DNA from: an uncultured Nitriliruptoraceae bacterium
GTDB taxonomy: Bacteria; Actinomycetota; Nitriliruptoria; Nitriliruptorales; Nitriliruptoraceae
Length of the DNA: 64,000 bases
Direction: 5' to 3'
NCBI GenBank assembly: GCA_913060655.1
Contig: CAJXTG010000001.1
Span: 1 to 64,000 of the forward strand
Position numbers and translations under genes: made by a program. The notes beneath the pieces are model-generated. The model had not been told where the DNA came from. It saw only the letters and a program-made list of their open reading frames with translations, and did no database searches. Position 1 is the stretch's first letter, and every line of letters begins with the position of its first letter. This document shows positions 1 to 64,000 of the stretch, piece after piece.

Positions 1-1
1 G

Positions 2-577
2 CTGCAACTGCTCGTCACCGTCCCCGCCGGGTTCGCGCTCGCGAAGCTGCGCTTCCGCGGCTCGCGGCTGGGGCTGTGGACCGTGCTCATCGCGCTGATG
101 ATCCCCGGTCAGGTCGTCGCGCTGCCGGTCTACCTGCTCATCAACCGGCTCGGCCTGCTCAACACGCACACCGCGCTGATCCTGCCCTTCGTCGGGTCCG
201 CGTTCGGCATCTTCCTGTTCCGACAGTTCTTCCTCAGCGTTCCGCAGGAGATCGTCGACGCCGCGCGACTCGATGGCGCCAGCACCTTCGCGCTCGTGTG
301 GCGTGTCGCCGCGCCGCTCGCACGACCCGCCATCGTCGCCTTCGGAATCTTCAGCGTCATCAACCACTGGAACGCCTTCTTCTGGCCGTTCTTCGTGCTG
401 ACCGACGACACGGCCGCGACGGTGCCCTGGGCGCTCGCGACCTTCACGTTCGACAACAACCGCATCTACGCCGCCGAACAGGCCGCGTCGGTGCTCGGGA
501 TCCTGCCGATGCTCATCGGTTTCGTGCTGGCGTCCCGCTCCATCGTCGAGGGTGTGGCCCTCTCGGGGCGCGGATGA
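2..577 (+). CDS. Carbohydrate ABC transporter permease, MalG type (5' end outside window)
   Basis: Inner-membrane permease of a sugar uptake ABC transporter. The reading frame is open from base 2, so only the last 191 residues are visible. They hold several hydrophobic spans and the cytoplasmic EAA loop near nucleotides 247-330 (EIVDAARLDGAS, then RVAAPLARPAIV), which docks on the ATPase. The C-terminus (FVLASRSIVEGVALSGRG) is typical of MalG/AraQ-like subunits. The binding protein begins 84 bases downstream and the ATPase follows, so this is the tail of a permease-permease-SBP-ATPase operon whose other permease should lie to the left. Sugar specificity cannot be read. Family call firm. Confidence 0.9.
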   Translation: MQLLVTVPAGFALAKLRFRGSRLGLWTVLIALMIPGQVVALPVYLLINRLGLLNTHTALILPFVGSAFGIFLFRQFFLSVPQEIVDAARLDGASTFALVWRVAAPLARPAIVAFGIFSVINHWNAFFWPFFVLTDDTAATVPWALATFTFDNNRIYAAEQAASVLGILPMLIGFVLASRSIVEGVALSGRG

Positions 578-660
578 CGCGCCCCTGCCGCACCCCGCAC
601 CCGTCCTCGACCGCGCCCACGGTCGAGGGCTCGAACCCGAGACCCCCAAGGAGGGATCCC

Positions 661-2040
661 ATGCGCACCACCCCACGCCCGCAGCGTCGACCGCTGCTGG
701 CACGGCTCGCCGCGTTCGCGGCGGTGTCCATCATCGCCGCCGCCTGCGGCGGGACCGAGAGTGCCGACGAGCCGGCGCCGGCCAGCCCGGACCCGGCGCC
801 GACGACCGAACAGGAGGAGGCCCCGACGTCCACGGACATCGGGACGCTCCGCATCACCTACGTCTCGCCCGACTTCCTCGGCGTCCCGATCGAGGAGTCG
901 CTTGAGGAGCTGCGCTCGCAGGTCGACTTCGAGATCGAGACGCGTCAGGTCAACGGTTGGTACGGGGACCTCGCGCAGGCCGTCCAGCGTGAGATCGCCG
1001 CGGGCGACGCGTCGGACGTCGTGATGATGGGACTGTCCAACCTGCGGCAGTTCGTCGAGGCCGACCGGGTCACGCCGATCACCGACCTCTTCGAGGCTGA
1101 GGGCGCCGACTTCGCCGCTCAGTACGACCCGGCGTTCCTCGACCTGATGACGTTCGACGGCGAGCTGTACGGAATGGGCTACGCCTACTCGAACGCCATC
1201 ATGTACTACAACCGCGACCTGTTCGAGCAGGCCGGGCTCGACCCGGACTCGCCGCCGGAGACGTGGGAGGAGGTCCTCGAGGTCGCGCGCACGATGCGTG
1301 CCGAGCTCGGAGACGAGATCGTCCCGATCGTCTACCCGACGGACGGCGACAACTGGATGTTCCAGACCAACCTGGCCTCCGCCGGGGGGACGTTCATGAA
1401 CGCCGACGAGACGCGGTTCACGTTCAACAGCCCCGAGGCCGTGGCGGCCATCGAGTTCTGGAAGGGCCTCGTCGACGAGGGGCTCATGCCGATCGAGGGC
1501 TACAGCGGGATGCGTGAGCGCTTCTTCGCCGGCAACGGCGGGATGATCCTCGACACGTCCGGGGCGTTCGGCCGCGTCGACGCCGGCGTCGGCGACCGCT
1601 TCGCCTGGGACACCGGCCTGCTGCCGATCCCTGCGGACGGTGACCGTGCGCTGGCCGTCGGAGGGTCCGGGTTCTCCATCCTCACCGATGACCCCGACCG
1701 GGTCGCCGCCGCCTGGGAGGTCCTGAAGTACCTCGCCGGTCCGGAGGCGCAGTACCGGCAGAGCACCCAGCTCGGCTACCTGGCCGCCAACACGCTGGTG
1801 ACCCAGACCAGCCGGAGTGAGGCGGACTGGGGTCGGCTCGAGGAGTTCGACGAGGACCCGCGGCTCAACACCGCGTACGAGCAGGCGGCTGACTCCGTCC
1901 CCTGGTTCTCGGCGCCGGTCAACAACGTCGAGGTCGACGATCTGATCGTCGACGCCGTCGCCGCCGCCATCCGCGGTGTCGATGACGTGCAGGTCGTCCT
2001 CGACCAGTCCGTCGCACGGGCGAACGAGCTGCTCGGGTGA
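661..2040 (+). CDS. Extracellular sugar-binding lipoprotein of ABC transporter (SBP family 1)
   Basis: 459 residues. The ATG at 661 has a strong Shine-Dalgarno sequence (AAGGAGGG, about 650); the longer open frame from 76 only overlaps the permease in another frame. Residues 1-28 are a lipoprotein signal peptide with twin arginines, a hydrophobic stretch and a lipobox ending at Cys29 (AAAC). An acidic Pro/Glu/Ala/Thr linker of about 30 residues leads to a type I periplasmic-binding fold with motifs such as YGMGYAYSNAIMYYNRDLF and WEVLKYLAGPEAQ, as in maltose/trehalose and oligosaccharide binders. The nearby HAD enzyme suggests a disaccharide or polyol ligand, but this is inference. Confidence 0.93.
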   Translation: MRTTPRPQRRPLLARLAAFAAVSIIAAACGGTESADEPAPASPDPAPTTEQEEAPTSTDIGTLRITYVSPDFLGVPIEESLEELRSQVDFEIETRQVNGWYGDLAQAVQREIAAGDASDVVMMGLSNLRQFVEADRVTPITDLFEAEGADFAAQYDPAFLDLMTFDGELYGMGYAYSNAIMYYNRDLFEQAGLDPDSPPETWEEVLEVARTMRAELGDEIVPIVYPTDGDNWMFQTNLASAGGTFMNADETRFTFNSPEAVAAIEFWKGLVDEGLMPIEGYSGMRERFFAGNGGMILDTSGAFGRVDAGVGDRFAWDTGLLPIPADGDRALAVGGSGFSILTDDPDRVAAAWEVLKYLAGPEAQYRQSTQLGYLAANTLVTQTSRSEADWGRLEEFDEDPRLNTAYEQAADSVPWFSAPVNNVEVDDLIVDAVAAAIRGVDDVQVVLDQSVARANELLG

Positions 2041-2047
2041 GCCGCAC

Positions 2048-2100
2048 GGCCCGTGGGACGGACCCGACGTCCACGGACGTCGAGGTCCGTCCCACGGGCC
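2048..2100 (+). terminator. Strong hairpin between SBP and ATPase genes (attenuator or mRNA stabiliser)
   Basis: A perfect 17-bp inverted repeat (2048-2064 and 2084-2100; left arm GGCCCGTGGGACGGACC) closes over a 19-base loop that holds its own inverted repeat (GACGTCC at 2066-2072, GGACGTC at 2075-2081). It starts eight bases after the SBP stop and ends 41 bases before the ATPase start. No T-tract follows, so a canonical intrinsic terminator is unlikely. It more probably causes partial termination or protects the 3' end of the SBP message, as hairpins after malE-type genes do. Confidence 0.65.
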
Positions 2101-2141
2101 ACCGCGGCCGCAGCGCGAAGCACGGCACAGGAGGTGAGGAG

Positions 2142-3233
2142 ATGGACACGCCGATCGTGAGGGTCGACGACATCCGCAAGGTGTTCCCCGACGGGACGGT
2201 CGCTCTCGGCGGGGTCACCGTCGACTGCGCGCCGGGCGAGCTGCTCGTGCTCGTCGGCCCGTCGGGGTGTGGGAAGACGACCCTGCTGCGTTCGATCGCC
2301 GGCCTGGAGACGCCGACCGGTGGACGCATCGAGGTGGGCGGTGTCGACGTGACCCGCGAGGCTCCGCAGCGACGCGGGGTCGCGATGGTCTTCCAGCACT
2401 ACGCGCTCTACCCGGACAAGACGGTCCGTGACAACATCGAGTTCCCCCTGCGCATGGCTCGCGTCCCGAGGACCGAACGCAACCGTCGCAGCGACGAGGT
2501 CGCCCACCTGCTGCAGATCGGTGAGCTCATGGGGCGGCGTCCCGCCCAGCTGTCCGGCGGACAGAAGCAGCGGGTCGGCATCGGCCGCGCGCTGGTCCGC
2601 GGCCCCAAGGTGCTGCTGATGGATGAGCCGCTGTCGAACCTCGACGCCAAGCTCAGAGTCGAGATGCGGGCCGAGTTGCGCGCCCTCCATCAGGCGCTCG
2701 GGACCACCATCGTGTACGTCACCCACGACCAGGTCGAGGCGCTCACTCTCGCCGACCGCGTCTGCGTCCTCCGGGACGGACGCATCGAGCAGCTCGACAC
2801 ACCCGAAGCCGTGTTCGGAGCGCCATCGACCGCGTTCGTCGCCACGTTCCTCGGCGGCATGAACCTGCTGCGCGGCACCCTCGTCGACGGCCATCTCGTG
2901 CGTGACGGGTCCACCGTCGCGCGGGTCCCCGGTGGGGGTTCGGGCGAGGTGGACGTCGGCTGCCGTCCCGACGCCCTCCGGCTGGGGGTGGGAGGCGACG
3001 ACGCCCTGACCGTGACAGGAGAGGTCGTGCTGCGGGAGATGCTGGGGACCCAGTCGCAGCTGCACGTCAAGGTCGCCGATGGACTCATCGTCCGTGCACT
3101 CGTCCCCGTCGACCTGCCGACGGAGCGGACCGTCACCCTCTGGGCGCCACCGGCGGACGTCCACCTGTTCGACGCCGACTCAGGGACGCGACGGGCGCCG
3201 GCGCCGACCTTCTCGGTGGGCGCGCCCGCGTGA
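2142..3233 (+). CDS. Sugar ABC transporter ATP-binding protein (MalK/MsmK/UgpC family)
   Basis: 363 residues. The ATG at 2142 is chosen over the upstream frame because AGGAGGTGAGGAG directly precedes it and the ABC fold begins immediately. Walker A is GPSGCGKT (residues 39-46), followed by a Q-loop (VFQHYALYP), the signature LSGGQKQR, Walker B LLMDEPLSNLDAK and the switch THDQ. A C-terminal TOBE/OB regulatory domain of about 120 residues places it in the MalK subclass that energises sugar importers. It sits with the permease and binding protein upstream, and its stop overlaps the HAD gene start (GTGA), so the two are translationally coupled. One such ATPase may serve several sugar transporters. 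Confidence 0.94.
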   Translation: MDTPIVRVDDIRKVFPDGTVALGGVTVDCAPGELLVLVGPSGCGKTTLLRSIAGLETPTGGRIEVGGVDVTREAPQRRGVAMVFQHYALYPDKTVRDNIEFPLRMARVPRTERNRRSDEVAHLLQIGELMGRRPAQLSGGQKQRVGIGRALVRGPKVLLMDEPLSNLDAKLRVEMRAELRALHQALGTTIVYVTHDQVEALTLADRVCVLRDGRIEQLDTPEAVFGAPSTAFVATFLGGMNLLRGTLVDGHLVRDGSTVARVPGGGSGEVDVGCRPDALRLGVGGDDALTVTGEVVLREMLGTQSQLHVKVADGLIVRALVPVDLPTERTVTLWAPPADVHLFDADSGTRRAPAPTFSVGAPA

Positions 3234-3961
3234 GCGCCGACGTTGGCCCCGGCGTCGAGGCCGGGGCCGTCCACCTCGTGATCGGAGATGGCCGAACCAC
3301 GTCGGGAGCGTCCGACGAGCGGTTCGTCATCGACGGATCCGCCGTCGTTCTCGACCTCGATGGCGTCCTCGCCGACTCGCACACCGCCTGGGTCGATGCG
3401 GAACGCCGGGCCGTCGAGGAGCTCGGCGGCCACTGGCGGCCGTCGACCGGCAGCACGGCTCAGGGCACCGCTCCGAGCGTCGCGTCCGCCGAGCTGGCTG
3501 CACGGTGCGGACTCGATGGGCGTCAGCGTGACGTCGATGAGGCGACCCGCCGCCAGGCGGTCGCACGCTTCCCCGACCTGGTGCAGCCGATGGACGGGGC
3601 GCGGCGATTCGTCGCGAGCGTCGTCGACCTCGTGCCCGTCGCGGTCGCGACGAACGCCGCCAGGCCGATCGCCGAGGTCACCTTGCGCAGCATCGGCCTT
3701 GCCGACCTGCTCCGCGTGCTCGTCACCGTCGACGACGTGCCCTCGGGCAAACCGGCGCCGGACGTCTACCTCGCGGCCGCCGCGCTTCTTGAGGCGCAGC
3801 CGCGGCGCTGCATCGCCATCGATGACACGACCACGGGACTCCGGGCCGCCGTCGCCGCCGGCATGCGCACGTTGGCGTTCGGTCCGCCGGCCGACGTGCC
3901 CGATCAGGCGGTCGGCGTCATCGGCGGCTGGTCGGACGTGACCGTGATGCCCGCCCCCTGA
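3230..3961 (+). CDS. HAD-superfamily hydrolase (beta-phosphoglucomutase / sugar-phosphatase type)
   Basis: 243 residues from a GTG overlapping the ATPase stop. HAD motif I is DLDGVLADS (residues 42-50; nucleophile Asp42, general acid Asp44); motif II is the Thr of VAVATNAARP, motif III the Lys of GKPAPDVYLAAA, and motif IV IAIDDTTTG. The alpha-helical cap between motifs I and II has the size of the beta-phosphoglucomutase/phosphatase subfamily. The coupling to a sugar importer suggests it isomerises or dephosphorylates the sugar phosphate made from the imported substrate, for instance after disaccharide phosphorolysis. Phosphatase and mutase cannot be told apart from the sequence alone. Confidence 0.85.
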   Translation: MSADVGPGVEAGAVHLVIGDGRTTSGASDERFVIDGSAVVLDLDGVLADSHTAWVDAERRAVEELGGHWRPSTGSTAQGTAPSVASAELAARCGLDGRQRDVDEATRRQAVARFPDLVQPMDGARRFVASVVDLVPVAVATNAARPIAEVTLRSIGLADLLRVLVTVDDVPSGKPAPDVYLAAAALLEAQPRRCIAIDDTTTGLRAAVAAGMRTLAFGPPADVPDQAVGVIGGWSDVTVMPAP

Positions 3962-3981
3962 GCCGTCCGGCCCGCCGCCCG

Positions 3982-5004
3982 CTAGGCGACGTCCCAGACG
4001 TTGCCGGCGTCGAGCAGCGCCCGCAGGTCCGCGTCCTTCGCCGCCGTCGCCCGCGCGACCTGGTCGCGGACCAGGTCGTCGTAGACGGGCGCGTCGACGT
4101 CGCGGAACACGCCGAACGGGGTCGGCCGGTCGGGAGTCGGCGCGAGGCGTGACAGGGCGAACGCGGTCGTGGGGTCCTCACGCGTCGCGTCGTGCACGAC
4201 GATCCGGTCGCCCGCCTCCGCCGTCGGCACCACCGACATCGACCCGTCGGCGTCGGCGACGACCGCATGCTCGCCGTCGGGGCCGAACACGATCGGCTCG
4301 CCCTGGGTCAGCCGGATCTGGTTGTGCTGCTTCGTGTCCCTGCCGGTCACCTGGATGAACGCGTCGTCGTTGAACACGACGCAGTTCTGGTAGATCTCGA
4401 CGAACGACGTGCCGCGGTGCGCGTGCGCCGCCGTCAGCGTCTCCATCAGGTGCTTGCGGTCCGCGTCGATCGAGCGGGCGACGAACGTCGCCTCCGCACC
4501 GAGCGCCAGCGACACCGGGTTCAGCGGACGGTCCACCGACCCCATCGGCGTCGACTTGTGCACCGCCCCGAGCGGCGACGTCGGCGAGTACTGGCCCTTC
4601 GTCAGCCCGTAGATCTCGTTGTTGAACAGCAGGATGTTCAGGTTCACGTTGCGCCGCAGCGCGTGCAGCAGATGGTTCCCGCCGATCGACAGGCCGTCGC
4701 CGTCCCCGGTGACCACCCACACGTCGAGGTCGGGGCGGCTCGTCGCGAGCCCCGTCGCGATCGTCGGCGCCCGCCCGTGGATCGTGTGCAGCCCGAACGT
4801 GTCCATGTAGTAGGGGAAGCGGGACGAGCAGCCGATGCCGGAGACGAACACGGTCGACTCGGGCCGGGCGCCGACCTCGGCGAGCAGCGTCTGGATCGTC
4901 GCGAGGATCGCGTAGTCGCCGCAGCCCGGACACCAGCGGACCTCACGGTCCGACGCGAAGTCCTTGCGCGTCAGCGGCGTCGTGGTCGTGTCGGTCGCGC
5001 TCAT
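3982..5004 (-). CDS. korB: 2-oxoacid:ferredoxin oxidoreductase, beta subunit
   Basis: 340 residues; the ATG at 5004 has an upstream GGAGGG and overlaps the korA stop (ATGA). This subunit binds thiamine diphosphate and one 4Fe-4S cluster. Visible are the cluster cysteines in WCPGCG (Cys25, Cys28), GIGCSSR (Cys59) and YQNCVVF (Cys208), and the TPP/Mg motif GDGDG...NNEIYGLT (residues 100-134). It lacks a fused ferredoxin domain. With KorA it oxidatively decarboxylates 2-oxoglutarate (or another 2-oxoacid) to the CoA thioester and reduces ferredoxin; actinobacteria use such an enzyme as an alternative 2-oxoglutarate step in the TCA cycle. No ferredoxin gene lies nearby. Substrate is inferred from the family. 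Confidence 0.94.
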   Translation of the reverse strand: MSATDTTTTPLTRKDFASDREVRWCPGCGDYAILATIQTLLAEVGARPESTVFVSGIGCSSRFPYYMDTFGLHTIHGRAPTIATGLATSRPDLDVWVVTGDGDGLSIGGNHLLHALRRNVNLNILLFNNEIYGLTKGQYSPTSPLGAVHKSTPMGSVDRPLNPVSLALGAEATFVARSIDADRKHLMETLTAAHAHRGTSFVEIYQNCVVFNDDAFIQVTGRDTKQHNQIRLTQGEPIVFGPDGEHAVVADADGSMSVVPTAEAGDRIVVHDATREDPTTAFALSRLAPTPDRPTPFGVFRDVDAPVYDDLVRDQVARATAAKDADLRALLDAGNVWDVA

Positions 5005-6941
5005 GCGTCCCTCCTCGCGTCGGCGCCACGCCCGTCGAGCCCCGCCCCGGCCATGCGGGTGATGACCTCGACGAGCTCGCTGGACAGGAACGGGGCGCCG
5101 GTGACCCGGTTGTACGCCTGGATGTCGATCAGGGTGCGGGCGCGCAGCAGCATCGCCAGCTGCCCCATGTTGTTCTCCGGCAGGATCACCGTCCCGTAGC
5201 GGCGCATGATCCCCTCGAGGTCCGGATGGATGGGGGAGAGGTGGCGCAGCTGCACGTGCGCGACCTTCCTCCCGTCCTCGCGCAGCGTGTGGCAGGCGGC
5301 GCGGATCGGCCCGTCGGTCGACCCCCAGCCGACGACGAGCACGTCCGCGTCGCCGCTGGGGTCGTCGACCTCCAGCGGCGGCAGCTGCGCGCCGATGCGG
5401 GCGATGCGCTCGTGGCGCAGCACCGTCATCGCATGGTGGTTCGCCCCGTCGTAGGACAGGTCCCCGGTGTCGGGCGCCTTCTCCAGCCCGCCCAGCCGAT
5501 GCTCCAGCCCGGCGGTGCCCGGCAGCCCCCACGGGCGGGCGAGCGTCTCCGGGTCGCGGCGGAACGGCAGGAACTCGCCGTCGTCCCCGTTCGGTGCGGT
5601 CGTGAACGCGAACGCCGCCGACAGGTCCGGCAGCGTGTCCACGTCGGGGATGCGCCACGGCTCCGCCGAGTTCGCCAGGTAGCCGTCGGTGAGGATCATC
5701 ACCGGCGTGCGGTAGGTCAGCGCGATGCGTGCCGCCTCCAGCATCGTGTCGAACGCGTCACCGGGCGACTTCGCCGCGACGACGGGGATGGGCGCCTCGC
5801 CGTTGCGGCTGAACAGCGCCTGCAGCAGGTCCGACTGCTCCGTCTTCGTCGGCAGGCCCGTCGACGGGCCGCCGCGCTGCACGTTGACGACGAGCACCGG
5901 CAGCTCGTACATCGTCGCGAGGCCGATGCCCTCCGTCTTCAGCGCGATGCCCGGCCCCGACGACGTCGTCACCGCCAGCGCCCCGCCGAACGCCGCACCG
6001 ATCGCCGAGCCCATCGCCGCGATCTCGTCCTCCGCCTGGAACGTCGTGACGCCGAAGTGCTTCAGCTTCGCGAGCTCGTGCAGGATGTCGGACGCCGGCG
6101 TGATCGGGTAGGAGCCGAGGAACAGCGGCAGGCCGGCCCGCTGCGCGGCGGCGACCAGCCCGTAGGCGGACGCCTGGTTCCCGCTGATCGTGCGGTAGCG
6201 GCCCGGCGGCAGCTCGGCCCGGCCGACCTCGTAGGTGAACGTGAACGCCTCGGTCGTGTCGCCGTAGTTGAACCCGGCCCGCAGCGCCTTCACGTTCGCG
6301 TCCGCCAGCGCCGGCTTCGCCGCGAACTTCTCCCGCAGCCACGCCTCCGTGCCCGTCGTCGGCCGGGAGAACATGAACGACACGAGCCCGAGCGCCAGCA
6401 TGTTCTTGCAGCGGGCCGCGTCCTTCTTCGTGATCGCGCCGGACGCGACGTCCTCCTCGAGCGCCCGCAGCGTCAGGCTCGTCAGCCCCACCTCGTGCAC
6501 GGTGAAGTCGACGAGCGCACCGTCCTCACGCGGGTCGGTGACCGCACCGGCCTTCGCCAGGCTGCGCTCGTCGAACTCGTCGCTGTTGAGGATGAGCGTG
6601 CCGCCGGGCTTGAGGTCGCCCATGTGCTTCATCAGCGCCGCAGGGTTCATCGCCACCAGCATGTCCGGCGCGTCACCGGCCGTGTGGATCGAGTGGTCGG
6701 AGAAGTGCAGCTGGAAGGAGCTCACGCCCGCGACCGTGCCGGCGGGCGCGCGGATCTCCGCGGGGTAGTCGGGGAACGTGACCAGGTCGTTGCCAGCCAG
6801 GCCCGACTCGGTCGTGAACCGGTCGCCGGTCAGCTGCATCCCGTCGCCCGAGTCGCCCGCGAAGCGGATGACCGCGTCGTGCAGGCGGACCCGGTCCCGG
6901 TCCGGGCCCGTCTCCGTGCTCCCCGTGGTGGTGGCGCTCAT
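5001..6941 (-). CDS. korA: 2-oxoacid:ferredoxin oxidoreductase, fused gamma-alpha subunit
   Basis: 646 residues; the ATG at 6941 is preceded by GGGAGG, whereas the longer open frame adds only a basic low-complexity leader. Residues about 20-210 are the gamma domain (FAGDSGDGMQLTGDRF near the start). Residues about 235-500 are the alpha pyrophosphate domain (GNQASAYGLVAAAQRAGLPL, SYPITPASDILHEL, QAEDEIAAMGSAIGAAFGGA), followed by the transketolase C-terminal type domain. This gamma-alpha fusion with a separate beta subunit is the arrangement of the actinobacterial KorAB enzyme. korB overlaps by four bases. A TACGGT hexamer at 7003-6998 on the minus strand could be its -10 element. Confidence 0.94.
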   Translation of the reverse strand: MSATTTGSTETGPDRDRVRLHDAVIRFAGDSGDGMQLTGDRFTTESGLAGNDLVTFPDYPAEIRAPAGTVAGVSSFQLHFSDHSIHTAGDAPDMLVAMNPAALMKHMGDLKPGGTLILNSDEFDERSLAKAGAVTDPREDGALVDFTVHEVGLTSLTLRALEEDVASGAITKKDAARCKNMLALGLVSFMFSRPTTGTEAWLREKFAAKPALADANVKALRAGFNYGDTTEAFTFTYEVGRAELPPGRYRTISGNQASAYGLVAAAQRAGLPLFLGSYPITPASDILHELAKLKHFGVTTFQAEDEIAAMGSAIGAAFGGALAVTTSSGPGIALKTEGIGLATMYELPVLVVNVQRGGPSTGLPTKTEQSDLLQALFSRNGEAPIPVVAAKSPGDAFDTMLEAARIALTYRTPVMILTDGYLANSAEPWRIPDVDTLPDLSAAFAFTTAPNGDDGEFLPFRRDPETLARPWGLPGTAGLEHRLGGLEKAPDTGDLSYDGANHHAMTVLRHERIARIGAQLPPLEVDDPSGDADVLVVGWGSTDGPIRAACHTLREDGRKVAHVQLRHLSPIHPDLEGIMRRYGTVILPENNMGQLAMLLRARTLIDIQAYNRVTGAPFLSSELVEVITRMAGAGLDGRGADARRDA

Positions 6942-7052
6942 CCGCCGTGCCTCCCGCTCGCGTCGCAGCGCGCGGCCGAGCCGCGCGGACCCTTGGGACC
7001 GTAGGTCAGCCGCAGGCGGCGCGGGCGGAGGACCGGCCCACATCCGAGGGAC

Positions 7053-7104
7053 CTCCGTCACCCACCGGCGTCACCCACCTCCGTCACCCGGCGGCGTCAC
7101 CCGG
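7053..7104. repeat. 26-bp imperfect tandem duplication spanning the asparaginase stop codon
   Basis: Two adjacent 26-bp copies (7053-7078 and 7079-7104) differ at only a few bases; both contain CTCCGTCACCC and GGCGTCACCC. The second copy encodes the last six residues and TGA stop of the asparaginase gene on the minus strand; the first is downstream of the stop. The remaining bases up to the korA start at 6941 show no gene. Confidence 0.8.
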
Positions 7105-8094
7105 GGCGGCACGGACCTCGCCGGCGACGTCCCCGCCGCCCTGCGGCGCCGCCTCCACCCACGTGCCCGGCGCGATGACGCCGGCGGCCTCCAGGTGCGC
7201 GACGAGCGCCGTCGCCGCACCGCGCAGCGACCCGTCCGACGCCTTCACCGCGACCCCGTGGCCGTCCCCGTCGGCGTCGCGCCAGCCGGCGGCGAGCACT
7301 CCCTCCGCGCCGCGCTTGGCGACCACGCCGGCGGCGAGCAGCGCCGAGTCCACCAGCGGCACGCGCACCCCGCCGCTGCGCCGCTCCGACCCGCCGACCA
7401 TCAGCGGCCGGGCGAGCCCCGCGTCGCGCACCCGGGCGGTGCGCTCCTCCACCGCCAGCCGGGCGAACGCCCCGGCGAGCCCGGCGAGCGGCGTGACCAC
7501 CGCCGGTGCGCCGCAGCCGTCCACACCGACCGCGGTGGCCGGGCCGGTCCAGCCGGCGAGCGCGGCGAGCACACGCGTCTGCAGCGGCCCGTCCGGGTCG
7601 AGCACCGTCGCGACGTCCGTCGGCAGCCCGAGCACCCGGGCGGTGAGGACGAACAGGGCGTGCTTGCCGGAGCAGTTGTGCGCGAGCCGCGAGCGGGCGG
7701 CGGCCGGGTCGTCGGGCACGCCGGCGCGCGGGCACGTCAGCACGCCCTCGTCGAGCCCGCCGCGGGCGAGCAGGGCCCGCACCGCGGCGAGCTGGTCCGG
7801 CTCCGCCCGGTGCGACGCCCAGGCGACGGCGACCTCGTCGTCGGTGAGCGACGCGGCGAGGGTCGGGTCGGCCGCGGCCAGCAGCTCGAGGCACACGGTC
7901 GCCTGCAGCGGCTTCACCGCCGAGCGGGGGAACACGGCGACGTCGGCGCGGCCACGCACCGCCCGGGGCGTGCCGGCCGTGTCGACCTCGACGAGGTGGC
8001 CGAGGTGCACCGACTCGACGACCTCGTCGCCGGTGCGCACGTCACGACGGGTCACCTCGACCAGCGGCACCGCGCCGGCGGTGGTGGCGCTCAC
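7084..8094 (-). CDS. L-asparaginase II family protein (Rhizobium etli ReAV-like)
   Basis: 336 residues from a GTG at 8094 that overlaps the stop of the upstream sulfurtransferase gene (GTGA). It belongs to the asparaginase II family (PF06089), unrelated to the classic E. coli enzymes. Residues matching the ReAV active site are present: the Ser-x-x-Lys pair (Ser58, Lys61 in RSAVK), Ser94 (ASHRAE), and the metal-binding set Cys141/Lys144 (NCSGKH) and Cys194 (VDGCGAP). It should hydrolyse L-asparagine to aspartate and ammonia in the cytoplasm. The C-terminal codons lie in a tandem duplication. Pairing with a rhodanese gene has no obvious metabolic reason. Confidence 0.88.
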
Positions 8095-9008
8095 CCGGCG
8101 ACGGGCGGCGCCTCGCCCTTCTCGATCGGCGCGCGCACCAGGTTGCCCCACTCCGTCCACGACCCGTCGTAGTTGCGCACGTCGTCGAAGCCGAGCAGGT
8201 GGGTCAGCACGAACCACGAGTGGCTCGAACGCTCACCGATGCGGCAGTAGGCGACCGTCGGCTGCGACGGGTCCATCCCCTCACCGTCGACGTACAGGGC
8301 CCGCAGCTGCTCGACGGGGAGGAACCGGCCCGTGTCGGGGTCGACCGCCCGCCCCCACGGGACGCTGCGCGCGCCGGGGATGTGCCCGCCGCGCATCGCC
8401 CCCTCCTGCGGGTAGTCGGGCATGTGGGTGCGCTCGCCGGTGAACTCCTGCGGGCTGCGCACGTCGATCAGCTGGCCGCGCGCCGCCATGTGCTGCTCGA
8501 CGTCGTCGCGGTAGGCGCGGATCGGCGCGTCGGTGCGCTCCACCACCGGGTAGCCGGCCCCGTCCGCCGGCGGGGTGACCGTCGGCCGCTCGCGCGTCCA
8601 GTCGCGGCCCTCCGCCTCCCACGCGTCCCGGCCGCCGTCCATCAGCCGCAGGTCGGCGTGGCCGAACAGGCTGAACACCCACAGCGCGTAGGCGGCCCAC
8701 CAGTTCGCCTTGTCGCCGTAGAACACGATCGTGTCGTCCCGGCCGATGCCCTTCGCGTCCATCAGCGCGGCGAACCCCGCCCCGTCGACGTAGTCGCGGG
8801 TGACGGGGTCCTGCAGCTCCGTGTGCCAGTCGATGCGCACCGCACCCGGCAGGTGGCCGACGTCGTACAGCAGCGGGTCCTCGTTCGACTCGACGATGAC
8901 GAGCCCGGGGGTGCCCAGCCGCTCGGCCACCCACGCGGGGGTGACCAGCCGGGACGGGTCGTGGTAGCCGGCGATCTTCGGGTCGGCGTCGATGGCGTCG
9001 ATGGGCAC
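8091..9008 (-). CDS. sseA: Thiosulfate / 3-mercaptopyruvate sulfurtransferase (two-domain rhodanese)
   Basis: 305 residues from a GTG at 9008, with GAGG about ten bases upstream; no in-frame ATG offers a better start. It has two rhodanese domains: an inactive N-terminal one (about 22-140) and a catalytic C-terminal one (about 165-290) with Cys255 in the loop CRIGERSSH, the form seen in mycobacterial CysA2/SseA proteins. It transfers a sulfane sulfur from thiosulfate or 3-mercaptopyruvate through a cysteine persulfide. The divergent neighbour encodes a SufE-like sulfur acceptor, the usual actinobacterial pairing. Thiosulfate and mercaptopyruvate preference cannot be separated by sequence. Confidence 0.93.
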
Positions 9009-9036
9009 GGGGACCTCGCTCGTCAGGGTTCGTCGG

Positions 9037-9042
9037 TACGGT
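9037..9042 (+). promoter_or_regulatory. Putative -10 element (TACGGT) for the SufE gene
   Basis: TACGGT lies 35 bases before the sufE GTG in the 68-base gap between the divergent sseA and sufE genes. It fits the TA(C/G)NNT hexamer seen before many genes here. No clear -35 is visible. Confidence 0.35.
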
Positions 9043-9076
9043 CGTCGGACCTCGCAGAGGGTAGGAGGAGCCCACC

Positions 9077-9517
9077 GTGACCCTGCCGGACCGCCTTGCG
9101 AACGTGGTGAACGACTTCCTCGCCGCCCCGCCGGAGCTGCGCACCGAGCTGCTGCTCGAGCAGGCCGAGGCGCTGCCGGACCTGCCGCCGGAGCTGAGCG
9201 GCGAGGACGCCCGCGACCGCTTCGAGCAGGTCGAGGAGTGCCAGACGCCGTTCTTCCTCGCCACCGACGTCGCCGACGGTCACGTCCGGCTCCACTTCGA
9301 CTGCCCGCCGCAGGCGCCCACCACCCGCGGGTTCGCCGGCATCCTCCACACCGGCCTCGACGGCGCCACCCCCGAGGAGATCCTCGCCGTGCCCGCCGAC
9401 TTCCACCACACGATGGGGCTCGCCGAGGTCATCAGCCCGCTGCGGCTGCGCGGCATGGACGCGATCCTGTTCCGCCTCAAGCGGCAGGTCGCCGCCCGCG
9501 CCGCCGTCGACGGCTGA
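9077..9517 (+). CDS. SufE family sulfur acceptor protein
   Basis: 146 residues; the GTG at 9077 has a strong AGGAGG about ten bases upstream. It is a small SufE-fold protein with the acceptor cysteine at Cys55 in EECQTPFFL and the conserved later segment [22 protein letters not shown]. SufE proteins take persulfide sulfur from a desulfurase and pass it to cluster or cofactor assembly. Here the divergent neighbour is a rhodanese, so sulfur may come from SseA rather than a SufS-type desulfurase, a pairing common in actinobacteria. No SufBCD genes are in the window. Confidence 0.92.
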
Positions 9518-9534
9518 GCGTCGCAGCCGCTCGC

Positions 9535-9540
9535 TAGCGT
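9535..9540 (+). promoter_or_regulatory. Putative -10 element (TAGCGT) for the recCBD operon
   Basis: TAGCGT ends 27 bases before the recC GTG, with CGGAGGGGA between them as ribosome-binding site. It is the only AT-containing hexamer in the 50-base gap after sufE. No convincing -35. Confidence 0.4.
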
Positions 9541-9567
9541 GCCCCGCCGGACGGAGGGGACGCCGGG

Positions 9568-12500
9568 GTGACGCTGGAGGTGCAGGTCGCCGCACGTCCC
9601 GAGCCGCTCGTCGACCGGCTCGCCGACCGGCTCGCCCCACCCACCGACGACCCGTTCACCACCGACCTCGTCGTCGTGCCCAACGCCGGCATGCGCGAGT
9701 GGGTCGCGACCCGGCTGATGGACCGGCTCGGCGTGCTCGCCGGCGTCGAGTTCGTCTTCCCCGCCGAGCTGACCCGCCGCACCCTCGGCCTGCCCGACCC
9801 CGCCGACGACCCGTGGCGGCCCGAGCGGATGGCGTGGCACGTCCTCGCCCTGCTCGCCGAGGGGGTCGACCTCGGCGCCACCCCGTGGGACGGCATCCCG
9901 CCCCGCCCGTGGACCGTCGCCCGGCGGGTCGCCGACCTGCTGGAGGGGGCGGCGTCGCAGCGGCCCGACCTCGTCGCCGCCTGGACGGCCGGCGGGGACG
10001 GTGGGCTCGGCGCCGACCGCGCCTGGCAGGCGGCGACGTGGCGGGCGCTGCGCGAGCGCATCGGCGTCCCCTCGCCGGCCGAACGGCTCCTCGCCGCCGC
10101 CAGCGACCGCACCGGCCCGCCCGGCCCGGCCGCCGACGGCGCCCGGCTGCCCGCCCGGCTGACCGTCCTGGGCCTGTCCACGGTCACCGCCCCCGCGGCG
10201 GCCGTGCTCACCACCGCCGCCCGCACCGCCGACGTGCTCGTGCTCGCCACCACCGCCGCACCCGCCGCCGTCCGGGAGGCCCTCGCGACGACGGCCGCGA
10301 CCGCCGACGGTGACGCGGCGCCGGACGCCGGACCGCTGCACGTCGCCCCGGCCCGGCCCGCCGAGGTCCGCACCGACGTGCACCCGCTGCTCGCCGCCTG
10401 GGGCCGCCCCGCCCTCGAGGCGGCGACGCTGCTCGCCCGGCTACCCACCACCCCCACTCTCCTCGACGACGACGGCGCCGCGGCCGGCGGTCCGGCTCGG
10501 CCGGCGGCCGGACCGTCGACGCAGCTCGCGCGGCTGCAGGCCGCCGTGCAGGCGGCCGACCCGACCCCGACCGCCCCCACCGGCCACTCCGACCGCGCCC
10601 ACGGCGGCGACGGCAGCGTGCAGGTCCACGCCTGCCACGGGCTGGTCCGCCAGCTCGAGGTGCTCCGCGACGTGCTGCTCCACGCCCTCGACGCCGACCC
10701 GACGCTGCGGCCCCGCGACATCGCCGTGCTGTGCGCCGACCTCGCCGCCGTCGCCCCCCTCGTCGGCCCCGTCCTCGGTGCGGACGTCGCCGGCCGCTCC
10801 CTCCCCGTGCTCGTCACCGACCGGGCCGCCGGCACCGCCCCGCCCGTCGAGGCCGCCCTCGACGCGGCGCTCGCGCTCGCCACCTCCCGGCTCGAACGTG
10901 ACGAGGTGCTCACCTTCCTGTCCCAGCCCGTCGTCGCCGCCGCCCTCGGCCTCGACGCCGACGACCTCGCCGTGCTCGAACGGGTCGCCGAGCGGCTCGC
11001 CGTCCGCTGGGGGCGCGACGCCGCCCACCGGGAGGCGTGGGGCTACCCGCCGGACGTCACCGTCGGCACGTGGCGGGAGAGCGTCGACCGGCTCCTCGCC
11101 GGGCTGCTGCTCGACGGGCGCGACGGCCCCGTCGACGGGCTCGCCCCCGCCACCGGGTTCGGCATGCAGGACCTCGGACGGGTCGGCCGGCTCGCCGACG
11201 CGCTCGACGCCGTCGCCCGCCTCGCCGACCTCGCCGCCACCCCCCGGCCGATGGCCGACTGGGCCGGCCCGCTGCGGTGGATCGTCGACCGGCTGCTGCG
11301 GCCCGAACGGCGCGGCGACGCCGCCACCGACGGGTTCGCGCAGCAGGCCGCCGCCGTCCGCGAGGTCGTCGACACGCTCGTCGCCGACGCGGCCGCCGCC
11401 GGCGACGTGCCCCTCGACGTGCGCGAGGTCCGCGCCGCGCTCGCCGACCGGCTCGGCGCCGGCGGGTCCCGCGCGCGGCTGCGCACCGGCCACGTCAGCG
11501 TCGCCTCCCTCGCCCCGCTGCGCGGCGTGCCGTTCCGCGTCGTCGCCGTCGTCGGGCTCGGGGACACGCCCGCCGCGGCGGCCGACGACGACGACGTGCT
11601 CGCGCTCGCCCCCCGGCTCGGCGAGCGGGACGCGCCGTCGGAGGGGCGCGCCGCCCTGCTCGACGCCGTCCTCGCCGCCCGCGACACCCTCGTCGTCACC
11701 TGCGACGGGCAGGACGTGCGCACCGGCGACGTCCGCGACCTGCCCACCACCGTCGAGGAGCTGCTCGACGTGCTGCCCGCCGGCGACGCCGGCGCCGGCG
11801 TGCCGACCCTCGTGCGCCACCCGCGCCACCTCGCCGACCGGCGCAACGTCACCACCGGGCCCGGCGCGACCGGACGGGTCGACCCGGCCCGCCCGTTCAC
11901 GTTCGCGCCGGCCGCGCTGCGCGCCCTCGACGCGTTCGCCGCCACCGCCGGCAGCGCCCGCCGGCCCGCCGCCGGCCACGGCGTGCTCACCACCGACGTC
12001 GGCGACGGCCGCTGGCGCACCGTCGCCCTCCCGCCCGGTGGGGAGGTGACCGGCGGCGACGGCGGCAGCGTCGCGCTCACCCTCGACGACGTCGTCGAGG
12101 CGCTGCGCCGCCCCGCCCGGACGCTGCTGCGCACGCGCCTGGGGGTGCGGCTGCCCCACGAGCTGACCGCCGACCCGCGCACCGTCGAGCTGTGGGTCGA
12201 CGACCCGCTGGCCCGCTGGGCGTTCGGCCAGGACCTGCTCGACCACGTCGTCGCCGGCGGGGACCCCGCCGGCTGGGTCGCCGCCCGCCCCGCCGCCGGC
12301 GGGCTGCCCCCCGGGCGGATCGGCCGGGCGCTGCTCACCGGCTTCGTCGACGAGGTCGTCGCCCTCCACGAGGCGGCCGGCCGTCCCACCGCCACCGCCG
12401 TCCCCGTCGGCGTCGACCTGCCCCTCGACGGGGCCGTCCACGGCGTCACCCGCGCACGTCTCGTCGGCACCGTCCGCCACGTCGACGGTGGCGTGGTCGA

Positions 12501-13059
12501 CGTCCGCTACGCCGCCGACCACGCGTCGCAGACCGTCGCCGCTGCCGTCGCGCTGCTCGCCACCGTCGCCGCCGACGTGCCGCTGCCCACGGCCGACGGG
12601 CCGGCCGTGCCCGACGTCGCCCACGTCGTGCGGCGCGCCCCGTCGCAGGCACGCGACGACACGCCGGTGGTGCGGGCGCTGCGCCTCGGCGGCGACGCCG
12701 CCGCCCGCACCGCCGCCGCCCGCGCCGCCCTCACCGCCCTCGTCGACCTCGCCCTGCGGATCCGCAGCGGCCCCGCCGCGCTGCTGCCGCGCGCCGCGTT
12801 CCACCTCGACGCGACCGTCGACCTCACCCGCCCGGCGACGGGGACGCTGCGCGCCGACGTCGCCCGCGACCTCGACGACCCGGCCACCGCCATCGTGCTC
12901 GGCGTCACCGACCTGCCCGACCTCGCCGCCCAGGTCGACGGGCCGCTCGAGGAGGGGCTGCCCGACGCGCCCACCCCCGCGCAGCGCTGGTCCGCCGCCC
13001 TGCGCGCCCCCCTCACCGACCCGTTCCGCGCCCACGCCGACGGGGAGGGGGGTCCATGA
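9568..13059 (+). CDS. recC: Exodeoxyribonuclease V gamma subunit RecC
   Basis: 1163 residues from a GTG with CGGAGGGGA upstream. RecC is the inactivated helicase-nuclease subunit of RecBCD; it splits the duplex and scans for the Chi sequence. The N-terminus (TTDLVVVPNAGMREWVATRLMDRLG, PAELTRRTL) matches RecC helicase-like domain 1. Later blocks (SVASLAPLRGVPFRVVAVVGLGD) match the pseudo-helicase end and the C-terminal part the inactive nuclease-like domain. Length fits the family. The gene overlaps recB by four bases, and recD follows the same way, giving recC-recB-recD as in mycobacteria. Confidence 0.93.
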   Translation: MTLEVQVAARPEPLVDRLADRLAPPTDDPFTTDLVVVPNAGMREWVATRLMDRLGVLAGVEFVFPAELTRRTLGLPDPADDPWRPERMAWHVLALLAEGVDLGATPWDGIPPRPWTVARRVADLLEGAASQRPDLVAAWTAGGDGGLGADRAWQAATWRALRERIGVPSPAERLLAAASDRTGPPGPAADGARLPARLTVLGLSTVTAPAAAVLTTAARTADVLVLATTAAPAAVREALATTAATADGDAAPDAGPLHVAPARPAEVRTDVHPLLAAWGRPALEAATLLARLPTTPTLLDDDGAAAGGPARPAAGPSTQLARLQAAVQAADPTPTAPTGHSDRAHGGDGSVQVHACHGLVRQLEVLRDVLLHALDADPTLRPRDIAVLCADLAAVAPLVGPVLGADVAGRSLPVLVTDRAAGTAPPVEAALDAALALATSRLERDEVLTFLSQPVVAAALGLDADDLAVLERVAERLAVRWGRDAAHREAWGYPPDVTVGTWRESVDRLLAGLLLDGRDGPVDGLAPATGFGMQDLGRVGRLADALDAVARLADLAATPRPMADWAGPLRWIVDRLLRPERRGDAATDGFAQQAAAVREVVDTLVADAAAAGDVPLDVREVRAALADRLGAGGSRARLRTGHVSVASLAPLRGVPFRVVAVVGLGDTPAAAADDDDVLALAPRLGERDAPSEGRAALLDAVLAARDTLVVTCDGQDVRTGDVRDLPTTVEELLDVLPAGDAGAGVPTLVRHPRHLADRRNVTTGPGATGRVDPARPFTFAPAALRALDAFAATAGSARRPAAGHGVLTTDVGDGRWRTVALPPGGEVTGGDGGSVALTLDDVVEALRRPARTLLRTRLGVRLPHELTADPRTVELWVDDPLARWAFGQDLLDHVVAGGDPAGWVAARPAAGGLPPGRIGRALLTGFVDEVVALHEAAGRPTATAVPVGVDLPLDGAVHGVTRARLVGTVRHVDGGVVDVRYAADHASQTVAAAVALLATVAADVPLPTADGPAVPDVAHVVRRAPSQARDDTPVVRALRLGGDAAARTAAARAALTALVDLALRIRSGPAALLPRAAFHLDATVDLTRPATGTLRADVARDLDDPATAIVLGVTDLPDLAAQVDGPLEEGLPDAPTPAQRWSAALRAPLTDPFRAHADGEGGP

Positions 13060-16000
13060 GCATCGGCCCCCTCGACCTGCGCGCCCCGCTGCCGCCCGGC
13101 CTCAGCGCCGTCGAGGCGTCGGCGGGCACCGGCAAGACGTTCGCGCTGACCGCGCTGACCGTCCGCGCCGTCGTCCGCGACGGGCTGCGCACCGACCAGC
13201 TGCTCGTCGTCACCTTCACCCGCGCCGCCGCCGCCGAGCTCCGCGGCCGCATCCGCGCCGGCCTGCGCGACGCCGCGGCCGCGCTGCGCACCGTCGCGGC
13301 CACCGGCCGCGTGCCCGACGGGCTCGACGACGCCCTCGACGCGCTGTGCCGCACCGACGGCACGCCCGACGGGCCGCCCCTCGACCCCACCGAGGCGCAG
13401 CGGCGGGCGACCGTCGCCGCCCGCGCCCTCTCCACCCTCGAGCGGGCCACCATCACCACCCTGCACGGCTTCTGCCAGACGGCGCTCGCCGGCCTCGGCC
13501 TGCGCGGCACCGGCACCGGCCTGCGGCTCACCACCGACGTGCGCCGCCTGCAGGCCGACGCGGTCCGCGACGGGCTGCTCGCCGCCCTCAGCGCCGACCC
13601 GGACGCGCTGCGCCGCCGCAAGGGGAAGGGCGACGACGTCCGGCTCGAGACGCCCCGCGAGGTCGAGGGGCGCATCGACCGGCTGGTGGGCACCGTCCTC
13701 GGCTCCGACGCGCACGTCGTCCCCCTCGGGACGTCCACCGAACCGGTCGCGGATGCGACCGCCCGCTTCACCGGCGACGTCGTCGACGCGCTGCGCCGCC
13801 GGCTCGCCGCCGACGACCTGCTCACCTTCGACGAGCTGGTGCGCCGCATGGACCTCACCCTCGCCGACGCGCGCGGCGGTGCGGTCGCCGCCCGGCAGCT
13901 GCGCGGCCGGCTGCGCCTCGTCCTCGTCGACGAGATGCAGGACACCGACGCGGTGCAGTGGCGCATCCTCCACCGCGCGTTCCTCGCCGACCCCGACACG
14001 CTCGGCCCGCCCGCCGACGTCGTCATCGTCGGCGACCCGAAGCAGTCGATCTACCGCTTCCGCGGCGCCGACGTCGACGCGTCCATCGACGCGTTCGCCG
14101 CCGCCGGCCCGCAGCGCCGCTCGCTCGGGCACAACTGGCGCTCGTCGGTGCCGCTGCTCGACGGGCTCGACGTGCTCCTGCGCGGGGCGACGTTCGGCCG
14201 GCCCGAGATCGCCTACCGCACCGTCACCGCCGGCCGGCCCGTCGACACCCGGGTGCACGCCGCCGGCGCCCCCGTCGAGGTCCGCTGGGTGCCCCGCGAC
14301 GGGACGCTGCCGCTCGCCAGCGACGGGTACCGGCTGCTGACCGACGCGACCGACGCCCGCGTCCTCGACGACCTCGCCGTGCAGGTCGTCACCCTCCTCG
14401 CCGACGGCCGCGTCGACGACGCCGACGGGACCCGGCCCCTCGCCCCCCGCGACGTCGCCGTGCTCGTGCGGCGCAACGCCGACGCGACCGCCGTCGTCGA
14501 CCGGCTCGCCGCCGCCGGCGTCGTCGCCGTGCAGCCCAAGGGCGGCCGGGTGTACGACACCGACGCGTTCGCGCAGTGGCGCATCCTCCTCGCCGCGCTC
14601 GCCGCCCCCGGCGACCCCGACCGGATCCGCACCCTGCTGCTGTCCTGGTTCGTCGACGCGCCCGCCGGCGCCGTCGACGACGACCACCGGCTCGACGAGC
14701 TCGCCCGCCGCTGCGCCGGCTGGGCCGGCCGGCTCGCCACCGACGGGATCATGGCGCTGCTCGCCACCCTGCGTGCCGACCCCGAGGACATGGCCGCGCT
14801 CGCCCGCTCCGGCGAGCGGGGGCTGACCGACCTCGAGCATCTCGCCGAGCTCGTCCACGTCGCCGTCGGCGCCCGCGGCGTGCCCGCCGCCGTCGCGCTG
14901 CGCACCCTCGAGGAGCTCGCCCTCGCCGCCGACCGCGGGGAGGACGACAGCGACGACCCGGCGGTGCGGCGCATCGGCAGCGACGGCGACGCCGTGCAGG
15001 TCATGACCGCCCACGCGGCGAAGGGGCTCGAGTTCCCCGTCGTCCTGCTGCCGTTCGCGAACCGGGCGCAGCACCTCACCCAGCCGTGGACGTTCCGCAG
15101 CACCGTCGGCGGCGCACCCGCCCGCGTCGTCGACGCCGGCTCCGCGCTCGACTGGACGCCGGTGGGCGACGGGTCGCCCGACGCGGCGCACGCCCGCAAG
15201 CGGGACCGGCAGGCCGCCGCCCGGGCCGAGCAGGCGGGCGACGAGGCGCGGCTGCTGTACGTCGCGCTGACCCGGGCGCGCGACCGGCTGATCGTGTGGT
15301 GGGCGCCGATCCCCTCCAGCGACCGCAGCGCGCTCGCGACGCTGCTGTTCGGCCCGCGCGACGCGGCCGGGGCGCTCGTCGCCGACGCGGCCGCCCCCGC
15401 CCTCAAGGACCTCGACGACACGGTGACCGCCGGCCTGCTCGACGGGCTCGCCGCCCGCGCCGAGGGCACCATCGGCGTGGCCGCCGTCCCCGCCGGCCCC
15501 GCCGACGTGCGGGCCGCTGCGGCCGTCCCGCCCGCCGATGGTGACGCGCACGTCGCGACGCTGGGCCGGGACGTGCACGAGCCGGACGTGTGGCGGTGGT
15601 CGTTCACCGGCCTGCTGCGTCCCGGCCCCGGCGGGCAGCGGACACCCGACGACGCGGCCGCACCGCGCGGCGGGACCGACGAGCCCGACGTCGCACCCGA
15701 CGCCGACCCCGGCGCGGACGACCCGGGCGCGGACGACCCCGGCGCGGACGGGGCGGGTGCGGGCGCCGGTGGGCGCGTCGCCGACGGGCCGCTCGTCGGC
15801 CTGCCGGGCGGCACCACGTTCGGCGTGCTCGTGCACGAGGCCCTCGAGGCCGTCGACCTCGCCGCCGACGAGGCGACGCTGCGCACCACCCTCGCCGGCG
15901 AGCTGACCGTCCGCGCCACCCGTGCGGCCGTCGACGTCGACGTCGCGACCCTCACCGACGGGCTCGTCGCCGCGCTCGCCACCCCGCTCGACCCGCTGCT

Positions 16001-16598
16001 CGCCGGCGCCAGCCTGCGCGACGTCCCCGCCGCGGACCGGGTGCCCGAGCTCGCCTTCGAGCTGCCGGTGGGGGACACCGTCGACCCCGTCACCCTCGCC
16101 GCGCTCACCGGCGCGGCCGCCGACGCGCTCGCCCCCGACGACCCCTACCGCGACGCGCTCGCGACGCTGCCCGACCGGCTGGACCGCGGCCGGCTCGCCG
16201 GCTGGCTCACCGGCGTCGTCGACCTCGCGCTGCGCACCCCCGACGGCCGCTACGTCGTCGCCGACTACAAGACGAACCGGCTGGGGGAGCGCGACGCGCC
16301 CGCGTACGACGCGGCCGCGATGCACGCGGCGATGCTGCACGGCGAGTACCCGCTGCAGGCGCTCCTCTACCTCGTCGGCCTGCACCGGCTGCTCGGCCGC
16401 CGGCTCGCCGGCTACGACCCGCAGCGGCATCTCGGCGGGGCCGCGTTCCTGTTCGTGCGCGGCATGGTCGGCCCCGACACCCCCGTGGAGGGCGGCGTGC
16501 GCGACGGCGTGTGCGTGTGGCGGCCCGCGGTCGCCGCCGTGCTCGCCGCCGACGACGTCCTCGCGGGCGGGCGCGCCGGCAGGGAGGGGCGGCGATGA
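13056..16598 (+). CDS. recB: Exodeoxyribonuclease V beta subunit RecB (helicase-nuclease)
   Basis: 1180 residues; the ATG overlaps the recC stop (ATGA) and has GGGGAGGGGGG upstream. The N-terminal SF1A 3'-5' helicase shows Walker A ASAGTGKT (residues 21-28), VVTFTRAAAAELRGR, Walker B VLVDEMQDTDAVQW (usually DEFQD), VGDPKQSIYRFRGAD, VMTAHAAKGLEFPVV and YVALTRARDRLIVWW. A disordered acidic Ala/Asp/Pro linker at about 885-905 carries three copies of GAD(D/G)(P/A). The C-terminal nuclease has the catalytic DYKTN (Asp1070, Lys1072). It resects double-strand breaks with RecC and RecD to load RecA. Confidence 0.95.
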   Translation: MSIGPLDLRAPLPPGLSAVEASAGTGKTFALTALTVRAVVRDGLRTDQLLVVTFTRAAAAELRGRIRAGLRDAAAALRTVAATGRVPDGLDDALDALCRTDGTPDGPPLDPTEAQRRATVAARALSTLERATITTLHGFCQTALAGLGLRGTGTGLRLTTDVRRLQADAVRDGLLAALSADPDALRRRKGKGDDVRLETPREVEGRIDRLVGTVLGSDAHVVPLGTSTEPVADATARFTGDVVDALRRRLAADDLLTFDELVRRMDLTLADARGGAVAARQLRGRLRLVLVDEMQDTDAVQWRILHRAFLADPDTLGPPADVVIVGDPKQSIYRFRGADVDASIDAFAAAGPQRRSLGHNWRSSVPLLDGLDVLLRGATFGRPEIAYRTVTAGRPVDTRVHAAGAPVEVRWVPRDGTLPLASDGYRLLTDATDARVLDDLAVQVVTLLADGRVDDADGTRPLAPRDVAVLVRRNADATAVVDRLAAAGVVAVQPKGGRVYDTDAFAQWRILLAALAAPGDPDRIRTLLLSWFVDAPAGAVDDDHRLDELARRCAGWAGRLATDGIMALLATLRADPEDMAALARSGERGLTDLEHLAELVHVAVGARGVPAAVALRTLEELALAADRGEDDSDDPAVRRIGSDGDAVQVMTAHAAKGLEFPVVLLPFANRAQHLTQPWTFRSTVGGAPARVVDAGSALDWTPVGDGSPDAAHARKRDRQAAARAEQAGDEARLLYVALTRARDRLIVWWAPIPSSDRSALATLLFGPRDAAGALVADAAAPALKDLDDTVTAGLLDGLAARAEGTIGVAAVPAGPADVRAAAAVPPADGDAHVATLGRDVHEPDVWRWSFTGLLRPGPGGQRTPDDAAAPRGGTDEPDVAPDADPGADDPGADDPGADGAGAGAGGRVADGPLVGLPGGTTFGVLVHEALEAVDLAADEATLRTTLAGELTVRATRAAVDVDVATLTDGLVAALATPLDPLLAGASLRDVPAADRVPELAFELPVGDTVDPVTLAALTGAAADALAPDDPYRDALATLPDRLDRGRLAGWLTGVVDLALRTPDGRYVVADYKTNRLGERDAPAYDAAAMHAAMLHGEYPLQALLYLVGLHRLLGRRLAGYDPQRHLGGAAFLFVRGMVGPDTPVEGGVRDGVCVWRPAVAAVLAADDVLAGGRAGREGRR
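15711..15755 (+). repeat. Three 15-bp tandem repeats in the RecB linker
   Basis: Units at 15711-15725, 15726-15740 and 15741-15755 start with GGCGCGGACG and encode GADDP, GADDP and GADGA in the acidic interdomain linker. The unit is a multiple of three, so copy changes would keep the frame. Confidence 0.8.
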
Positions 16599-18445
16599 GC
16601 GGGGTCGACCCGCGTGCCGGGGAGCGGCACCTCGCCGGGCTGCTGACGCGCCGCTTCGGCGTCGACGATCCCGTGGTGCTGCAGCTCGCCCGCCTCACCG
16701 TGCGGGCGGCCGCCGCCGGGCACGCGTGCCTCGACCTCGCCGCGCTCGACCCGACGCTCGTCGCCGGGCTCGACGCCCGCCGGCGTGCCCGTGACGGCGG
16801 TCCGGCGGCCGACGGTGACGCCGAGACGCTGCCGAGCCTCGACGTGGCCCTCGCGGCGCTGCGCCGCTGCGACGCGGTGCGGGAGGTCGCCGCCGCACCC
16901 GAACCGGACGGCGGCATCCGCCTCGTCGCGACCCGTCCGCTCGTGCTCGACGGCACCCGGCTCGCCACCCAGCGCGACCATGCGGCCGAGCAGCGGCTCG
17001 TCGACGCGCTCGTGCGCCGCGCCCAGAGCGCCCCCACGCCCGTCCCGCTCGCCCGCACCCCGCTCACCGACGACCCCGACCAGGTCGCCGCGGTCGCCAC
17101 GCTCGCCGACGCGGGCGTGCGTGCCGGCGTCGGCGTGCTCGCCGGCGGGCCCGGCACCGGCAAGACGACGACGGTCGCGGCGCTGCTCGCCGCCCGGCTC
17201 GCCGCCGACCCGGGCGCGCGCGTCGCCCTCGCCGCCCCGACGGGGAAGGCCGCCGCACGGCTGACCGAGTCGCTGCGGGCCGCGCTGCCGCACGTCGCCG
17301 CCGCCCACGGCGCGCAGGTCGCGGCGCTGCTCGCCCCGCTCGAGGCGACGACGGTGCACCGGCTGCTCGGCATCGGCCGGGACGGCGTGCGCGACGCCGA
17401 CACGCCGCTGCCCCACGACCTCGTCGTCGTCGACGAGGCGTCGATGCTCGCGCTGCCGCTCGCCGCGACGCTCGTCGACGCGCTCGACGACGCCAGCCAG
17501 CTCGTCCTCGTCGGTGACCCCGACCAGCTCGAGAGCGTCGAGACCGGCTCGGTGCTGCGCGCCCTCGTCGACACGCTGCCCGCCGGCGGCCCCCTCGCCC
17601 ACCTGACCGTCAACCACCGGCTCGCCGCCGACGACCCCGCCGTCGACCTGCTCGCCCGGGCGGTGCGCACCGGCGACGCCGACGCGGCGCTGGCCCTGCT
17701 CGACGGCGCCCGCGTCGACGGTGCGGCGGCGGGGGAGGGCCGGTCGCTGCGCTTCGTCGCCACCGACGAGCCGGCCCGGGTCGCCCCGGCGGTCGTCGGC
17801 CCCGTCCTCGACGACGGGGACGGCGGCGGGCTGCTCGCCGCCCACGCGGCCGCCGAGGCCGACGACGCGCCCGCCGCGCTCGCCGCGCACGCCGCGGTGC
17901 GGCTGCTGTGCGCGCACCGGCACGGGCCCCACGGCGCGTCGACGTGGGTCGAGCGGATCCGTGCGGCGCTGACCGCCCGCACCGGCGTCGGCGTCGCCCC
18001 CGGGGAGGTGTGGCTGCCCGGCGAGGCGGTCATGGTCCTCGCCAACGACGTGCGCAGCGGGCTCGTCAACGGCGACACCGGTGTCGTCGTCGGCCGGGGC
18101 GGTGCGCGGCGGCTCGTGTTCGCCCGCCGGGACGGGACGCTGCTCGAGCGGCCCGTGGAGACCGTCGGCGACGTCGTCGCCGCGTCCGCCGCGACCGTGC
18201 ACAAGAGCCAGGGCAGCGAGTACGGGACGGTCGTGGTCCTCGTGCCGCCCGCCGACTCGCCGCTCGCCACCCGCGAGCTGCTGTACACGGCGCTGACGCG
18301 GGCGCGCCGCCGCGTCGTCGTCGTCGGCAGCACGGACGCGGTCCGGGCCGCCGTCACCCGCCCGTCGGTGCGTATGGGCGGGCTCGCCGACGCGCTCGCG
18401 CAGCGGCTGGTGCCGCTGCTGCCGACGTCGCGCCCGTCTGGTTGA
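16595..18445 (+). CDS. recD: Exodeoxyribonuclease V alpha subunit RecD (5'-3' helicase)
   Basis: 616 residues; the ATG overlaps the recB stop and follows AGGGAGGGG. It is an SF1B helicase: Walker A GGPGTGKTTT (about residues 184-193), motif Ia APTGKAAARL, Walker B VVVDEASML, motif III VGDPDQLESVETGSVL, and the C-terminal AATVHKSQGSEYGTVVV and LYTALTRARRRVVV. RecD supplies the second motor that moves on the 5'-ended strand. It is last in the recC-recB-recD operon; the next gene starts eight bases downstream, so transcription may continue into the DUF2237-xseAB genes. Confidence 0.95.
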   Translation: MSGVDPRAGERHLAGLLTRRFGVDDPVVLQLARLTVRAAAAGHACLDLAALDPTLVAGLDARRRARDGGPAADGDAETLPSLDVALAALRRCDAVREVAAAPEPDGGIRLVATRPLVLDGTRLATQRDHAAEQRLVDALVRRAQSAPTPVPLARTPLTDDPDQVAAVATLADAGVRAGVGVLAGGPGTGKTTTVAALLAARLAADPGARVALAAPTGKAAARLTESLRAALPHVAAAHGAQVAALLAPLEATTVHRLLGIGRDGVRDADTPLPHDLVVVDEASMLALPLAATLVDALDDASQLVLVGDPDQLESVETGSVLRALVDTLPAGGPLAHLTVNHRLAADDPAVDLLARAVRTGDADAALALLDGARVDGAAAGEGRSLRFVATDEPARVAPAVVGPVLDDGDGGGLLAAHAAAEADDAPAALAAHAAVRLLCAHRHGPHGASTWVERIRAALTARTGVGVAPGEVWLPGEAVMVLANDVRSGLVNGDTGVVVGRGGARRLVFARRDGTLLERPVETVGDVVAASAATVHKSQGSEYGTVVVLVPPADSPLATRELLYTALTRARRRVVVVGSTDAVRAAVTRPSVRMGGLADALAQRLVPLLPTSRPSG

Positions 18446-18453
18446 CTCGCCCC

Positions 18454-18909
18454 ATGGCACAGAACCTCCTGGGGACCGAGCTCGCCGTCTGCTCGCGCGC
18501 GCCGCTGACCGGCTTCTACCGCGACGGCTGCTGCAACACCGGCGGGGACGACGCCGGCGTGCACGTCGTGTGCGCCGAGGTCACCGCCGAGTTCCTCGCG
18601 TTCTCCAAGGCGGAGGGCAACGACCTGTCGACCCCCCGGCCGGAGTTCGGGTTCGACGGGCTGAAGCCGGGCGACCGCTGGTGCCTGTGCGCCTCCCGCT
18701 GGCAGGACGCGTACGAGGCCGGCGTCGCCCCGCCCGTCATCCTCGCCGCGACCCACGCGCGGGCGGCGGAGTGGTGCGACGTCGCCGCGCTCGAGCGGCT
18801 CGCCCTCGACCCGCCGCAGGTCGACCCGTCGCTGTTCGACGACGGCGACGACGGCGACGGGGACGATCCGCTGCGCGACCTGCTCGGCCCGCCCGACGAC
18901 CCGGCGTGA
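18454..18909 (+). CDS. DUF2237 family protein
   Basis: 151 residues, ATG at 18454 eight bases after recD. It carries the signature blocks of DUF2237: NLLGTELAVCSRAPLTGFYRDGCC, VCAEVTAEFLAFSKAEGNDLS, TPRPEFGFDGLKPGDRWCLCA and PPVILAATHARA. Five conserved cysteines, including an adjacent Cys-Cys pair and a CLC pair, suggest metal binding or redox chemistry, but the family has no established function. A short acidic tail (DDGDDGDGDD) follows. The stop overlaps the xseA start (GTGA), so it is translationally coupled to exonuclease VII. Confidence 0.9.
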   Translation: MAQNLLGTELAVCSRAPLTGFYRDGCCNTGGDDAGVHVVCAEVTAEFLAFSKAEGNDLSTPRPEFGFDGLKPGDRWCLCASRWQDAYEAGVAPPVILAATHARAAEWCDVAALERLALDPPQVDPSLFDDGDDGDGDDPLRDLLGPPDDPA

Positions 18910-20150
18910 GCGACGCGGACGCCGCCGCGCCCGACGGGTCCGCCCCGGCGGCGCTCGGCCCGACCGAGTTCCTCGAGCTCGCCGAGCGGCGGCTCGTCGC
19001 CGCGTTCGACGGGCCGGTCACCCTCGTCGGCGTCGTCATCGAGCACCGCGAGTCGAAGGGGTTCCTCACCGTCACCCTCGGTGACCTCACGCCGAAGCCG
19101 CGCTTCCCGACCCGCCTCGCCGTGTCGTTCGACCCGCGCACCGCACGGCGGGTGCTGCCCGAGGCGCTCGAGCCGCAGACGCAGGTCCAGGTCGAGGGCA
19201 CCGTCGACGTGTGGATCAACCGCGCACAGATCCAGCTGCGCGGCAGCGGCATCGCCCGGGTCGGCAGCGCCGGCACGCAGGCCGCCTACGACGCGGCGCT
19301 GCGCACCATCGGGGAGGAGCGGCTGGGGGAGGTGCGCCCGCCCCTGCCGCTGTTCCTCCGCCGGCTGCTGCTGCTCGCCCCCGTCGGCACGACGCTCGGT
19401 GACCTGACCCGCGACCTCGGCGGCTGGCAGCCACCGACGATCGTGCACCGGCCGCTGCCCGGCGACTCGCCCGACCTCGGCCGGCTCGTCGCCGGTGCCG
19501 TCACCGCCGCCCGCGAGGACGGCGAGGCCCCCTTCGACCTCGTCGCGATCATGCGGGGCGGCGCGATCGAGCCGATCAGCGGCTGGGACGACGTCGACCT
19601 GCTGCGCACCGTCGACACGCTGCAGCGCGACGGGCTGCCCGTCCTCGTCGCCGTCGGCCACGCCGACCACACGCCGCTCGTCTACCGGGTCGCCGCCTAC
19701 GGGGTGCGCCACACCGCCGAGGCGGGCCGCTGGCTCGCCGACCACAACCTCGGTGCGGCGCAGCGCATCCGGGCGCTCGACACGCTCCCCGGGCTGCTGC
19801 GCACCCGCGTCGCCGGCGAGGTCGAGCGCATCGGCCGGGTCCGCGGCACGCTCGACGCGGCCGTGCGCACCCATCTCGCCCGCCGCGCCGACACGCTCGC
19901 CCGCACCGCCACCGCGCTGACCGCCACGGTGCGCGGCCGTGTCGCCGAGCTGCGCCGCCGCGTGGACGCGGCCGCCGGCACCCTCGACGCGTTCACCCGC
20001 GGTGTCGCGCTCATCACCGGGCCCGGCGGTGCCGCGCCCGTGCTCGAGCGCGGCGCGACGCTCGTCGTCGAGACCGCCGACGCGACGATCACCACCACCA
20101 TCGACGACGTCGTGCGCCACGCGGGCGCGACGGACAAGGAGCACGCATGA
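18906..20150 (+). CDS. xseA: Exodeoxyribonuclease VII large subunit (divergent)
   Basis: 414 residues from a GTG overlapping the DUF2237 stop. The N-terminal OB-fold (about 35-120; VTLVGVVIEHRESKGFLTVTLGD) is followed by the catalytic domain (LLLLAPVGTTLGDLTRDL, DLVAIMRGGAIEPISGWDD, VLVAVGHADHTPLVYRVA) and a long helical region that would bind XseB. ExoVII degrades single-stranded DNA from both ends. Compared with E. coli XseA, the Asp of TGAAxRD and the Arg of RGGG have counterparts, but the VGHETD block reads VGHADH (His252, His255), so the position of catalytic Asp241 is His. The function may be altered. xseB follows with a four-base overlap. Confidence 0.82.
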   Translation: MSDADAAAPDGSAPAALGPTEFLELAERRLVAAFDGPVTLVGVVIEHRESKGFLTVTLGDLTPKPRFPTRLAVSFDPRTARRVLPEALEPQTQVQVEGTVDVWINRAQIQLRGSGIARVGSAGTQAAYDAALRTIGEERLGEVRPPLPLFLRRLLLLAPVGTTLGDLTRDLGGWQPPTIVHRPLPGDSPDLGRLVAGAVTAAREDGEAPFDLVAIMRGGAIEPISGWDDVDLLRTVDTLQRDGLPVLVAVGHADHTPLVYRVAAYGVRHTAEAGRWLADHNLGAAQRIRALDTLPGLLRTRVAGEVERIGRVRGTLDAAVRTHLARRADTLARTATALTATVRGRVAELRRRVDAAAGTLDAFTRGVALITGPGGAAPVLERGATLVVETADATITTTIDDVVRHAGATDKEHA

Positions 20151-20398
20151 GCGGCCAGGACGCGACCACCGGCGACTTCGACGCGCAGCTCGCCGACGTC
20201 GAACGGTTCATCGCCGACGTGCAGCAGGGCAGCGTGCCCACCGGCGAGGCGATGCGCGCCTACCGGGACGTGCACCGCCCCGCGATCGAGGCGCTGCGCG
20301 CCCAGCTCGCCGAGTTCGAGGCGCTGCTCGCCGACGCGCTGCCCGACGACGGTGACGGGCCGGCCGGTGACGCGCAGGTCGGCGACGCCGGCCGGTGA
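20147..20398 (+). CDS. xseB: Exodeoxyribonuclease VII small subunit
   Basis: 83 residues, ATG overlapping the xseA stop, with AAGGAG upstream. It has the XseB helical-hairpin pattern: FDAQLADVERFIADVQQGSVPTGEAMRAYRDV then a second amphipathic helix RPAIEALRAQLAEFEALLADAL. The heptad spacing and the Gly-Ser-Val-Pro turn match the family (usually 70-80 residues). Several XseB chains coat the helical tail of XseA. The C-terminus is an acidic Gly/Asp-rich tail. The call rests on both pattern and position. Confidence 0.85.
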   Translation: MSGQDATTGDFDAQLADVERFIADVQQGSVPTGEAMRAYRDVHRPAIEALRAQLAEFEALLADALPDDGDGPAGDAQVGDAGR

Positions 20399-20401
20399 CG
20401 C

Positions 20402-21169
20402 TCAGGTCGACGGCGGGGCGAGCGGCTCGGCGTAGACGACGAGGTTGTCGGTGTAGCTGCGCTCGGTGCGGTCGAACTCGCCGCCGCACGTGATCAGCGC
20501 GAGCCGCTCCGGACCCGCCCACGTGAAGATGTCCGCGAGCGGCAGGTCGACCTTCGGATACTGGACGATCTCGGTGATGCGCCAGCGCTGCGTCGTCCCG
20601 TCGTCGAGGTCGACCTCGATCGTGTCGCCGGTGCGCAGGTCGCGCAGGTCGTAGAGGACCCCGCGGCCCTGCGTGCGCGAGTCGACGTGGCCGGCGAGCA
20701 CCGCCGTGCCCGTCGTCCCCGGCACGACGCCGAGCCCGTCCGGGTCGTACCAGCCGACCTCGGCGACCCGCTCGGGGATCTCCATCGCCCCGTCGTCCTC
20801 GAGGCCGACGGGCACGACCGGCGCGTCCACCGCGATCGCCCCGATGCGCACCGCGAGCGGGGTGGGCCGCGCCGGGAGGGCGGGGGGCGGCGCCTGCGGC
20901 GTGGCGTCCGGCGCGGTGTCGGACGTGCCGGCGTCGGGATCCGTGCCGGGGTCGGTGCCGGGGGTGGTGTCGGGGGTGGTGTCGTCGCGCCGGTCCGGGG
21001 TCACCGTCGTCGGCGCCGTGCCGGCCGCCGCGTCGGCCGCCGCATCGGCCGCCGGGGGGTCCTCGGCGGGTCCGACGGGGCGCGGCCCGACGATGACGGA
21101 GGCGGCGAGGAGGACGACGACGCCGACCGTGACCGCGAGGGGGCCGCGCAGCGCCGGAGGGATCCGCAC
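20402..21169 (-). CDS. Sortase, class F-like
   Basis: 255 residues from a GTG at 21169; the upstream GGAG is weak, but the frame before it has no membrane segment. One N-terminal membrane anchor (about 10-28) is followed by an extracellular Pro/Thr/Asp-rich spacer (about 35-100) and the sortase barrel. Catalytic His161 (LAGHVDS), Cys228 (LALITCGGEF) and an Arg in the following DRTERSYTDN segment are present, the ITCGGxFD context being typical of class F actinobacterial sortases. It would cleave a C-terminal LPxTG-like signal and attach the protein to the cell wall. No pilin or substrate is adjacent; the secreted protein at 38969 is the only candidate in the window. Confidence 0.88.
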   Translation of the reverse strand: MRIPPALRGPLAVTVGVVVLLAASVIVGPRPVGPAEDPPAADAAADAAAGTAPTTVTPDRRDDTTPDTTPGTDPGTDPDAGTSDTAPDATPQAPPPALPARPTPLAVRIGAIAVDAPVVPVGLEDDGAMEIPERVAEVGWYDPDGLGVVPGTTGTAVLAGHVDSRTQGRGVLYDLRDLRTGDTIEVDLDDGTTQRWRITEIVQYPKVDLPLADIFTWAGPERLALITCGGEFDRTERSYTDNLVVYAEPLAPPST

Positions 21170-21183
21170 GTCGATGCTCCGAG

Positions 21184-21240
21184 GGTCGGCACGGGGTCGG
21201 CGGGGTCGGCGGGGTCGACACGGGGTCGGCGCGTGGTCGG
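21184..21240. repeat. Six phased GGTCGG/GGTCGA direct repeats between sortase and Bax-inhibitor genes
   Basis: GGTCGG (once GGTCGA) begins at 21184, 21195, 21204, 21213, 21224 and 21235, spacings of 11, 9, 9, 11 and 11 bases, close to one helical turn. They lie just upstream of the sortase start (minus) and about 130 bases before the plus-strand gene. No gene is visible in the 201-base gap 21170-21370. Confidence 0.6.
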
Positions 21241-21315
21241 CACGTGGGGGAGCGACGTGCGCCAGGGCCGCGCAGGATATCCACGGCGGTCCGTCCGTCC
21301 GCGGGCTGCGCCCCG

Positions 21316-21321
21316 TACCCT
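21316..21321 (+). promoter_or_regulatory. Putative -10 element (TACCCT) for the Bax-inhibitor-1 gene
   Basis: TACCCT lies 49 bases before the ATG at 21371 in the divergent intergenic region and fits the recurring TANNNT hexamer. No clear -35. Confidence 0.3.
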
Positions 21322-21370
21322 CAGAGGGCGCGTGCCGACGTCCGGCCGCCGCCAGCCCGAGGAGCGTGTG

Positions 21371-22060
21371 ATGGAGTACGGGAACCCCACCATGCCGGTC
21401 GGCGTGCAGGACGCGCAGGTCCGCGCCGACTTCATGCGCCGCGTCTACACGCGGCTCGTCGCCGGTGTCGCCGCGTTCGTCGCCATCGAGACGTACCTGT
21501 TCACCTCCGGCCTCGCCGTGGCCATCACCGAGTTCGTGTTCGGCACCTCGTGGCTGCTGATCCTCGGCGGCTTCATGGTCGTGTCGTGGCTGTCGAACTC
21601 CGTCGCGCTGCGCGCCACGACGCCCGGCGCGGAGTGGGGCGGCTACCTGCTGCTCGTCGCCGCGAACGCGCTGATCTTCGCGCCGATGCTCGTCATCGCC
21701 GAGCTGCAGGTCCCCGGTGCGATCGCCCAGGCCGGGCAGTACGCCGTCGGCGGGTTCGTCATCCTGTCGGTGATCGCCCACCGCAGCTCGCGCGACTTCA
21801 CGTGGCTCGGGGCGGCGCTGCGCTGGTTCGGCATCCTCGCGCTCGTCGCGATCGTCCTCTCGGTGTTCACCGGGTTCGCGCTGGGCACCTGGTTCTCGCT
21901 CGCGATGATCGGCTTCGCCGGCGCCGCGATCCTCTACGAGACGCAGGTCATCCTGCGGGAGACCCCGCCGGGGCGTGAGACGATCGCCGCGATGACGCTG
22001 TTCAGCTCGCTCGCCCTGCTGTTCTGGTACCTGCTGCGCCTGTTCATGGCGCGGCGCTGA
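21371..22060 (+). CDS. Bax inhibitor-1 / YccA family membrane protein
   Basis: 229 residues, ATG at 21371 preceded by GAGGAG. About seven hydrophobic segments fill the sequence, with the family markers GFVILSVIAHRSSRDFTWLGAAL, GFAGAAILYETQVIL (with the conserved Glu) and the C-terminal LFSSLALLFWYLLRLFMARR. These proteins are multi-pass inner-membrane proteins; characterised bacterial members act as pH-sensitive calcium leaks or modulate the FtsH protease. The N-terminal cytoplasmic segment is short. It stands alone on the plus strand, with the next gene 62 bases downstream. Physiological role unknown here. Confidence 0.9.
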   Translation: MEYGNPTMPVGVQDAQVRADFMRRVYTRLVAGVAAFVAIETYLFTSGLAVAITEFVFGTSWLLILGGFMVVSWLSNSVALRATTPGAEWGGYLLLVAANALIFAPMLVIAELQVPGAIAQAGQYAVGGFVILSVIAHRSSRDFTWLGAALRWFGILALVAIVLSVFTGFALGTWFSLAMIGFAGAAILYETQVILRETPPGRETIAAMTLFSSLALLFWYLLRLFMARR

Positions 22061-22122
22061 CCTCCCAGGGCCAGCCCGCGGTCCCCGCACGGCCCGCCTC
22101 GCGCCTCCCACGGCGCGTCGCC

Positions 22123-25017
22123 GTGTGGGTCGTCGCCGCCGCGCTCGCCTACGGGGCCGTGTGGGCGCTCGCCCAGTGGCGTGCCCCCGACACCGGTGCG
22201 GCGGCGGCCCGCGTCGAGGTCGTCGCCGTCGAGACGCCCACGTCCCCCGACGACCCCACCCCGATCGTGCTCGACGCGCAGCTGTCGATCCCCGCCGGGG
22301 TGAGCGCCGAGCGGCCCGCCCCCGCCGTCGTGCTGCTGCACGGGTTCGGCAGCGACCGCACCAGCCAGGAGGCGCGCGCCCGCGCGCTCGTCGGCCGCGG
22401 CTACGTCGTGCTCGCCCCCAGCGCCCGCGGGTTCGGGGACTCCGGCGGGACGATCTCGCTCGCCGACCGGGACCGGGAGGGCCGTGACCTCGTCGCGCTC
22501 GTCGACCTGCTCGCCGGCCGCGACGAGGTGCTGCGCGACGGGGCCGGCGACCCGCGCGTCGCCCTCGTCGGCGCGTCCTACGGCGGCGGGCTCGCGCTCA
22601 TCGGCGGCGCGCTCGACACCCGCGTCGACGCCGTCGCCGCCATCACCGCCTGGCACGACCTCGCCGCCGCGCTCGCCCCCAACGCGGTGGGCGAGGCGGC
22701 GTCCGGACCGCTCAAGATCGGCTGGACCAGCCTGCTGTTCACCGCCAGCACCCTGCCCGACGGGGCGTCGCTCGGCGCGACGCTCGGGCTGCCCGGCGCC
22801 GCCGCCGAACCGGCCGCCCCCGTCACCGTCGAACGCTGCGGCACCTTCGCCCCCGACGTGTGCGCGCTCGCCGACCGTGCCGCCGTCGACGGGGTGCTCG
22901 ACGCCGAGGCGCGGCGCGTCCTCGCCGGCGCGTCGATCGCGACGCTGCCGCTGCGGCCCGTCCCGACGCTGCTCGTGCAGGGCCGTGACGACACGCTGTT
23001 CGGCGTCGACGCGGCGTTCGCGAACGCCACCGCGCTGGAGGCGGTCGGCGCGCCCGTCCGGCTGCGCCTCGCCGAGGGCGGCCACGGCACCGTCGGCGGC
23101 GAGGCGGCGACCGGCGGGCTCGCCGGCGAGGTCGACGCGTGGCTCGACCGCTGGCTCGGCGGTCCCGACGGCACCGGCGACGTCGGCGACGAGGGGGACG
23201 GGCGTGCCCGCGCCGGCGTGCTCGTCCACGACGCGGGCGACGAGCTCGCCGAGCTCGCCTGGCCCGACGTGCTCGGCGCGACCGGCACCCGCCCGCTCGC
23301 CCTCGTGCTCGACGCGCAGGGCGGGGCGCTGCTCGACACGCGGCCGGCGGCGACCACCCCGCAGGTCGCGACCGTGCTCACCCCCGCCGGCGGGCTGCCC
23401 GCCGCCCTCACCGCCGTCCCCGGCCTCGGCCCCATCGGCCAGCTCGCCGGGCTCGCCGGCATCAGCACCGTCGTCGACGTGCCCGGCCAGCACGTCGCGT
23501 TCACCAGCCGGCCGTTCGCCGAGGACCGGCTGCTGCTCGGACCGACGACCCTCGAGCTCGACGTGACCGCGGAGACCGGCGAGGCGCAGCTGTTCGCCCG
23601 GCTCACCAGCGTCGCACCCGGCGGGCTCACCACCATCATCGGCTCGTCGTTCACGCCGGTGCGGCTGCCCGACGTGTCCCGCGACCCGGCCGCACCGACC
23701 CGGGTCGGGATCACCCTGCCCGACGTCACCCACCGCATCGAGGCGGGGGAGCGGGTGCGCCTCACCCTCGCCACCACCGACCAGGGGTTCGCGAACCTCG
23801 TCGAGCCGGGCACGCTGCGCCTCGACGTCGCCGACGCGCGGCTGACGCTGCGCGGTCCCGGGCTCGCCGCACCGGCCGTCGCGCCCGCCGACGCGTCGGT
23901 CGCCTCCAGCGCCGGCCTCGCCGCCGTGTGGGACCAGGCGCCCGTCGTCGTCACCCTCGTCGTGCTGCTGCTCGTCGGCATCGTCGCCGCCGTCGTCGTC
24001 GGCCGGGTCCGCACCGTCCGCCGCGCACCGCTCGCCCCCGTCGCGGAGCGGCTCGCCGCGACCGCCGCCGGCGCCCCGCCCGTCGCCGTCCGCGGGCTCG
24101 TGAAGGAGTATGCGGACGGCACCCGTGCGGTCGACGGGCTCGACCTCACCGTCGAGGCCGGCCAGGTCGTCGGCCTCCTCGGCCCCAACGGGGCGGGCAA
24201 GACCACCACCCTGCGGATGCTGCTCGGGCTGATCACGCCGACCGCCGGGGAGGTCACCCTGTTCGGCGAGCGGATGCGCCCCGGCCACCCCGTCCTCGAA
24301 CGGGTCGGCGCGCTCGTCGAGGGGCCCGGCCTCGTCCCCGACCTGTCCGGACGCGTCAACCTCGAGCTGTTCTGGCGTGCGACCGGCCGGCCCATGGCCG
24401 AGGCCGACGTCGAGTGGGCGATGGGCGTCGCCGACCTCGGGCACGCCATCGACCGGCCGGTGCGCACCTACTCGCACGGCATGGCCCAGCGGCTCGCCAT
24501 CGCCCAGGCGCTGCTCGGCCGGCCCGAGCTGCTCGTCCTCGACGAGCCGACCGACGGGCTCGACCCCGAGCAGATCCGCGCGATGCGCCGCCTGCTCGTC
24601 CGCCTCGGCGCGGAGGGGCACACCGTGCTCGTGTCCTCCCACCTGCTCGCCGAGGTCGAGCAGACCTGCACCCACGCCGTCGTCGTGCTCGGCGGCACCG
24701 TCGTCGCCGCCGGACCGGTGTCCGAGCTCGGCGCGCGCGGCCGCACCCTCGTCGTCGAGGTCGACGACCGCGACCGTGCCCGCACGCTGCTCGCCGCCGT
24801 CGACGGCGTGCTCGACGTGGCGCTGGAGGGCGCCGGCGTCGTCGTCACCCTCGCCGACCCGGCGCGGGCCGCCGACGTCGTCGCCACCCTCGTCGGCGCC
24901 GGCCTGCGCGTCACCACCGCCAGCCGGCGCGGCAGGCTCGAGGACGCGTTCCTGCAGCTCACCGGCGCCGGCACAGCGGGCGACACGGCGGGCGACACGG
25001 GGAGGGGCGAGGCATGA
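22123..25017 (+). CDS. Fusion: secreted alpha/beta-hydrolase (S15/CocE-like) plus ABC exporter ATPase
   Basis: 964 residues from a GTG at 22123. Residues 1-18 form a signal anchor. Residues about 45-335 are an alpha/beta-hydrolase with oxyanion HGFGSD, nucleophile Ser152 (VGASYGGG), an Asp in QGRDDTLFG and a His in EGGHGTV. About 360-600 is a beta-rich domain like the C-terminal region of X-Pro dipeptidyl peptidases. A membrane span (about 607-630) follows, then an ABC ATPase: Walker A GPNGAGKT (about 687-694), unusual signature YSHGMAQRL (about 783), DEPTDGLDP. The order puts the hydrolase outside and the ATPase inside. The permease overlaps by four bases. Substrate unknown. Confidence 0.88.
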   Translation: MWVVAAALAYGAVWALAQWRAPDTGAAAARVEVVAVETPTSPDDPTPIVLDAQLSIPAGVSAERPAPAVVLLHGFGSDRTSQEARARALVGRGYVVLAPSARGFGDSGGTISLADRDREGRDLVALVDLLAGRDEVLRDGAGDPRVALVGASYGGGLALIGGALDTRVDAVAAITAWHDLAAALAPNAVGEAASGPLKIGWTSLLFTASTLPDGASLGATLGLPGAAAEPAAPVTVERCGTFAPDVCALADRAAVDGVLDAEARRVLAGASIATLPLRPVPTLLVQGRDDTLFGVDAAFANATALEAVGAPVRLRLAEGGHGTVGGEAATGGLAGEVDAWLDRWLGGPDGTGDVGDEGDGRARAGVLVHDAGDELAELAWPDVLGATGTRPLALVLDAQGGALLDTRPAATTPQVATVLTPAGGLPAALTAVPGLGPIGQLAGLAGISTVVDVPGQHVAFTSRPFAEDRLLLGPTTLELDVTAETGEAQLFARLTSVAPGGLTTIIGSSFTPVRLPDVSRDPAAPTRVGITLPDVTHRIEAGERVRLTLATTDQGFANLVEPGTLRLDVADARLTLRGPGLAAPAVAPADASVASSAGLAAVWDQAPVVVTLVVLLLVGIVAAVVVGRVRTVRRAPLAPVAERLAATAAGAPPVAVRGLVKEYADGTRAVDGLDLTVEAGQVVGLLGPNGAGKTTTLRMLLGLITPTAGEVTLFGERMRPGHPVLERVGALVEGPGLVPDLSGRVNLELFWRATGRPMAEADVEWAMGVADLGHAIDRPVRTYSHGMAQRLAIAQALLGRPELLVLDEPTDGLDPEQIRAMRRLLVRLGAEGHTVLVSSHLLAEVEQTCTHAVVVLGGTVVAAGPVSELGARGRTLVVEVDDRDRARTLLAAVDGVLDVALEGAGVVVTLADPARAADVVATLVGAGLRVTTASRRGRLEDAFLQLTGAGTAGDTAGDTGRGEA

Positions 25018-25823
25018 TCAACGAGCTGCAGCGGCAGCTGCGCCGCCGCCGCACCGCCGTCGGGCTCGCCGGCATCGCCGCGGTGCCCGTCATCCTCGCC
25101 GTCGCGTTCCTCATCGCCGACGCCGGTGCCGACGGGCCCAGCCAGACCGGCGACCCGACCGGCCTGTTCGGGTTCGCGACCGTGTCGGGGCTGAACTTCG
25201 CGCTGATGTCGACCGCGGCGACCGCCCCGTTCCTGCTGCTCAGCGTCGTCGCCCTGTTCGCCGGCGACACCGTGTCGAGCGAGGCGGCCGCCGGGTCGCT
25301 GCGCTCGCTGCTGTTCCGCCCCGTGCCGCGCGGCCGGCTGCTCGCCCGCAAGTTCGCCGTCGCGCTGCTGCTGTCGCTCGCCGCCGCGCTGCTCGTCCCG
25401 CTGTCGGGCATGCTCGCCGGCACCATCGCCTACGGCTGGGGTCCCGTCGTCACCCCGTTCGGGCCGCTCGCCGCCGGCGAGTCGCTGCTGCGCCTCGCCG
25501 CCATCACCGGCTACCTCGCGTGGAGCGCCGTGTGGGTCGCCGCCGTCGCCTTCGCCCTGTCGACCACGACCGACACGTCGGTGGGGGCGGTCGCCGGCAC
25601 CATCGTCATCGTCATCGTCGTGCAGATCCTCGACGCGATCACCGCGCTCGGCTGGCTGCGCACCATCCTGCCGGTGCACGAGGGCATCGCCTGGGTGGGG
25701 CTGCTCGCCGCTCCACCACGCTGGGGGGACCTCACCCGCGGGGTGCTGCTGCAGCTGCCCTACCTCGCCGCCGGTCTCGGCTTCGCGTGGTGGAACTTCC
25801 TGCGCAAGGACGTGCTCAGCTGA
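25014..25823 (+). CDS. ABC-2 type transporter permease
   Basis: 269 residues, ATG overlapping the fusion gene stop with GGGGAGGGG upstream. Six hydrophobic spans are visible: about 17-37, 65-85, 110-135, 150-175, 185-210 and 240-260. The segment VSSEAAAGSLRSLLFRPVPRGRLLARKFAV is the coupling and second-helix region typical of ABC-2/NatB-like permeases. It should form the membrane pore driven by the ATPase half of the upstream fusion, exporting an unknown molecule. Its stop overlaps the convergent EVE gene by eight bases. Confidence 0.88.
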   Translation: MINELQRQLRRRRTAVGLAGIAAVPVILAVAFLIADAGADGPSQTGDPTGLFGFATVSGLNFALMSTAATAPFLLLSVVALFAGDTVSSEAAAGSLRSLLFRPVPRGRLLARKFAVALLLSLAAALLVPLSGMLAGTIAYGWGPVVTPFGPLAAGESLLRLAAITGYLAWSAVWVAAVAFALSTTTDTSVGAVAGTIVIVIVVQILDAITALGWLRTILPVHEGIAWVGLLAAPPRWGDLTRGVLLQLPYLAAGLGFAWWNFLRKDVLS

Positions 25824-26718
25824 CCCGCTGCCCCCGCGGTGGCACCAGCCGGTAGAGGACCGGCGGGCGGCCACGGGCCGGCCGCACCCCCGGACGGTCC
25901 TCGGGCCGCAGCGTCCCCGCCCGCTCGACGAGGCCGACGTCGACGAGGCGGTCGACCCGGGAGCGTGCCGTCCCCACCCCGGTGTGCCACACGTGCGCGA
26001 CGTCGTCGACGGTGAACGTCGCCGTGCCGTGCGCCCGGGCGACCTGCTCGGCGTGGGTGCGCTGCTGCGCCGTCGGCGCGTCCCCCGTGCCGTCGTCGTC
26101 CGCCACCGTCCCGTCCGCGTCGGGGAGGCCGGCCGGGCCCGCGGGGCGTGAGGGGGCGGGGGCCGGCTCGTCCGCACCGAGCGCGACGAGCAGCTCCTCG
26201 ACGAGCGGCAGCAGCCGCACGGGCACCGCGACGCTCGTCCGCGCCTCGCGGGCGACGTCGTCGGGGTCGTCGGCCGCCGCCTCGTCGCGGGCCGCGAGCA
26301 GCGCGGCGAGCGCCTCCTCCTGCGCCGGCGTGACGCGCCGCTCGGTCTCCTCGAGGAGGTCCATGAACGCCAGCGGGCGCAGCAGCGGATCCCGTGCCAG
26401 CGTCGCCGGCGCCACCGGGTGGGTCAGGGCACGGTCGATGCGCAGCGTGACGACGACCTCCGGGGCGGCGCCGGGGCGCGGCAGCGCCTCCGGCTCGTCG
26501 ACCACCGTGCAGCGGGCGGCGATGCCGCCGCCGCGGCCCGAGCGCCACAGCAGCACCGCGTCGCCGGCCGCCATCGACGGGCCCGACGGGGCGATCGGCC
26601 AGCGCACCGGCCGCGTCGGGTCCTCCGCGAGGCTCGCGACGAGCGCGTCCCACGCCCCCGGACGGCCGCGGAACAGCCAGCGGGGGCGCGGCCGGTCACC
26701 GTCGATGGGCGGATGCAC
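25816..26718 (-). CDS. EVE/PUA-like domain protein with C-terminal winged helix
   Basis: 300 residues from a GTG at 26718 with AGGAG seven bases upstream; the longer open frame is unsupported. The N-terminus (about 9-140) resembles an EVE domain: RPRWLFRGRPGAWDAL, then GDAVLLWRSGRGGGIAARCTV and a PLLRPL segment, as in domains that read modified bases. A charged linker rich in Ala/Asp (about 165-215) leads to a winged helix (TFTVDDVAHVWHTGVGTARSRVDRLVDVGLVER, then a basic wing). This suggests a DNA-binding regulator or modified-DNA reader. No nuclease or methylase is adjacent. Function unknown; the EVE call is by motif only. Confidence 0.68.
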   Translation of the reverse strand: MHPPIDGDRPRPRWLFRGRPGAWDALVASLAEDPTRPVRWPIAPSGPSMAAGDAVLLWRSGRGGGIAARCTVVDEPEALPRPGAAPEVVVTLRIDRALTHPVAPATLARDPLLRPLAFMDLLEETERRVTPAQEEALAALLAARDEAAADDPDDVAREARTSVAVPVRLLPLVEELLVALGADEPAPAPSRPAGPAGLPDADGTVADDDGTGDAPTAQQRTHAEQVARAHGTATFTVDDVAHVWHTGVGTARSRVDRLVDVGLVERAGTLRPEDRPGVRPARGRPPVLYRLVPPRGQRVS

Positions 26719-26759
26719 GCGTCGCTCCTGCACCTGCGGGACGGTCGGGGTGCTGCGAG

Positions 26760-26837
26760 GTCCGCGAAAATGCGGAACAGGGACGAACGGCAGCGTCCCG
26801 CGGGAAGACGGCAGCATATCCTGCACCGTCCGCGAAA
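26760..26837. repeat. Paired direct repeat GTCCGCGAAA in the EVE/DoxX divergent promoter region
   Basis: GTCCGCGAAA occurs at 26760-26769 and again at 26828-26837. The first copy is 41 bases before the EVE start and extends into a CCGC/GCGG inverted repeat (26762-26775); the second ends 12 bases before the DoxX start, next to its GGAG. A TATCCT hexamer (26817-26822) may be the -10 for DoxX. The stretch is AT-richer than its surroundings and fits an operator pair. Confidence 0.45.
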
Positions 26838-26849
26838 TGGAGAAATGCC

Positions 26850-27308
26850 GTGGCAGCGCTCGAGGCACGGCTCGCCGCGCTCCTGCCGGCCCGCCTCCGC
26901 CCCGACGACACGCCGCAGACGCCGGTGCGCCGGCTGCTGCGCGTCGCCCTCGGGCTGTTCCTCGGCTTCGCCGGCGTGAACCATTTCACCAACGCGGAGG
27001 AGTTCCTCGCCCAGGTCCCGCCCTACCTGCCCGGACCGGAGGTGCTCGTCGCCGTCAGCGGCGTCGTCGAGCTGCTGCTCGCCGCCGGCCTGCTCCTGCT
27101 GCCGCGCTGGCGGGCCGCCGTCGGCCTCGCCGCGCTGCTGTTCCTCGTCGCGGTCACCCCCGGCAACCTCGCGCAGTACACCGAGGCGCGGGACGCGTTC
27201 GGCCTCGACACCGACGCCGCCCGGCTCACCCGGCTGCTGCTCAGCCCGCTGCTGTGGGTGTGGGCGAGTGCGGCCGCCGACCTGTGGCCGCGGCCACGCC
27301 GCCGCTGA
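26850..27308 (+). CDS. DoxX-like small membrane protein
   Basis: 152 residues from a GTG with GGAG upstream. After a basic N-terminus, four hydrophobic segments are visible: VALGLFLGFAGVNHFTNA, LVAVSGVVELLLAAGLLLL, AAVGLAALLFLVAVTPGNLAQY and LLLSPLLWVWASAAADLW. The pattern GxxHF...P...GVxELxxAxGLLL matches the DoxX/DUF417-like quinone-associated family. It is probably an inner-membrane protein of unknown role. It is divergent from the EVE protein, and its stop lies in a hairpin shared with the convergent CBS gene. Confidence 0.75.
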   Translation: MAALEARLAALLPARLRPDDTPQTPVRRLLRVALGLFLGFAGVNHFTNAEEFLAQVPPYLPGPEVLVAVSGVVELLLAAGLLLLPRWRAAVGLAALLFLVAVTPGNLAQYTEARDAFGLDTDAARLTRLLLSPLLWVWASAAADLWPRPRRR

Positions 27309-27322
27309 CCGGCCGGCGGTCA
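27306..27322. terminator. Bidirectional hairpin containing both stop codons of convergent genes
   Basis: TGACCG-GCCGG-CGGTCA: the left arm begins with the TGA stop of the plus-strand DoxX-like gene and the right arm is the complement of the stop of the minus-strand CBS gene. Six base pairs, five-base loop, no T-tract. Confidence 0.45.
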
Positions 27323-27709
27323 GGGCAGCAGGGCCCGCAGCACGTCGCGGACCGACACGACCCCGACGACCGCGCCGTCGCGCGTGATGGTCAGATGCCG
27401 GATCTGCGCGTCGGCCATCACGTGGGCGGCCGTCGCGATCGTCGCGTCCTCGTCGACCCCGACGAGCTCGTCCACGCAGTGGTCGCGCACGCGCTCCTCG
27501 GTCAGGTCGAGCCCGTCGGCGAGCGCGACGATGACGTCCCGCTCGCTGAGCACGCCCCGCGGCCCGTCGGCGTCGGCGACGACGAGCAGGCCGAGCCCGT
27601 CCTCCGCCATCGCCTGCGCCGCCGCGTGCAGCGTCGCCGTCGGCCCGACCGTCGCCACCGCGGGCGACATGAGCAGGCGGACCGGATCGTCACCCTGTGG
27701 TGCGCGCAT
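27320..27709 (-). CDS. Two-CBS-domain protein
   Basis: 129 residues, ATG at 27709 with GGAGGAGG upstream. It is a pair of CBS motifs and nothing else: the first spans about 12-62 (LLMSPAVATVGPTATLHAAAQAMAEDGLGLLVV...GVLSERDVI), the second about 78-127 (VDELVGVDEDATIATAAHVMADAQIRHLTI...GVVSVRDVLRALL). Such stand-alone pairs bind adenine nucleotides (AMP, ATP, NAD or S-adenosylmethionine) and sense energy state. The divergent neighbour encodes a universal stress protein, a common pairing in actinobacterial stress regulons. Confidence 0.92.
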   Translation of the reverse strand: MRAPQGDDPVRLLMSPAVATVGPTATLHAAAQAMAEDGLGLLVVADADGPRGVLSERDVIVALADGLDLTEERVRDHCVDELVGVDEDATIATAAHVMADAQIRHLTITRDGAVVGVVSVRDVLRALLP

Positions 27710-27909
27710 GCGCTCCTCCTCCGTCCAGGACGCCCAGCATCCTCCGCCGCGCCCGCCCCGCCGCAGGGCCGAAGGTCACCAGCCGGGGTGACGCGCGGCC
27801 GAGCGGGGACGGCGCCGCCGTGCCATGCTGGACGGGTGCGGCACACCGCCGCCCGGCGGCACGGCGCCGCCCGCGGTCACCGCCGCGTCCGGACCGGGAG
27901 GAGCACGAC

Positions 27910-28350
27910 ATGGGACGCATCGTGGTGGGCATCGACGCCTCGGAGCCGTCGCTCCGGGCGCTGCGCTGGGCCGTGGACGAGGCGCGCCTGCGCGGCGCCG
28001 ACCTGGAGCTCGTCCACGCGTTCCCCCGGCCCGAGCTGATCGGGATGACGATGGTCGTCACCCTCCCCAGCGACGACGAGCTGCGCGTCGCCTCCGAGCA
28101 GGTCCTCGACGAGGCCGTCACCGCCGTCGGCGGGATCGACGACGTGCCGCTCACCCGGCGGGTCGAGGCCGGCGGGCCGGCGAGCGTGCTCGTCGACGCC
28201 GCCGCCGACGCCGACCTGCTCGTCCTCGGCGCCCGCGGCCTCGGCGGGTTCCGCGGCCTGCTGCTCGGCTCCGTCACCCAGCAGGTCATCGCCCACGCCC
28301 CCTGCCCCGTCGTCGTCCTCACCGCCGACGCGGACGGGCAGGGTGACTGA
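27910..28350 (+). CDS. Universal stress protein (UspA family)
   Basis: 146 residues, ATG at 27910 preceded by GGGAGGAG. One Usp domain: N-terminal strand RIVVGIDASEPSLRALRWAV and the ATP-binding signature GARGLGGFRGLLLGSVTQQVIAHAPCPVVV (the G-2X-G-9X-G-S/T pattern), so it is of the ATP-binding type. It sits 200 bases from the divergent CBS gene and overlaps the next gene by eight bases. Likely induced under stasis or hypoxia by analogy with actinobacterial homologues; no DosR-type box was identified. Confidence 0.93.
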   Translation: MGRIVVGIDASEPSLRALRWAVDEARLRGADLELVHAFPRPELIGMTMVVTLPSDDELRVASEQVLDEAVTAVGGIDDVPLTRRVEAGGPASVLVDAAADADLLVLGARGLGGFRGLLLGSVTQQVIAHAPCPVVVLTADADGQGD

Positions 28351-29059
28351 GGGGCGGCTCGCGCTCGGCGACGGGATCGACGTCGCCGCGACGCTGCACC
28401 GGCCGGAGGGTCCCGCGGGCCCCCGCACGCCGGTGCTGCTGCTGCCCGGCGCCCGCGGCGACCCCGACGCCGCCCACCTCGTCGCCGTCGCCGACGTGCT
28501 CGCCACCGCCGGCCACCCCGTCGTGCGAGCGGCGCTGACGCCACGTCCACCCGGGCAGGGTGTCGTGGGCACGTCCGCACGTGCGGTCGAACGGTGCCGG
28601 CAGGTGCTCGCCGCCGCCCGCACCCACGTCGCCGCGCAGGTCACCGGCGTCGCCGCCGACGCCGGCTGGATCGTCGGCGGCGCGTCCTACGGCGGCCGCG
28701 TCGCGAGCCTCACCGTCGCCGACGCCGGCGGTGCCGCGCTCGGCGTCGTCGGCCTGCTGCTCGTCGCCTACCCGCTGCACCCGCCGGGCCGGCCCGACCG
28801 GCTGCGCGTCGCCCACTTCGGCGGCATCGACGTGCCGGTGCTCATGCTGTCGGGCGACGCCGACCCGTTCCTCACCGAGGAGCTCCTCGCCGCCCACGCC
28901 GGCGACCTCGCCGGCCCGCTCACCCGGCTCGTCGTGCCCGGTGGCGCCCACGACCTGGCGGTCAGCGGACGTCGCGCCCCCGACGGGCGGCGCCGCGACC
29001 CGGCCGCCGCGGTCGCCGAGCAGGCCGACGCGCTCGTCGCCTGGGCCGGGGCACGCTGA
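28343..29059 (+). CDS. Alpha/beta-hydrolase (KANL3/Tex30-like, dienelactone hydrolase-type fold)
   Basis: 238 residues from a GTG that overlaps the universal stress gene by eight bases. A compact alpha/beta-hydrolase without lid: LLLPGARGDPDAAH (oxyanion region), nucleophile elbow GGASYGGR, acid in MLSGDADPFL and His in VPGGAHDLAV, matching the Tex30/KANL3 family of small cytoplasmic hydrolases. Substrate unknown. Coupling to the universal stress gene suggests co-expression under stress. Confidence 0.82.
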   Translation: MTEGRLALGDGIDVAATLHRPEGPAGPRTPVLLLPGARGDPDAAHLVAVADVLATAGHPVVRAALTPRPPGQGVVGTSARAVERCRQVLAAARTHVAAQVTGVAADAGWIVGGASYGGRVASLTVADAGGAALGVVGLLLVAYPLHPPGRPDRLRVAHFGGIDVPVLMLSGDADPFLTEELLAAHAGDLAGPLTRLVVPGGAHDLAVSGRRAPDGRRRDPAAAVAEQADALVAWAGAR

Positions 29060-29088
29060 GCCACCACGGTCGCCGCGCACCCCGCCAC

Positions 29089-29094
29089 TAGGGT
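29089..29094 (+). promoter_or_regulatory. Putative -10 element (TAGGGT) for transketolase
   Basis: TAGGGT occurs 63 bases before the transketolase ATG at 29158 (and 21 bases before an in-frame GTG at 29116) in the 98-base gap after the hydrolase gene. Fits the recurring TANNNT hexamer. Confidence 0.35.
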
Positions 29095-29157
29095 GCTGCC
29101 ACGCCCGTCCGTCCCGTGCCGTCGCCCCACGCACGGCCGTCCGTGAGGCCCCCGCCG

Positions 29158-31230
29158 ATGTCCAGCGCCCCCGTCCCGTCGTCCACCGACGTCCCCCCGG
29201 CGACCCCCGCCGACCCGGCCGACCTGCCGCGCCGTGCGATCGACACGATCCGCACCCTCGCCGTCGACGGCGTGCAGGCGGCGAACTCCGGGCATCCGGG
29301 CATGCCGCTCGGGTGCGCGCCGATGGCGTACCTGCTGTACCGGGAGGTGCTGCGCCACGACCCGGCCCGGCCCGACTGGCCCGGCCGCGACCGCTTCGTC
29401 CTCTCCGCCGGACACGGCTCGATGCTGCTGTACGCGGCGCTGCACCTCGCCGGGTACGACCGGCCCACCCTCGACGACCTGCGCGCGTTCCGCCAGCTCG
29501 GTTCGGTCACCGCCGGGCACCCCGAGCACGACCTGCTCGCCGGCGTCGAGACGACGACGGGGCCGCTCGGGCAGGGGTTCGCCACCGGGGTGGGCATGGC
29601 CATCGCCGCGGAACGCATGGCCGCCGAGCTCGGCGCCGTCGACCCGGACGCCGCGGCCCTCGCCGCGCAGCACGTGTACGCCATCGTGTCCGACGGCGAC
29701 CTGATGGAGGGCGTCGCCAGCGAGGCCGCGTCGCTCGCCGGCCACCTGCGGCTCGGCCGGCTCGTCTACCTCTACGACGACAACCGCATCACCATCGACG
29801 GGGCGACCGACCTCGCGTTCAGCGAGGACGTGCTCGCCCGCTTCGACGCGTACGGCTGGCACACGCAGCGGGTCGCGGACGGCAACGACCTCGACGCGCT
29901 GCGCGCCGCGATCGACGCCGCCCGCGCCGACGACCGGCCGTCGCTCGTCGCGGTGCGCACCACCATCGGGTACGGCTCGCCCGCGAAGGCCGGCACGTCC
30001 GCCTCCCACGGCGCGCCGCTCGGTGACGAGGAGGTCGCCGCGACGAAGACGGCGCTCGGCTGGCCGCACCCCGAGCCGTTCACCGTGCCCGACGACGTCC
30101 GCGCCCACCTCGACGTCCGTGCCGACGGTGCCGCCCGCTCCGCCGACTGGGACGCGCGGCTCGCCGCCTTCCGCGACGCGCACGGGCCGGCCGCCGCCGA
30201 CCTCGCCCGCCGGCTCACCGGTGCCGGGCTGCCCGACGGCTGGCGTGCCGCGCTGCCGACACCGGCGGGAGCGAAGGCGACGCGGGTGCACTCCGGCACC
30301 GTCCTCAACGCGCTCGCCCCGGTGCTGCCCGAGCTGCTCGGCGGCTCCGCCGACCTCGCCGCGTCCAACAACACCGACCTCGCCGGTGGCGGCGACTTCT
30401 CCGCACGCGACCGGCTCGGCCGCAACCTGCGCTTCGGCATCCGCGAGCACGCGATGGCGGCCGCCGCGAACGGCATCGCCCTGCACGGCGGGTTCCTGCC
30501 CTACGTCGCCACGTTCATGGTGTTCACCGACTACCTGCGCCCGTCGCTGCGGCTCGCCGCGCTGATGGGGCAGCGGGTCGTGTACGTCATGACCCACGAC
30601 TCGATCGGGCTGGGGGAGGACGGGCCGACCCACCAGCCCGTCGAGCATCTCGCCGCGCTGCGCGCCATGCCCGGGGTCGAGGTGGTCCGACCCGCCGACG
30701 GTGCGGAGACGGCGCTCGCCTGGCGGCTCGCCGCCGAGAGGTCCGGCCCGACCGTCATCGCGCTGACCCGTCAGGGCGTGCCCGACCTCGCCGAGGCGAC
30801 CGGCGCGCCCGTGCCCGACGACGCCGTCGAGCGGGGCGCGTGGGTCGTGCGCGACCCCGCCGACGGCGCGACCCCGGAGGTCGTGCTCATCGGCACCGGG
30901 TCGGAGGTCGGCGTCTGCCTCGCCGCCGCCGATCAGCTCGCCCGCGACGGCGTCGACGTGCGCGTCGTGTCCATGCCGTCCCCGACCCGGTTCCGCGCTG
31001 CCGATGCGGCGACGCGCGAGGCGGTCCTGCCCGCGGCGGTCCGTGCCCGCGTCGCCGTCGAGGCCGGCGTCGCCCAGGGCTGGGAGGGGATCGTCGGGGA
31101 GCGCGGCGAGGTCGTCGCGATGACCGGGTTCGGCGCGTCCGCACCCGCCGGCGAGCTGTTCGCCCACTTCGGGTTCAGCCCCGGCAACGTCGTGCGCGTC
31201 GCCCGCCGCGTCATGGACCGCGCCCGCTGA
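29158..31230 (+). CDS. tkt: Transketolase
   Basis: 690 residues from the ATG at 29158, preceded by TGAGG; an in-frame GTG at 29116 would add 14 residues. It uses thiamine diphosphate to move two-carbon units in the pentose phosphate pathway. Visible: N-terminal [42 protein letters not shown], the TPP/Mg motif [19 protein letters not shown]...[10 protein letters not shown], the pyrimidine domain ([43 protein letters not shown]) and the C-terminal domain. Length fits. It stands alone; no transaldolase or zwf is adjacent, although transketolase usually neighbours them in actinobacteria. Confidence 0.96.
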
Positions 31231-31237
31231 GGCCGCT

Positions 31238-31263
31238 GCACGGCCGTCCTGCGGCGGCCGTGC
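31238..31263 (+). terminator. Hairpin terminator after transketolase
   Basis: Perfect nine-bp stem (GCACGGCCG at 31238-31246, CGGCCGTGC at 31255-31263) with an eight-base loop, in the 49-base gap between the convergent transketolase and TRIC genes. No T-tract follows. It would work in both directions. Confidence 0.6.
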
Positions 31264-31279
31264 GCCGGTGCGGTGGGTG

Positions 31280-31975
31280 TCAGCCGGCGGTGGTGGCGCG
31301 CCGCCCGTGCGTCGGCCGGGTCGTCAGCCCCAGCCGGAGCGACACCGCCTGGGCGACGAGCACCACCGCGATGCCGACGAACGACGCGGCCTCCGGGCTC
31401 CACCGGGCGACGACGAGGTAGGCGGTCGCCCCCCACACCGCCAGCAGCGCGTTGGGCGCGCCGGCCAGCAGGATGCGCGGCACCTCGTCCTGCAGCACCG
31501 ACACGATCGTGCCCCCACCGACCGCCGACAGGGTGCCGATGACCACCGCCGACACGAACGGCAGGCCGAACGCCGTCGCGTAGGCCGCACCGACCACGGC
31601 GAACAGGCCGAGCGCCAGCGCGTTGAGGTGCACGAACAGGCGGTCGAGGCGGGCGATGATCCGGTCACCGACCCATGCGGAGCCGACCCCGGCGACGACG
31701 GCGGCGAGGAACCACGGGCTGCGCAGCGACTCGGCCGGCAGGTTGCCGATGAGCAGGTCACGGATGAACCCGCCGCCGAGCCCCATCAGCAGCGCGAACG
31801 CGGACACGCCGACGAGGTCCCAGTCGCGCGAGGTGTCCAGCAGCCCGCGCAGCGCCCCGACGATCGCGGCGACGTACACGGTCAGCAGCGCCAGCCACAG
31901 CGGGGTGCTGCCCGCGAGGTCGGGCACGGCCACCGTCGGGACGGCCTCCGCGAGGCGTGCGAGCAGCTCGGACAT
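31280..31975 (-). CDS. TRIC cation channel family protein (UPF0126/YadS-like)
   Basis: 231 residues, ATG at 31975. Seven hydrophobic helices form two repeats. Repeat one has the GGG-x-x-RD motif intact (LGGGFIRDLLIGNLP); repeat two reads VGGGTIVSVLQDEVP, so the usual Arg-Asp after the glycines is replaced. Prokaryotic TRIC channels are trimeric potassium/sodium channels of the inner membrane. There is no Shine-Dalgarno sequence, and a TAGGCT box ends six bases before the ATG, so the transcript is probably leaderless. Confidence 0.85.
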   Translation of the reverse strand: MSELLARLAEAVPTVAVPDLAGSTPLWLALLTVYVAAIVGALRGLLDTSRDWDLVGVSAFALLMGLGGGFIRDLLIGNLPAESLRSPWFLAAVVAGVGSAWVGDRIIARLDRLFVHLNALALGLFAVVGAAYATAFGLPFVSAVVIGTLSAVGGGTIVSVLQDEVPRILLAGAPNALLAVWGATAYLVVARWSPEAASFVGIAVVLVAQAVSLRLGLTTRPTHGRRATTAG

Positions 31976-31981
31976 GCCCGG

Positions 31982-31987
31982 AGCCTA
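31982..31987 (-). promoter_or_regulatory. TAGGCT box six bases before the TRIC start (leaderless promoter)
   Basis: On the minus strand the order is TAGGCT-CCGGGC-ATG. With the usual distance from a -10 hexamer to the transcription start, the message would begin at or next to the A of the ATG. Confidence 0.55.
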
Positions 31988-32027
31988 GGGCCGCGTCGGC
32001 ACGCCCGGTCCGGACATCGGCGCCACC

Positions 32028-32033
32028 TAGACT
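32028..32033 (+). promoter_or_regulatory. Putative -10 element (TAGACT) for the NatAB-like operon
   Basis: TAGACT is 88 bases before the ABC ATPase ATG in a 146-base divergent gap that holds no gene. The resulting leader contains alternating GACCGTCG and GCTGACCG stretches. Confidence 0.3.
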
Positions 32034-32121
32034 GCCGCCGCACCGTGACGACCGCGCCGACCGTCGTGCTGACCGCCGCGCTGCCCGTCGCGCTGACCGT
32101 CGTGCACCGAACGGGGACCCG

Positions 32122-33030
32122 ATGCTCGAGCTCGACGGGCTGACCCGCCGCTACGGCACGTTGACGGCGCTCGACGGGCTCACGTTCACCGTCCGTCCCG
32201 GCCAGCTGTTCGGGTTCGTCGGGTCCAACGGGGCGGGCAAGACCACGGCGATGCGCATCGTGATGGGCATCGACGACGCGGACGCCGGCGAGGTCCGCTT
32301 CGCCGGCGCGACCCTCGGCCCCGGCCGGCGGGAACGCTTCGGGTACATGCCGGAGGAGCGGGGCCTGTACCCCAAGGTCCCCGCCCGGCGGCAGCTCACC
32401 TACCTCGGAAGGCTGCACGGCATGTCGCGGGCCGCCGCGGCCGCCGCGGCCGACGAGCTCCTCGAACGGCTCGGGCTCGCCGGACGCGGCGGCGACCCGG
32501 TCGAGAAGCTGTCGCTGGGCAACCAGCAGCGCGTCCAGCTCGCCGCCGCCCTCATCCACGCGCCCGACCTGCTCGTCCTCGACGAGCCGTTCAGCGGGCT
32601 CGACCCGATCGGCGTCGACGCGCTCGCCGGCATCCTCACCGAACGGGCGGCCGCCGGCACCCCCGTGCTGTTCTCCTCCCACCAGCTCGACCTCGTCGAA
32701 CGGCTGTGCGACGCCGTCGCGATCATCGACGCCGGCCGGCTCGTCGCCGACGGCAGCGTCGACGTGCTGCGCACCGGTGCGGGTGGGCCCGTCGTCCGCA
32801 TCGAGCTCGGGGACGTCGCCCCTGCAGCGTTCGACCCGGCGGCGCTCGCCGGCGTCGTCGCCGTGACCGTGCCGGCCCCCGGGGTGTGGCACGTCGAGCT
32901 CGCCGCCGACGCCGGCACCGCCGTCGAGGACGCGCTGCTCGACCTCGCCCGCAGCCGCGGGCACGTGCACCACTACGGCCGCTGGCGTCCCACGCTCACC
33001 GAGCGGTACCGGGAGGTCGTCGCCGGATGA
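32122..33030 (+). CDS. ABC exporter ATP-binding protein (NatA-like)
   Basis: 302 residues, ATG at 32122 with only a weak GGGGA upstream. ABC domain: Walker A GSNGAGKT (about 34-41, with Ser in place of the usual Pro), Q-loop region GYMPEERGLYP, signature LSLGNQQRVQLAAAL, Walker B LLVLDEPFSGLDP, switch SSHQ. The C-terminal 80 residues form the DUF4162-like domain of this subfamily. The GYMPEERGLYPK sequence is characteristic of NatA-type ATPases that pair with ABC-2 permeases. The permease overlaps by four bases. Sodium or drug export is possible; substrate not evident. Confidence 0.92.
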   Translation: MLELDGLTRRYGTLTALDGLTFTVRPGQLFGFVGSNGAGKTTAMRIVMGIDDADAGEVRFAGATLGPGRRERFGYMPEERGLYPKVPARRQLTYLGRLHGMSRAAAAAAADELLERLGLAGRGGDPVEKLSLGNQQRVQLAAALIHAPDLLVLDEPFSGLDPIGVDALAGILTERAAAGTPVLFSSHQLDLVERLCDAVAIIDAGRLVADGSVDVLRTGAGGPVVRIELGDVAPAAFDPAALAGVVAVTVPAPGVWHVELAADAGTAVEDALLDLARSRGHVHHYGRWRPTLTERYREVVAG

Positions 33031-34214
33031 GGACGATGCTGCGGCACGTCGGGCTCGTCGCCGCCCGCGAGTTCACCGAACGGGGACGCAGCCGTGCGTT
33101 CCTGATCTCCAACGCGTTCATCCTCGTCGTCATCGTCGCGGCCGTGCTCGTCCCCGTCCTCCTCGGCGGTGGTGACGACGGGCCGCACCGGCTCGGGGTC
33201 GTGGGGGACGCCGCCGCGGACACCGCCGCTGCGGCCGTCGCGGACCCCGGCGTCGCCCTCACCGTCGTCACGGTCGCCGACCGGGACGCCGCCGAGGCCG
33301 CCCTCGCCGCCGGGACGCTCGACTCCGTCCTCGTCGACAGCGGCGTGCTGCTCGTCGCCGACGCGCCGCCCACGGAGGTCCGCACCGTCCTCTCCCGCGC
33401 CGCCACGTCGACCGCCCTGCGCCGGCTCCTCGCCGACGCCGGCGTGCCCCCCGCCGACGCGGCCGGCGTGCTCGCCCCCCTGCGCGTCGAGACGGTCGGC
33501 CAGCCCGACGGCGCAGGGGTTGACCTCGCCACGCCCACGTTCGTGCTTGCGTTCGTCGCCGCGTTCCTGCTCTACGGGCTGCTCGCGCTCCTCGGCCAGT
33601 GGGTCGCCCAGGGGATCGTGGAGGAGAAGCAGTCCCGCATCGTCGAGGTGCTGCTCAGCGCGCTGCGCCCCGGCGAGCTGCTCGTCGGCAAGGTCCTCGG
33701 CCTCGGTGCGCTCGGGCTGCTGCAGCTGGGCCTCATCGCCGGCGCGGCCCTCGGTGCGAGCGGCGCGCTGTCCGGCGTCGACCTGCCCGCCGGCGGCGGC
33801 CGCATCATCGCCGTCGTGCTCGCCTGGTTCCTCCCCGGCTACCTGCTGTACGCGCTGCTGTTCGCCCTCACCGCCGCGACCGTGTCACGCGTCGAGGACC
33901 TGTCGTCCGCGTCGCTGCTGCCGATCGCGGTGCTCGTCGGGTCGCTGCTGCTCGCCCAGACGACGCTCGGGGATCCGACGTCGACGCTCGCGACCGTCGT
34001 CGCCTACGTGCCGTTCGTCGCACCGATCGTGCAGCCGGGGCTCGTCGCGGCCGGGGTCGTCGGCTGGCCGCAGACGCTCGCGTCGCTCGCGATCGCCGTC
34101 GCGACGCTCGCGCTGCTCGTCCCGCTCACCGCCCGCGTCTACCGCGGCGGGGTGCTCCGCACCGCGAAGGTCAGCGTGCGCGAGGCCCTGCGCTCGGGCC
34201 GCGCCGCCCGCTGA
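33027..34214 (+). CDS. ABC-2 type transporter permease (NatB-like)
   Basis: 395 residues, ATG overlapping the ATPase stop, GGGAGG upstream. Topology: one N-terminal membrane helix (about 25-45), an extracytoplasmic domain of about 130 residues (LGVVGDAAAD...), then five or six helices from about 170 to 370. The coupling segment QGIVEEKQSRIVEVLLSALRPGELLVGKVLGLG is the hallmark of NatB/YhaP permeases. The C-terminus ends RVYRGGVLRTAKVSVREALRSGR. It forms the channel partner of the ATPase just upstream. Confidence 0.92.
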   Translation: MRTMLRHVGLVAAREFTERGRSRAFLISNAFILVVIVAAVLVPVLLGGGDDGPHRLGVVGDAAADTAAAAVADPGVALTVVTVADRDAAEAALAAGTLDSVLVDSGVLLVADAPPTEVRTVLSRAATSTALRRLLADAGVPPADAAGVLAPLRVETVGQPDGAGVDLATPTFVLAFVAAFLLYGLLALLGQWVAQGIVEEKQSRIVEVLLSALRPGELLVGKVLGLGALGLLQLGLIAGAALGASGALSGVDLPAGGGRIIAVVLAWFLPGYLLYALLFALTAATVSRVEDLSSASLLPIAVLVGSLLLAQTTLGDPTSTLATVVAYVPFVAPIVQPGLVAAGVVGWPQTLASLAIAVATLALLVPLTARVYRGGVLRTAKVSVREALRSGRAAR

Positions 34215-34223
34215 GGTCCGGCG

Positions 34224-34229
34224 TAGGCT
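34224..34229 (+). promoter_or_regulatory. Putative -10 element (TAGGCT) for malic enzyme
   Basis: TAGGCT occurs 56 bases before the malic enzyme ATG in the 71-base gap after the NatB-like gene. Same hexamer as at 51266 and 59314. Confidence 0.4.
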
Positions 34230-34285
34230 CCCACGACGCGCGGGCCGTGGCGAGGGGTGCGGCCGGGGGCGCGGCGGGGTGCACC

Positions 34286-35794
<1,509 letters not shown>

Positions 35795-35804
35795 GCCCGC
35801 CCGC

Positions 35805-36335
35805 TCAGCCCGGCCAGGCGACCGTCGCCTCGGGGCCCGGCCAGCGCGCCTGCGCCTCGGCGAGGATGCGCATCGCGGCGTCACGTCCCTGCCAGCCGCG
35901 CACCTCGACGAACTTGCGTTCGAGGTCCTTGTACGTGGCGAAGAAGTGCGAGATCTCCTCGAGGAGATGGTCGGGCACGTCGGCGAGCGTGTGCAGGTCG
36001 CGCCAGCGCGGGTCGTGGTGCGCGACCGTCAGCAGCTTCTCGTCGGGCCCCTTGTCGTCGGACATGTCGAGCATGCCCAGCACCCGGGCACTGATGGTGC
36101 AGCCGGGGAACGTCGGCTCACCGAGGATGACCAGCGCGTCGAGATGGTCACCGTCGAGCGCGAGGGTCTCGGGGATGAACCCGTAGTCGCCGGGGTAGCG
36201 CACCGCGCTGAACAGCATGCGGTCGAGGGTGAACGTGCGGCGGGCGAAGTCCCACTCGTACTTGTTGCGCGAGCCCATCGGGACCTCGACGAACACCTCG
36301 ACCGTCGGGTCGTCCTGCGTGTCCTGCGCGTGCAT
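35805..36335 (-). CDS. ppa: Inorganic pyrophosphatase (family I)
   Basis: 176 residues, ATG at 36335 preceded by GAGGAG. It hydrolyses pyrophosphate to drive biosynthesis. Family I residues are present: Lys in SRNKYEWD, Arg in TLDRML, Tyr in YPGDYGFIPE, the three Asp of the signature DGDHLDAL, the Asp pair in DMSDDKGPDEK, and Tyr-Lys in FATYKDLE. One oddity: the signature's fourth position is normally Pro or Glu (DGDPLD) but here is His. The metal ligands are intact, so activity is expected. A small membrane protein gene lies 17 bases upstream. Confidence 0.95.
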   Translation of the reverse strand: MHAQDTQDDPTVEVFVEVPMGSRNKYEWDFARRTFTLDRMLFSAVRYPGDYGFIPETLALDGDHLDALVILGEPTFPGCTISARVLGMLDMSDDKGPDEKLLTVAHHDPRWRDLHTLADVPDHLLEEISHFFATYKDLERKFVEVRGWQGRDAAMRILAEAQARWPGPEATVAWPG

Positions 36336-36352
36336 GGCGGACTCCTCGCCGC

Positions 36353-36970
36353 TCAACGGCGCTTCCGCCCGCGGGGTCGCGGCGGCCGCGGCCCGTCCGA
36401 CGCCGGACGCTCCTGCGCCGGTCCCGACGTCCCCTCCGCCGCGTCGTCGGGAGCGGCACCGCCGGGCAGGCGCGAGCGGCGGCGCGGACGGGCGTCCGGC
36501 TCGTCGCCGGCGGCCGGCGCGGGGGAGGTGCGGCGACGGCCGGCGACGACCGTGAGGTTCGCGAGCTCCGCCCGGCGTGCGCGCGTCCACCACCAGGCGG
36601 CCATCATCCCCAGCAGCAGCGCACCCCAGCCGGCGAGCAGCGCCCCCTCGACCCAGCCGATCGGCGTGACGAGGACCTGCACGACGGCGATGACGGGGCC
36701 GAGCAGCCACGCCCGGGACCAGAACCGCTGCTGCCGGCGGGCGACGCCGACGGCGAGCTCCGCGTCCTTGCGCCGGCCCATCGCCTCACCGCGGTTCACC
36801 GCCCGCACGATCGCGCGCCGCTGCGCACGGTCGAGCTGCGCGAAGCGGTCGTTGAGACGCCGCGCGTCCTCCTTCGTGAAGCGCACGCGCGGCGGCACGT
36901 CACCGGAGCGTGCCGCACGCGCCGGCAGCAGCCGGCGCAGCAGCCCCCGAGGTCCGGTCGTGTCCGCCAC
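36353..36970 (-). CDS. Hypothetical two-helix membrane protein with basic tail
   Basis: 205 residues from a GTG at 36970 with GAGGAGG upstream. I do not recognise a family. The N-terminal 80 residues are charged and basic (RVRFTKEDARRLNDRFAQLDRAQRRAIVRAVNRGEAMGRR). Two adjacent hydrophobic segments follow (AWLLGPVIAVVQVLVTPIGW and GALLAGWGALLLGMMAAWWW), then a cytoplasmic-looking disordered Arg/Pro/Gly tail of about 70 residues. It precedes ppa by 17 bases and is probably co-transcribed. TAGCGT and TACGCT hexamers overlap in the upstream gap (36993-36999), one for each divergent gene. Confidence 0.7.
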   Translation of the reverse strand: MADTTGPRGLLRRLLPARAARSGDVPPRVRFTKEDARRLNDRFAQLDRAQRRAIVRAVNRGEAMGRRKDAELAVGVARRQQRFWSRAWLLGPVIAVVQVLVTPIGWVEGALLAGWGALLLGMMAAWWWTRARRAELANLTVVAGRRRTSPAPAAGDEPDARPRRRSRLPGGAAPDDAAEGTSGPAQERPASDGPRPPRPRGRKRR

Positions 36971-37049
36971 GGCGCTCCTCCTCGTGTCGCCGTAGCGTAG
37001 GGGGTGCCCACCGCGCAGCCCCGACGACGTCGGCGGGCAGGGAGCCCAC

Positions 37050-37544
37050 GTGCAGCGTCCCGTCCCCGACCCGCCCGCACCCGGCCAGGAGTCGGTGTGG
37101 GACTACCCGCGACCGCCGCGCCTGGAACGCTCCGACGAGCACGTCGTCGTCCGGGTCGGTGACACCGTCGTCGCCGACACCCGCCGCGCGTGGCGGGTGC
37201 TCGAGACGTCCCACCCGCCGACCTACTACGTGCCGCGCGACGACGTCGACGCGACGCTGCTCGAGCCGTCCGCACGCCGCACCTTCTGCGAGTGGAAGGG
37301 GCGCGCGTCCTACGCCGACCTGACCGTCGACGGGCGCCGCATCCCCGACGCGTGCTGGTGGTACGACACGCCGACCGACACGTTCGCCGACCTCGCCGGC
37401 GCCGTCGCGTTCTACCCCGAGCTCGTCACCGCCACCGTCGACGGCGAGGAGGTGCGCGGCGTCCCCGGCGGGTTCTACGGCTCGTGGGTGACCTCCCGCG
37501 TCGCCGGCCCGTTCAAGGGTGCGCCCGGCACGGAATGGTGGTGA
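37050..37544 (+). CDS. DUF427 domain protein
   Basis: 164 residues from a GTG with CAGGGAG upstream. Motifs of the DUF427 beta-tent fold are clear: ESVWDYPRPPRLE at the N-terminus, RVLETSHPPTYYVP, TFCEWKGRASYADL, WWYDTPT and VAFYPELVTATVDGE. Such proteins are widespread in actinobacteria and lack an established biochemical role. The gene is divergent from the membrane protein/ppa pair and 77 bases before glutamate dehydrogenase, which has its own TAGGGT box. Confidence 0.9.
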   Translation: MQRPVPDPPAPGQESVWDYPRPPRLERSDEHVVVRVGDTVVADTRRAWRVLETSHPPTYYVPRDDVDATLLEPSARRTFCEWKGRASYADLTVDGRRIPDACWWYDTPTDTFADLAGAVAFYPELVTATVDGEEVRGVPGGFYGSWVTSRVAGPFKGAPGTEWW

Positions 37545-37552
37545 CCGGCCGC

Positions 37553-37558
37553 TAGGGT
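37553..37558 (+). promoter_or_regulatory. Putative -10 element (TAGGGT) for glutamate dehydrogenase
   Basis: TAGGGT lies 63 bases before the ATG at 37622, just past the DUF427 stop; fits the recurring hexamer. Confidence 0.35.
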
Positions 37559-37621
37559 CGCGGAGCGGGCGCGCGACGGGCACAACGGCGTGCACGTCCC
37601 CGGGCCCCACCGGAGGTCGTC

Positions 37622-38863
37622 ATGGCCGCACGTGCGTCCGACGCGGCCGAGGCCGCCTTCCTGCGACTGGGCATCGACGACGCGGCGGCGCAGCGGCTGC
37701 GCAGCGCCCAGCGCGAGGTCACCGTCCAGCTGCCCATCGTCGGCGACGACGGGCAGCTGCGGGTCCTCACCGGCTTCCGCGTCCAGCACTCCGACGTCCG
37801 CGGGCCGTTCAAGGGCGGGCTGCGCTTCCACCCCACCGTCGACCTCGACGACGTGCGGCGGCTCGCCGAGCTGATGACGTGGAAGACGGCGCTGGTCGAC
37901 CTGCCGTTCGGCGGTGCGAAGGGCGGCGTCGCCGTCGACCCGCGCACCCTCAGCCCGCGGGAGCGCGAGCTCGTCGCCCGCCGCTACATCGAGGCGATCG
38001 GCCCGGCGCTCGGCCCCCGCACCGACATCCCCGCGCCGGACATGGGCACCGACGCGACGACGATGGGCCACCTCCTCGACGCCTACTCGCGCATCCACGG
38101 GTTCGAGCCGCGCATCGTCACCGGCAAGCCCATCGAGCTCGGCGGGTCGCTCGGCCGCACCGTCGCGACCGGCCGCGGTGCCGTCGTCGCGCTCGAGACG
38201 ACCCTGGACCATCTCGGCCGGACCCTGCCGGCGCAGGGCGGCGACGTCACCCTCGCCGTGCAGGGGTTCGGCAACGTCGGGCAGAACGCGGCCCTCGAGG
38301 CGCACGTGCGCGGGCACCGGGTCGTCGCCGTCAGCGACGCGTCCGGCGGGTGGCACGACCCCGACGGGCTCGACATCCCGGTGCTCGAGCGCGCCCTCGC
38401 CGACCACGCCGACCTCGCCGACCTCACCGTGCCCGGCGCACGGCCCATCGCACCGGAGGACCCGCTGTTCGTCGACGCCGACGTCGTCCTGCCCGCCGCC
38501 CTCGGCCGGGTCGTCGACGCGGGCAACGTCGACCGCGTCGTCGCCCCGCTCATCGTCGAGGGGGCGAACGAGCCGCTCACCGAGGACGCGTGCGCGGTGC
38601 TCGAGGCGCGCGGCACGACGATCGTCCCCGACATCCTCGCCAACGCCGGCGGGGTCATCGTCTCCTACTACGAGTGGGTGCAGGGCGCGAACCTGCTCAC
38701 CTGGGACGAGGCCGAGGTGCTCGCGCGGCTCGACGCGCGCATCGCCGCGGCGACCCGCCAGGTGCTGCGGGCGGCGGGGGAGGGCGGCTCGCTGCGCGAC
38801 GCGGCGATGGACCTCGCGGTCCGCCGTGTCGTGCGGGCCATGGAGCTGCGCGGCACCGCCTGA
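37622..38863 (+). CDS. Glutamate dehydrogenase
   Basis: 413 residues, ATG at 37622 with CGGAGG upstream. It interconverts glutamate with 2-oxoglutarate and ammonia. Family residues: VQHSDVRGPFKGGLRFHP, catalytic LVDLPFGGAKGGV, APDMGTD, GRTVATGRGAVVA, and a Rossmann domain (VQGFGNVGQNAALEA) with VSDASGGWHDPDGLD. The length and the GFGNVG motif match the short hexameric class rather than the large mycobacterial NAD enzyme. Coenzyme preference is not certain. A hairpin follows 3 bases after the stop. Confidence 0.94.
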   Translation: MAARASDAAEAAFLRLGIDDAAAQRLRSAQREVTVQLPIVGDDGQLRVLTGFRVQHSDVRGPFKGGLRFHPTVDLDDVRRLAELMTWKTALVDLPFGGAKGGVAVDPRTLSPRERELVARRYIEAIGPALGPRTDIPAPDMGTDATTMGHLLDAYSRIHGFEPRIVTGKPIELGGSLGRTVATGRGAVVALETTLDHLGRTLPAQGGDVTLAVQGFGNVGQNAALEAHVRGHRVVAVSDASGGWHDPDGLDIPVLERALADHADLADLTVPGARPIAPEDPLFVDADVVLPAALGRVVDAGNVDRVVAPLIVEGANEPLTEDACAVLEARGTTIVPDILANAGGVIVSYYEWVQGANLLTWDEAEVLARLDARIAAATRQVLRAAGEGGSLRDAAMDLAVRRVVRAMELRGTA

Positions 38864-38865
38864 AC

Positions 38866-38884
38866 ACCCCTGCGAAGGCGGGGT
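38866..38884 (+). terminator. Hairpin after glutamate dehydrogenase
   Basis: ACCCC-(T)-GC-GAAG-GC-GGGGT: seven base pairs with one bulged T and a GAAG tetraloop, directly after the stop. AT-rich sequence follows, including TAGAAT (38887-38892), a possible -10 for the secreted protein gene. Confidence 0.5.
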
Positions 38885-38968
38885 ACTAGAATACTTCCAG
38901 TAGCGCAGTCCGCAGCCGCGACGAAGCCTGAATTCGCCCAGGGGTTCGACTGTCTCATGGAGAACACC

Positions 38969-40603
38969 ATGCTGCTTCGATCGGAGTCCGGCACGCGGGG
39001 TATCCGTCGATCCACCGCGCGGGCCGCCGTGGTGCTCGTCGTCGTGGTCGGTTCGCAGGGACTCCCGCACGCGCCGGTCGCTCACGCGGATCCGACCGTG
39101 AGCTGGATCTCGTGGGACTCACCGGCGGAGCCTGGCTCCTACGGCATCACCGCGAGTGGGCCTGGTGGAATCGGCGACTACACGTACGTCGGAATCGCCG
39201 AGGGTTCGATCGTCATGCCCGACACCTCGACGGTCTACGTCCGGCTCACCGGCGAGGTCGTCGATCCCTTGACCGCGCCGGCGAGCTGGTCGAGCGTCGA
39301 TACCGCTTATGGCTTGCCGTCGGGCTTCGCGGCCGATGTCGCCGCGCACAGCGAGCAGACGACAAAGAGCAACTACTGGGACGGCACGCAGATTGCGTGG
39401 ACGGATGCGGACACGTTCACCGAGAGCGACAACGTTCCGTCGGTCCCCACTTCGGGAGATCACATCGGGCTCGTCGGGACCGGCGTCGCACAGCAGACAC
39501 TGGAGTTCTTCTCCGACTCGGACAGGACGATCCCGGTCGAGGTCACCAACATCGTCATGCTGGTCAACTCGTTGGGAAACACCACCCGGGACGGGCGGTG
39601 GGACTTCTCACAGGACTTCACGGTCCTCAGCGACAACGAGGGTGTCAATGCGGCTGGAGGGGGGACGGGTACGACGTCTGCGGGCCTCACCAAATCCATC
39701 GTAGGCACCAGCTACCGCGTCACCGGAGCGGAGGGGGCTGGTGCGCTCCAGCTGAACGGTGACTTCGACAGCTTCACCTTCGAGGTCGGGGAGCCGGAGT
39801 TCTGGGCGGCGTGGAACATCGGGGTCACGTCCGCCCTCGCTCCATCAGGGGCCGCTGCCAGCCTCGCCATCGCGACCCAGCCCACCGGCGGCGCGACCTC
39901 GGGATCTCCGCTCCCCACCCAGCCGGTCGTCCGCATCCTCGACGCGTCGAGCAATACCGTGACGGGTGACAGCACCACCACCGTCACCGCGACGATCCAC
40001 TCGGGTGCGAACGGCACGCTCGGCGGCACGACGACGGTCACCGCGGTCAACGGTGTGGCGACCTTCAGCGGACTCACCCTGAGCGGGGACGAAGGGGTCG
40101 ACTATGTCCTGCGCTTCACCAGCACACCGGCGCTGACCGCCGTCGATGCGACGGCCGTCCAGGTGACCGCAGCTCCGGCTGAGCCGGACGCGCCTGCCGC
40201 GCCGGCCGCTGCGCCGAACACGTCGTGCACGCCGACGGAGGTGCGTCCCGGCGGGAGCGTGGCCTGCAGCATCACGGGCGCACCGTCGGGCGCGACCATC
40301 CTGTGGAGGGCGGCGGTCGGCTCGCCGGTCGCATCGGGGGCGGTCGAGATCGGGCCCGAGGGTGCTGGAGCCTTCACGGTGACGCTTCCGGACCAGGTCG
40401 AGGCTCGGACGCTCACCGTCGAACTCGTCGCATGGGATGTTCCTCGTGTCGTCGGCACGGTCGCAGGGGCGGTGCCCACCGCGGTCCCCGCCGGTGAGGT
40501 GTCCGGTGCGGAGGAACGGCTGCCGTGGGTGGGAGCCCTCATGCTGCTCGGGTTGGCGGTCGGTCTCCGAGGACTGGCGCGAGGCGCACTCGAAAGATCG
40601 TGA
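38969..40603 (+). CDS. Secreted Ig-like-domain protein with possible C-terminal sorting signal
   Basis: 544 residues. The second ATG (38969) is preferred because GGAGA lies six bases before it; the first in-frame ATG (38957) has no ribosome-binding site. Signal peptide (about 1-40) with RR, a VVLVVVVG core and a probable cut after AHA. Residues about 290-400 are one Ig-like module (LAIATQPTGGATSG...TVTATIHSGANGTLGGTTTVTAVNGVATF). The C-terminus reads LPWVG, a hydrophobic stretch and LARGALERS, an LPxTG-like tripartite signal with altered residues. The first 290 residues match nothing I recognise. Codons use A/T at third positions far more than neighbours, suggesting transfer or rapid evolution. 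Confidence 0.8.
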   Translation: MLLRSESGTRGIRRSTARAAVVLVVVVGSQGLPHAPVAHADPTVSWISWDSPAEPGSYGITASGPGGIGDYTYVGIAEGSIVMPDTSTVYVRLTGEVVDPLTAPASWSSVDTAYGLPSGFAADVAAHSEQTTKSNYWDGTQIAWTDADTFTESDNVPSVPTSGDHIGLVGTGVAQQTLEFFSDSDRTIPVEVTNIVMLVNSLGNTTRDGRWDFSQDFTVLSDNEGVNAAGGGTGTTSAGLTKSIVGTSYRVTGAEGAGALQLNGDFDSFTFEVGEPEFWAAWNIGVTSALAPSGAAASLAIATQPTGGATSGSPLPTQPVVRILDASSNTVTGDSTTTVTATIHSGANGTLGGTTTVTAVNGVATFSGLTLSGDEGVDYVLRFTSTPALTAVDATAVQVTAAPAEPDAPAAPAAAPNTSCTPTEVRPGGSVACSITGAPSGATILWRAAVGSPVASGAVEIGPEGAGAFTVTLPDQVEARTLTVELVAWDVPRVVGTVAGAVPTAVPAGEVSGAEERLPWVGALMLLGLAVGLRGLARGALERS

Positions 40604-40615
40604 CAGTGGCTCGGT

Positions 40616-40636
40616 GAGGCGGGAAGCCCCGGCCTC
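40616..40636. terminator. Hairpin between convergent secreted-protein and cupredoxin genes
   Basis: GAGGCGGG-AAGC-CCCGGCCTC: eight base pairs with one bulge and a four-base loop, 13 bases after the plus-strand stop and 29 before the minus-strand stop. No T-tract. Confidence 0.5.
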
Positions 40637-40664
40637 GTCCAGGTCGGCGTTCCGGGACGGGCGA

Positions 40665-41033
40665 TCAGTCGCGGCGTCCGACCTCGACGAACACCGTCAG
40701 GTCGAGGCTGCACTCGTCGCTGAACACGCCCCGCTCCCGGAACACGTGCAGGACGGACTCCCCGGGGCGGGCGGCCACGCCCGCGACCTGGTGGACGACG
40801 TCGTCCTCGTTGCGCACGAGCAGCGCGTCCCCCGGCTCGAGCTCGAGCCACACGACGTCACCGGCACGCCGGTGCGGCAGCGACGCGAACACCGCACCCT
40901 GGTCGGCCGCGTCGTCCGTCCCCGCGGCGAACACGACCTCGTAGGTCTCCCCGGAGGTGAGGAACGGCACGGCGATCGCCGCCGCGACGAGCACGACCGT
41001 CGCGGCGATGACGAGCCGCCAGCCGCGGCTCAC
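40665..41033 (-). CDS. Membrane-anchored cupredoxin-like protein
   Basis: 122 residues from a GTG overlapping the SCO1 stop (GTGA). One N-terminal hydrophobic helix (about 7-24) anchors or exports it. The rest resembles a cupredoxin barrel: LEPGDALLVRNEDDVVHQVAG (His81), then GVFSDECSLDLTVFVEV (Cys108). The usual C-x-x-H-x-x-M copper loop is incomplete, since no His or Met follows Cys108, so copper binding is uncertain. Translational coupling to SCO1 argues for a job in copper delivery or cytochrome oxidase assembly. The fold assignment is by pattern only. Confidence 0.6.
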   Translation of the reverse strand: MSRGWRLVIAATVVLVAAAIAVPFLTSGETYEVVFAAGTDDAADQGAVFASLPHRRAGDVVWLELEPGDALLVRNEDDVVHQVAGVAARPGESVLHVFRERGVFSDECSLDLTVFVEVGRRD

Positions 41034-41680
41034 GCCGCCGCCCCACGGGCGAGGAGCACGGTGAGGTCGTCGGCGAGCGCGTCGGCGCTCGTGCCGAACG
41101 GCCACTCGACGACGACCCGCCCGTCCGCGTCCACCGCGTACAGCAGCGCCGAGTGGGCGACGTCGACCGAACCGTCGTCGGCGACCTCCACGCTCGCCGA
41201 CGCGAGGAACGCGTCGAGCGCCGCGTTGAGCTCGACCCCCTCCGCGCGGAGCGCATGGTGGCGCGGAGCGAAGTGCGGCAGGTAGGCGGCCAGCTCCTCG
41301 GGCCCGTCACGGTCCGGGTCGACGGTCACGAACGCGAGGTCGACCCGCTCGCGCTGCGCCGCGTCGAGCCGGGCGAGCGCGCTGCGCAGGTCCGCGAGCG
41401 TCGTCGGACACACGTCCGGACAGTTGAGGAAGCCGAAGTACACGAGCAGCAGCCGGTCGTCGGCCGCCGCGCGCATCACCAGCCGCCCGTCCTCGACGAG
41501 CCCGCCGCCGCGACGGCCCTCGGCGGTCACGTCCGGCAGCGTGACGTCACCGACCTCGAGCGGGTCGGCCCGCACCACACCCTGCAGCTCCGGCGTGGAC
41601 GAGCAGCCCGCGACCGTCAGCGCCGCGACGACGAGCGCCGCGACGAGCGGCCCTCGGGACAGGACCTGCCGCGGGCGCAT
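41030..41680 (-). CDS. SCO1/SenC family copper chaperone lipoprotein
   Basis: 216 residues, ATG overlapping the adenosine deaminase stop (ATGA). Lipoprotein signal with lipobox LTVAGC (Cys26). Thioredoxin-like SCO domain with the copper-binding CPDVC (Cys87, Cys91 in FGFLNCPDVCPTTL) and His176 (VAHSALLYAVD), the third ligand. SCO1 proteins deliver copper to, or reduce the cysteines of, the CuA site of cytochrome c oxidase on the outer face of the membrane. No cox genes are in the window. The upstream partner is a purine enzyme, which is unexpected. Confidence 0.92.
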   Translation of the reverse strand: MRPRQVLSRGPLVAALVVAALTVAGCSSTPELQGVVRADPLEVGDVTLPDVTAEGRRGGGLVEDGRLVMRAAADDRLLLVYFGFLNCPDVCPTTLADLRSALARLDAAQRERVDLAFVTVDPDRDGPEELAAYLPHFAPRHHALRAEGVELNAALDAFLASASVEVADDGSVDVAHSALLYAVDADGRVVVEWPFGTSADALADDLTVLLARGAAA

Positions 41681-42705
41681 CAGCCGGCCGCCTCCCACGC
41701 GTCGAGGGCGGCGTGGACGGCGGTGCGGACCTCCGCCGGCGCGAACGACGCGTCGACGGCCCGGCGCTCCAGCGCCGCCAGTCCGGCCGCGTCGAGGTCG
41801 AGCAGCCGCACCGCATGCGCGAGCTCGTCGCGCAGCGTCGTCGCGAAGAACGGCGGATCGTCGCTGTTCACCGTCAGGGCGACGCCCGCGTCGCGCAGCT
41901 GCCGGATCGGATGCTCGTCGAGCGAGCCGACGATGCCGAGGGTCACGTTCGACGTCGGGCAGACCTCGAGGACGACGCCCTCGTCGGCGACCCGGGCGAG
42001 CAGGTCCGCGTCCTGCACGGTGGCGATGCCGTGCCCGATGCGGTCCGGACGCAGCAGGTCGAGCGAGTCGCGCACCACGTCGGGGCCGCCCATCTCGCCG
42101 GCGTGGGGGACGAGGCCGATCCCGAACTCGTCCGCCGCGGCGCGCAGGAAGGCGAACTCGCCGACGGGGACCGCACCCTCGACGCCGGTCAGCCCGAGCG
42201 CGACGACGGGCAGGCCCGCGGCGAGCGCGTCGCCGGCGAGCTCGGCGGCCCGGCGTGCGACGTCGACGCCGAGGTCGCGGGGCGTGTCGAGGATGAACCC
42301 GACGTGCGTGTCCGGCTGCGCCGCGAGGCCGGCGGCGAGCGCCTCCCACATCGCACGCGGCTCCCAGCCGCGCTGCTCCATCGTGACGGCGGTGAACGTC
42401 GTCTCGCTCCACCGGACGCCCTGCGCGACCTGGGCCGCGGCGAACGCCTCGGTGACCGTGGTGAGGTCGGCCGGCGTGCGCACCTGCGCGGAGCTCGCGA
42501 GGAACGTGTCGACGAAGTGGAGGAAGTCGCGGAACGGGCGCGGGTAGCGCAGGGCGCCGTCGGGCCCCGCCTCGAGGACCAGCACCTCCGCGGGGTCCTC
42601 ACCGCGGGCGGTCGCGAGCGCGACGGCCGTCGCCGCCGACACCGTGCCCTCGAGGTGCACGTGCAGCTCGACCTTGGGCAGCGTTGCGATGCGGGTGGCG
42701 TCCAC
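41680..42705 (-). CDS. add: Adenosine deaminase family protein
   Basis: 341 residues from a GTG at 42705 with GGAGG upstream. Zinc amidohydrolase motifs: His15/His17 in KVELHVHLEGT, the SETTFT segment, VPHAGEMGGP, RIGHGIA and NSDDPPFF, the order seen in adenosine deaminases. It converts adenosine or deoxyadenosine to inosine; related enzymes act on aminodeoxyfutalosine or adenine, and these cannot be fully excluded. It heads an operon with SCO1 and a cupredoxin-like gene, all overlapping by four bases or fewer. prfB is divergent, 117 bases away. Confidence 0.9.
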   Translation of the reverse strand: MDATRIATLPKVELHVHLEGTVSAATAVALATARGEDPAEVLVLEAGPDGALRYPRPFRDFLHFVDTFLASSAQVRTPADLTTVTEAFAAAQVAQGVRWSETTFTAVTMEQRGWEPRAMWEALAAGLAAQPDTHVGFILDTPRDLGVDVARRAAELAGDALAAGLPVVALGLTGVEGAVPVGEFAFLRAAADEFGIGLVPHAGEMGGPDVVRDSLDLLRPDRIGHGIATVQDADLLARVADEGVVLEVCPTSNVTLGIVGSLDEHPIRQLRDAGVALTVNSDDPPFFATTLRDELAHAVRLLDLDAAGLAALERRAVDASFAPAEVRTAVHAALDAWEAAG

Positions 42706-42778
42706 GGGGGCCTCCGGGGCCGCGCTCCGCGACGGAACGTCAGGGCCCTGTGGCAGGGGGAGGGTACTGCGCCGCGAG

Positions 42779-42784
42779 TAGCAT
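42779..42784 (+). promoter_or_regulatory. Putative -10 element (TAGCAT) for prfB
   Basis: TAGCAT ends 38 bases before the prfB ATG in the divergent add/prfB gap; fits the recurring TANNNT hexamer. Confidence 0.35.
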
Positions 42785-42822
42785 CCCCCGACGCCCCCGT
42801 CAGCCCGCGCCCCCGAGGACCC

Positions 42823-43932
42823 ATGGCCTCCCCGAACCACGACGCGCTCCAACGGCTCCGCCAGCGGCTCGCGAACCTCGCCGAGGTCCTCGACGTCGAC
42901 GCGGCGCGCGCCCGCCTCGCGGAGCTCAGCGAGCTCGCCGGCGCCCCGGACCTGTGGGACGACGCCGACCGGGCCCGGGAGGTCACCACCGAGCTGGCCC
43001 GCCGTGAGGAGGAGGTCAGCCGCGTCGACCGCATCGCCGCGAACCTCGACGACCTCGAGGTCCTCGACGAGCTCGCCGCGGAGGCCGACGACGCGTCCAG
43101 CGGCGCGGAGGTCACCGACGGGATCGACGGGCTCGTCGCCGAGCTCGACCGGCTCGAGCTCGCCACGATGCTGTCCGGCGAGCACGACCATGCCGACGCG
43201 ATCGTGTCGATCCACGCGGGGGAGGGCGGCGTCGACGCGATGGACTGGGCGCAGATGCTCCAGCGCATGTACCTGCGCTGGGCCGACACCCGCGGGCTCG
43301 CGACCGACGTGTTCGACGAGTCGTACGGGGAGGAGGCCGGGCTGAAGTCGACGACGTTCGAGGTGCGCGGCACCGACGCGTACGGCTGGCTGTCCGCCGA
43401 GCATGGCGTGCACCGGCTGGTACGCATCAGCCCGTTCGACGGGCAGGCGCGCCGCCAGACGTCGTTCGCGCTCGTCGACGTCGTCCCCGTGCTGCCCGAG
43501 CTCGACGCGGAGGTCGAGGTGGCCGACGAGGACCTGCGCGTCGACGTCTACCGCTCCTCCGGTCCCGGCGGGCAGTCGGTGAACACGACCGACTCGGCCG
43601 TGCGGCTCACCCACCTGCCGACCGGCATCGTCGTCAGCTGCCAGAACGAGAAGTCGCAGCACCAGAACAAGGCGGCGGCGCTGCGCGTGCTCAAGGCGAA
43701 GCTCGCCGAGCTCGAGCGGCAGAAGCGGGCGGAGGAGCTCGACGAGCTGCGCGGCGGCAAGCGCAACGTCGGTTTCGGCTCCCAGATCCGCTCCTACGTG
43801 CTGCAGCCGTACCAGATGGTCAAGGACCTGCGCACCGAGTTCGAGACGAGCGACGTGCAGCGGGTGCTCGACGGCGGCATCGACCCGCTGCTCGAGGCCG
43901 AGCTGCGCCGGCGCGCCCGCGAGGACCGCTGA
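42823..43932 (+). CDS. prfB: Peptide chain release factor 2
   Basis: 369 residues, ATG at 42823, CGAGGA upstream. It releases peptides at UGA and UAA codons. The codon-recognition tripeptide SPF is visible in VRISPFDGQARRQTSF, and the peptidyl-transfer loop is RSSGPGGQSVNTTDSAVRLTH. Both mark RF2, not RF1. The frame is continuous with no programmed +1 shift site, as usual in actinobacteria. It starts the conserved prfB-ftsE-ftsX-smpB block. Confidence 0.96.
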   Translation: MASPNHDALQRLRQRLANLAEVLDVDAARARLAELSELAGAPDLWDDADRAREVTTELARREEEVSRVDRIAANLDDLEVLDELAAEADDASSGAEVTDGIDGLVAELDRLELATMLSGEHDHADAIVSIHAGEGGVDAMDWAQMLQRMYLRWADTRGLATDVFDESYGEEAGLKSTTFEVRGTDAYGWLSAEHGVHRLVRISPFDGQARRQTSFALVDVVPVLPELDAEVEVADEDLRVDVYRSSGPGGQSVNTTDSAVRLTHLPTGIVVSCQNEKSQHQNKAAALRVLKAKLAELERQKRAEELDELRGGKRNVGFGSQIRSYVLQPYQMVKDLRTEFETSDVQRVLDGGIDPLLEAELRRRAREDR

Positions 43933-44003
43933 GACGGTCCCCCGACGGCGCGCACGGCCGTTCGGACACGGGCGACCTCCACGGGACGGCGCAGCGCCGC
44001 CGG

Positions 44004-44009
44004 TAGAGT
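44004..44009 (+). promoter_or_regulatory. Putative -10 element (TAGAGT) for ftsEX
   Basis: TAGAGT is 57 bases before the ftsE GTG in the 134-base gap after prfB, which holds no other feature except short inverted GCGGCGC repeats. Confidence 0.35.
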
Positions 44010-44066
44010 CCGACGCCGACGCTCCGCCGCCCGACCCCGCGGGTCGGCCCTGCCCAGGACGCGCCC

Positions 44067-44765
44067 GTGATCCGACTCGTCGACGCCACCAAGGCGTTCC
44101 GGCGTGGCCGCGACGTCGAGGTCGTCGCGCTCGACGCGGTGTCGCTGGAGGTCACCAAGGGCGAGTTCGTGTTCGTCGTCGGCCCGTCGGGCTCGGGCAA
44201 GTCGACGTTCATGCGTCTGCTCACGCGTGAGCAGGTCGCCGACTCCGGTGAGGTCTGGGTCTCGGGCAAGAACCTCAAGAAGCTGCGCCGCTGGAAGGTG
44301 CCGCTGCTGCGCCGCGAGATCGGCTACGTGTTCCAGGACTTCAAGCTGCTGCCGAACAAGACGGTGCGGGAGAACGTGTCGTTCGCGCTGGAGGTCATCG
44401 GCCGTGGCCGCAAGGAGATCCGCGCGCGCGTCCCGGAGGTGCTCGAGCTCGTCGGGCTGACCGACAAGGCCGAGTCGCTCCCGCACGAGCTGTCCGGCGG
44501 GCAGCAGCAGCGCGTGTCGATCGCGCGCGCGTTCGTCAACAACCCGCGCCTGCTGCTGTGCGACGAGCCGACGGGCAACCTCGACCCGGCGACGTCGGTC
44601 GGCATCATGAAGCTGCTCGACCGCATCAACCGCACCGGCACGACCGTCGTCATGGCGACCCACGACCAGCAGATCGTCGACTCGATGCGCCGCAGGGTCG
44701 TCGAGCTCGAGGACGGCCGGGTGGTCCGCGACCAGGTCCGCGGCGTCTACGGCTACGGAGCATGA
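44067..44765 (+). CDS. ftsE: Cell-division ATP-binding protein FtsE
   Basis: 232 residues from a GTG at 44067 with a weak AGGA upstream. ABC ATPase of the MacB-like mechanotransmission class: Walker A GPSGSGKS (about 39-46), Q-loop [12 protein letters not shown], signature [14 protein letters not shown], Walker [14 protein letters not shown], switch ATHDQ. The [10 protein letters not shown] segment is characteristic of FtsE. It does not transport; with FtsX it transmits ATP hydrolysis to an extracellular peptidoglycan hydrolase or activator. ftsX follows after four bases. Confidence 0.96.
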
Positions 44766-44769
44766 GCTG

Positions 44770-45660
44770 ATGGCCCGCTGGCGCTACGTGCTCGTCGAGG
44801 CCCTCGCCGGCCTGCGCCGCAACCTGCTGATGTCGTTCGCGGTCGTGCTGTCCATCACCGTGTCATTGACGCTGCTCGGCGCGTCGCTGCTGCTCAGCGA
44901 GCAGGTCGAGCTCGCCACCGACGACTGGACCGGCCGCGTCGAGGTGTCCATCTTCCTGTGCGACGACCGGGCGTGCCCGGCGATCACCACCCAGCAGCGC
45001 GACCAGCTCGAGGCCGACCTCGAGGCGAACCCGGTCGTCGCCGAGGTCTTCTACGAGTCGAAGCGGGAGGCGTACGACCGCTTCACCCGCCTGTTCGCCG
45101 ACCAGCCGACCCTCATCGAGGCGATCGACGTCGCGACGCTGCCCGCCTCGTTCCGCGTGAAGCTCGAGAACCCGCAGCTGTTCGGCGTCATCCGCGACCA
45201 GTTCGCCGCCTACCCGGGCGTGGAGGAGATCGTCGACCAGCGTGACGTGCTCAACCAGTTCCTCCGCTTCACCACGCTCGTGCGCAACGCCGCGCTCGCC
45301 ATCGCGCTCGTGCAGCTGCTCGCCGCCGGCGTGCTCATCGCCAACACCATCCGCGTCGCGGCCTACGCGCGCCGCGAGCAGACCGCCATCATGAAGCTCG
45401 TCGGTGCGGCCAACTGGTACGTGCGGCTCCCGTTCGTCGTCGAGGGCATCATCGCCGGCGCGCTCGGCACGGCCGCCGCGTGGGGGATCCTGTACGGGAC
45501 CGTGCCGCGCGTCACCCGCGACCTCGCCCGCGAGGTCGAGCTGCTGCCGTTCATCGGCGTGGACCAGGTCGTCGCCATCGCCCCGCTGATGGCGCTGGCC
45601 GGGGTGGGCATCGCCGCGCTCGCATCGACCCTCGCGCTGCGCCGCTTCCTCCGCGTCTGA
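44770..45660 (+). CDS. ftsX: Cell-division protein FtsX
   Basis: 296 residues, ATG at 44770, four bases after ftsE. Four membrane helices: about 20-42, then three at about 175-195, 225-245 and 265-288. Between the first two is an extracellular domain of about 130 residues with CDDRACPAI and the conserved YESKREAYDRFTRLFADQP motif. That loop recruits the peptidoglycan hydrolase partner, most likely the M23 protein encoded next. The overall architecture and gene order fit actinobacterial FtsX. Confidence 0.95.
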   Translation: MARWRYVLVEALAGLRRNLLMSFAVVLSITVSLTLLGASLLLSEQVELATDDWTGRVEVSIFLCDDRACPAITTQQRDQLEADLEANPVVAEVFYESKREAYDRFTRLFADQPTLIEAIDVATLPASFRVKLENPQLFGVIRDQFAAYPGVEEIVDQRDVLNQFLRFTTLVRNAALAIALVQLLAAGVLIANTIRVAAYARREQTAIMKLVGAANWYVRLPFVVEGIIAGALGTAAAWGILYGTVPRVTRDLAREVELLPFIGVDQVVAIAPLMALAGVGIAALASTLALRRFLRV

Positions 45661-45716
45661 GGCGCGCCCGCCCGTTCGGACAGCCCCGCCACCGCGGTGC
45701 CACCCCCCGCCGCGCC

Positions 45717-45722
45717 TACGCT
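45717..45722 (+). promoter_or_regulatory. Putative -10 element (TACGCT) for the M23 peptidase gene
   Basis: TACGCT is 100 bases before the M23 start in the 162-base gap after ftsX, upstream of the CAGGGCCTGA repeats, which would then be in the 5' leader. Confidence 0.35.
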
Positions 45723-45762
45723 CGTCCCGTCGAGCCGTCGCCACGGACGTCCGTGTCCGGAC

Positions 45763-45812
45763 CAGGGCCTGATCACGGTCTGACCAGGGCCTGAGCAGGG
45801 CCTGAGCAGGGG
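45763..45812 (+). repeat. CAGGGCCTGA repeats at 11-bp periodicity before the M23 peptidase gene
   Basis: CAGGGCCTGA occurs at 45763-45772, 45785-45794 and 45796-45805, with a partial copy (CAGGGG) at 45807. Offsets are 22, 11 and 11 bases. The set ends at the ribosome-binding site of the M23 gene. Each unit is close to a palindrome. Confidence 0.65.
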
Positions 45813-45822
45813 AGGGGTGCGC

Positions 45823-47082
45823 GTGCGAGTCCCGTCCGTCCGCACCCGCGCCCACGGTCCCGTCGCCGCGGCGCTCGCGCTCGCCCTCGTCGCCGGGGTC
45901 CTCGCCGGTCCGGCCCCCGCGCCGGCCGACGCGCAGGTCGACGAGCTGCGCGAGAAGCTCGAGCAGACCGCCGCCGAACGGGCCGCGGCCGCCCGCGAGC
46001 TGCGGGAGATCCGCACCCGCGAGCAGTCGGCCCGCGAACGCTTCAACGTCGCCCGCCGCGAGCACGACGCCGCCGTCGCCGAGCTGCGCCGCATCGACGA
46101 CGAGCTCGAGCGTGCACAGGCGGAGCTCGCGCTGGCCCGCGAGCGCGCCGCCGAGACCCGTGCCGACGTCGCCCGGGCCGAGGAGGACGTCGCCACCGCC
46201 ACCGACGCGCTCGAGGACCGGCGCGGACGGTTCGAGTCCCGGGTCGTCGCCGCGTTCAAGTACGGGCAGGTCGCCCTGACCGACGTGTTCGCGTCCAGCC
46301 GCGACATCAACGACCTGATCGTCACCACCACCTACGTCAGCGCCGTCGTCGAGAACGACCGGAGCATGGTCGACGAGATGGCCACGCTGCTCGCCGACCT
46401 CGCCGCGCAGCGGGAGGCCGCCGTCGCCGCCCGCGCCGAGGCCGCGCGTGCCGAGGACGAGGCGACCCGCATCGAGGCGGAGGTCGCCGGCCGGCTCGCC
46501 GACCAGCAGGCCGTCGCCGCGGAGGTCGAGCGGACCGAGGCGTCGCTCGCCCGGTCGCTGCGTGAGCTGCGCGAGGACGCCGACGCGCTCGAGGAGCACC
46601 TGAAGGCGCTCGAGGCGTCGCAGGCCGTGATCGAGCAGCAGCTGCGCGACGCCGAGGCGGCCGAACGTGCCGGCCGCGGCGTCGGCGACACCGGCTCCGG
46701 CTGGGTCCGTCCGACCAACGGCTGGCTGTCGTCCCCGTTCGGCAACCGGGTCCACCCGATCCTGCGCACCACCCGCCTGCACGCCGGCGTGGACCTCGCC
46801 GCGCTCACCGGGACGCCCATCATCGCGTCGCGCGGGGGGACGGTCACCTTCGTCGGCTGGATGTCGGGCTACGGCTACACCGTCATCGTCTACCACGGGG
46901 GCGGGCTCGCGACGCTGTACGCGCACATGTCGGCGTTCTCCGTCCAGCAGGACCAGTACATCGCACAGGGCGGGCGGCTCGGCTCGGTCGGCATGACCGG
47001 GACCGCCACCGGCCCGCACCTGCACTTCGAGGTGCGCAGCAACGGGGTGCCCCAGAACCCCTGCGGCTACATCTCCTGCTGA
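45823..47082 (+). CDS. Coiled-coil M23 (LytM) peptidoglycan endopeptidase, probable FtsEX partner
   Basis: 419 residues; the GTG at 45823 is chosen because GGAGGG ends six bases before it, while the GTG at 45817 directly abuts that site. A signal peptide (about 1-38) precedes two long coiled-coil blocks (about 40-280, Ala/Glu/Arg-rich) with a short non-helical break near 145-180. The C-terminal M23 domain has intact zinc ligands: HAGVD, YAHMS and GPHLHFEV. This is the EnvC-like architecture and it follows ftsEX, so FtsX probably activates it for septal wall cleavage. Because the zinc site is complete, it may be an active enzyme and not only an activator. Confidence 0.92.
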   Translation: MRVPSVRTRAHGPVAAALALALVAGVLAGPAPAPADAQVDELREKLEQTAAERAAAARELREIRTREQSARERFNVARREHDAAVAELRRIDDELERAQAELALARERAAETRADVARAEEDVATATDALEDRRGRFESRVVAAFKYGQVALTDVFASSRDINDLIVTTTYVSAVVENDRSMVDEMATLLADLAAQREAAVAARAEAARAEDEATRIEAEVAGRLADQQAVAAEVERTEASLARSLRELREDADALEEHLKALEASQAVIEQQLRDAEAAERAGRGVGDTGSGWVRPTNGWLSSPFGNRVHPILRTTRLHAGVDLAALTGTPIIASRGGTVTFVGWMSGYGYTVIVYHGGGLATLYAHMSAFSVQQDQYIAQGGRLGSVGMTGTATGPHLHFEVRSNGVPQNPCGYISC

Positions 47083-47086
47083 GCCC

Positions 47087-47092
47087 TACGCT
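47087..47092 (+). promoter_or_regulatory. TACGCT box six bases before the smpB start (leaderless promoter)
   Basis: The order is TACGCT-GGCCCG-ATG, immediately after the M23 stop. No Shine-Dalgarno sequence precedes the ATG. Confidence 0.55.
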
Positions 47093-47098
47093 GGCCCG

Positions 47099-47632
47099 AT
47101 GCCCAAGAAGCCCGCGGCCGCCACGGCCAGGAGCGCAGGGGCGGGGGCCGGAGGGCGTGGGTCGGGGACCCACACCGCCGTGCAGAACCGTCGCGCCTCC
47201 TTCGACTTCCACCTCGAGGACCGCTTCGAGGCCGGCCTCGTCCTGACCGGGACGGAGGTCAAGTCGCTGCGCGCCGGCAAGGGGTCGCTCGCCGAGGCGT
47301 GGGTGAAGGTCGAGCCGTCCACCCCCGCCCGGGCCGGCGAGGCCTGGCTGCTGCAGTGCCACATCCCCGAGTACGCGTTCGGCAACCGGTTCAACCACGA
47401 GCCGATCCGCCCCCGCAAGCTGCTGCTCCACCGGCGCGAGCTCGAGAAGCTCGCCCACGCCGTCGGCGCGCAGGGCGTCACGCTCGTCCCCACCCGCATC
47501 TACTTCAAGGACGGGCTCGCCAAGCTCGAGTTCGCCGTCGGACGCGGCAAGAACGTCGCCGACAAGCGGCGCACGCTGGCCAAGCGTGACGCCGACCGGG
47601 AGATGGCGCGGGCGCTGAAGCAGCGGCGCTGA
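47099..47632 (+). CDS. smpB: SsrA-binding protein SmpB
   Basis: 177 residues, ATG at 47099. It binds tmRNA and brings it to stalled ribosomes for trans-translation. Family motifs: NRRASFDFHLEDRFEAGLVLTGTEVKSLRAGKGSL, LLQCHIPEYAFGN, RPRKLLLHRRELEKL, LVPTRIYFKDGLAKLEFAVGRGK and the basic tail DKRRTLAKRDADREMARALKQRR that folds in the decoding centre. The N-terminal 25 residues are a low-complexity extension. No ribosome-binding site is visible and a TACGCT box is six bases upstream, suggesting leaderless translation. tmRNA is 96 bases downstream. Confidence 0.96.
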   Translation: MPKKPAAATARSAGAGAGGRGSGTHTAVQNRRASFDFHLEDRFEAGLVLTGTEVKSLRAGKGSLAEAWVKVEPSTPARAGEAWLLQCHIPEYAFGNRFNHEPIRPRKLLLHRRELEKLAHAVGAQGVTLVPTRIYFKDGLAKLEFAVGRGKNVADKRRTLAKRDADREMARALKQRR

Positions 47633-47675
47633 CCCTCCGGCCGCGACCCGCCGCCCCGGCGTCGGCACCCGCCGG

Positions 47676-47681
47676 TACCCT
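47676..47681 (+). promoter_or_regulatory. Putative -10 element (TACCCT) for tmRNA
   Basis: TACCCT is 47 bases before the mature tmRNA 5' end, which would leave a leader of about 40 bases for RNase P to remove. No clear -35. Confidence 0.35.
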
Positions 47682-47728
47682 CACAGGGCTGCACCCTGAC
47701 AACCGCACAGCGTCGATGCTTCGCCCAC

Positions 47729-48090
47729 GGGGCTGACACGGTCTCGACCGTGGTCATCACCGCCGGTGCGGGAGCGTGCCGAGGATGCTCACGCGTGCCT
47801 CGATAATCCCACGTGAGGACCAATACACGCCAAGGACACTGACCTGGCCCTCGCTGCCTGATACGCAGCGACGATCGCCCTCTGACGCCCCGTAGGGGGG
47901 GTCGATCGCCATCACGGGGATCCACCCGAACGGCTCCGACCATGTGGCCCGAGGGGACATCGCAGCATGGTGTGGACGCGGGGGCTGCCTGGCCCCGGAG
48001 CACCGCGTCCGAGACCATCCGGGACCTACGCACGTAGCGCCTTCATCGTCGGGGCCGCGGGACCCGGGTTCGACTCCCGGCAGCTCCACC
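47729..48090 (+). ncRNA. ssrA: Transfer-messenger RNA (tmRNA)
   Basis: About 360 bases. The 5' end GGGGCTGACACGGTCTCGAC is the conserved tmRNA start; the 3' end has the T-arm CCGGGTTCGACTCCCGG and CAGCTCC, which pairs with GGGGCTG to form the acceptor stem. After the discriminator A the DNA reads CCC, so the final A of CCA must be added. The tag frame runs from 47829 (resume codon GCC, preceded by UACAC with U-5 and A-4) to the TGA at 47859, giving AKDTDLALAA, with the usual LAA degradation signal. GC-rich pseudoknot helices fill the rest. smpB is directly upstream. Confidence 0.94.
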
Positions 48091-48262
48091 CCGTTCTCCA
48101 GACCGCGCCCGACGTCCCCACCCAAGCGGGGACGCCGGGTCGGACGGGTCCGGCGGCGGCCACAAGGGCCACCGGCGGCACTCGTCCACGCGACCCGCGA
48201 CGCATCGACGCTGCCGGCGCGCCCCGGCGCGCCCGTGCGGTCCACCGGTGCACGCCACGCAG
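48091..48262. other. Non-coding spacer after tmRNA
   Basis: 172 bases between tmRNA and the terminator hairpin. Only short inverted GC runs are visible (for example GGCGCGCC-type words near 48212-48232); I see no gene here. Confidence 0.6.
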
Positions 48263-48288
48263 GGCCCCTGACCTCTCGGTCAGGGGCC
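48263..48288. terminator. Bidirectional hairpin between tmRNA and the minus-strand flavoprotein gene
   Basis: Perfect 11-bp stem GGCCCCTGACC / GGTCAGGGGCC with a TCTC loop, followed by TTCGCC. It ends seven bases before the minus-strand stop and can serve both converging units. Confidence 0.7.
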
Positions 48289-48310
48289 TTCGCCGTCAGG
48301 GGCCTTCGCC
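48279..48310. repeat. 16-bp perfect tandem duplication over the flavoprotein stop codon
   Basis: GTCAGGGGCCTTCGCC is present twice in a row (48279-48294 and 48295-48310). The second copy contains the last codons and TGA stop of the minus-strand gene; the first forms the right arm of the terminator hairpin. Confidence 0.85.
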
Positions 48311-49255
48311 GTCCAGGAGGCGGGCGGCGGCCGCCGCCGAGTGGAACGCCCGCTCGACCCCCTCGGGTCGCACCCCTGCCGGTGCGTCCCCGGACGCGTC
48401 GAACAGGTCGCCGGCGAGCACCAGCGGCGCCCCCGCCGTGTCGTCCCGCAGCGCCGGCCGGTCGATGCCCGTGCGCACCTGCGCGTAGCGCCAGCCGTGC
48501 ACGTGGACGACGGTCCACGCGTCGCCGGTGGGCGACGGCTCCTCCCCGACGATCGTGGCCGCCGCGGCGGCCCGGTCACCGTCGAGCACCGCCGGGTCCA
48601 CGTCGCGGTGCAGCGTGCGCAGCGTGCCCCGCCCGTCGGCGCCCTCCACCGCCGACGTCGGGCCGCTGCGGACGACGACCGCCAGGGTGGCGACGTAGGT
48701 GACCGCGTCGAGCGCGGCGAGCGTGTCGGGCGACGCGAGCCGCCCGCCGGTGCGCAGCAGCGCCGCCGCCTGCGGCGCCGGCGCGGTCAGCACCAGCGCG
48801 TCGGCGGTCACCGTGTCGACCTCCGGCGCCGTCGCGTCCGCCGTCCCCGCGGGGGAGGGTCGGCGGGTGATCGTCGCCCGCCAGCGTCCGTCGACGACCG
48901 CCAGGGCCGTCACCGTCGTCGCCAGCCGCACCGTCGCCCCCGACCGTCCCACGACGTGGGCGGGCAGGTCACGCATCCGCGGCGTCCCGCGCCACCGTTC
49001 GGGCCGGTCCGTCAGCGGCGCCGCCCGGCCGTCGTCGGCCCAGCCGGCCAGCGCACGGGTGAACGACGGGCCGGCGGCCGCGAACGCGGTGACCCCGGTG
49101 TCCGCCGCGTCCCCGTCCAGCCGGCGTGACGCCATCCGCCCACCGTGCCGGCGGCCCTTGTCGACCACGACCACCCGGTCGCCGGCGGCGGCACGCAGCT
49201 CGGCGACCCGGGCCCCGGCCATCCCGGCACCGACGACGAGGACGTCGCGGCTCAC
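48296..49255 (-). CDS. Renalase-like FAD-dependent amine oxidase family protein
   Basis: 319 residues from a GTG at 49255 that overlaps the UPF0316 stop; GCGAGG precedes it. FAD Rossmann motif VLVVGAGMAGARVAELRAAAGDRVVVVDKGRRHGGRM at the N-terminus; the GRRHGGRMASRR segment is the renalase signature. Other blocks: DALVLTAPAPQAAALL, WRYAQVRTG and the C-terminal PLVLAGDLFDASG...AFHSAAAAARLL that closes the FAD site. Bacterial renalases oxidise aberrant dihydro-NAD(P) isomers; this role is plausible but unproven here. The stop codon lies in a 16-bp tandem duplication. Confidence 0.85.
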   Translation of the reverse strand: MSRDVLVVGAGMAGARVAELRAAAGDRVVVVDKGRRHGGRMASRRLDGDAADTGVTAFAAAGPSFTRALAGWADDGRAAPLTDRPERWRGTPRMRDLPAHVVGRSGATVRLATTVTALAVVDGRWRATITRRPSPAGTADATAPEVDTVTADALVLTAPAPQAAALLRTGGRLASPDTLAALDAVTYVATLAVVVRSGPTSAVEGADGRGTLRTLHRDVDPAVLDGDRAAAAATIVGEEPSPTGDAWTVVHVHGWRYAQVRTGIDRPALRDDTAGAPLVLAGDLFDASGDAPAGVRPEGVERAFHSAAAAARLLDGEGP

Positions 49256-50031
49256 ACCTCGCCCGCACGTCCGCGCGACGCCGGCCCCATCCCGGCGTCC
49301 ATCGACACGTACAGGTGCGGGTCGTCGACGAACGGGCGGCAGATCGCGTCGGCCTCCCGCCGCCGCATCACCGACAGGATCATCGCGACGGGGCCGTCGC
49401 GTCCCTCGCCGGGGAACAGCGTCGCCCCCTGGCCGGCGGCGCGGACCCGCTCGGCGATCTCCTGGCCGCGGTCCAGCGGCGCGAACACGCGCACGGTGAC
49501 CAGGCCGAGGCGCATGTTGCGCACGATGACGATGCCCAGCGCCGTGCCGATCGCCACCCCGCTCGCGAACGCGAAGCCGCGGGCGAGGGTCAGGTCGGCG
49601 AGGACGATGCCCGCCGCCGAGATCCACGTGGCCGACTCGCCGAACGCGGCGAGCGACGCGGCGAGCGTCCGCCCCCGGACGATGAAGGTCGTGCGGAACA
49701 CGCCGAACATGACGTCGGTGACGCGCAGCAGCGTGATCTGCGCCATCGTGACCGTCGCCGCCGCCGTCGCGGGCGGGGCGAGCAGCACCAGCACGGCCAC
49801 CGTCCCCAGCGCGACGACGATGAGACCGACGATCACCGGGGTGCGGGTCCACCACGGGCCCGCCGCGCCCGTCGTGGTCCGCCCGCCGGCCGGGCGCGGC
49901 GCGTGGGGGGCGTGCGCGGCGTCGCGGCGGTCGCGCCAGCGGGCCCGCAGCACCGACACGTCGTTCGCGAACGGTCGCAGGACCGGCGAGGGCAGCCGCA
50001 GGAGGCGGGCGAGCAGGTGGAGGAGCCGCAT
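49252..50031 (-). CDS. UPF0316 membrane protein (DUF5698/DUF2179)
   Basis: 259 residues, ATG at 50031. The N-terminal 60 residues are basic and cytoplasmic-looking. Four hydrophobic segments (about 62-85, 88-110, 120-140, 145-165) include the family block ITLLRVTDVMFGVFRTTFIVRGRTLAASLAAFGESATWI. The C-terminal soluble DUF2179-type domain (VTVRVFAPLDRGQEIAERVRAAGQGATLFPGEGRDGPVAMI, RREADAICRPF) resembles cyclic-di-AMP-linked ligand domains of this family. No Shine-Dalgarno; TACCGT stands six bases before the ATG, so it is probably leaderless. Function unknown. Confidence 0.85.
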   Translation of the reverse strand: MRLLHLLARLLRLPSPVLRPFANDVSVLRARWRDRRDAAHAPHAPRPAGGRTTTGAAGPWWTRTPVIVGLIVVALGTVAVLVLLAPPATAAATVTMAQITLLRVTDVMFGVFRTTFIVRGRTLAASLAAFGESATWISAAGIVLADLTLARGFAFASGVAIGTALGIVIVRNMRLGLVTVRVFAPLDRGQEIAERVRAAGQGATLFPGEGRDGPVAMILSVMRRREADAICRPFVDDPHLYVSMDAGMGPASRGRAGEV

Positions 50032-50037
50032 GGGCGA

Positions 50038-50043
50038 ACGGTA
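50038..50043 (-). promoter_or_regulatory. TACCGT box six bases before the UPF0316 start (leaderless promoter)
   Basis: On the minus strand: TACCGT-TCGCCC-ATG, no Shine-Dalgarno sequence. Confidence 0.5.
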
Positions 50044-50088
50044 GGCGACGCCGGGACGTCCGGCCCCGCCGGCCGCACCACCGCCACC

Positions 50089-50094
50089 TACGCT
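50089..50094 (+). promoter_or_regulatory. Putative -10 element (TACGCT) for the baeRF gene
   Basis: TACGCT lies 76 bases before the chosen baeRF ATG (50171) and 13 before an in-frame ATG at 50108, in the divergent gap with UPF0316. Confidence 0.35.
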
Positions 50095-50170
50095 CGCCCG
50101 GCGGGGCATGCCGGAGCGCGACGGGCCGGACCGGCCCGTCCGCGTCGACCCCGGGGCCCCGGGAGGACGT

Positions 50171-51250
50171 ATGCGCCGCGACGAGCTCCACCGCCTCGCC
50201 CAGGACCTCGCGGGCGAGCCCGCAGGCCGGGTCGCCGTCACCGTCACCCTGCCGACCCGGCCCGACGGGCTCGACCGCGGCGAGGCGACGCGGCTGCGCA
50301 ACCTCGCCGACCGCGCCGCCGACGCGCTGCCCCGCCTCGGCCTCGACCGTGCCGTCGAGGCGCGGCTGCGGGAGCGGCTCGCCGCCCTGCCCGCCGACGT
50401 CGACGCCGCGCCGGGTGTGCGCGGACCCGGCGTCGCCGCCTACGTCCACGCCGACGGGACGCGGGTGCTCCGCCTCGCCCACACGCCCGCGGAGCGGGTG
50501 CTGCTCGGCGACACGTTCCCCCTCGCCGCCCCCATCGTCGACCTGCAGGCGCCCGACGACCTCGACGTCCTCGTGCTGTCCGTCGGCGGCGGCGACACCG
50601 ACGGGGCCCGCCACCACCGGCTCGTCGACGGTGCGCTGACGGAGGTGACCGGGGACGGCCTGCCCGCCGAGTGGGACGTGCGCGACGCCGCCGAGCGCTA
50701 CCGGGAGGAACCGAAGGACTCCGACTGGCGTGACGCGCGCATCGACGGGTTCCTCCGCGACGTCGACGCGACCCTGCTGCGCCGCTTCGGCGCCGACCAC
50801 GACCGCCAGCTCGTCGTCGTCGGCATCGCCCGGCTGCGCACCCACTGGTACCAGGTCGCCGACCCGGCGAACCGGCGGGCCGTCGTCGCCCAGGTCGACG
50901 GGAACGTCGACCGGGTCCGTCCGAGCGTGCTCACCGAACGGGTCGTCGCCGCCGTCGAGGGCGAGCGGCGTGCGGCCGCCCGACGGGCGGTCGACGAGCT
51001 CCGGGCGCTCGACCCGTCCCGCACCGCCACCGGCGTCGACGACGTCGTCACCCTCGCCCGTGCCGGGCGGCTGCACCGGCTGCTCGTCGAGGACGGCGCG
51101 ACCGCCGAGGTCGCCGTCGACGGCGTCGTGCTCGGCGACCGGATCGCCAACGCCATGCGGGCCGCGTTCGACGCCGGCACCGACATCCTCGTCGTCCCCA
51201 GCGGCCTCCTCGAGGCAGAGGACGGCCTCGCGGGGGTCGTCCGCTGGTGA
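50171..51250 (+). CDS. Bacterial archaeo-eukaryotic release-factor-like protein (baeRF/Vms1 type)
   Basis: 359 residues; the ATG at 50171 is chosen for its GGGAGGAC ribosome-binding site, with an unsupported in-frame ATG at 50108. The order of blocks fits the baeRF superfamily: an N-terminal domain (VAVTVTLPTRPDGLDRGEATRLRNLADRA), a middle RNase-H-like domain (RLRTHWYQVADPANRRAVVAQVDGNVD) and an eRF1 domain-3-like C-terminus (VDDVVTLARAGRLHRLLVEDG, DRIANAMRAAFDAGTDILVVPSG). Such proteins are predicted to act on ribosomes or stalled peptidyl-tRNA. I cannot name the exact subfamily or see a clear GGQ, so hydrolase activity is uncertain. Confidence 0.75.
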   Translation: MRRDELHRLAQDLAGEPAGRVAVTVTLPTRPDGLDRGEATRLRNLADRAADALPRLGLDRAVEARLRERLAALPADVDAAPGVRGPGVAAYVHADGTRVLRLAHTPAERVLLGDTFPLAAPIVDLQAPDDLDVLVLSVGGGDTDGARHHRLVDGALTEVTGDGLPAEWDVRDAAERYREEPKDSDWRDARIDGFLRDVDATLLRRFGADHDRQLVVVGIARLRTHWYQVADPANRRAVVAQVDGNVDRVRPSVLTERVVAAVEGERRAAARRAVDELRALDPSRTATGVDDVVTLARAGRLHRLLVEDGATAEVAVDGVVLGDRIANAMRAAFDAGTDILVVPSGLLEAEDGLAGVVRW

Positions 51251-51265
51251 CCGAACCCCCGCGGT

Positions 51266-51271
51266 TAGGCT
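51266..51271 (+). promoter_or_regulatory. Putative -10 element (TAGGCT) for the TetR gene
   Basis: TAGGCT is 61 bases before the TetR GTG in the 82-base gap after the baeRF gene. Confidence 0.35.
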
Positions 51272-51332
51272 TCGCCACGTCGCCGGGCGGCCCTGGGACG
51301 GGCGCCGGCGGCTCGTTGAGCGGGAGCGCGTC

Positions 51333-51944
51333 GTGGCACGTCCACCGAAGGAGGACTGGGTCCCGCTGATGCGTGCAGCGGCCGCCCGCCGGCTCCGCGA
51401 GGGTGAGGACGTCCGCGTCATGGACGTCGCCGAGGAGCTCGGGACGTCGCCCGCGCTCGTCCACTTCTACTTCGGGGACCGCCGGCACCTCATCGAGGAG
51501 GCGTGGCGGGAGATCCTGTGGGCGTTCGTCGACGAGGACTCCGAGCGGGTCGCCGAGGCCGCCGGCCGGCGCGACTGGGACGCGATCGCCGCGCTGGTCC
51601 GCGACATCGTCTCCGAGGAACGGGACGCGAGCCGCCGTGCCCACGTGCGCGCCATCGGCGAGGGGACGGTCAGCCCCGACCTCGCCGCGACGCTGCGGGA
51701 GGCGCACGAGGCGACGGTGCGCAACTGGGTCGACCTGCTGCGTGCGTCGATCGAACGGGGCGGTGCGGAGACGCCCCTCGACCTCGAGGCCGTGTGCATG
51801 CTCGTCGTCGCCGTGCCCCTGGGGCTCAGCGCCCTCGACCCGGAGATGACGCCGGAGCGGCGGGACGCCGTCGCCGCCGCGTACACGGCGATGCTGCGGT
51901 CGGTGCTCGACGCCGGCTACTCGCCCCACGACCGGGCCGACTGA
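51333..51944 (+). CDS. TetR family transcriptional regulator
   Basis: 203 residues from a GTG at 51333 with CGGGAG upstream. N-terminal helix-turn-helix: WVPLMRAAAARRLREGEDVRVMDVAEELGTSPALVHFYFGDRRHLIEEAW, the recognition helix being SPALVHFYF. The C-terminal helical domain (about 60-195) binds an unknown ligand and dimerises. The neighbours, a baeRF protein and convergent inositol monophosphatase, do not reveal its target. No inverted repeat was found in its own upstream gap. Confidence 0.93.
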   Translation: MARPPKEDWVPLMRAAAARRLREGEDVRVMDVAEELGTSPALVHFYFGDRRHLIEEAWREILWAFVDEDSERVAEAAGRRDWDAIAALVRDIVSEERDASRRAHVRAIGEGTVSPDLAATLREAHEATVRNWVDLLRASIERGGAETPLDLEAVCMLVVAVPLGLSALDPEMTPERRDAVAAAYTAMLRSVLDAGYSPHDRAD

Positions 51945-51965
51945 GCGGCGCCGGGCCCGCGGCGG

Positions 51966-52847
51966 TCAGCGGCCCCGCGCCGCCCGCGCCCGGGCGACGG
52001 CCGCGAGCGCCTCGCCGGCCGTCGCGGCGTCCGACGCGCCGACGGTGGGCACCACCCGCGCCGCGTAGTCGCGCCCCGGCACCAGCGGCAGCAGCGCCGC
52101 ACCGTCCGCGGCCGCCACGTGCCCGCCGGCCTCGTGCACCAGCAGTGCACCGGCGGCGACGTCCCACACGTGGGGGGCGAGGGCCACCGACAGCGGCGCG
52201 ACCCCGTCCGCGACGAGCGCGAGGTCCAGCGCCGACGCGCCCATCACCCGCACGTTCAGCCGCACCCCGTCACCGGCGAGGTCACGTGCCGCCCCACCCG
52301 AGTACAGGCCGGGCACGTGCGCCGACGCCGCGTCCCGCAGCGGCACCGGCGTCCGCACCGCCAGCGGCCGCATGCCCCCGTCGCCCGTCACGTGCGCGCC
52401 GGCACCGGCGACGGCGTGGAAGCGGCGGCGCAGCGCCGGCGCCTCGACGACCCCGAGCACGGGCGCCCCGTCGTGGCACAGCGCCACCGACACGCACCAG
52501 TGGGGCACGCCGGCGATGAAGTTCGACGTCCCGTCGATCGGGTCGAGGACCCACGTCCACGCCGCGCCGGACGCGACGTGCTCCTGCTCCTCGCTCAGCG
52601 CCCCATGGTCGGGGAACGCGGCCAGGAGGCCGGCGACGAGCCGCTCGTCGGTCGCCCGGTCCGCCGGCGTCACCGGCGTGCCGTCCGCCTTCATCGTCAC
52701 CGGCTCCCGTCCGGCCCGCGGCGCGAGGTCGGCGCGGACCTCGTCGAGCAGCCCGTCGAGCACGTCGCGTGCACGGTCCACGACCGTCCGGGCGGCCGCA
52801 TCGAGCGTGCCGGGGGCGAAGGGGACGGGGCCGCTCGCCGCGGTCAC
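51966..52847 (-). CDS. Inositol monophosphatase family protein
   Basis: 293 residues from a GTG at 52847 overlapping the upstream hydrolase stop (GTGA). Lithium-sensitive phosphatase fold with the metal-binding motifs: GALSEEQEH (Glu), WVLDPIDGTSNFIAGVPHW (Asp-Pro-Ile-Asp-Gly-Thr) and WDVAAGALLVHEAGGHV near the C-terminus. Family members dephosphorylate inositol monophosphates, histidinol phosphate, 3'-phosphoadenosine 5'-phosphate or fructose bisphosphate. The NFIAGVPHWCVSVAL context fits inositol or histidinol phosphatase (HisN-like). Substrate not fixed by context. Confidence 0.9.
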   Translation of the reverse strand: MTAASGPVPFAPGTLDAAARTVVDRARDVLDGLLDEVRADLAPRAGREPVTMKADGTPVTPADRATDERLVAGLLAAFPDHGALSEEQEHVASGAAWTWVLDPIDGTSNFIAGVPHWCVSVALCHDGAPVLGVVEAPALRRRFHAVAGAGAHVTGDGGMRPLAVRTPVPLRDAASAHVPGLYSGGAARDLAGDGVRLNVRVMGASALDLALVADGVAPLSVALAPHVWDVAAGALLVHEAGGHVAAADGAALLPLVPGRDYAARVVPTVGASDAATAGEALAAVARARAARGR

Positions 52848-54283
52848 GGTGCCGGCTCGAGCACGCCGACGGGTGCGGCCGGCGGGTCGGCCAGCGGATC
52901 CGGACCGCTGCCACGCACGTGGTGGTCGAGGAAGCGGGACGTCCACGCCGCCGTCGCCGTCCGCGTGTCCGCCGACGGGGTGTCACCGCTCAGCCCCAGC
53001 AGCGGTGCCGCGGGGGAGAGCGCACCGATCAGCGTGAAGTCGCGGTGCAGCGCCCCGTCGATGCGCACCCGCCCCTCGGGGACGTCCGCCGCCCGCAGCG
53101 TCGCGTGGAGGTCGGTGAGCACCGTCTCGTTCGGGCGTCCCACCCAGTCCTCGGTGCGCAGCGACAGCAGCGGCCGGTCGGGGCCGGAGCGCAGCACGGC
53201 GGGGGCGACGGGCTCGACCCACGGGTCGAACCCGACGATCGCGTCGCAGCGCGGCTCGGCCGCGCACGCGGCGACGGCCGCCCCACCGCCCGTCGAATGG
53301 CCGATCATCGCCAGCCGGTCGAGGTCGACCCGGCCCGCGACGACGTCCGGCGGCGCCTGCTCGAGGGTGCGCACCAGCAGGCCGAGGTCGTCGGCGAACG
53401 TCGCGACGAGCGTCCGGCTCGCCCGCGTGTACGTCGCGTCGTCGACGGTGCCGAACTCCGGCAGGGCGTCGGGGTCGAACACGTCGGCGCGCCCGTCGGG
53501 GAACGTCGTCACCAGCGCCCCGTAACGGTGGTCGGCCGCGACGACCAGCCACCCCTCGCTGGCCAGCCGCTCGGCGAGGTCCGACTGGATCGTGCGGAAG
53601 CCCGTCCAGCCGTGGGCGAGCAGCACCACCGGCAGCGGCGCGTCCACCGCGGGGACGTCGGGCGTCGCATGCCCGCGGACCTGGCCGAGGTGCCCCAGCG
53701 CGAAGCGCGGCAGGCCGAGCTCCGCGGCCCCCAGGTCCACGAACGCCGACGCCTGCGGGACCAGCGCCCCACGTGCGACCGGCGCGTCGGGAGCGGCCGG
53801 GTACCACAGCTGCACGACGAGCTCCCGCGGATCGCCCGGGGACGGCCCGTACTGCTCCGCCCGGCCGGCGTCGCGCACCACCAGCGTCGTCGTCCCCACC
53901 GCGGCCGGCCCCGGCGGCGGGTCGAGCACCCGCACCGGCAGCGCCCACGACAGCGCGAGCGACACGACCGCACCGACGAGCGTCAGCGTCGCCACCGTCC
54001 CGGCGAGGAACGCCGGCCGGCCCAGCGCCCGCGCCAGCAGGACGGTGGCGAGCAGCAGTGCCGCCGCCGTCACCGGCACGAGCTGCCAGCGCCAGCCGGA
54101 CAGGACGAGCTGGGCGAGCGTCGCGGCCACCAGGGCCGCGAGCCCCACGGTCGCGCCGCGCGCGCGGGTGCCCATCGGCCCGCGGGCCGGCATGCGCAGC
54201 CGCCGCCGGCGGCGCGCCGACCGCAGCGCGGCGAGCGCCACGACGAGGGCCGCGACGGGCAGGACCACGTCGAGGAGGGCCAT
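52844..54283 (-). CDS. Membrane-anchored PAF-acetylhydrolase-like alpha/beta-hydrolase
   Basis: 479 residues, ATG at 54283 with GGAG upstream. The first 115 residues hold four hydrophobic segments separated by basic loops. The catalytic part (about 135-460) has VVQLWYPA, LLAHGWTGFRTIQSDLAERLAS, the nucleophile elbow MIGHSTGGG, the acid in IVGFDPWVEP and His in ALHRDFT, the pattern of platelet-activating-factor acetylhydrolase/dienelactone-type esterases. It probably hydrolyses a lipid or short ester at the outer face of the membrane; substrate unknown. The inositol phosphatase gene overlaps downstream. Confidence 0.85.
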   Translation of the reverse strand: MALLDVVLPVAALVVALAALRSARRRRRLRMPARGPMGTRARGATVGLAALVAATLAQLVLSGWRWQLVPVTAAALLLATVLLARALGRPAFLAGTVATLTLVGAVVSLALSWALPVRVLDPPPGPAAVGTTTLVVRDAGRAEQYGPSPGDPRELVVQLWYPAAPDAPVARGALVPQASAFVDLGAAELGLPRFALGHLGQVRGHATPDVPAVDAPLPVVLLAHGWTGFRTIQSDLAERLASEGWLVVAADHRYGALVTTFPDGRADVFDPDALPEFGTVDDATYTRASRTLVATFADDLGLLVRTLEQAPPDVVAGRVDLDRLAMIGHSTGGGAAVAACAAEPRCDAIVGFDPWVEPVAPAVLRSGPDRPLLSLRTEDWVGRPNETVLTDLHATLRAADVPEGRVRIDGALHRDFTLIGALSPAAPLLGLSGDTPSADTRTATAAWTSRFLDHHVRGSGPDPLADPPAAPVGVLEPAP

Positions 54284-54333
54284 CGGAGCTCCACAGGTGC
54301 CGGGTCGGGGGCGCCGGGGTCGGGGGCGGCTCC

Positions 54334-54339
54334 TACGCT
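54334..54339 (+). promoter_or_regulatory. Putative -10 element (TACGCT) for the ATP-grasp operon
   Basis: TACGCT (followed by an overlapping TAGGCG) is 52 bases before the ATG at 54392 in the 108-base divergent gap. Confidence 0.35.
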
Positions 54340-54391
54340 AGGCGTCCTGCGGCGGTCCGTCGCACGTCCCCGCCGGCGCCGGAGGCCCCGC

Positions 54392-55306
54392 ATGACCGTC
54401 GCGCTCGTCCACGGCGTCGACGCCGCCGCGGCCGCGTTCGCCGACGGGGAGGACCCCGAGGGCGCGATCGACGTCGCCCTCCACGAGGCGCTCACCGCCC
54501 GCGGCATCCCCTTCGCCCGGCCCCGCTGGCGCGACGACGTCGACTGGTCCGCCTTCGACCTGGCGGTGGTGCGCACCACCTGGGACTACACCGAGGACCC
54601 CGACGGGTTCGCCGCATGGGCGCGGCGCACCGCCACCGCCGTGCCGGTGGAGAACCCGCCCGACGTGCTGCGCTGGAACACGCACAAGTCGTACCTGCTG
54701 GAGCTCGAGGAGCGCGGCGCCCCCGTCATCCCCACCGCGTGGCTCGCCCGGGGCGACACCGTCGACCTCGCCGCGCTGTGTGCGGCGCGCGGCTGGGGCG
54801 ACGTCGTCGTCAAGCCGGCCGTCGCCGCCGCGTCCGACGGGCTCGTCCGCGTCCCCGGCGGTGCGGCCGGCCACCGGCGCGGCCAGGACGCGTTCGACGC
54901 GCTGCTCGCCGCCGGCGACGTGCTCGTCCAGCCGTTCCGTCCGCGCATCGCCGAGGGGGAGCTGTCCCTCATCGCCGTCGACGGGCGCGTCACCCACGCG
55001 GTGCGCAAGCGCCCCGCCGACGGGGACTTCCGCGTCCAGGGTCGCTCCGGCGGCAGTTACGCTCCGGAGGTGCCCTCCGCCGACGCCGTCCGGCTCGCCG
55101 AGTGGATCCTGTCGGTGGTCGGCACGACCCTGCTGTACGCCCGCGTCGACCTGCTCGCCGCGGACGACGGGACGCTCGAGCTCGGCGAGCTCGAGGCGAC
55201 CGAACCCGACCTGTACCTCGAGCACTCCGAGGAGGGCACCCGCGCCCTCGTCGACGCGATCGTCGGCCGTCTCGCACGCGGCCGCGCCGGAGAGGGAGCC
55301 GCATGA
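54392..55306 (+). CDS. ATP-grasp domain protein
   Basis: 304 residues, ATG at 54392 with CCGGAGG upstream. The order of segments fits an ATP-grasp ligase: N-terminal Rossmann-like domain ending DLAVVRTTWDYTEDPDGFAAW, RWNTHKSYLLELEERGAPVIPTAW, nucleotide-binding VVVKPAVAAASDGL, LVQPFRPRIAEGELSLIAVDG and the metal-binding end YARVDLLAADDGTLELGELEATEPDLYLEHS. This VRTTWDY...WNTHKxYL subtype is common in bacteria and resembles RimK/glutathione-synthetase-like ligases, so it should join a carboxylate to an amine or thiol. Substrates unknown. Next gene overlaps by four bases. Confidence 0.88.
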   Translation: MTVALVHGVDAAAAAFADGEDPEGAIDVALHEALTARGIPFARPRWRDDVDWSAFDLAVVRTTWDYTEDPDGFAAWARRTATAVPVENPPDVLRWNTHKSYLLELEERGAPVIPTAWLARGDTVDLAALCAARGWGDVVVKPAVAAASDGLVRVPGGAAGHRRGQDAFDALLAAGDVLVQPFRPRIAEGELSLIAVDGRVTHAVRKRPADGDFRVQGRSGGSYAPEVPSADAVRLAEWILSVVGTTLLYARVDLLAADDGTLELGELEATEPDLYLEHSEEGTRALVDAIVGRLARGRAGEGAA

Positions 55307-56211
55307 GCCGCATCGCGATCACCGGGGCCACCGGCCTCATCGGGTCCGCCCTGGCCACGTCCCTGCGCGGTGACGGGCATCGGGTCGTCCGGCTGGTCCG
55401 CGACCCGGCCCGCGCCGCCGCCGACGACGTCGTCTGGGACCCCGCTGCCGGCACCATCGACGCGGCCGGCCTCGAGGGGCTCGACGCCGTCGTGCACCTC
55501 GCCGGCGAGCCGATCGGCGCGTCCCGCTGGACCGACGAGACCCGCCGGCGCATCCACGACTCGCGGGCCCGCGGCACCGACCTGCTCGCTCGCACCCTCG
55601 CCGGGCTCGAGCGCCGTCCCGCCGTGCTCGTCTCGTCGTCAGCGGTGGGCATCTACGGCGACCGTGGGGACGAGGAGCTCACCGAGGACTCGTCGCACGG
55701 CGACGACTTCCTCGCCGACGTGTGCGTCGCCTGGGAGGCGGCGGCCGACCCCGCCCGCGAGGCCGGCATCCGGGTCGTGCACCCCCGCACCGGCGTCGTC
55801 ATCGCCAAGGACGGGCCGCTGATCGACAAGGTCGAGCTGCCGTTCCGGCTCGGCGTCGGCGGACGGGTCGGCTCGGGCCGCCAGTACGTCCCGTGGATCT
55901 CCCTCACCGACGAGATCGCCGCGCTGCGGTTCCTCATCGACCGGCCGCTGGAGGGTCCGGTCAACCTGACCGGGCCGAGCCCGGCGACGAACCTCGAGAT
56001 GACCCGCGCGCTCGGCACGGTGCTGCGCCGCCCGACCCTGCTGCCCATCCCCGCGTTCGCCATCCGCCTGCTGTACGGCGAGATGGGCGAGACGCTGGCG
56101 ACGGTCAGCCAGCGGGTGCTGCCGCGCCGGCTCCTCGACGCCGGGTTCACGTTCCGGCACACGACGATCCTCGCCGCCCTGCGCGCCGCGTTCGACCGCA
56201 CCGCCGCCTGA
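55303..56211 (+). CDS. TIGR01777 family NAD(P)-dependent epimerase/oxidoreductase
   Basis: 302 residues, ATG overlapping the ATP-grasp stop with GGGAG upstream. Extended SDR with N-terminal Rossmann motif ITGATGLIGSAL, the DAVVHLAGEPIGASRWTDE block, and the SSSAVGIYGDRGDEELTEDS region that replaces the YxxxK catalytic site. The C-terminal DUF1731 domain is seen in PTLLPIPAFAIRLLYGEMGET...QRVLPRRLLDAGF. These features define the TIGR01777 (YfcH/SulA-like) family, whose substrate is not established. An FAD oxidoreductase follows after two bases. Confidence 0.93.
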   Translation: MSRIAITGATGLIGSALATSLRGDGHRVVRLVRDPARAAADDVVWDPAAGTIDAAGLEGLDAVVHLAGEPIGASRWTDETRRRIHDSRARGTDLLARTLAGLERRPAVLVSSSAVGIYGDRGDEELTEDSSHGDDFLADVCVAWEAAADPAREAGIRVVHPRTGVVIAKDGPLIDKVELPFRLGVGGRVGSGRQYVPWISLTDEIAALRFLIDRPLEGPVNLTGPSPATNLEMTRALGTVLRRPTLLPIPAFAIRLLYGEMGETLATVSQRVLPRRLLDAGFTFRHTTILAALRAAFDRTAA

Positions 56212-56213
56212 GC

Positions 56214-57485
56214 GTGGACGACGCCGCGGACGTCGCCGTCGTCGGTGCCGGCCTCGCCGGTCTCGTCGCCGCCCGCCGGCTCACCGCCGCCGGCCGCCGC
56301 GTCGTCGTCCTCGAGGCGTCGGACGGCGTCGGCGGCCGGGTGCGTACCGACCGGGTCGACGGGTTCCTCCTCGACCGCGGCTTCCAGGTGCTGCTGACCG
56401 CCTACCCGGCGGCACGCCGCTGGCTCGACCTCGACGCGCTGGACCTGCGCGCGTTCGCCCCCGGCGTCGTCGTGCACCGCGCCGGCCGGACGGTGCGCCT
56501 CGCCGACCCGTTCCGCGCCCCGCTCGCGGCCGCCCGGTCGCTGCTCGGCCCGACGGTCAGCCCCCTCGACGCGCTGCGGCTGCTGCGCTGGCGCCGCACG
56601 ATCCTCGCCCGCGACGGACGCCGGGTCGCCGCCCGCCCGCAGGTCACCACCGCCGAGCGCCTCGCCGAGGTCGGCTTCTCCGCCGGCCTCGTCGACGGCT
56701 TCTTCCGCCCGTTCCTCGCCGGCACGTTCTTCGACCCGGACCTGACGACGTCGTCGCGCGTCACCGAGCTCGTGTTCCGCTGCTTCTTCCGCGGTGACGT
56801 CGCCGTCCCCGCCGCCGGCATGGGCGCGCTGCCCGCCCAGCTCGCCGCCGCGCTGCCGGCGGGGACGGTGCGGCTGTCCGACCCGGTGCGGGCCGTCCGG
56901 CACGTCGACGGCGGACTGGCCGTCGACACCGCGCACGGGGCCGTCGCCGCGCGGGCGGTCATCCTCGCGGTCGACGCGCCGGCGCTCGCCCGCATCGCGG
57001 TCGACGGCGCCCCACCGGCGGTCGCGGCCGCACCGGGGCGCGGCACCGCCGCCGTCCACCTCGCCGCGCCGCGCTCGCCGACCGGCGGACGTCCCGACCT
57101 GCACCTCGGGGCGCCCGGCGAGGGTCCGATCGCGACGCTCGCGACGATGTCGGACGTCGCCCCCTCCTACGCGCCCCCCGGCCGCACGCTCGTCACCGTG
57201 TCGACGGTGGGGGTGCCCGACGCCGACGACGACACGCTCGTCGCCGCGGTGCGCGCACAGGCGCGCGGCTGGTTCGGCGACGAGGTCGACGCGTGGCGGC
57301 CCCTCGCCGTGCAGCGCATCCCCTACGCGCAGCCCCGCCAGGACGTCGGCGACCTCGACGGGCTCGCCCGGCCCGTCGCCCACGGCCGCGGCGTGTGGGT
57401 GTGCGGCGACCACCGCGACACCGGCTCCCTGCAGGGGGCGATGGTCAGCGGCCGGCGGACCGCGGAGGCGCTGCTCGCCACCTGA
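56214..57485 (+). CDS. FAD-dependent amine oxidase/phytoene dehydrogenase-like oxidoreductase
   Basis: 423 residues from a GTG two bases after the TIGR01777 gene. N-terminal FAD motif VAVVGAGLAGLVAARRLTAAGRRVVVLEASDGVGGRVRTD, then DGFLLDRGFQVLLTAYP, a substrate domain with RPFLAGTFFDPDLTTSSR, and the C-terminal FAD block VWVCGDHRDTGSLQGAMVSGRRTAEAL. This places it in the protoporphyrinogen oxidase/phytoene desaturase-like superfamily, in a subfamily without assigned substrate. Co-transcription with TIGR01777 and an ATP-grasp ligase hints at a shared small-molecule pathway, but nothing in the sequence names it. Confidence 0.88.
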   Translation: MDDAADVAVVGAGLAGLVAARRLTAAGRRVVVLEASDGVGGRVRTDRVDGFLLDRGFQVLLTAYPAARRWLDLDALDLRAFAPGVVVHRAGRTVRLADPFRAPLAAARSLLGPTVSPLDALRLLRWRRTILARDGRRVAARPQVTTAERLAEVGFSAGLVDGFFRPFLAGTFFDPDLTTSSRVTELVFRCFFRGDVAVPAAGMGALPAQLAAALPAGTVRLSDPVRAVRHVDGGLAVDTAHGAVAARAVILAVDAPALARIAVDGAPPAVAAAPGRGTAAVHLAAPRSPTGGRPDLHLGAPGEGPIATLATMSDVAPSYAPPGRTLVTVSTVGVPDADDDTLVAAVRAQARGWFGDEVDAWRPLAVQRIPYAQPRQDVGDLDGLARPVAHGRGVWVCGDHRDTGSLQGAMVSGRRTAEALLAT

Positions 57486-57501
57486 GCGGCACCGCCGGGC
57501 C

Positions 57502-58590
57502 TCAGCGGGCGCCGCCGCTCGCCGCCGCGGCCCGCCGCAGCCGGTCCATCACCGCCCGGCCGACGCCGACCTCCGGCACCGCCTCGACGACGAGCGCGGT
57601 GACCCCGGCGGTCTCCGCACGGCGCAGCAGCGCGAACAGGTCCGCGGCGAGCGCGTCGACGTCGACGGGCACCGCGAGCACCACGACCGCCCCGTCGTCG
57701 CCGACCGGCAGGGACGTCCCGGCGGGACGCACCGCGACGAGCCCGACCGGCCCCCCTGCGACGGCCAGCTCGCGGGCCCGGGCCGGCCCGTCGCCGGCCG
57801 CCGCCACATGGACGGGCACGTGCGGGGCGTAGTGACGGTGCCGGGTGCCCGGCGCCCGGGGCGGAGGGGCCGTCGTGCCGTCGGGAGGGAGGGCGGCCGT
57901 GCCCGTCGCGGCATCCTCCGTGGCGGCATCCGCGGCGAGTCCGGCGGCCGCGGCGAGCGTGGCGGCGTCCAGCCCGCCCTCCCGCAGGACGTGCGGCACG
58001 TCCCCGCGCGCGTCGACGACGGTCGACTCGAGCCCCAGACGGGTCGGCCCCGCGTCGACGACCGCGTCGATGCGACCGTCGAGGTCGTCGAGCACGTGGG
58101 CGGCCGACGTGGGGGAGGGGCGTGACGACCGGTTCGCGCTCGGCGCGGCCAGCGGGACGTCGGCGAGCCGCAGCAGCGTCCGGGCGACGGGATCGTCGGG
58201 CACGCGCACCGCGACCGTGTCGAGGCCGCCGGTGACCGCCCGCGGCAGGTCGTCGCGGGCCGGCAGGACGACGGTGAGCGGCCCGGGGGCGAAGCGGTCC
58301 AGCAGCGTCCGCGCCAGCGGCGTGACCGTCGCGGCGACCCGGTCGACGTCGGCGACGTCGGCGACGTGGACGATCAGCGGGTTGTCGGCCGGCCGGCCCT
58401 TCGCGGCGAACAGCCGGGCGACGGCGTCGGGGTCGTCGGCACGGACGGCGAGGCCGTAGACCGTCTCGGTGGGGACGGCGACGAGCCCGCCGGCGCGCAG
58501 CAGCTCCGCCGCGCGGGCGAGGTCCCCCTCGGACGTCGTCAGGCGGAGCGTGCCGCGCACCGGGCCGCCGTCGATCGGCCCGCCGCTCAT
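57502..58590 (-). CDS. Threonylcarbamoyl-AMP synthase, Sua5 type
   Basis: 362 residues, ATG overlapping the udgB stop (ATGA). It makes threonylcarbamoyl-AMP from threonine, bicarbonate and ATP for the t6A modification of ANN-decoding tRNAs. The YrdC domain (about 18-205) has VPTETVYGLAVRADD, the catalytic AAKGRPADNPLIVHV, and PSANRSSRPSPTSA. The Sua5 C-terminal domain (about 240-362, beginning near TRHRHYAPHVPV, the conserved HYAP) is present, so this is the long form. The linker between them is Ala/Asp/Pro-rich (about 215-240). Partners TsaBDE are not in the window. Confidence 0.94.
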   Translation of the reverse strand: MSGGPIDGGPVRGTLRLTTSEGDLARAAELLRAGGLVAVPTETVYGLAVRADDPDAVARLFAAKGRPADNPLIVHVADVADVDRVAATVTPLARTLLDRFAPGPLTVVLPARDDLPRAVTGGLDTVAVRVPDDPVARTLLRLADVPLAAPSANRSSRPSPTSAAHVLDDLDGRIDAVVDAGPTRLGLESTVVDARGDVPHVLREGGLDAATLAAAAGLAADAATEDAATGTAALPPDGTTAPPPRAPGTRHRHYAPHVPVHVAAAGDGPARARELAVAGGPVGLVAVRPAGTSLPVGDDGAVVVLAVPVDVDALAADLFALLRRAETAGVTALVVEAVPEVGVGRAVMDRLRRAAAASGGAR

Positions 58591-59303
58591 CGGCCCGCCG
58601 CCCGACGTCGCCGCGGCCGCAGCCCCGCCGCCCGCATGGCGTCACGGACGACGTCGTCGAGCATGTCGGGCGTGAGTCGTCCGGTGAACGTGTTCTGCTG
58701 GCTGACGTGGTAGCTGCCGACGAGCGGCCGACCGTCGGCGAGCGTCGCCCGGGCGCCGTGCCCGAAGCGGGGGCGCGGCCCCTCCACCCCGACGTGCCGC
58801 ACCACCGCGTCCCATCCGAACGCGCCGAGGGCGAGCACGGCCCGCCACGGCACCAGCCCGAGCTCCCGGGTGAGGAACGGTGCGCACGCGTCACGCTCCT
58901 CCGTCGTCGGCCGGTTCGCCGGTGGGGCGCAGCGCACCGGCGCGGTGATCCAGGCGCCGGTCAGGGTCAGCCCGTCGTCCCGCGCGGTCGACGTCGGCCG
59001 GTCCGCGAGCCCGCAGCGGTACAGCGACGCGTACAGCACGTCGCCGGAGCGGTCGCCGGTGAACATCCGCCCGGTGCGGTTCGCACCGTGCGCGCCCGGG
59101 GCGAGCCCGACGATGAGCAGCGCCGCCGCCGGGTCACCGAAGCCGGGCACGGGTCGGCCCCAGTACTCCTCGTCCGCGTACGCCCGCCGCTTCTCCCGCG
59201 CGACCTGCTCGCGCCAGGCGACCAGCCGCGGGCAGCGCCGGCACGCGACGATCTCGTCGCCGAGCTCGGCGAGCGCACGGGCGGAGGACGGGGGCGGCGG
59301 CAT
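58587..59303 (-). CDS. udgB: Uracil-DNA glycosylase, family 5 (UdgB)
   Basis: 238 residues, ATG at 59303. Iron-sulfur uracil-DNA glycosylase that removes uracil and other deaminated bases. Motif A GLAPGAHGANRTGRMFTGD (from residue 66) lacks the catalytic Asp/Asn of other families, as is typical for family 5; motif B is GSYHVSQQNTFTG. Cys21, Cys24, Cys125 and Cys140 are the four cluster ligands (ACRRC, VRCAPP, DACAPF). No Shine-Dalgarno; a TACGCT box lies six bases before the ATG, indicating a leaderless message. It is coupled to the Sua5 gene downstream. Confidence 0.95.
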   Translation of the reverse strand: MPPPPSSARALAELGDEIVACRRCPRLVAWREQVAREKRRAYADEEYWGRPVPGFGDPAAALLIVGLAPGAHGANRTGRMFTGDRSGDVLYASLYRCGLADRPTSTARDDGLTLTGAWITAPVRCAPPANRPTTEERDACAPFLTRELGLVPWRAVLALGAFGWDAVVRHVGVEGPRPRFGHGARATLADGRPLVGSYHVSQQNTFTGRLTPDMLDDVVRDAMRAAGLRPRRRRAAGR

Positions 59304-59309
59304 CGGCGC

Positions 59310-59319
59310 AGCGTAGGCT
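59310..59319. promoter_or_regulatory. Overlapping divergent -10 boxes for udgB (minus) and the DUF1295 gene (plus)
   Basis: Minus strand: TACGCT (59315-59310), six bases from the udgB ATG, so leaderless. Plus strand: TAGGCT (59314-59319), 25 bases before the DUF1295 ATG. The two hexamers share two base pairs, so the polymerases could not bind both at once. Confidence 0.55.
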
Positions 59320-59344
59320 GGGGCCCCCGACGGAAGATGCTCCG

Positions 59345-60130
59345 ATGGCGCTGTGGCAGGTGTGGCTGACCGGGCTCGGCACGGCCGCCGCGCTCATGGT
59401 CGCGGTGTGGGTCGGCAGCGTCGTGCGCACCGACGCGAGCCTCGTCGACCGGGTGTGGGGCCTCGCGTTCGTCGTGCTCGCCTGGACCTACGCGGTCGTC
59501 GACGGCGTCTGGGACGCGCGCACCGTCCTCACGCTCGTGCTCGTCAGCGTGTGGGGGCTGCGCCTGAGCGTGTTCATCACGTGGCGCAACTGGGGGCACG
59601 GGGAGGACGCCCGCTACGCGGCGATGCGCGCCCGCAGGCCCGGCACGTTCACCGGTCGCAGCCTCGTCACCGTGTTCCTGCTGCAGGCGGTGCTCGCCTG
59701 GCTCGTGTCCGTGCCGCTGCTCGCCGCCGTCGCCGTCGACGGCGGGGCGCTCGGGCCGCTCGACGTGCTCGCCGTCGTCGTGTGGACGGTCGGGTTCGTG
59801 TTCGAGGCCGGCGGCGACTGGCAGCTGTCGCGCTTCCTCGCCGACCCGGCGAACCGCGGCCGCGTGATGGACCGCGGGCTGTGGCGCTACACCCGCCACC
59901 CGAACTACTTCGGGGACACCGTCGTGTGGTGGGCGTTCCTGCTGCTCGCCCTCGCCGTCGGCGGCTGGTGGGGCGCGGCCGGCACGCTGCTGATGACGTT
60001 CCTCATCGTCCGCGTGTCCGGTGTCGCCCTGACCGAACGCCGCATGGGGCGCACGGGCTCACGGCGGGAGGGGCACGACGAGTACGTCCGGCGCACCAAC
60101 GCGTTCTTCCCCGGGCCGCGCCGCCCGTGA
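59345..60130 (+). CDS. DUF1295 family membrane protein (steroid-reductase-like)
   Basis: 261 residues, ATG at 59345 with CGGAAG upstream. Six or seven hydrophobic segments plus the C-terminal blocks that define DUF1295: LWRYTRHPNYFGDTVVWWAFL and LIVRVSGVALTERRMGRTGSRREGHDEYVRRTNAFFPGPRR. These resemble the C-terminal half of 5-alpha-steroid reductases and ICMT methyltransferases, which use NADPH or S-adenosylmethionine at the same site. The conserved ADPANRGRVMDRGLWRY stretch is typical. Substrate unknown. The JAMM peptidase gene overlaps by four bases. Confidence 0.9.
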   Translation: MALWQVWLTGLGTAAALMVAVWVGSVVRTDASLVDRVWGLAFVVLAWTYAVVDGVWDARTVLTLVLVSVWGLRLSVFITWRNWGHGEDARYAAMRARRPGTFTGRSLVTVFLLQAVLAWLVSVPLLAAVAVDGGALGPLDVLAVVVWTVGFVFEAGGDWQLSRFLADPANRGRVMDRGLWRYTRHPNYFGDTVVWWAFLLLALAVGGWWGAAGTLLMTFLIVRVSGVALTERRMGRTGSRREGHDEYVRRTNAFFPGPRRP

Positions 60131-60567
60131 GCGGAGCGGCCCCCGAGGCGGTCGTCGCCGCGGCGCTCGACGCGCTGCGGCTGCCGCAGGACGTGTTCGA
60201 CGCGCTCGTCGCCCACGCCTGGTCCGACTTCCCCTACGAGGTGTGCGGCCTGCTCGGCCTGCACGCCGACGGGCAGGTCGAGGTCATCCCCGTCGCCAAC
60301 GCCGAGCGGTCGATGCGCTACTACGTGATGGACTCGCGCGAGCTGCTGCGCGCGATGCGCCACGTCGAGGACGAGGGGCTCGGGCTCGTCATCTACCACT
60401 CCCACACCCACACGCAGGCGTTCCCGTCGGCGACGGACGTGCGCCACGCCGCCTACCCCGACGCGCTGTACGCGATCGTGACGCTGCAGGACCGTGACGC
60501 CCCCGCCGTGCGGGCCTTCACGATCCGCGACGGCGCGGTCGCCGAGGTCCCCGTCGTCGTCGGCTGA
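60127..60567 (+). CDS. JAMM/M67 metallopeptidase, Mec-like
   Basis: 146 residues from a GTG overlapping the DUF1295 stop (GTGA). Zinc peptidase with the full JAMM set: Glu38 (YEVCGLLG), His91 and His93 (IYHSHTHTQAF), Ser101 and Asp104 (SATDVRH). In mycobacteria the corresponding enzyme Mec+ removes cysteine from the CysO-cysteine adduct. The same order, mec-cysO-cysM, is found here, so that role is likely. It may also trim the CysO tail, since CysO in this genome ends two residues after Gly-Gly. Confidence 0.93.
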   Translation: MSGAAPEAVVAAALDALRLPQDVFDALVAHAWSDFPYEVCGLLGLHADGQVEVIPVANAERSMRYYVMDSRELLRAMRHVEDEGLGLVIYHSHTHTQAFPSATDVRHAAYPDALYAIVTLQDRDAPAVRAFTIRDGAVAEVPVVVG

Positions 60568-60620
60568 GCCACCGTTCGCACCGTTCGCACGGGCCCCCTG
60601 GGGGCGTGAACGGCGCTCGC

Positions 60621-60626
60621 TACGCT
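60621..60626 (+). promoter_or_regulatory. Putative -10 element (TACGCT) for cysO-cysM
   Basis: TACGCT is 68 bases before the cysO ATG in the 127-base gap after the JAMM gene. A direct repeat ACCGTTCGC occurs just upstream (from about 60575). cysO and cysM may thus be expressed apart from the JAMM gene. Confidence 0.4.
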
Positions 60627-60694
60627 CCCACCGGCCCCCGCGTGGGCCGCATCGCCCCCGATCCGCGCCGCTCACCCGTACCGCTGGAGCCATC

Positions 60695-60970
60695 ATGCCC
60701 GTCGTCCGCATCCCCACCGTCCTCCGCCCCCACACCGGCGGTGCGGCGAAGGTCGAGGTCGCCGGGTCCACCGTCGGCGAGGTCCTCACCGCCCTCGTCG
60801 CCGACAACCCGGCGCTGGAGGAGCGGCTCCTCGAGGACGGGAAGGTCCGCGGCTACGTCAACGTGTTCGTCGACGACGAGGACATCCGCTACCTCGACGG
60901 CGAGGCGACCGCCGTCGGCGAGGGCGCGGAGCTGTCGATCATGCCGGCCGTCGCGGGCGGCGCACGCTGA
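60695..60970 (+). CDS. cysO: Sulfur carrier protein CysO (ThiS/MoaD-like)
   Basis: 91 residues, ATG at 60695 with TGGAG upstream. Ubiquitin-like fold: VRIPTVLRPHTGG, VGEVLTALVADNPALEERLLEDGKVRGYVNVFVDDEDIRYLDG, EGAELSIMPAVAGG. A thiocarboxylate on the final glycine donates sulfur to O-phosphoserine through CysM. Mycobacterial CysO ends in Gly-Gly; this one ends Gly88-Gly89-Ala90-Arg91, so Ala-Arg must be removed before activation. The cognate protease is probably the adjacent JAMM protein. cysM starts 36 bases downstream. Confidence 0.93.
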   Translation: MPVVRIPTVLRPHTGGAAKVEVAGSTVGEVLTALVADNPALEERLLEDGKVRGYVNVFVDDEDIRYLDGEATAVGEGAELSIMPAVAGGAR

Positions 60971-61006
60971 GCCGCCCCGCGGCGGCGGTGCACCGGAGGG
61001 GACGGC

Positions 61007-61945
61007 ATGCGCTTCGGTGACATCACCCAGGCGATCGGCCGCACGCCGCTGGTCCGCCTCCCCAACCTGTCCCCGCCGGGTGCGGAGCTCTACCTCAAGC
61101 TCGAGGGGCACAATCCCACCGGTTCGGTCAAGGACCGGGTCGCCGCGTCCCTCATCCGCGAGGCCGAGCGGGCCGGCCATCTGCGGCCCGGGCGGCGGGT
61201 GCTCGAGCCGACCAGCGGGAACACCGGCATCGCGCTCGCCGCGATCTGCCGGGTGCGCGGCTACCCGCTGACCTGCGTCATGCCGGAGAACACCTCCGAC
61301 GAGCGCAAGCAGACCCTCACCATGTTCGGCGCCGAGATCGTCCTCTCGCCGGCGACGGAGGGGTCCAACGGGTCGGTGCGGGTCGCCCGCGAGATGGCCG
61401 CGGCCGACCCGGAGGTGTTCATGCCGTTCCAGTACGGCAACACCGCGAACGCGCTCGCGCACCACGAGACGACCGCGCCGGAGATCATCGCCGACCTGCC
61501 CGACGTCGCCGCGTTCGTCGGGGGGCTGGGCACCGGGGGGACGGTCACGGGCGTGGGGAAGCGGCTCAAGCGTTGGAACCCCGACGTGAAGGTCTACGCG
61601 GCCGAGCCCGAGTACGGCGACCTCGTCTACGGCCTGCGCAACCTCGACGAGGGCTACGTGCCGGAGGTCCTCGACCTCGACGTGCTCGACGGCCGGATCA
61701 AGGTCGACTCGCTGCGGGCGCTCGAGGCGACCCGCCGGCTCGTCGCCGAGGAGGGCATCTTCGCGGGCGTGTCGACCGGCGCGTCGCTCGCCGTCGCCCT
61801 GCGCGTCGCCGACCGGCTGCCGGAGGGCGCGAGGATCGTCGCCATGTCGCCCGACGGCGGCTGGAAGTACCTCTCGACCGGCGCCTACGCGCCCGGCGAC
61901 GTGAAGGAGATCGCGACCGCCATCAGCGGGACGCTCTGGGCCTGA
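61007..61945 (+). CDS. cysM: O-phosphoserine sulfhydrylase / cysteine synthase CysM
   Basis: 312 residues, ATG at 61007 with CCGGAGGGG upstream. PLP enzyme: Lys42 (HNPTGSVKDR) forms the Schiff base, PTSGNTGIALAAICR binds the substrate carboxylate, and GLGTGGTVTGVGKRLK binds the PLP phosphate. Arg211 in YGLRNLDEG aligns with the arginine that gives mycobacterial CysM its preference for O-phosphoserine, and the C-terminus LSTGAYAPGD...GTLWA has the mobile active-site tail. With CysO-thiocarboxylate it makes CysO-cysteine, then released by the JAMM peptidase. The stop codon lies in a 20-bp tandem repeat. Confidence 0.95.
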   Translation: MRFGDITQAIGRTPLVRLPNLSPPGAELYLKLEGHNPTGSVKDRVAASLIREAERAGHLRPGRRVLEPTSGNTGIALAAICRVRGYPLTCVMPENTSDERKQTLTMFGAEIVLSPATEGSNGSVRVAREMAAADPEVFMPFQYGNTANALAHHETTAPEIIADLPDVAAFVGGLGTGGTVTGVGKRLKRWNPDVKVYAAEPEYGDLVYGLRNLDEGYVPEVLDLDVLDGRIKVDSLRALEATRRLVAEEGIFAGVSTGASLAVALRVADRLPEGARIVAMSPDGGWKYLSTGAYAPGDVKEIATAISGTLWA

Positions 61946-62020
61946 GCGGGCCCGCGTCGGCCGGAGCGGGCCTGCGTCGGCCTGAGCGGGTCTGCGTCGG
62001 CCTGAGCGGGCCGGTCTCAG
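61941..62020. repeat. Four 20-bp tandem repeats spanning cysM and GH3 stop codons
   Basis: Units at 61941-61960, 61961-61980, 61981-62000 and 62001-62020. Each begins CC(T/G)GAGCGGG; the first three end GCGTCGG and the fourth diverges at its end. The first unit holds the cysM TGA and the last the stop of the convergent GH3 gene. No spacers separate units. The region replaces a normal terminator; no hairpin stronger than background is visible. Confidence 0.9.
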
Positions 62021-64000
62021 TCCGCGGTGACCTCGACGGTGAGGGTCGCGACCGGCCGTGAGCCCGCACGGACCTCGAGGGTGAACGTGCCGGGCTCGAC
62101 GACGCTGCGCAGGTCGCGGTCGAGCAGCGCGAGCGCGTCCCGGTCCGCCCGCAGCGTGACGTGGCCCGTGCCGCCGGGTGCGAGCCGCAGCGTCGCGAGG
62201 TCGACGAGCCGGCCGAGGGGCCGCGTGACGCTCGACACGTCGTCGGTGACGTGCAGCGTGACGAGCTCGACCGCGGCGTGCGCACCGTCGCAGGTCACGG
62301 TCACGTCGAGCGTGAACGCGGCACCCGTGGCCAGTTCCCCGACGGGCAGCGTCGTGCGCGTCGGCGGCGCGACCTCGACGGTCGTGGTCGCGTAGCCGAG
62401 CCCATGCCCGAGCGGGTAGCGCGGCGCGGCGGTGTCGTGCAGGTACCCGCGGCCGGCGGAGGGGCGGCGGGCCGTGCGCACGGGCACGTGACCGACGGAG
62501 CGGGGGAACGTGACGGGCAGGTGCCCGCCCGGCACCGCGTCACCGAGCAGCACCCGCGCGATGGCCGGCCCGCCCTGCTCCCCGGGATAGCCGGTCCACA
62601 GCAGCGCCCCCGCGGCGTCGGCGACGCGGCCGAGGTCGACGGGGCCGCCGCTGATCGCGACGGCGACGACGGGCACGCCGGTCGCCGCGAGCCGCTCGAC
62701 GAGCTCGTCCTGCCGTCCGGCGAGCGTGAGCGTCTCGCGGTCCCCGAGGTGGTCGAACCACCAGCCCTCACGGTGGGTCGCCTCGCTGCCGCCGATGACG
62801 GCGACGACGACGTCGACGTCGGCCGCGGCCGCGACGGCCGCGTCGAGCAGCGCGTCGTCCTCGACCGGGTCGGCGAGCCGGACCTCCGGCGCCCACCAGG
62901 TCGCAGGGCCCGCCGGCTCCTCGCTGATGCGGCAGCCGGTGGCGTGCACCACCTCGACGTCCGGGCCGAGCGCGGCCCGCAGCCCGTCGAGGACCGGGAT
63001 GCCCGTCGCCGACGGGTCGCAGTAGCCGCCGAGGTGCGCATGCTCGGCGTTCGGGCCGGTGACGAGCACCCGTCGGATGCGCTCGCGCCGCAGCGGCAGC
63101 AGCCCGTGGGGGTTCTCGAGCAGCACGACGCCGGCCTCGGCGGCCTCGCGGGCGAGCGCGACCGGGTCCTCGTCGGCATCGACGGTCGGCGGCGCCGGCT
63201 CCTGGCCGGGCAGCAGCCCGAGCCGCGCCTTCACGCCGAGCACCGCACGGGCGGCGCGGTCGACGACGGCCCCGTCCAGCGCACCCGTGCGCACTCGGTC
63301 GACGAGCCCCGGGGTGCCGATCGGCTCGGGCACCTCGCAGTCGACGCCGGCCCGCACGGCGCGGGCGGCCGCGTCGGTCGCGTCGGCCGCGACGTGGTGG
63401 AGGCGGGCGAGCTGGGGCACGCCGAACCCGTCGGAGGTGACCATCCCGCGGAACCCGAGCTCGCCGCGCAGCACGTCGGTGAGCAGCTCGTCGTGCACGT
63501 GCAGCGGGACCCCGTCGAGCTCGTGGTAGGCGACCATGACCGCGCCGACGCCGGCGGCGACGGCCGCACGGAACGGGGGGAGGTGCTCGTCGCGCACCGA
63601 CCGCGGTCCGAGGTCGACCGGCGCGCCGTTCAGCCCCGCCTGCGGTGCACCGTGGGCGACGAAGTGCTTCGCGCAGGCGAGCACCCGGTCGGCGGGGATG
63701 GGCGCGTCCTGCGGGTCGACGCCCGGTCCGGGGCGGCCCTGCAGCCCGTGGACGACGGCGACGCCGAGCCGGGCGACGAGCACCGGGTCCTCACCGAACG
63801 TCTCCTCGACCCGCCCCCAGCGCGCGTCGCGCGCGAGGTCGAGCACGGGGGCGTACACGTAGTTCGCACCGCGCCGGCGCGCCTCGCGGGCGGTGACCGT
63901 CGCCATGCGCTCGACCAGGGTGGCGTCCCAGCTCGCGGCCTGCGCGATCGGGACGGGGAACACGGTCGCCCCCGGGGCCATCAGGCCGTGGATGCCCTCC
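62017..64000 (-). CDS. Glycoside hydrolase family 3 (beta-glucosidase/xylosidase), 5' end outside window
   Basis: The frame continues past the internal ATG at 63981 to the window edge (EGIHGL before MAPGATVFP), so the N-terminus is cut and about 660 residues remain. GH3 blocks: FPVPIAQAASWDATLVERMA, the catalytic domain with YVYAPVLDLARDARWGRVEETFGEDP, KHFVAHG, and the nucleophile Asp in GFRGMVTSDGFGVPQL. The alpha/beta sandwich (VVVAVIGGSEATHREG, TGYPGEQGGPAIARVLLGDAVPGGHLPVTFPRS) and a C-terminal fibronectin-III domain follow. No signal peptide can be judged. It probably hydrolyses beta-linked oligosaccharides. Confidence 0.95.
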   Translation of the reverse strand, partial: EGIHGLMAPGATVFPVPIAQAASWDATLVERMATVTAREARRRGANYVYAPVLDLARDARWGRVEETFGEDPVLVARLGVAVVHGLQGRPGPGVDPQDAPIPADRVLACAKHFVAHGAPQAGLNGAPVDLGPRSVRDEHLPPFRAAVAAGVGAVMVAYHELDGVPLHVHDELLTDVLRGELGFRGMVTSDGFGVPQLARLHHVAADATDAAARAVRAGVDCEVPEPIGTPGLVDRVRTGALDGAVVDRAARAVLGVKARLGLLPGQEPAPPTVDADEDPVALAREAAEAGVVLLENPHGLLPLRRERIRRVLVTGPNAEHAHLGGYCDPSATGIPVLDGLRAALGPDVEVVHATGCRISEEPAGPATWWAPEVRLADPVEDDALLDAAVAAAADVDVVVAVIGGSEATHREGWWFDHLGDRETLTLAGRQDELVERLAATGVPVVAVAISGGPVDLGRVADAAGALLWTGYPGEQGGPAIARVLLGDAVPGGHLPVTFPRSVGHVPVRTARRPSAGRGYLHDTAAPRYPLGHGLGYATTTVEVAPPTRTTLPVGELATGAAFTLDVTVTCDGAHAAVELVTLHVTDDVSSVTRPLGRLVDLATLRLAPGGTGHVTLRADRDALALLDRDLRSVVEPGTFTLEVRAGSRPVATLTVEVTAD

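Follow-up and report, generated by a model that had tools for sequence, protein, structure and literature searches.

The analyzed stretch of DNA from an uncultured member of the Nitriliruptoraceae (64,000 nucleotides, hereafter referred to as the window) encodes a protein in which a serine alpha/beta hydrolase and an ABC-type ATPase are parts of a single polypeptide. From the N to the C terminus, this protein consists of a membrane anchor, the alpha/beta hydrolase, a beta-sandwich, a transmembrane helix, and the ABC ATPase, and its gene is followed by a gene for an ABC-2 permease (Table 1). The presence of a hydrolase, a membrane span, and an ABC ATPase in one chain, proposed in the earlier note on this DNA, is confirmed by the Pfam domains and by the recurrence of the fusion in related genomes.

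Table 1. Features of the fused gene and its permease partner (window positions; residues are those of the fused protein)
Feature	Position	Strand	Details
Candidate true N-terminus of the fused protein	22057-22122	+	In-frame CTG overlapping upstream TGA (CTGA)
Fused gene (hydrolase + ABC ATPase)	22123-25017	+	964 codons from GTG
First transmembrane span (predicted signal anchor, N-in)	22117-22179	+	About residues 1-19; hydropathy 2.08; helix 2-19 in model
Alpha/beta hydrolase core, predicted extracellular	22210-23157	+	Triad S152-D290-H321; HG motif 73-74
Cysteine pair C239/C247	22837-22863	+	Invariant, 89/89 at both positions
PepX_C-type beta-sandwich	23218-23856	+	Pfam PepX_C; mostly beta in model
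Second transmembrane span, predicted to enter the cytoplasm	23947-24009	+	Residues 608-629; hydropathy 3.38; helix 609-629 in model
ABC ATPase domain with C-terminal extension	24079-24963	+	Pfam ABC_tran
Walker A	24181-24204	+	ATPase motif
YSHGM	24469-24483	+	ATPase motif
Walker B D-E	24541-24546	+	ATPase motif
H-loop	24640-24642	+	ATPase motif
ABC-2 permease, NosY-like, 269 aa	25014-25823	+	ATG overlaps fused-gene stop (ATGA)

Domain organization and membrane topology

The reading frame of the fused gene is stop-free from position 21979, and its third-position GC content of 0.97 across the entire ORF indicates a single coding frame. Pfam recognizes a Peptidase_S15 domain at residues 49-321 (E 1.1e-13; 52 bits against a gathering score of 23), a PepX_C domain at residues 454-562 (E 1.5e-11; 45.1 bits against 22.5), and an ABC_tran domain at residues 671-810 (E 4.9e-29, above the curated cut-off). 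The full-length model has a mean pLDDT of 83.4 and a pTM of 0.73. Its closest solved structure is the lipase PaL (8yzn, E 2.4e-28), which is also the top sequence match by profile (E 1.9e-34); a literature look-up of this lipase found nothing. The description of the hydrolase as S15-like therefore holds by Pfam, but the nearest structure is a lipase, ahead of cocaine esterase, X-prolyl dipeptidyl aminopeptidase, and alpha-amino acid ester hydrolase. The catalytic triad, assigned by alignment, is invariant in all 89 homologues, and so is the HG motif (H73-G74), which apparently lies where an oxyanion residue is expected. In CocE, the oxyanion-hole tyrosine is Tyr44. A second, small alpha/beta hydrolase (Abhydrolase_11) is encoded elsewhere in the window, at 28343-29056, adjoining a universal-stress-like gene.

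The Walker A lysine, the Walker B aspartate and glutamate, and the H-loop histidine are likewise invariant in the 89 homologues. With both the triad and the ATPase motifs intact throughout, the two halves appear to have been selected as enzymes, and both look active. The YSHGM motif, singled out previously as a departure from LSGGQ, is indeed present (residues 783-787) but is not unusual: the signature of the fused homologues is YS[HQ]GM, with YSQGM in 68 and YSHGM in 21 of the 89, and the unfused relatives described below have YSHGM, YSQGM, or YSSGM. Its status as an oddity was accordingly rejected in favor of normal variation within this branch. The ATPase scores 176.7 bits with the DrrA subfamily model TIGR01188 (NCBIfam), below the curated cut-off of 312.45, and in the full-length model it matches the NosF structure. 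The permease matches only the ABC2_membrane_2/4 families in Pfam; its model (pLDDT 87.3) has six membrane helices joined by short loops and lacks an extracellular domain like that of FtsX, and its nearest structure is NosY, followed by PmtCD.

Rather than the one membrane span previously assigned to the fused protein, two were found, and both are conserved. The first, located before the hydrolase, reaches a hydropathy of at least 1.4 in all 88 scored homologues, and the second, located before the ATPase, does so in 87 of the 88, the exception being at 1.39. The mean numbers of Lys/Arg residues in the flanks of the first span are 3.35 before versus 0.76 after, and those of the second span are 0.69 before versus 4.23 after. 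According to the positive-inside rule, this bias at both spans indicates an external hydrolase and an internal ATPase. The ectodomains of 88 of 88 homologues contain exactly two cysteines, C239 and C247, which probably form an extracellular disulfide. Several stand-alone relatives of the hydrolase from the same class are predicted to be anchored to the cell wall, with LPATG-type sortase tails (L121, L122, L126, and L129), an LPVTG tail (L134), or CW_binding_2 wall domains detected by Pfam (L136 and L140). An extracellular hydrolase and a cytoplasmic ATPase are thus strongly indicated, and the proposed arrangement of these two domains with a coupled permease is supported by the charge bias, the invariant cysteine pair, and the wall-anchored relatives.

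The relatives L136, L137, L140, and L125 are secreted S15 hydrolases, mostly with PepX_C, that have CW_binding_2 repeats at their C termini (recognized by sequence in L137 and L125, in the latter by eye). A sortase gene (PF04203; 20405-22111 on the minus strand, domain at about 20423-20848) is located two genes upstream of the fused gene, in a class in which stand-alone hydrolase relatives carry sortase-type LPATG tails.

The GTG at 22123 falls within the first membrane span, and the real start of the fused gene is probably upstream of it, by up to 66 bases. Upstream, the Bax1-I (BI-1-like) gene terminates in a CTGA overlap at 22057-22060, whose CTG shares the reading frame of the fused gene; the identical arrangement is seen in homologue L002, and a start at this codon would give back the arginines that precede the first span. 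Our guess, made from the sequence context, is that this CTG serves as the start codon, possibly coupled to the stop of the Bax1-I gene. A promoter and terminator scan returned no sites.

Distribution and origin of the fusion

A search of 61 related genomes recovered the fusion from the same genus as well as from several families belonging to the class, and 11 full-length fused copies from these genomes were aligned. A scan of the genome collection using only the hydrolase part as the query returned 80 loci (317 relatives overall). In 78 of the 80 loci, the ABC domain follows in the same frame and the permease gene comes directly after the fused gene; the other two loci end at contig ends. The hosts include Nitriliruptoraceae, Salsipaludibacter, Streptomyces, Kitasatospora, Pseudonocardia, Geodermatophilus, Actinoplanes, Rhodococcus, and Nocardioides, among others. 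Among 397 genomes sampled evenly over the phylum, matches at E<=1e-80 were obtained in 27, and about 24 of these carry the fusion (G114, G150, and G267, which have ATPase-only matches, were left out of this count). A frame error joining two genes had been named as an outcome that would undo the fusion. Given its recurrence in same-class genomes, in the 78 collection loci, and in an annotated plasmid copy from Tsukamurella (WP_232066410.1), such an error, or a gene-prediction artefact with the same effect, can be dismissed with near certainty. Despite its small size (1.67 Mb, 96.6% complete), the genome that contains the window (G000) has retained the operon, as have two of its three sampled genus mates; the window is very GC-rich.

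The Tsukamurella protein is annotated as 'alpha/beta fold hydrolase', followed by 'ABC transporter permease'. Full-text searches of an open-access library found no description of a hydrolase-ABC fusion, and the part seen of a paper on alpha/beta-hydrolase classification (PMC11878206) does not mention one. The family is known in databases, in one annotated record under a hydrolase name, while the searches of that library turned up no account of the fusion itself.

Three genomes (loci L145, L146, and L147) encode an unfused two-gene version of the exporter that lacks the hydrolase and consists of an ATPase frame of 310-383 residues followed by a permease that is 35-44% identical to that in the window. 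Judging from these sequences, the exporter core can exist with no hydrolase attached. To account for the fusion, the exporter tree requires two state changes, and placing all fused copies in one clade of this tree is marginally rejected (p-AU 0.04), so that it is compatible with either two gains or a gain and a loss. In the hydrolase tree, every fused copy falls on one side of a branch, which has weak support (68/45). The most economical interpretation is a single ancient fusion, with the hydrolase lost in one lineage.

Predicted function

The two genes could be expected to form an exporter of the ABC-2 type, with a probable 2+2 stoichiometry and an ecto-enzyme on each of the ATPase chains. 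The serine hydrolase would be held on the outer face, beside the permease opening, by the N-terminal anchor and the second helix. Powered by ATP hydrolysis, the permease would carry its substrate to the outside, where the tethered enzyme would cut an ester or amide bond of the emerging compound, resulting in its maturation or inactivation; the likeliest substrate is a small molecule or peptide that is lipophilic or acylated. In short, we infer that the fused protein links export to processing. An exporter of this kind, with an esterase or peptidase at the permease mouth that processes what leaves, appears to have an even chance of being the correct reading. It is supported by the domain content, the intact triad and ATPase motifs in 89 of 89 homologues, and the constant permease partner, whose gene in the window has the ATGA overlap; by the cysteine pair, the positive-inside charges, and the wall-anchored stand-alone relatives; and by the existence of the unfused two-gene exporter and the precedent of ZmaM, PamJ, and EdeA (PMC9889268, PMC4234257). 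Two observations were counted against this reading: a conserved biosynthetic or precursor neighbour was not found in 28 loci, where the commonest neighbour family (by heuristic gene calls) occurs in only 4, and the nearest solved relative of the permease and ATPase is NosFY. The latter belongs to NosDFY, which is not known as a conventional exporter of small molecules.

The extracytoplasmic partner with which NosFY works, NosD, and the physical link through one helix, which would suit force transfer, favor a mechanism without export (mechanotransmission), in which internal ATP cycles switch the activity or position of the outside hydrolase in the way FtsEX switches cell-wall hydrolases. However, the permease lacks an FtsX-like extracellular domain, and the unfused relatives retain the ATPase and permease in the absence of the hydrolase, so that the core is probably functional by itself; this mechanism seems unlikely. 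Alternatively, the hydrolase could be an independent surface esterase or peptidase, used in nutrition or detoxification, that shares its anchor with the exporter but not its substrate. The wall-anchored stand-alone relatives presumably do a surface job alone, the 28 loci have no neighbour genes in common, and one exporter lineage is missing the hydrolase. Nevertheless, 78 of 80 loci, spread over many families, retain the fusion, always with the permease, and the trees fit a single old fusion that has stayed together, leaving simple tethering a somewhat unlikely explanation.

Returning to the exporter with an ecto-hydrolase, its extension to a distinct class of 'exo-hydrolase ABC exporters' common among actinobacteria, with an alpha/beta hydrolase at the pump exit that is obligatorily coupled to transport and processes each substrate on its way out, is more tentative, falling somewhat short of an even chance. 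If the coupling is real, these genes offer a simple two-gene system for studying the linkage of export and processing in common culturable genera, such as Streptomyces and Rhodococcus, and they might serve as a marker for processed molecules, on the surface or secreted, that are not yet known. Many actinobacteria carry the family, whose name conceals the transporter half.

Comparison with known systems

The S15/CocE-type hydrolases and the lipase PaL share with the fused protein the triad and the layout of a hydrolase plus a beta-sandwich, but their chains have no ABC domain, whereas the hydrolase of the fused protein is flanked by two membrane spans. The exporter half resembles ABC-2 systems of the DrrAB, NosFY, and PmtCD type in ATPase sequence (the DrrA model and NosF) and permease fold (NosY and PmtCD). 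Like DrrAB, it combines an ATPase that has the Walker A and B, signature, and H-loop motifs with an adjacent six-helix ABC-2 permease. To our knowledge, no exporter of this type carries a hydrolase on the ATPase chain. FtsEX similarly links an inside ABC ATPase to an outside enzyme, but its hydrolase is separate and its FtsX-type permease has an extracellular domain of its own, whereas the permease in the window belongs to the ABC2_membrane families only. An ordinary system with an ABC transporter plus an external hydrolase is encoded in the same window, at 44067-47079, where an ftsE-like ATPase, ftsX, and an M23 peptidase with a PcsB-like coiled coil come in a row.

The closest parallel found in papers is with ZmaM, PamJ, and EdeA, in which an extracytoplasmic beta-lactamase-family peptidase is fused to an ABC half-transporter (PMC9889268, PMC4234257). 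The fused protein similarly unites an extracytoplasmic serine hydrolase, a membrane part, and an ABC transporter domain in one chain, and it has one of the features of type II prodrug-activating peptidases, an ABC domain on the same chain as a predicted extracytoplasmic peptidase. However, these peptidases belong to PF00144, whereas the fused protein has an S15/PepX_C alpha/beta hydrolase and no PF00144 match in Pfam; they contain about 9 membrane helices in the chain, as opposed to 2 helices and a separate ABC-2 permease; and they are encoded within biosynthetic (NRPS/PKS) clusters. No biosynthetic genes were recognized near the fused gene, whose neighbours are the Bax1-I gene and the sortase, and a link to a biosynthetic cluster was rejected, the neighbours not being conserved across the 28 loci. 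Because its hydrolase family and membrane part are different and it is not in a biosynthetic cluster, the fused protein is not a member of this group. Judging by its anatomy, it may nonetheless work in a similar way, as an instance of the ZmaM-type principle built from unrelated parts.
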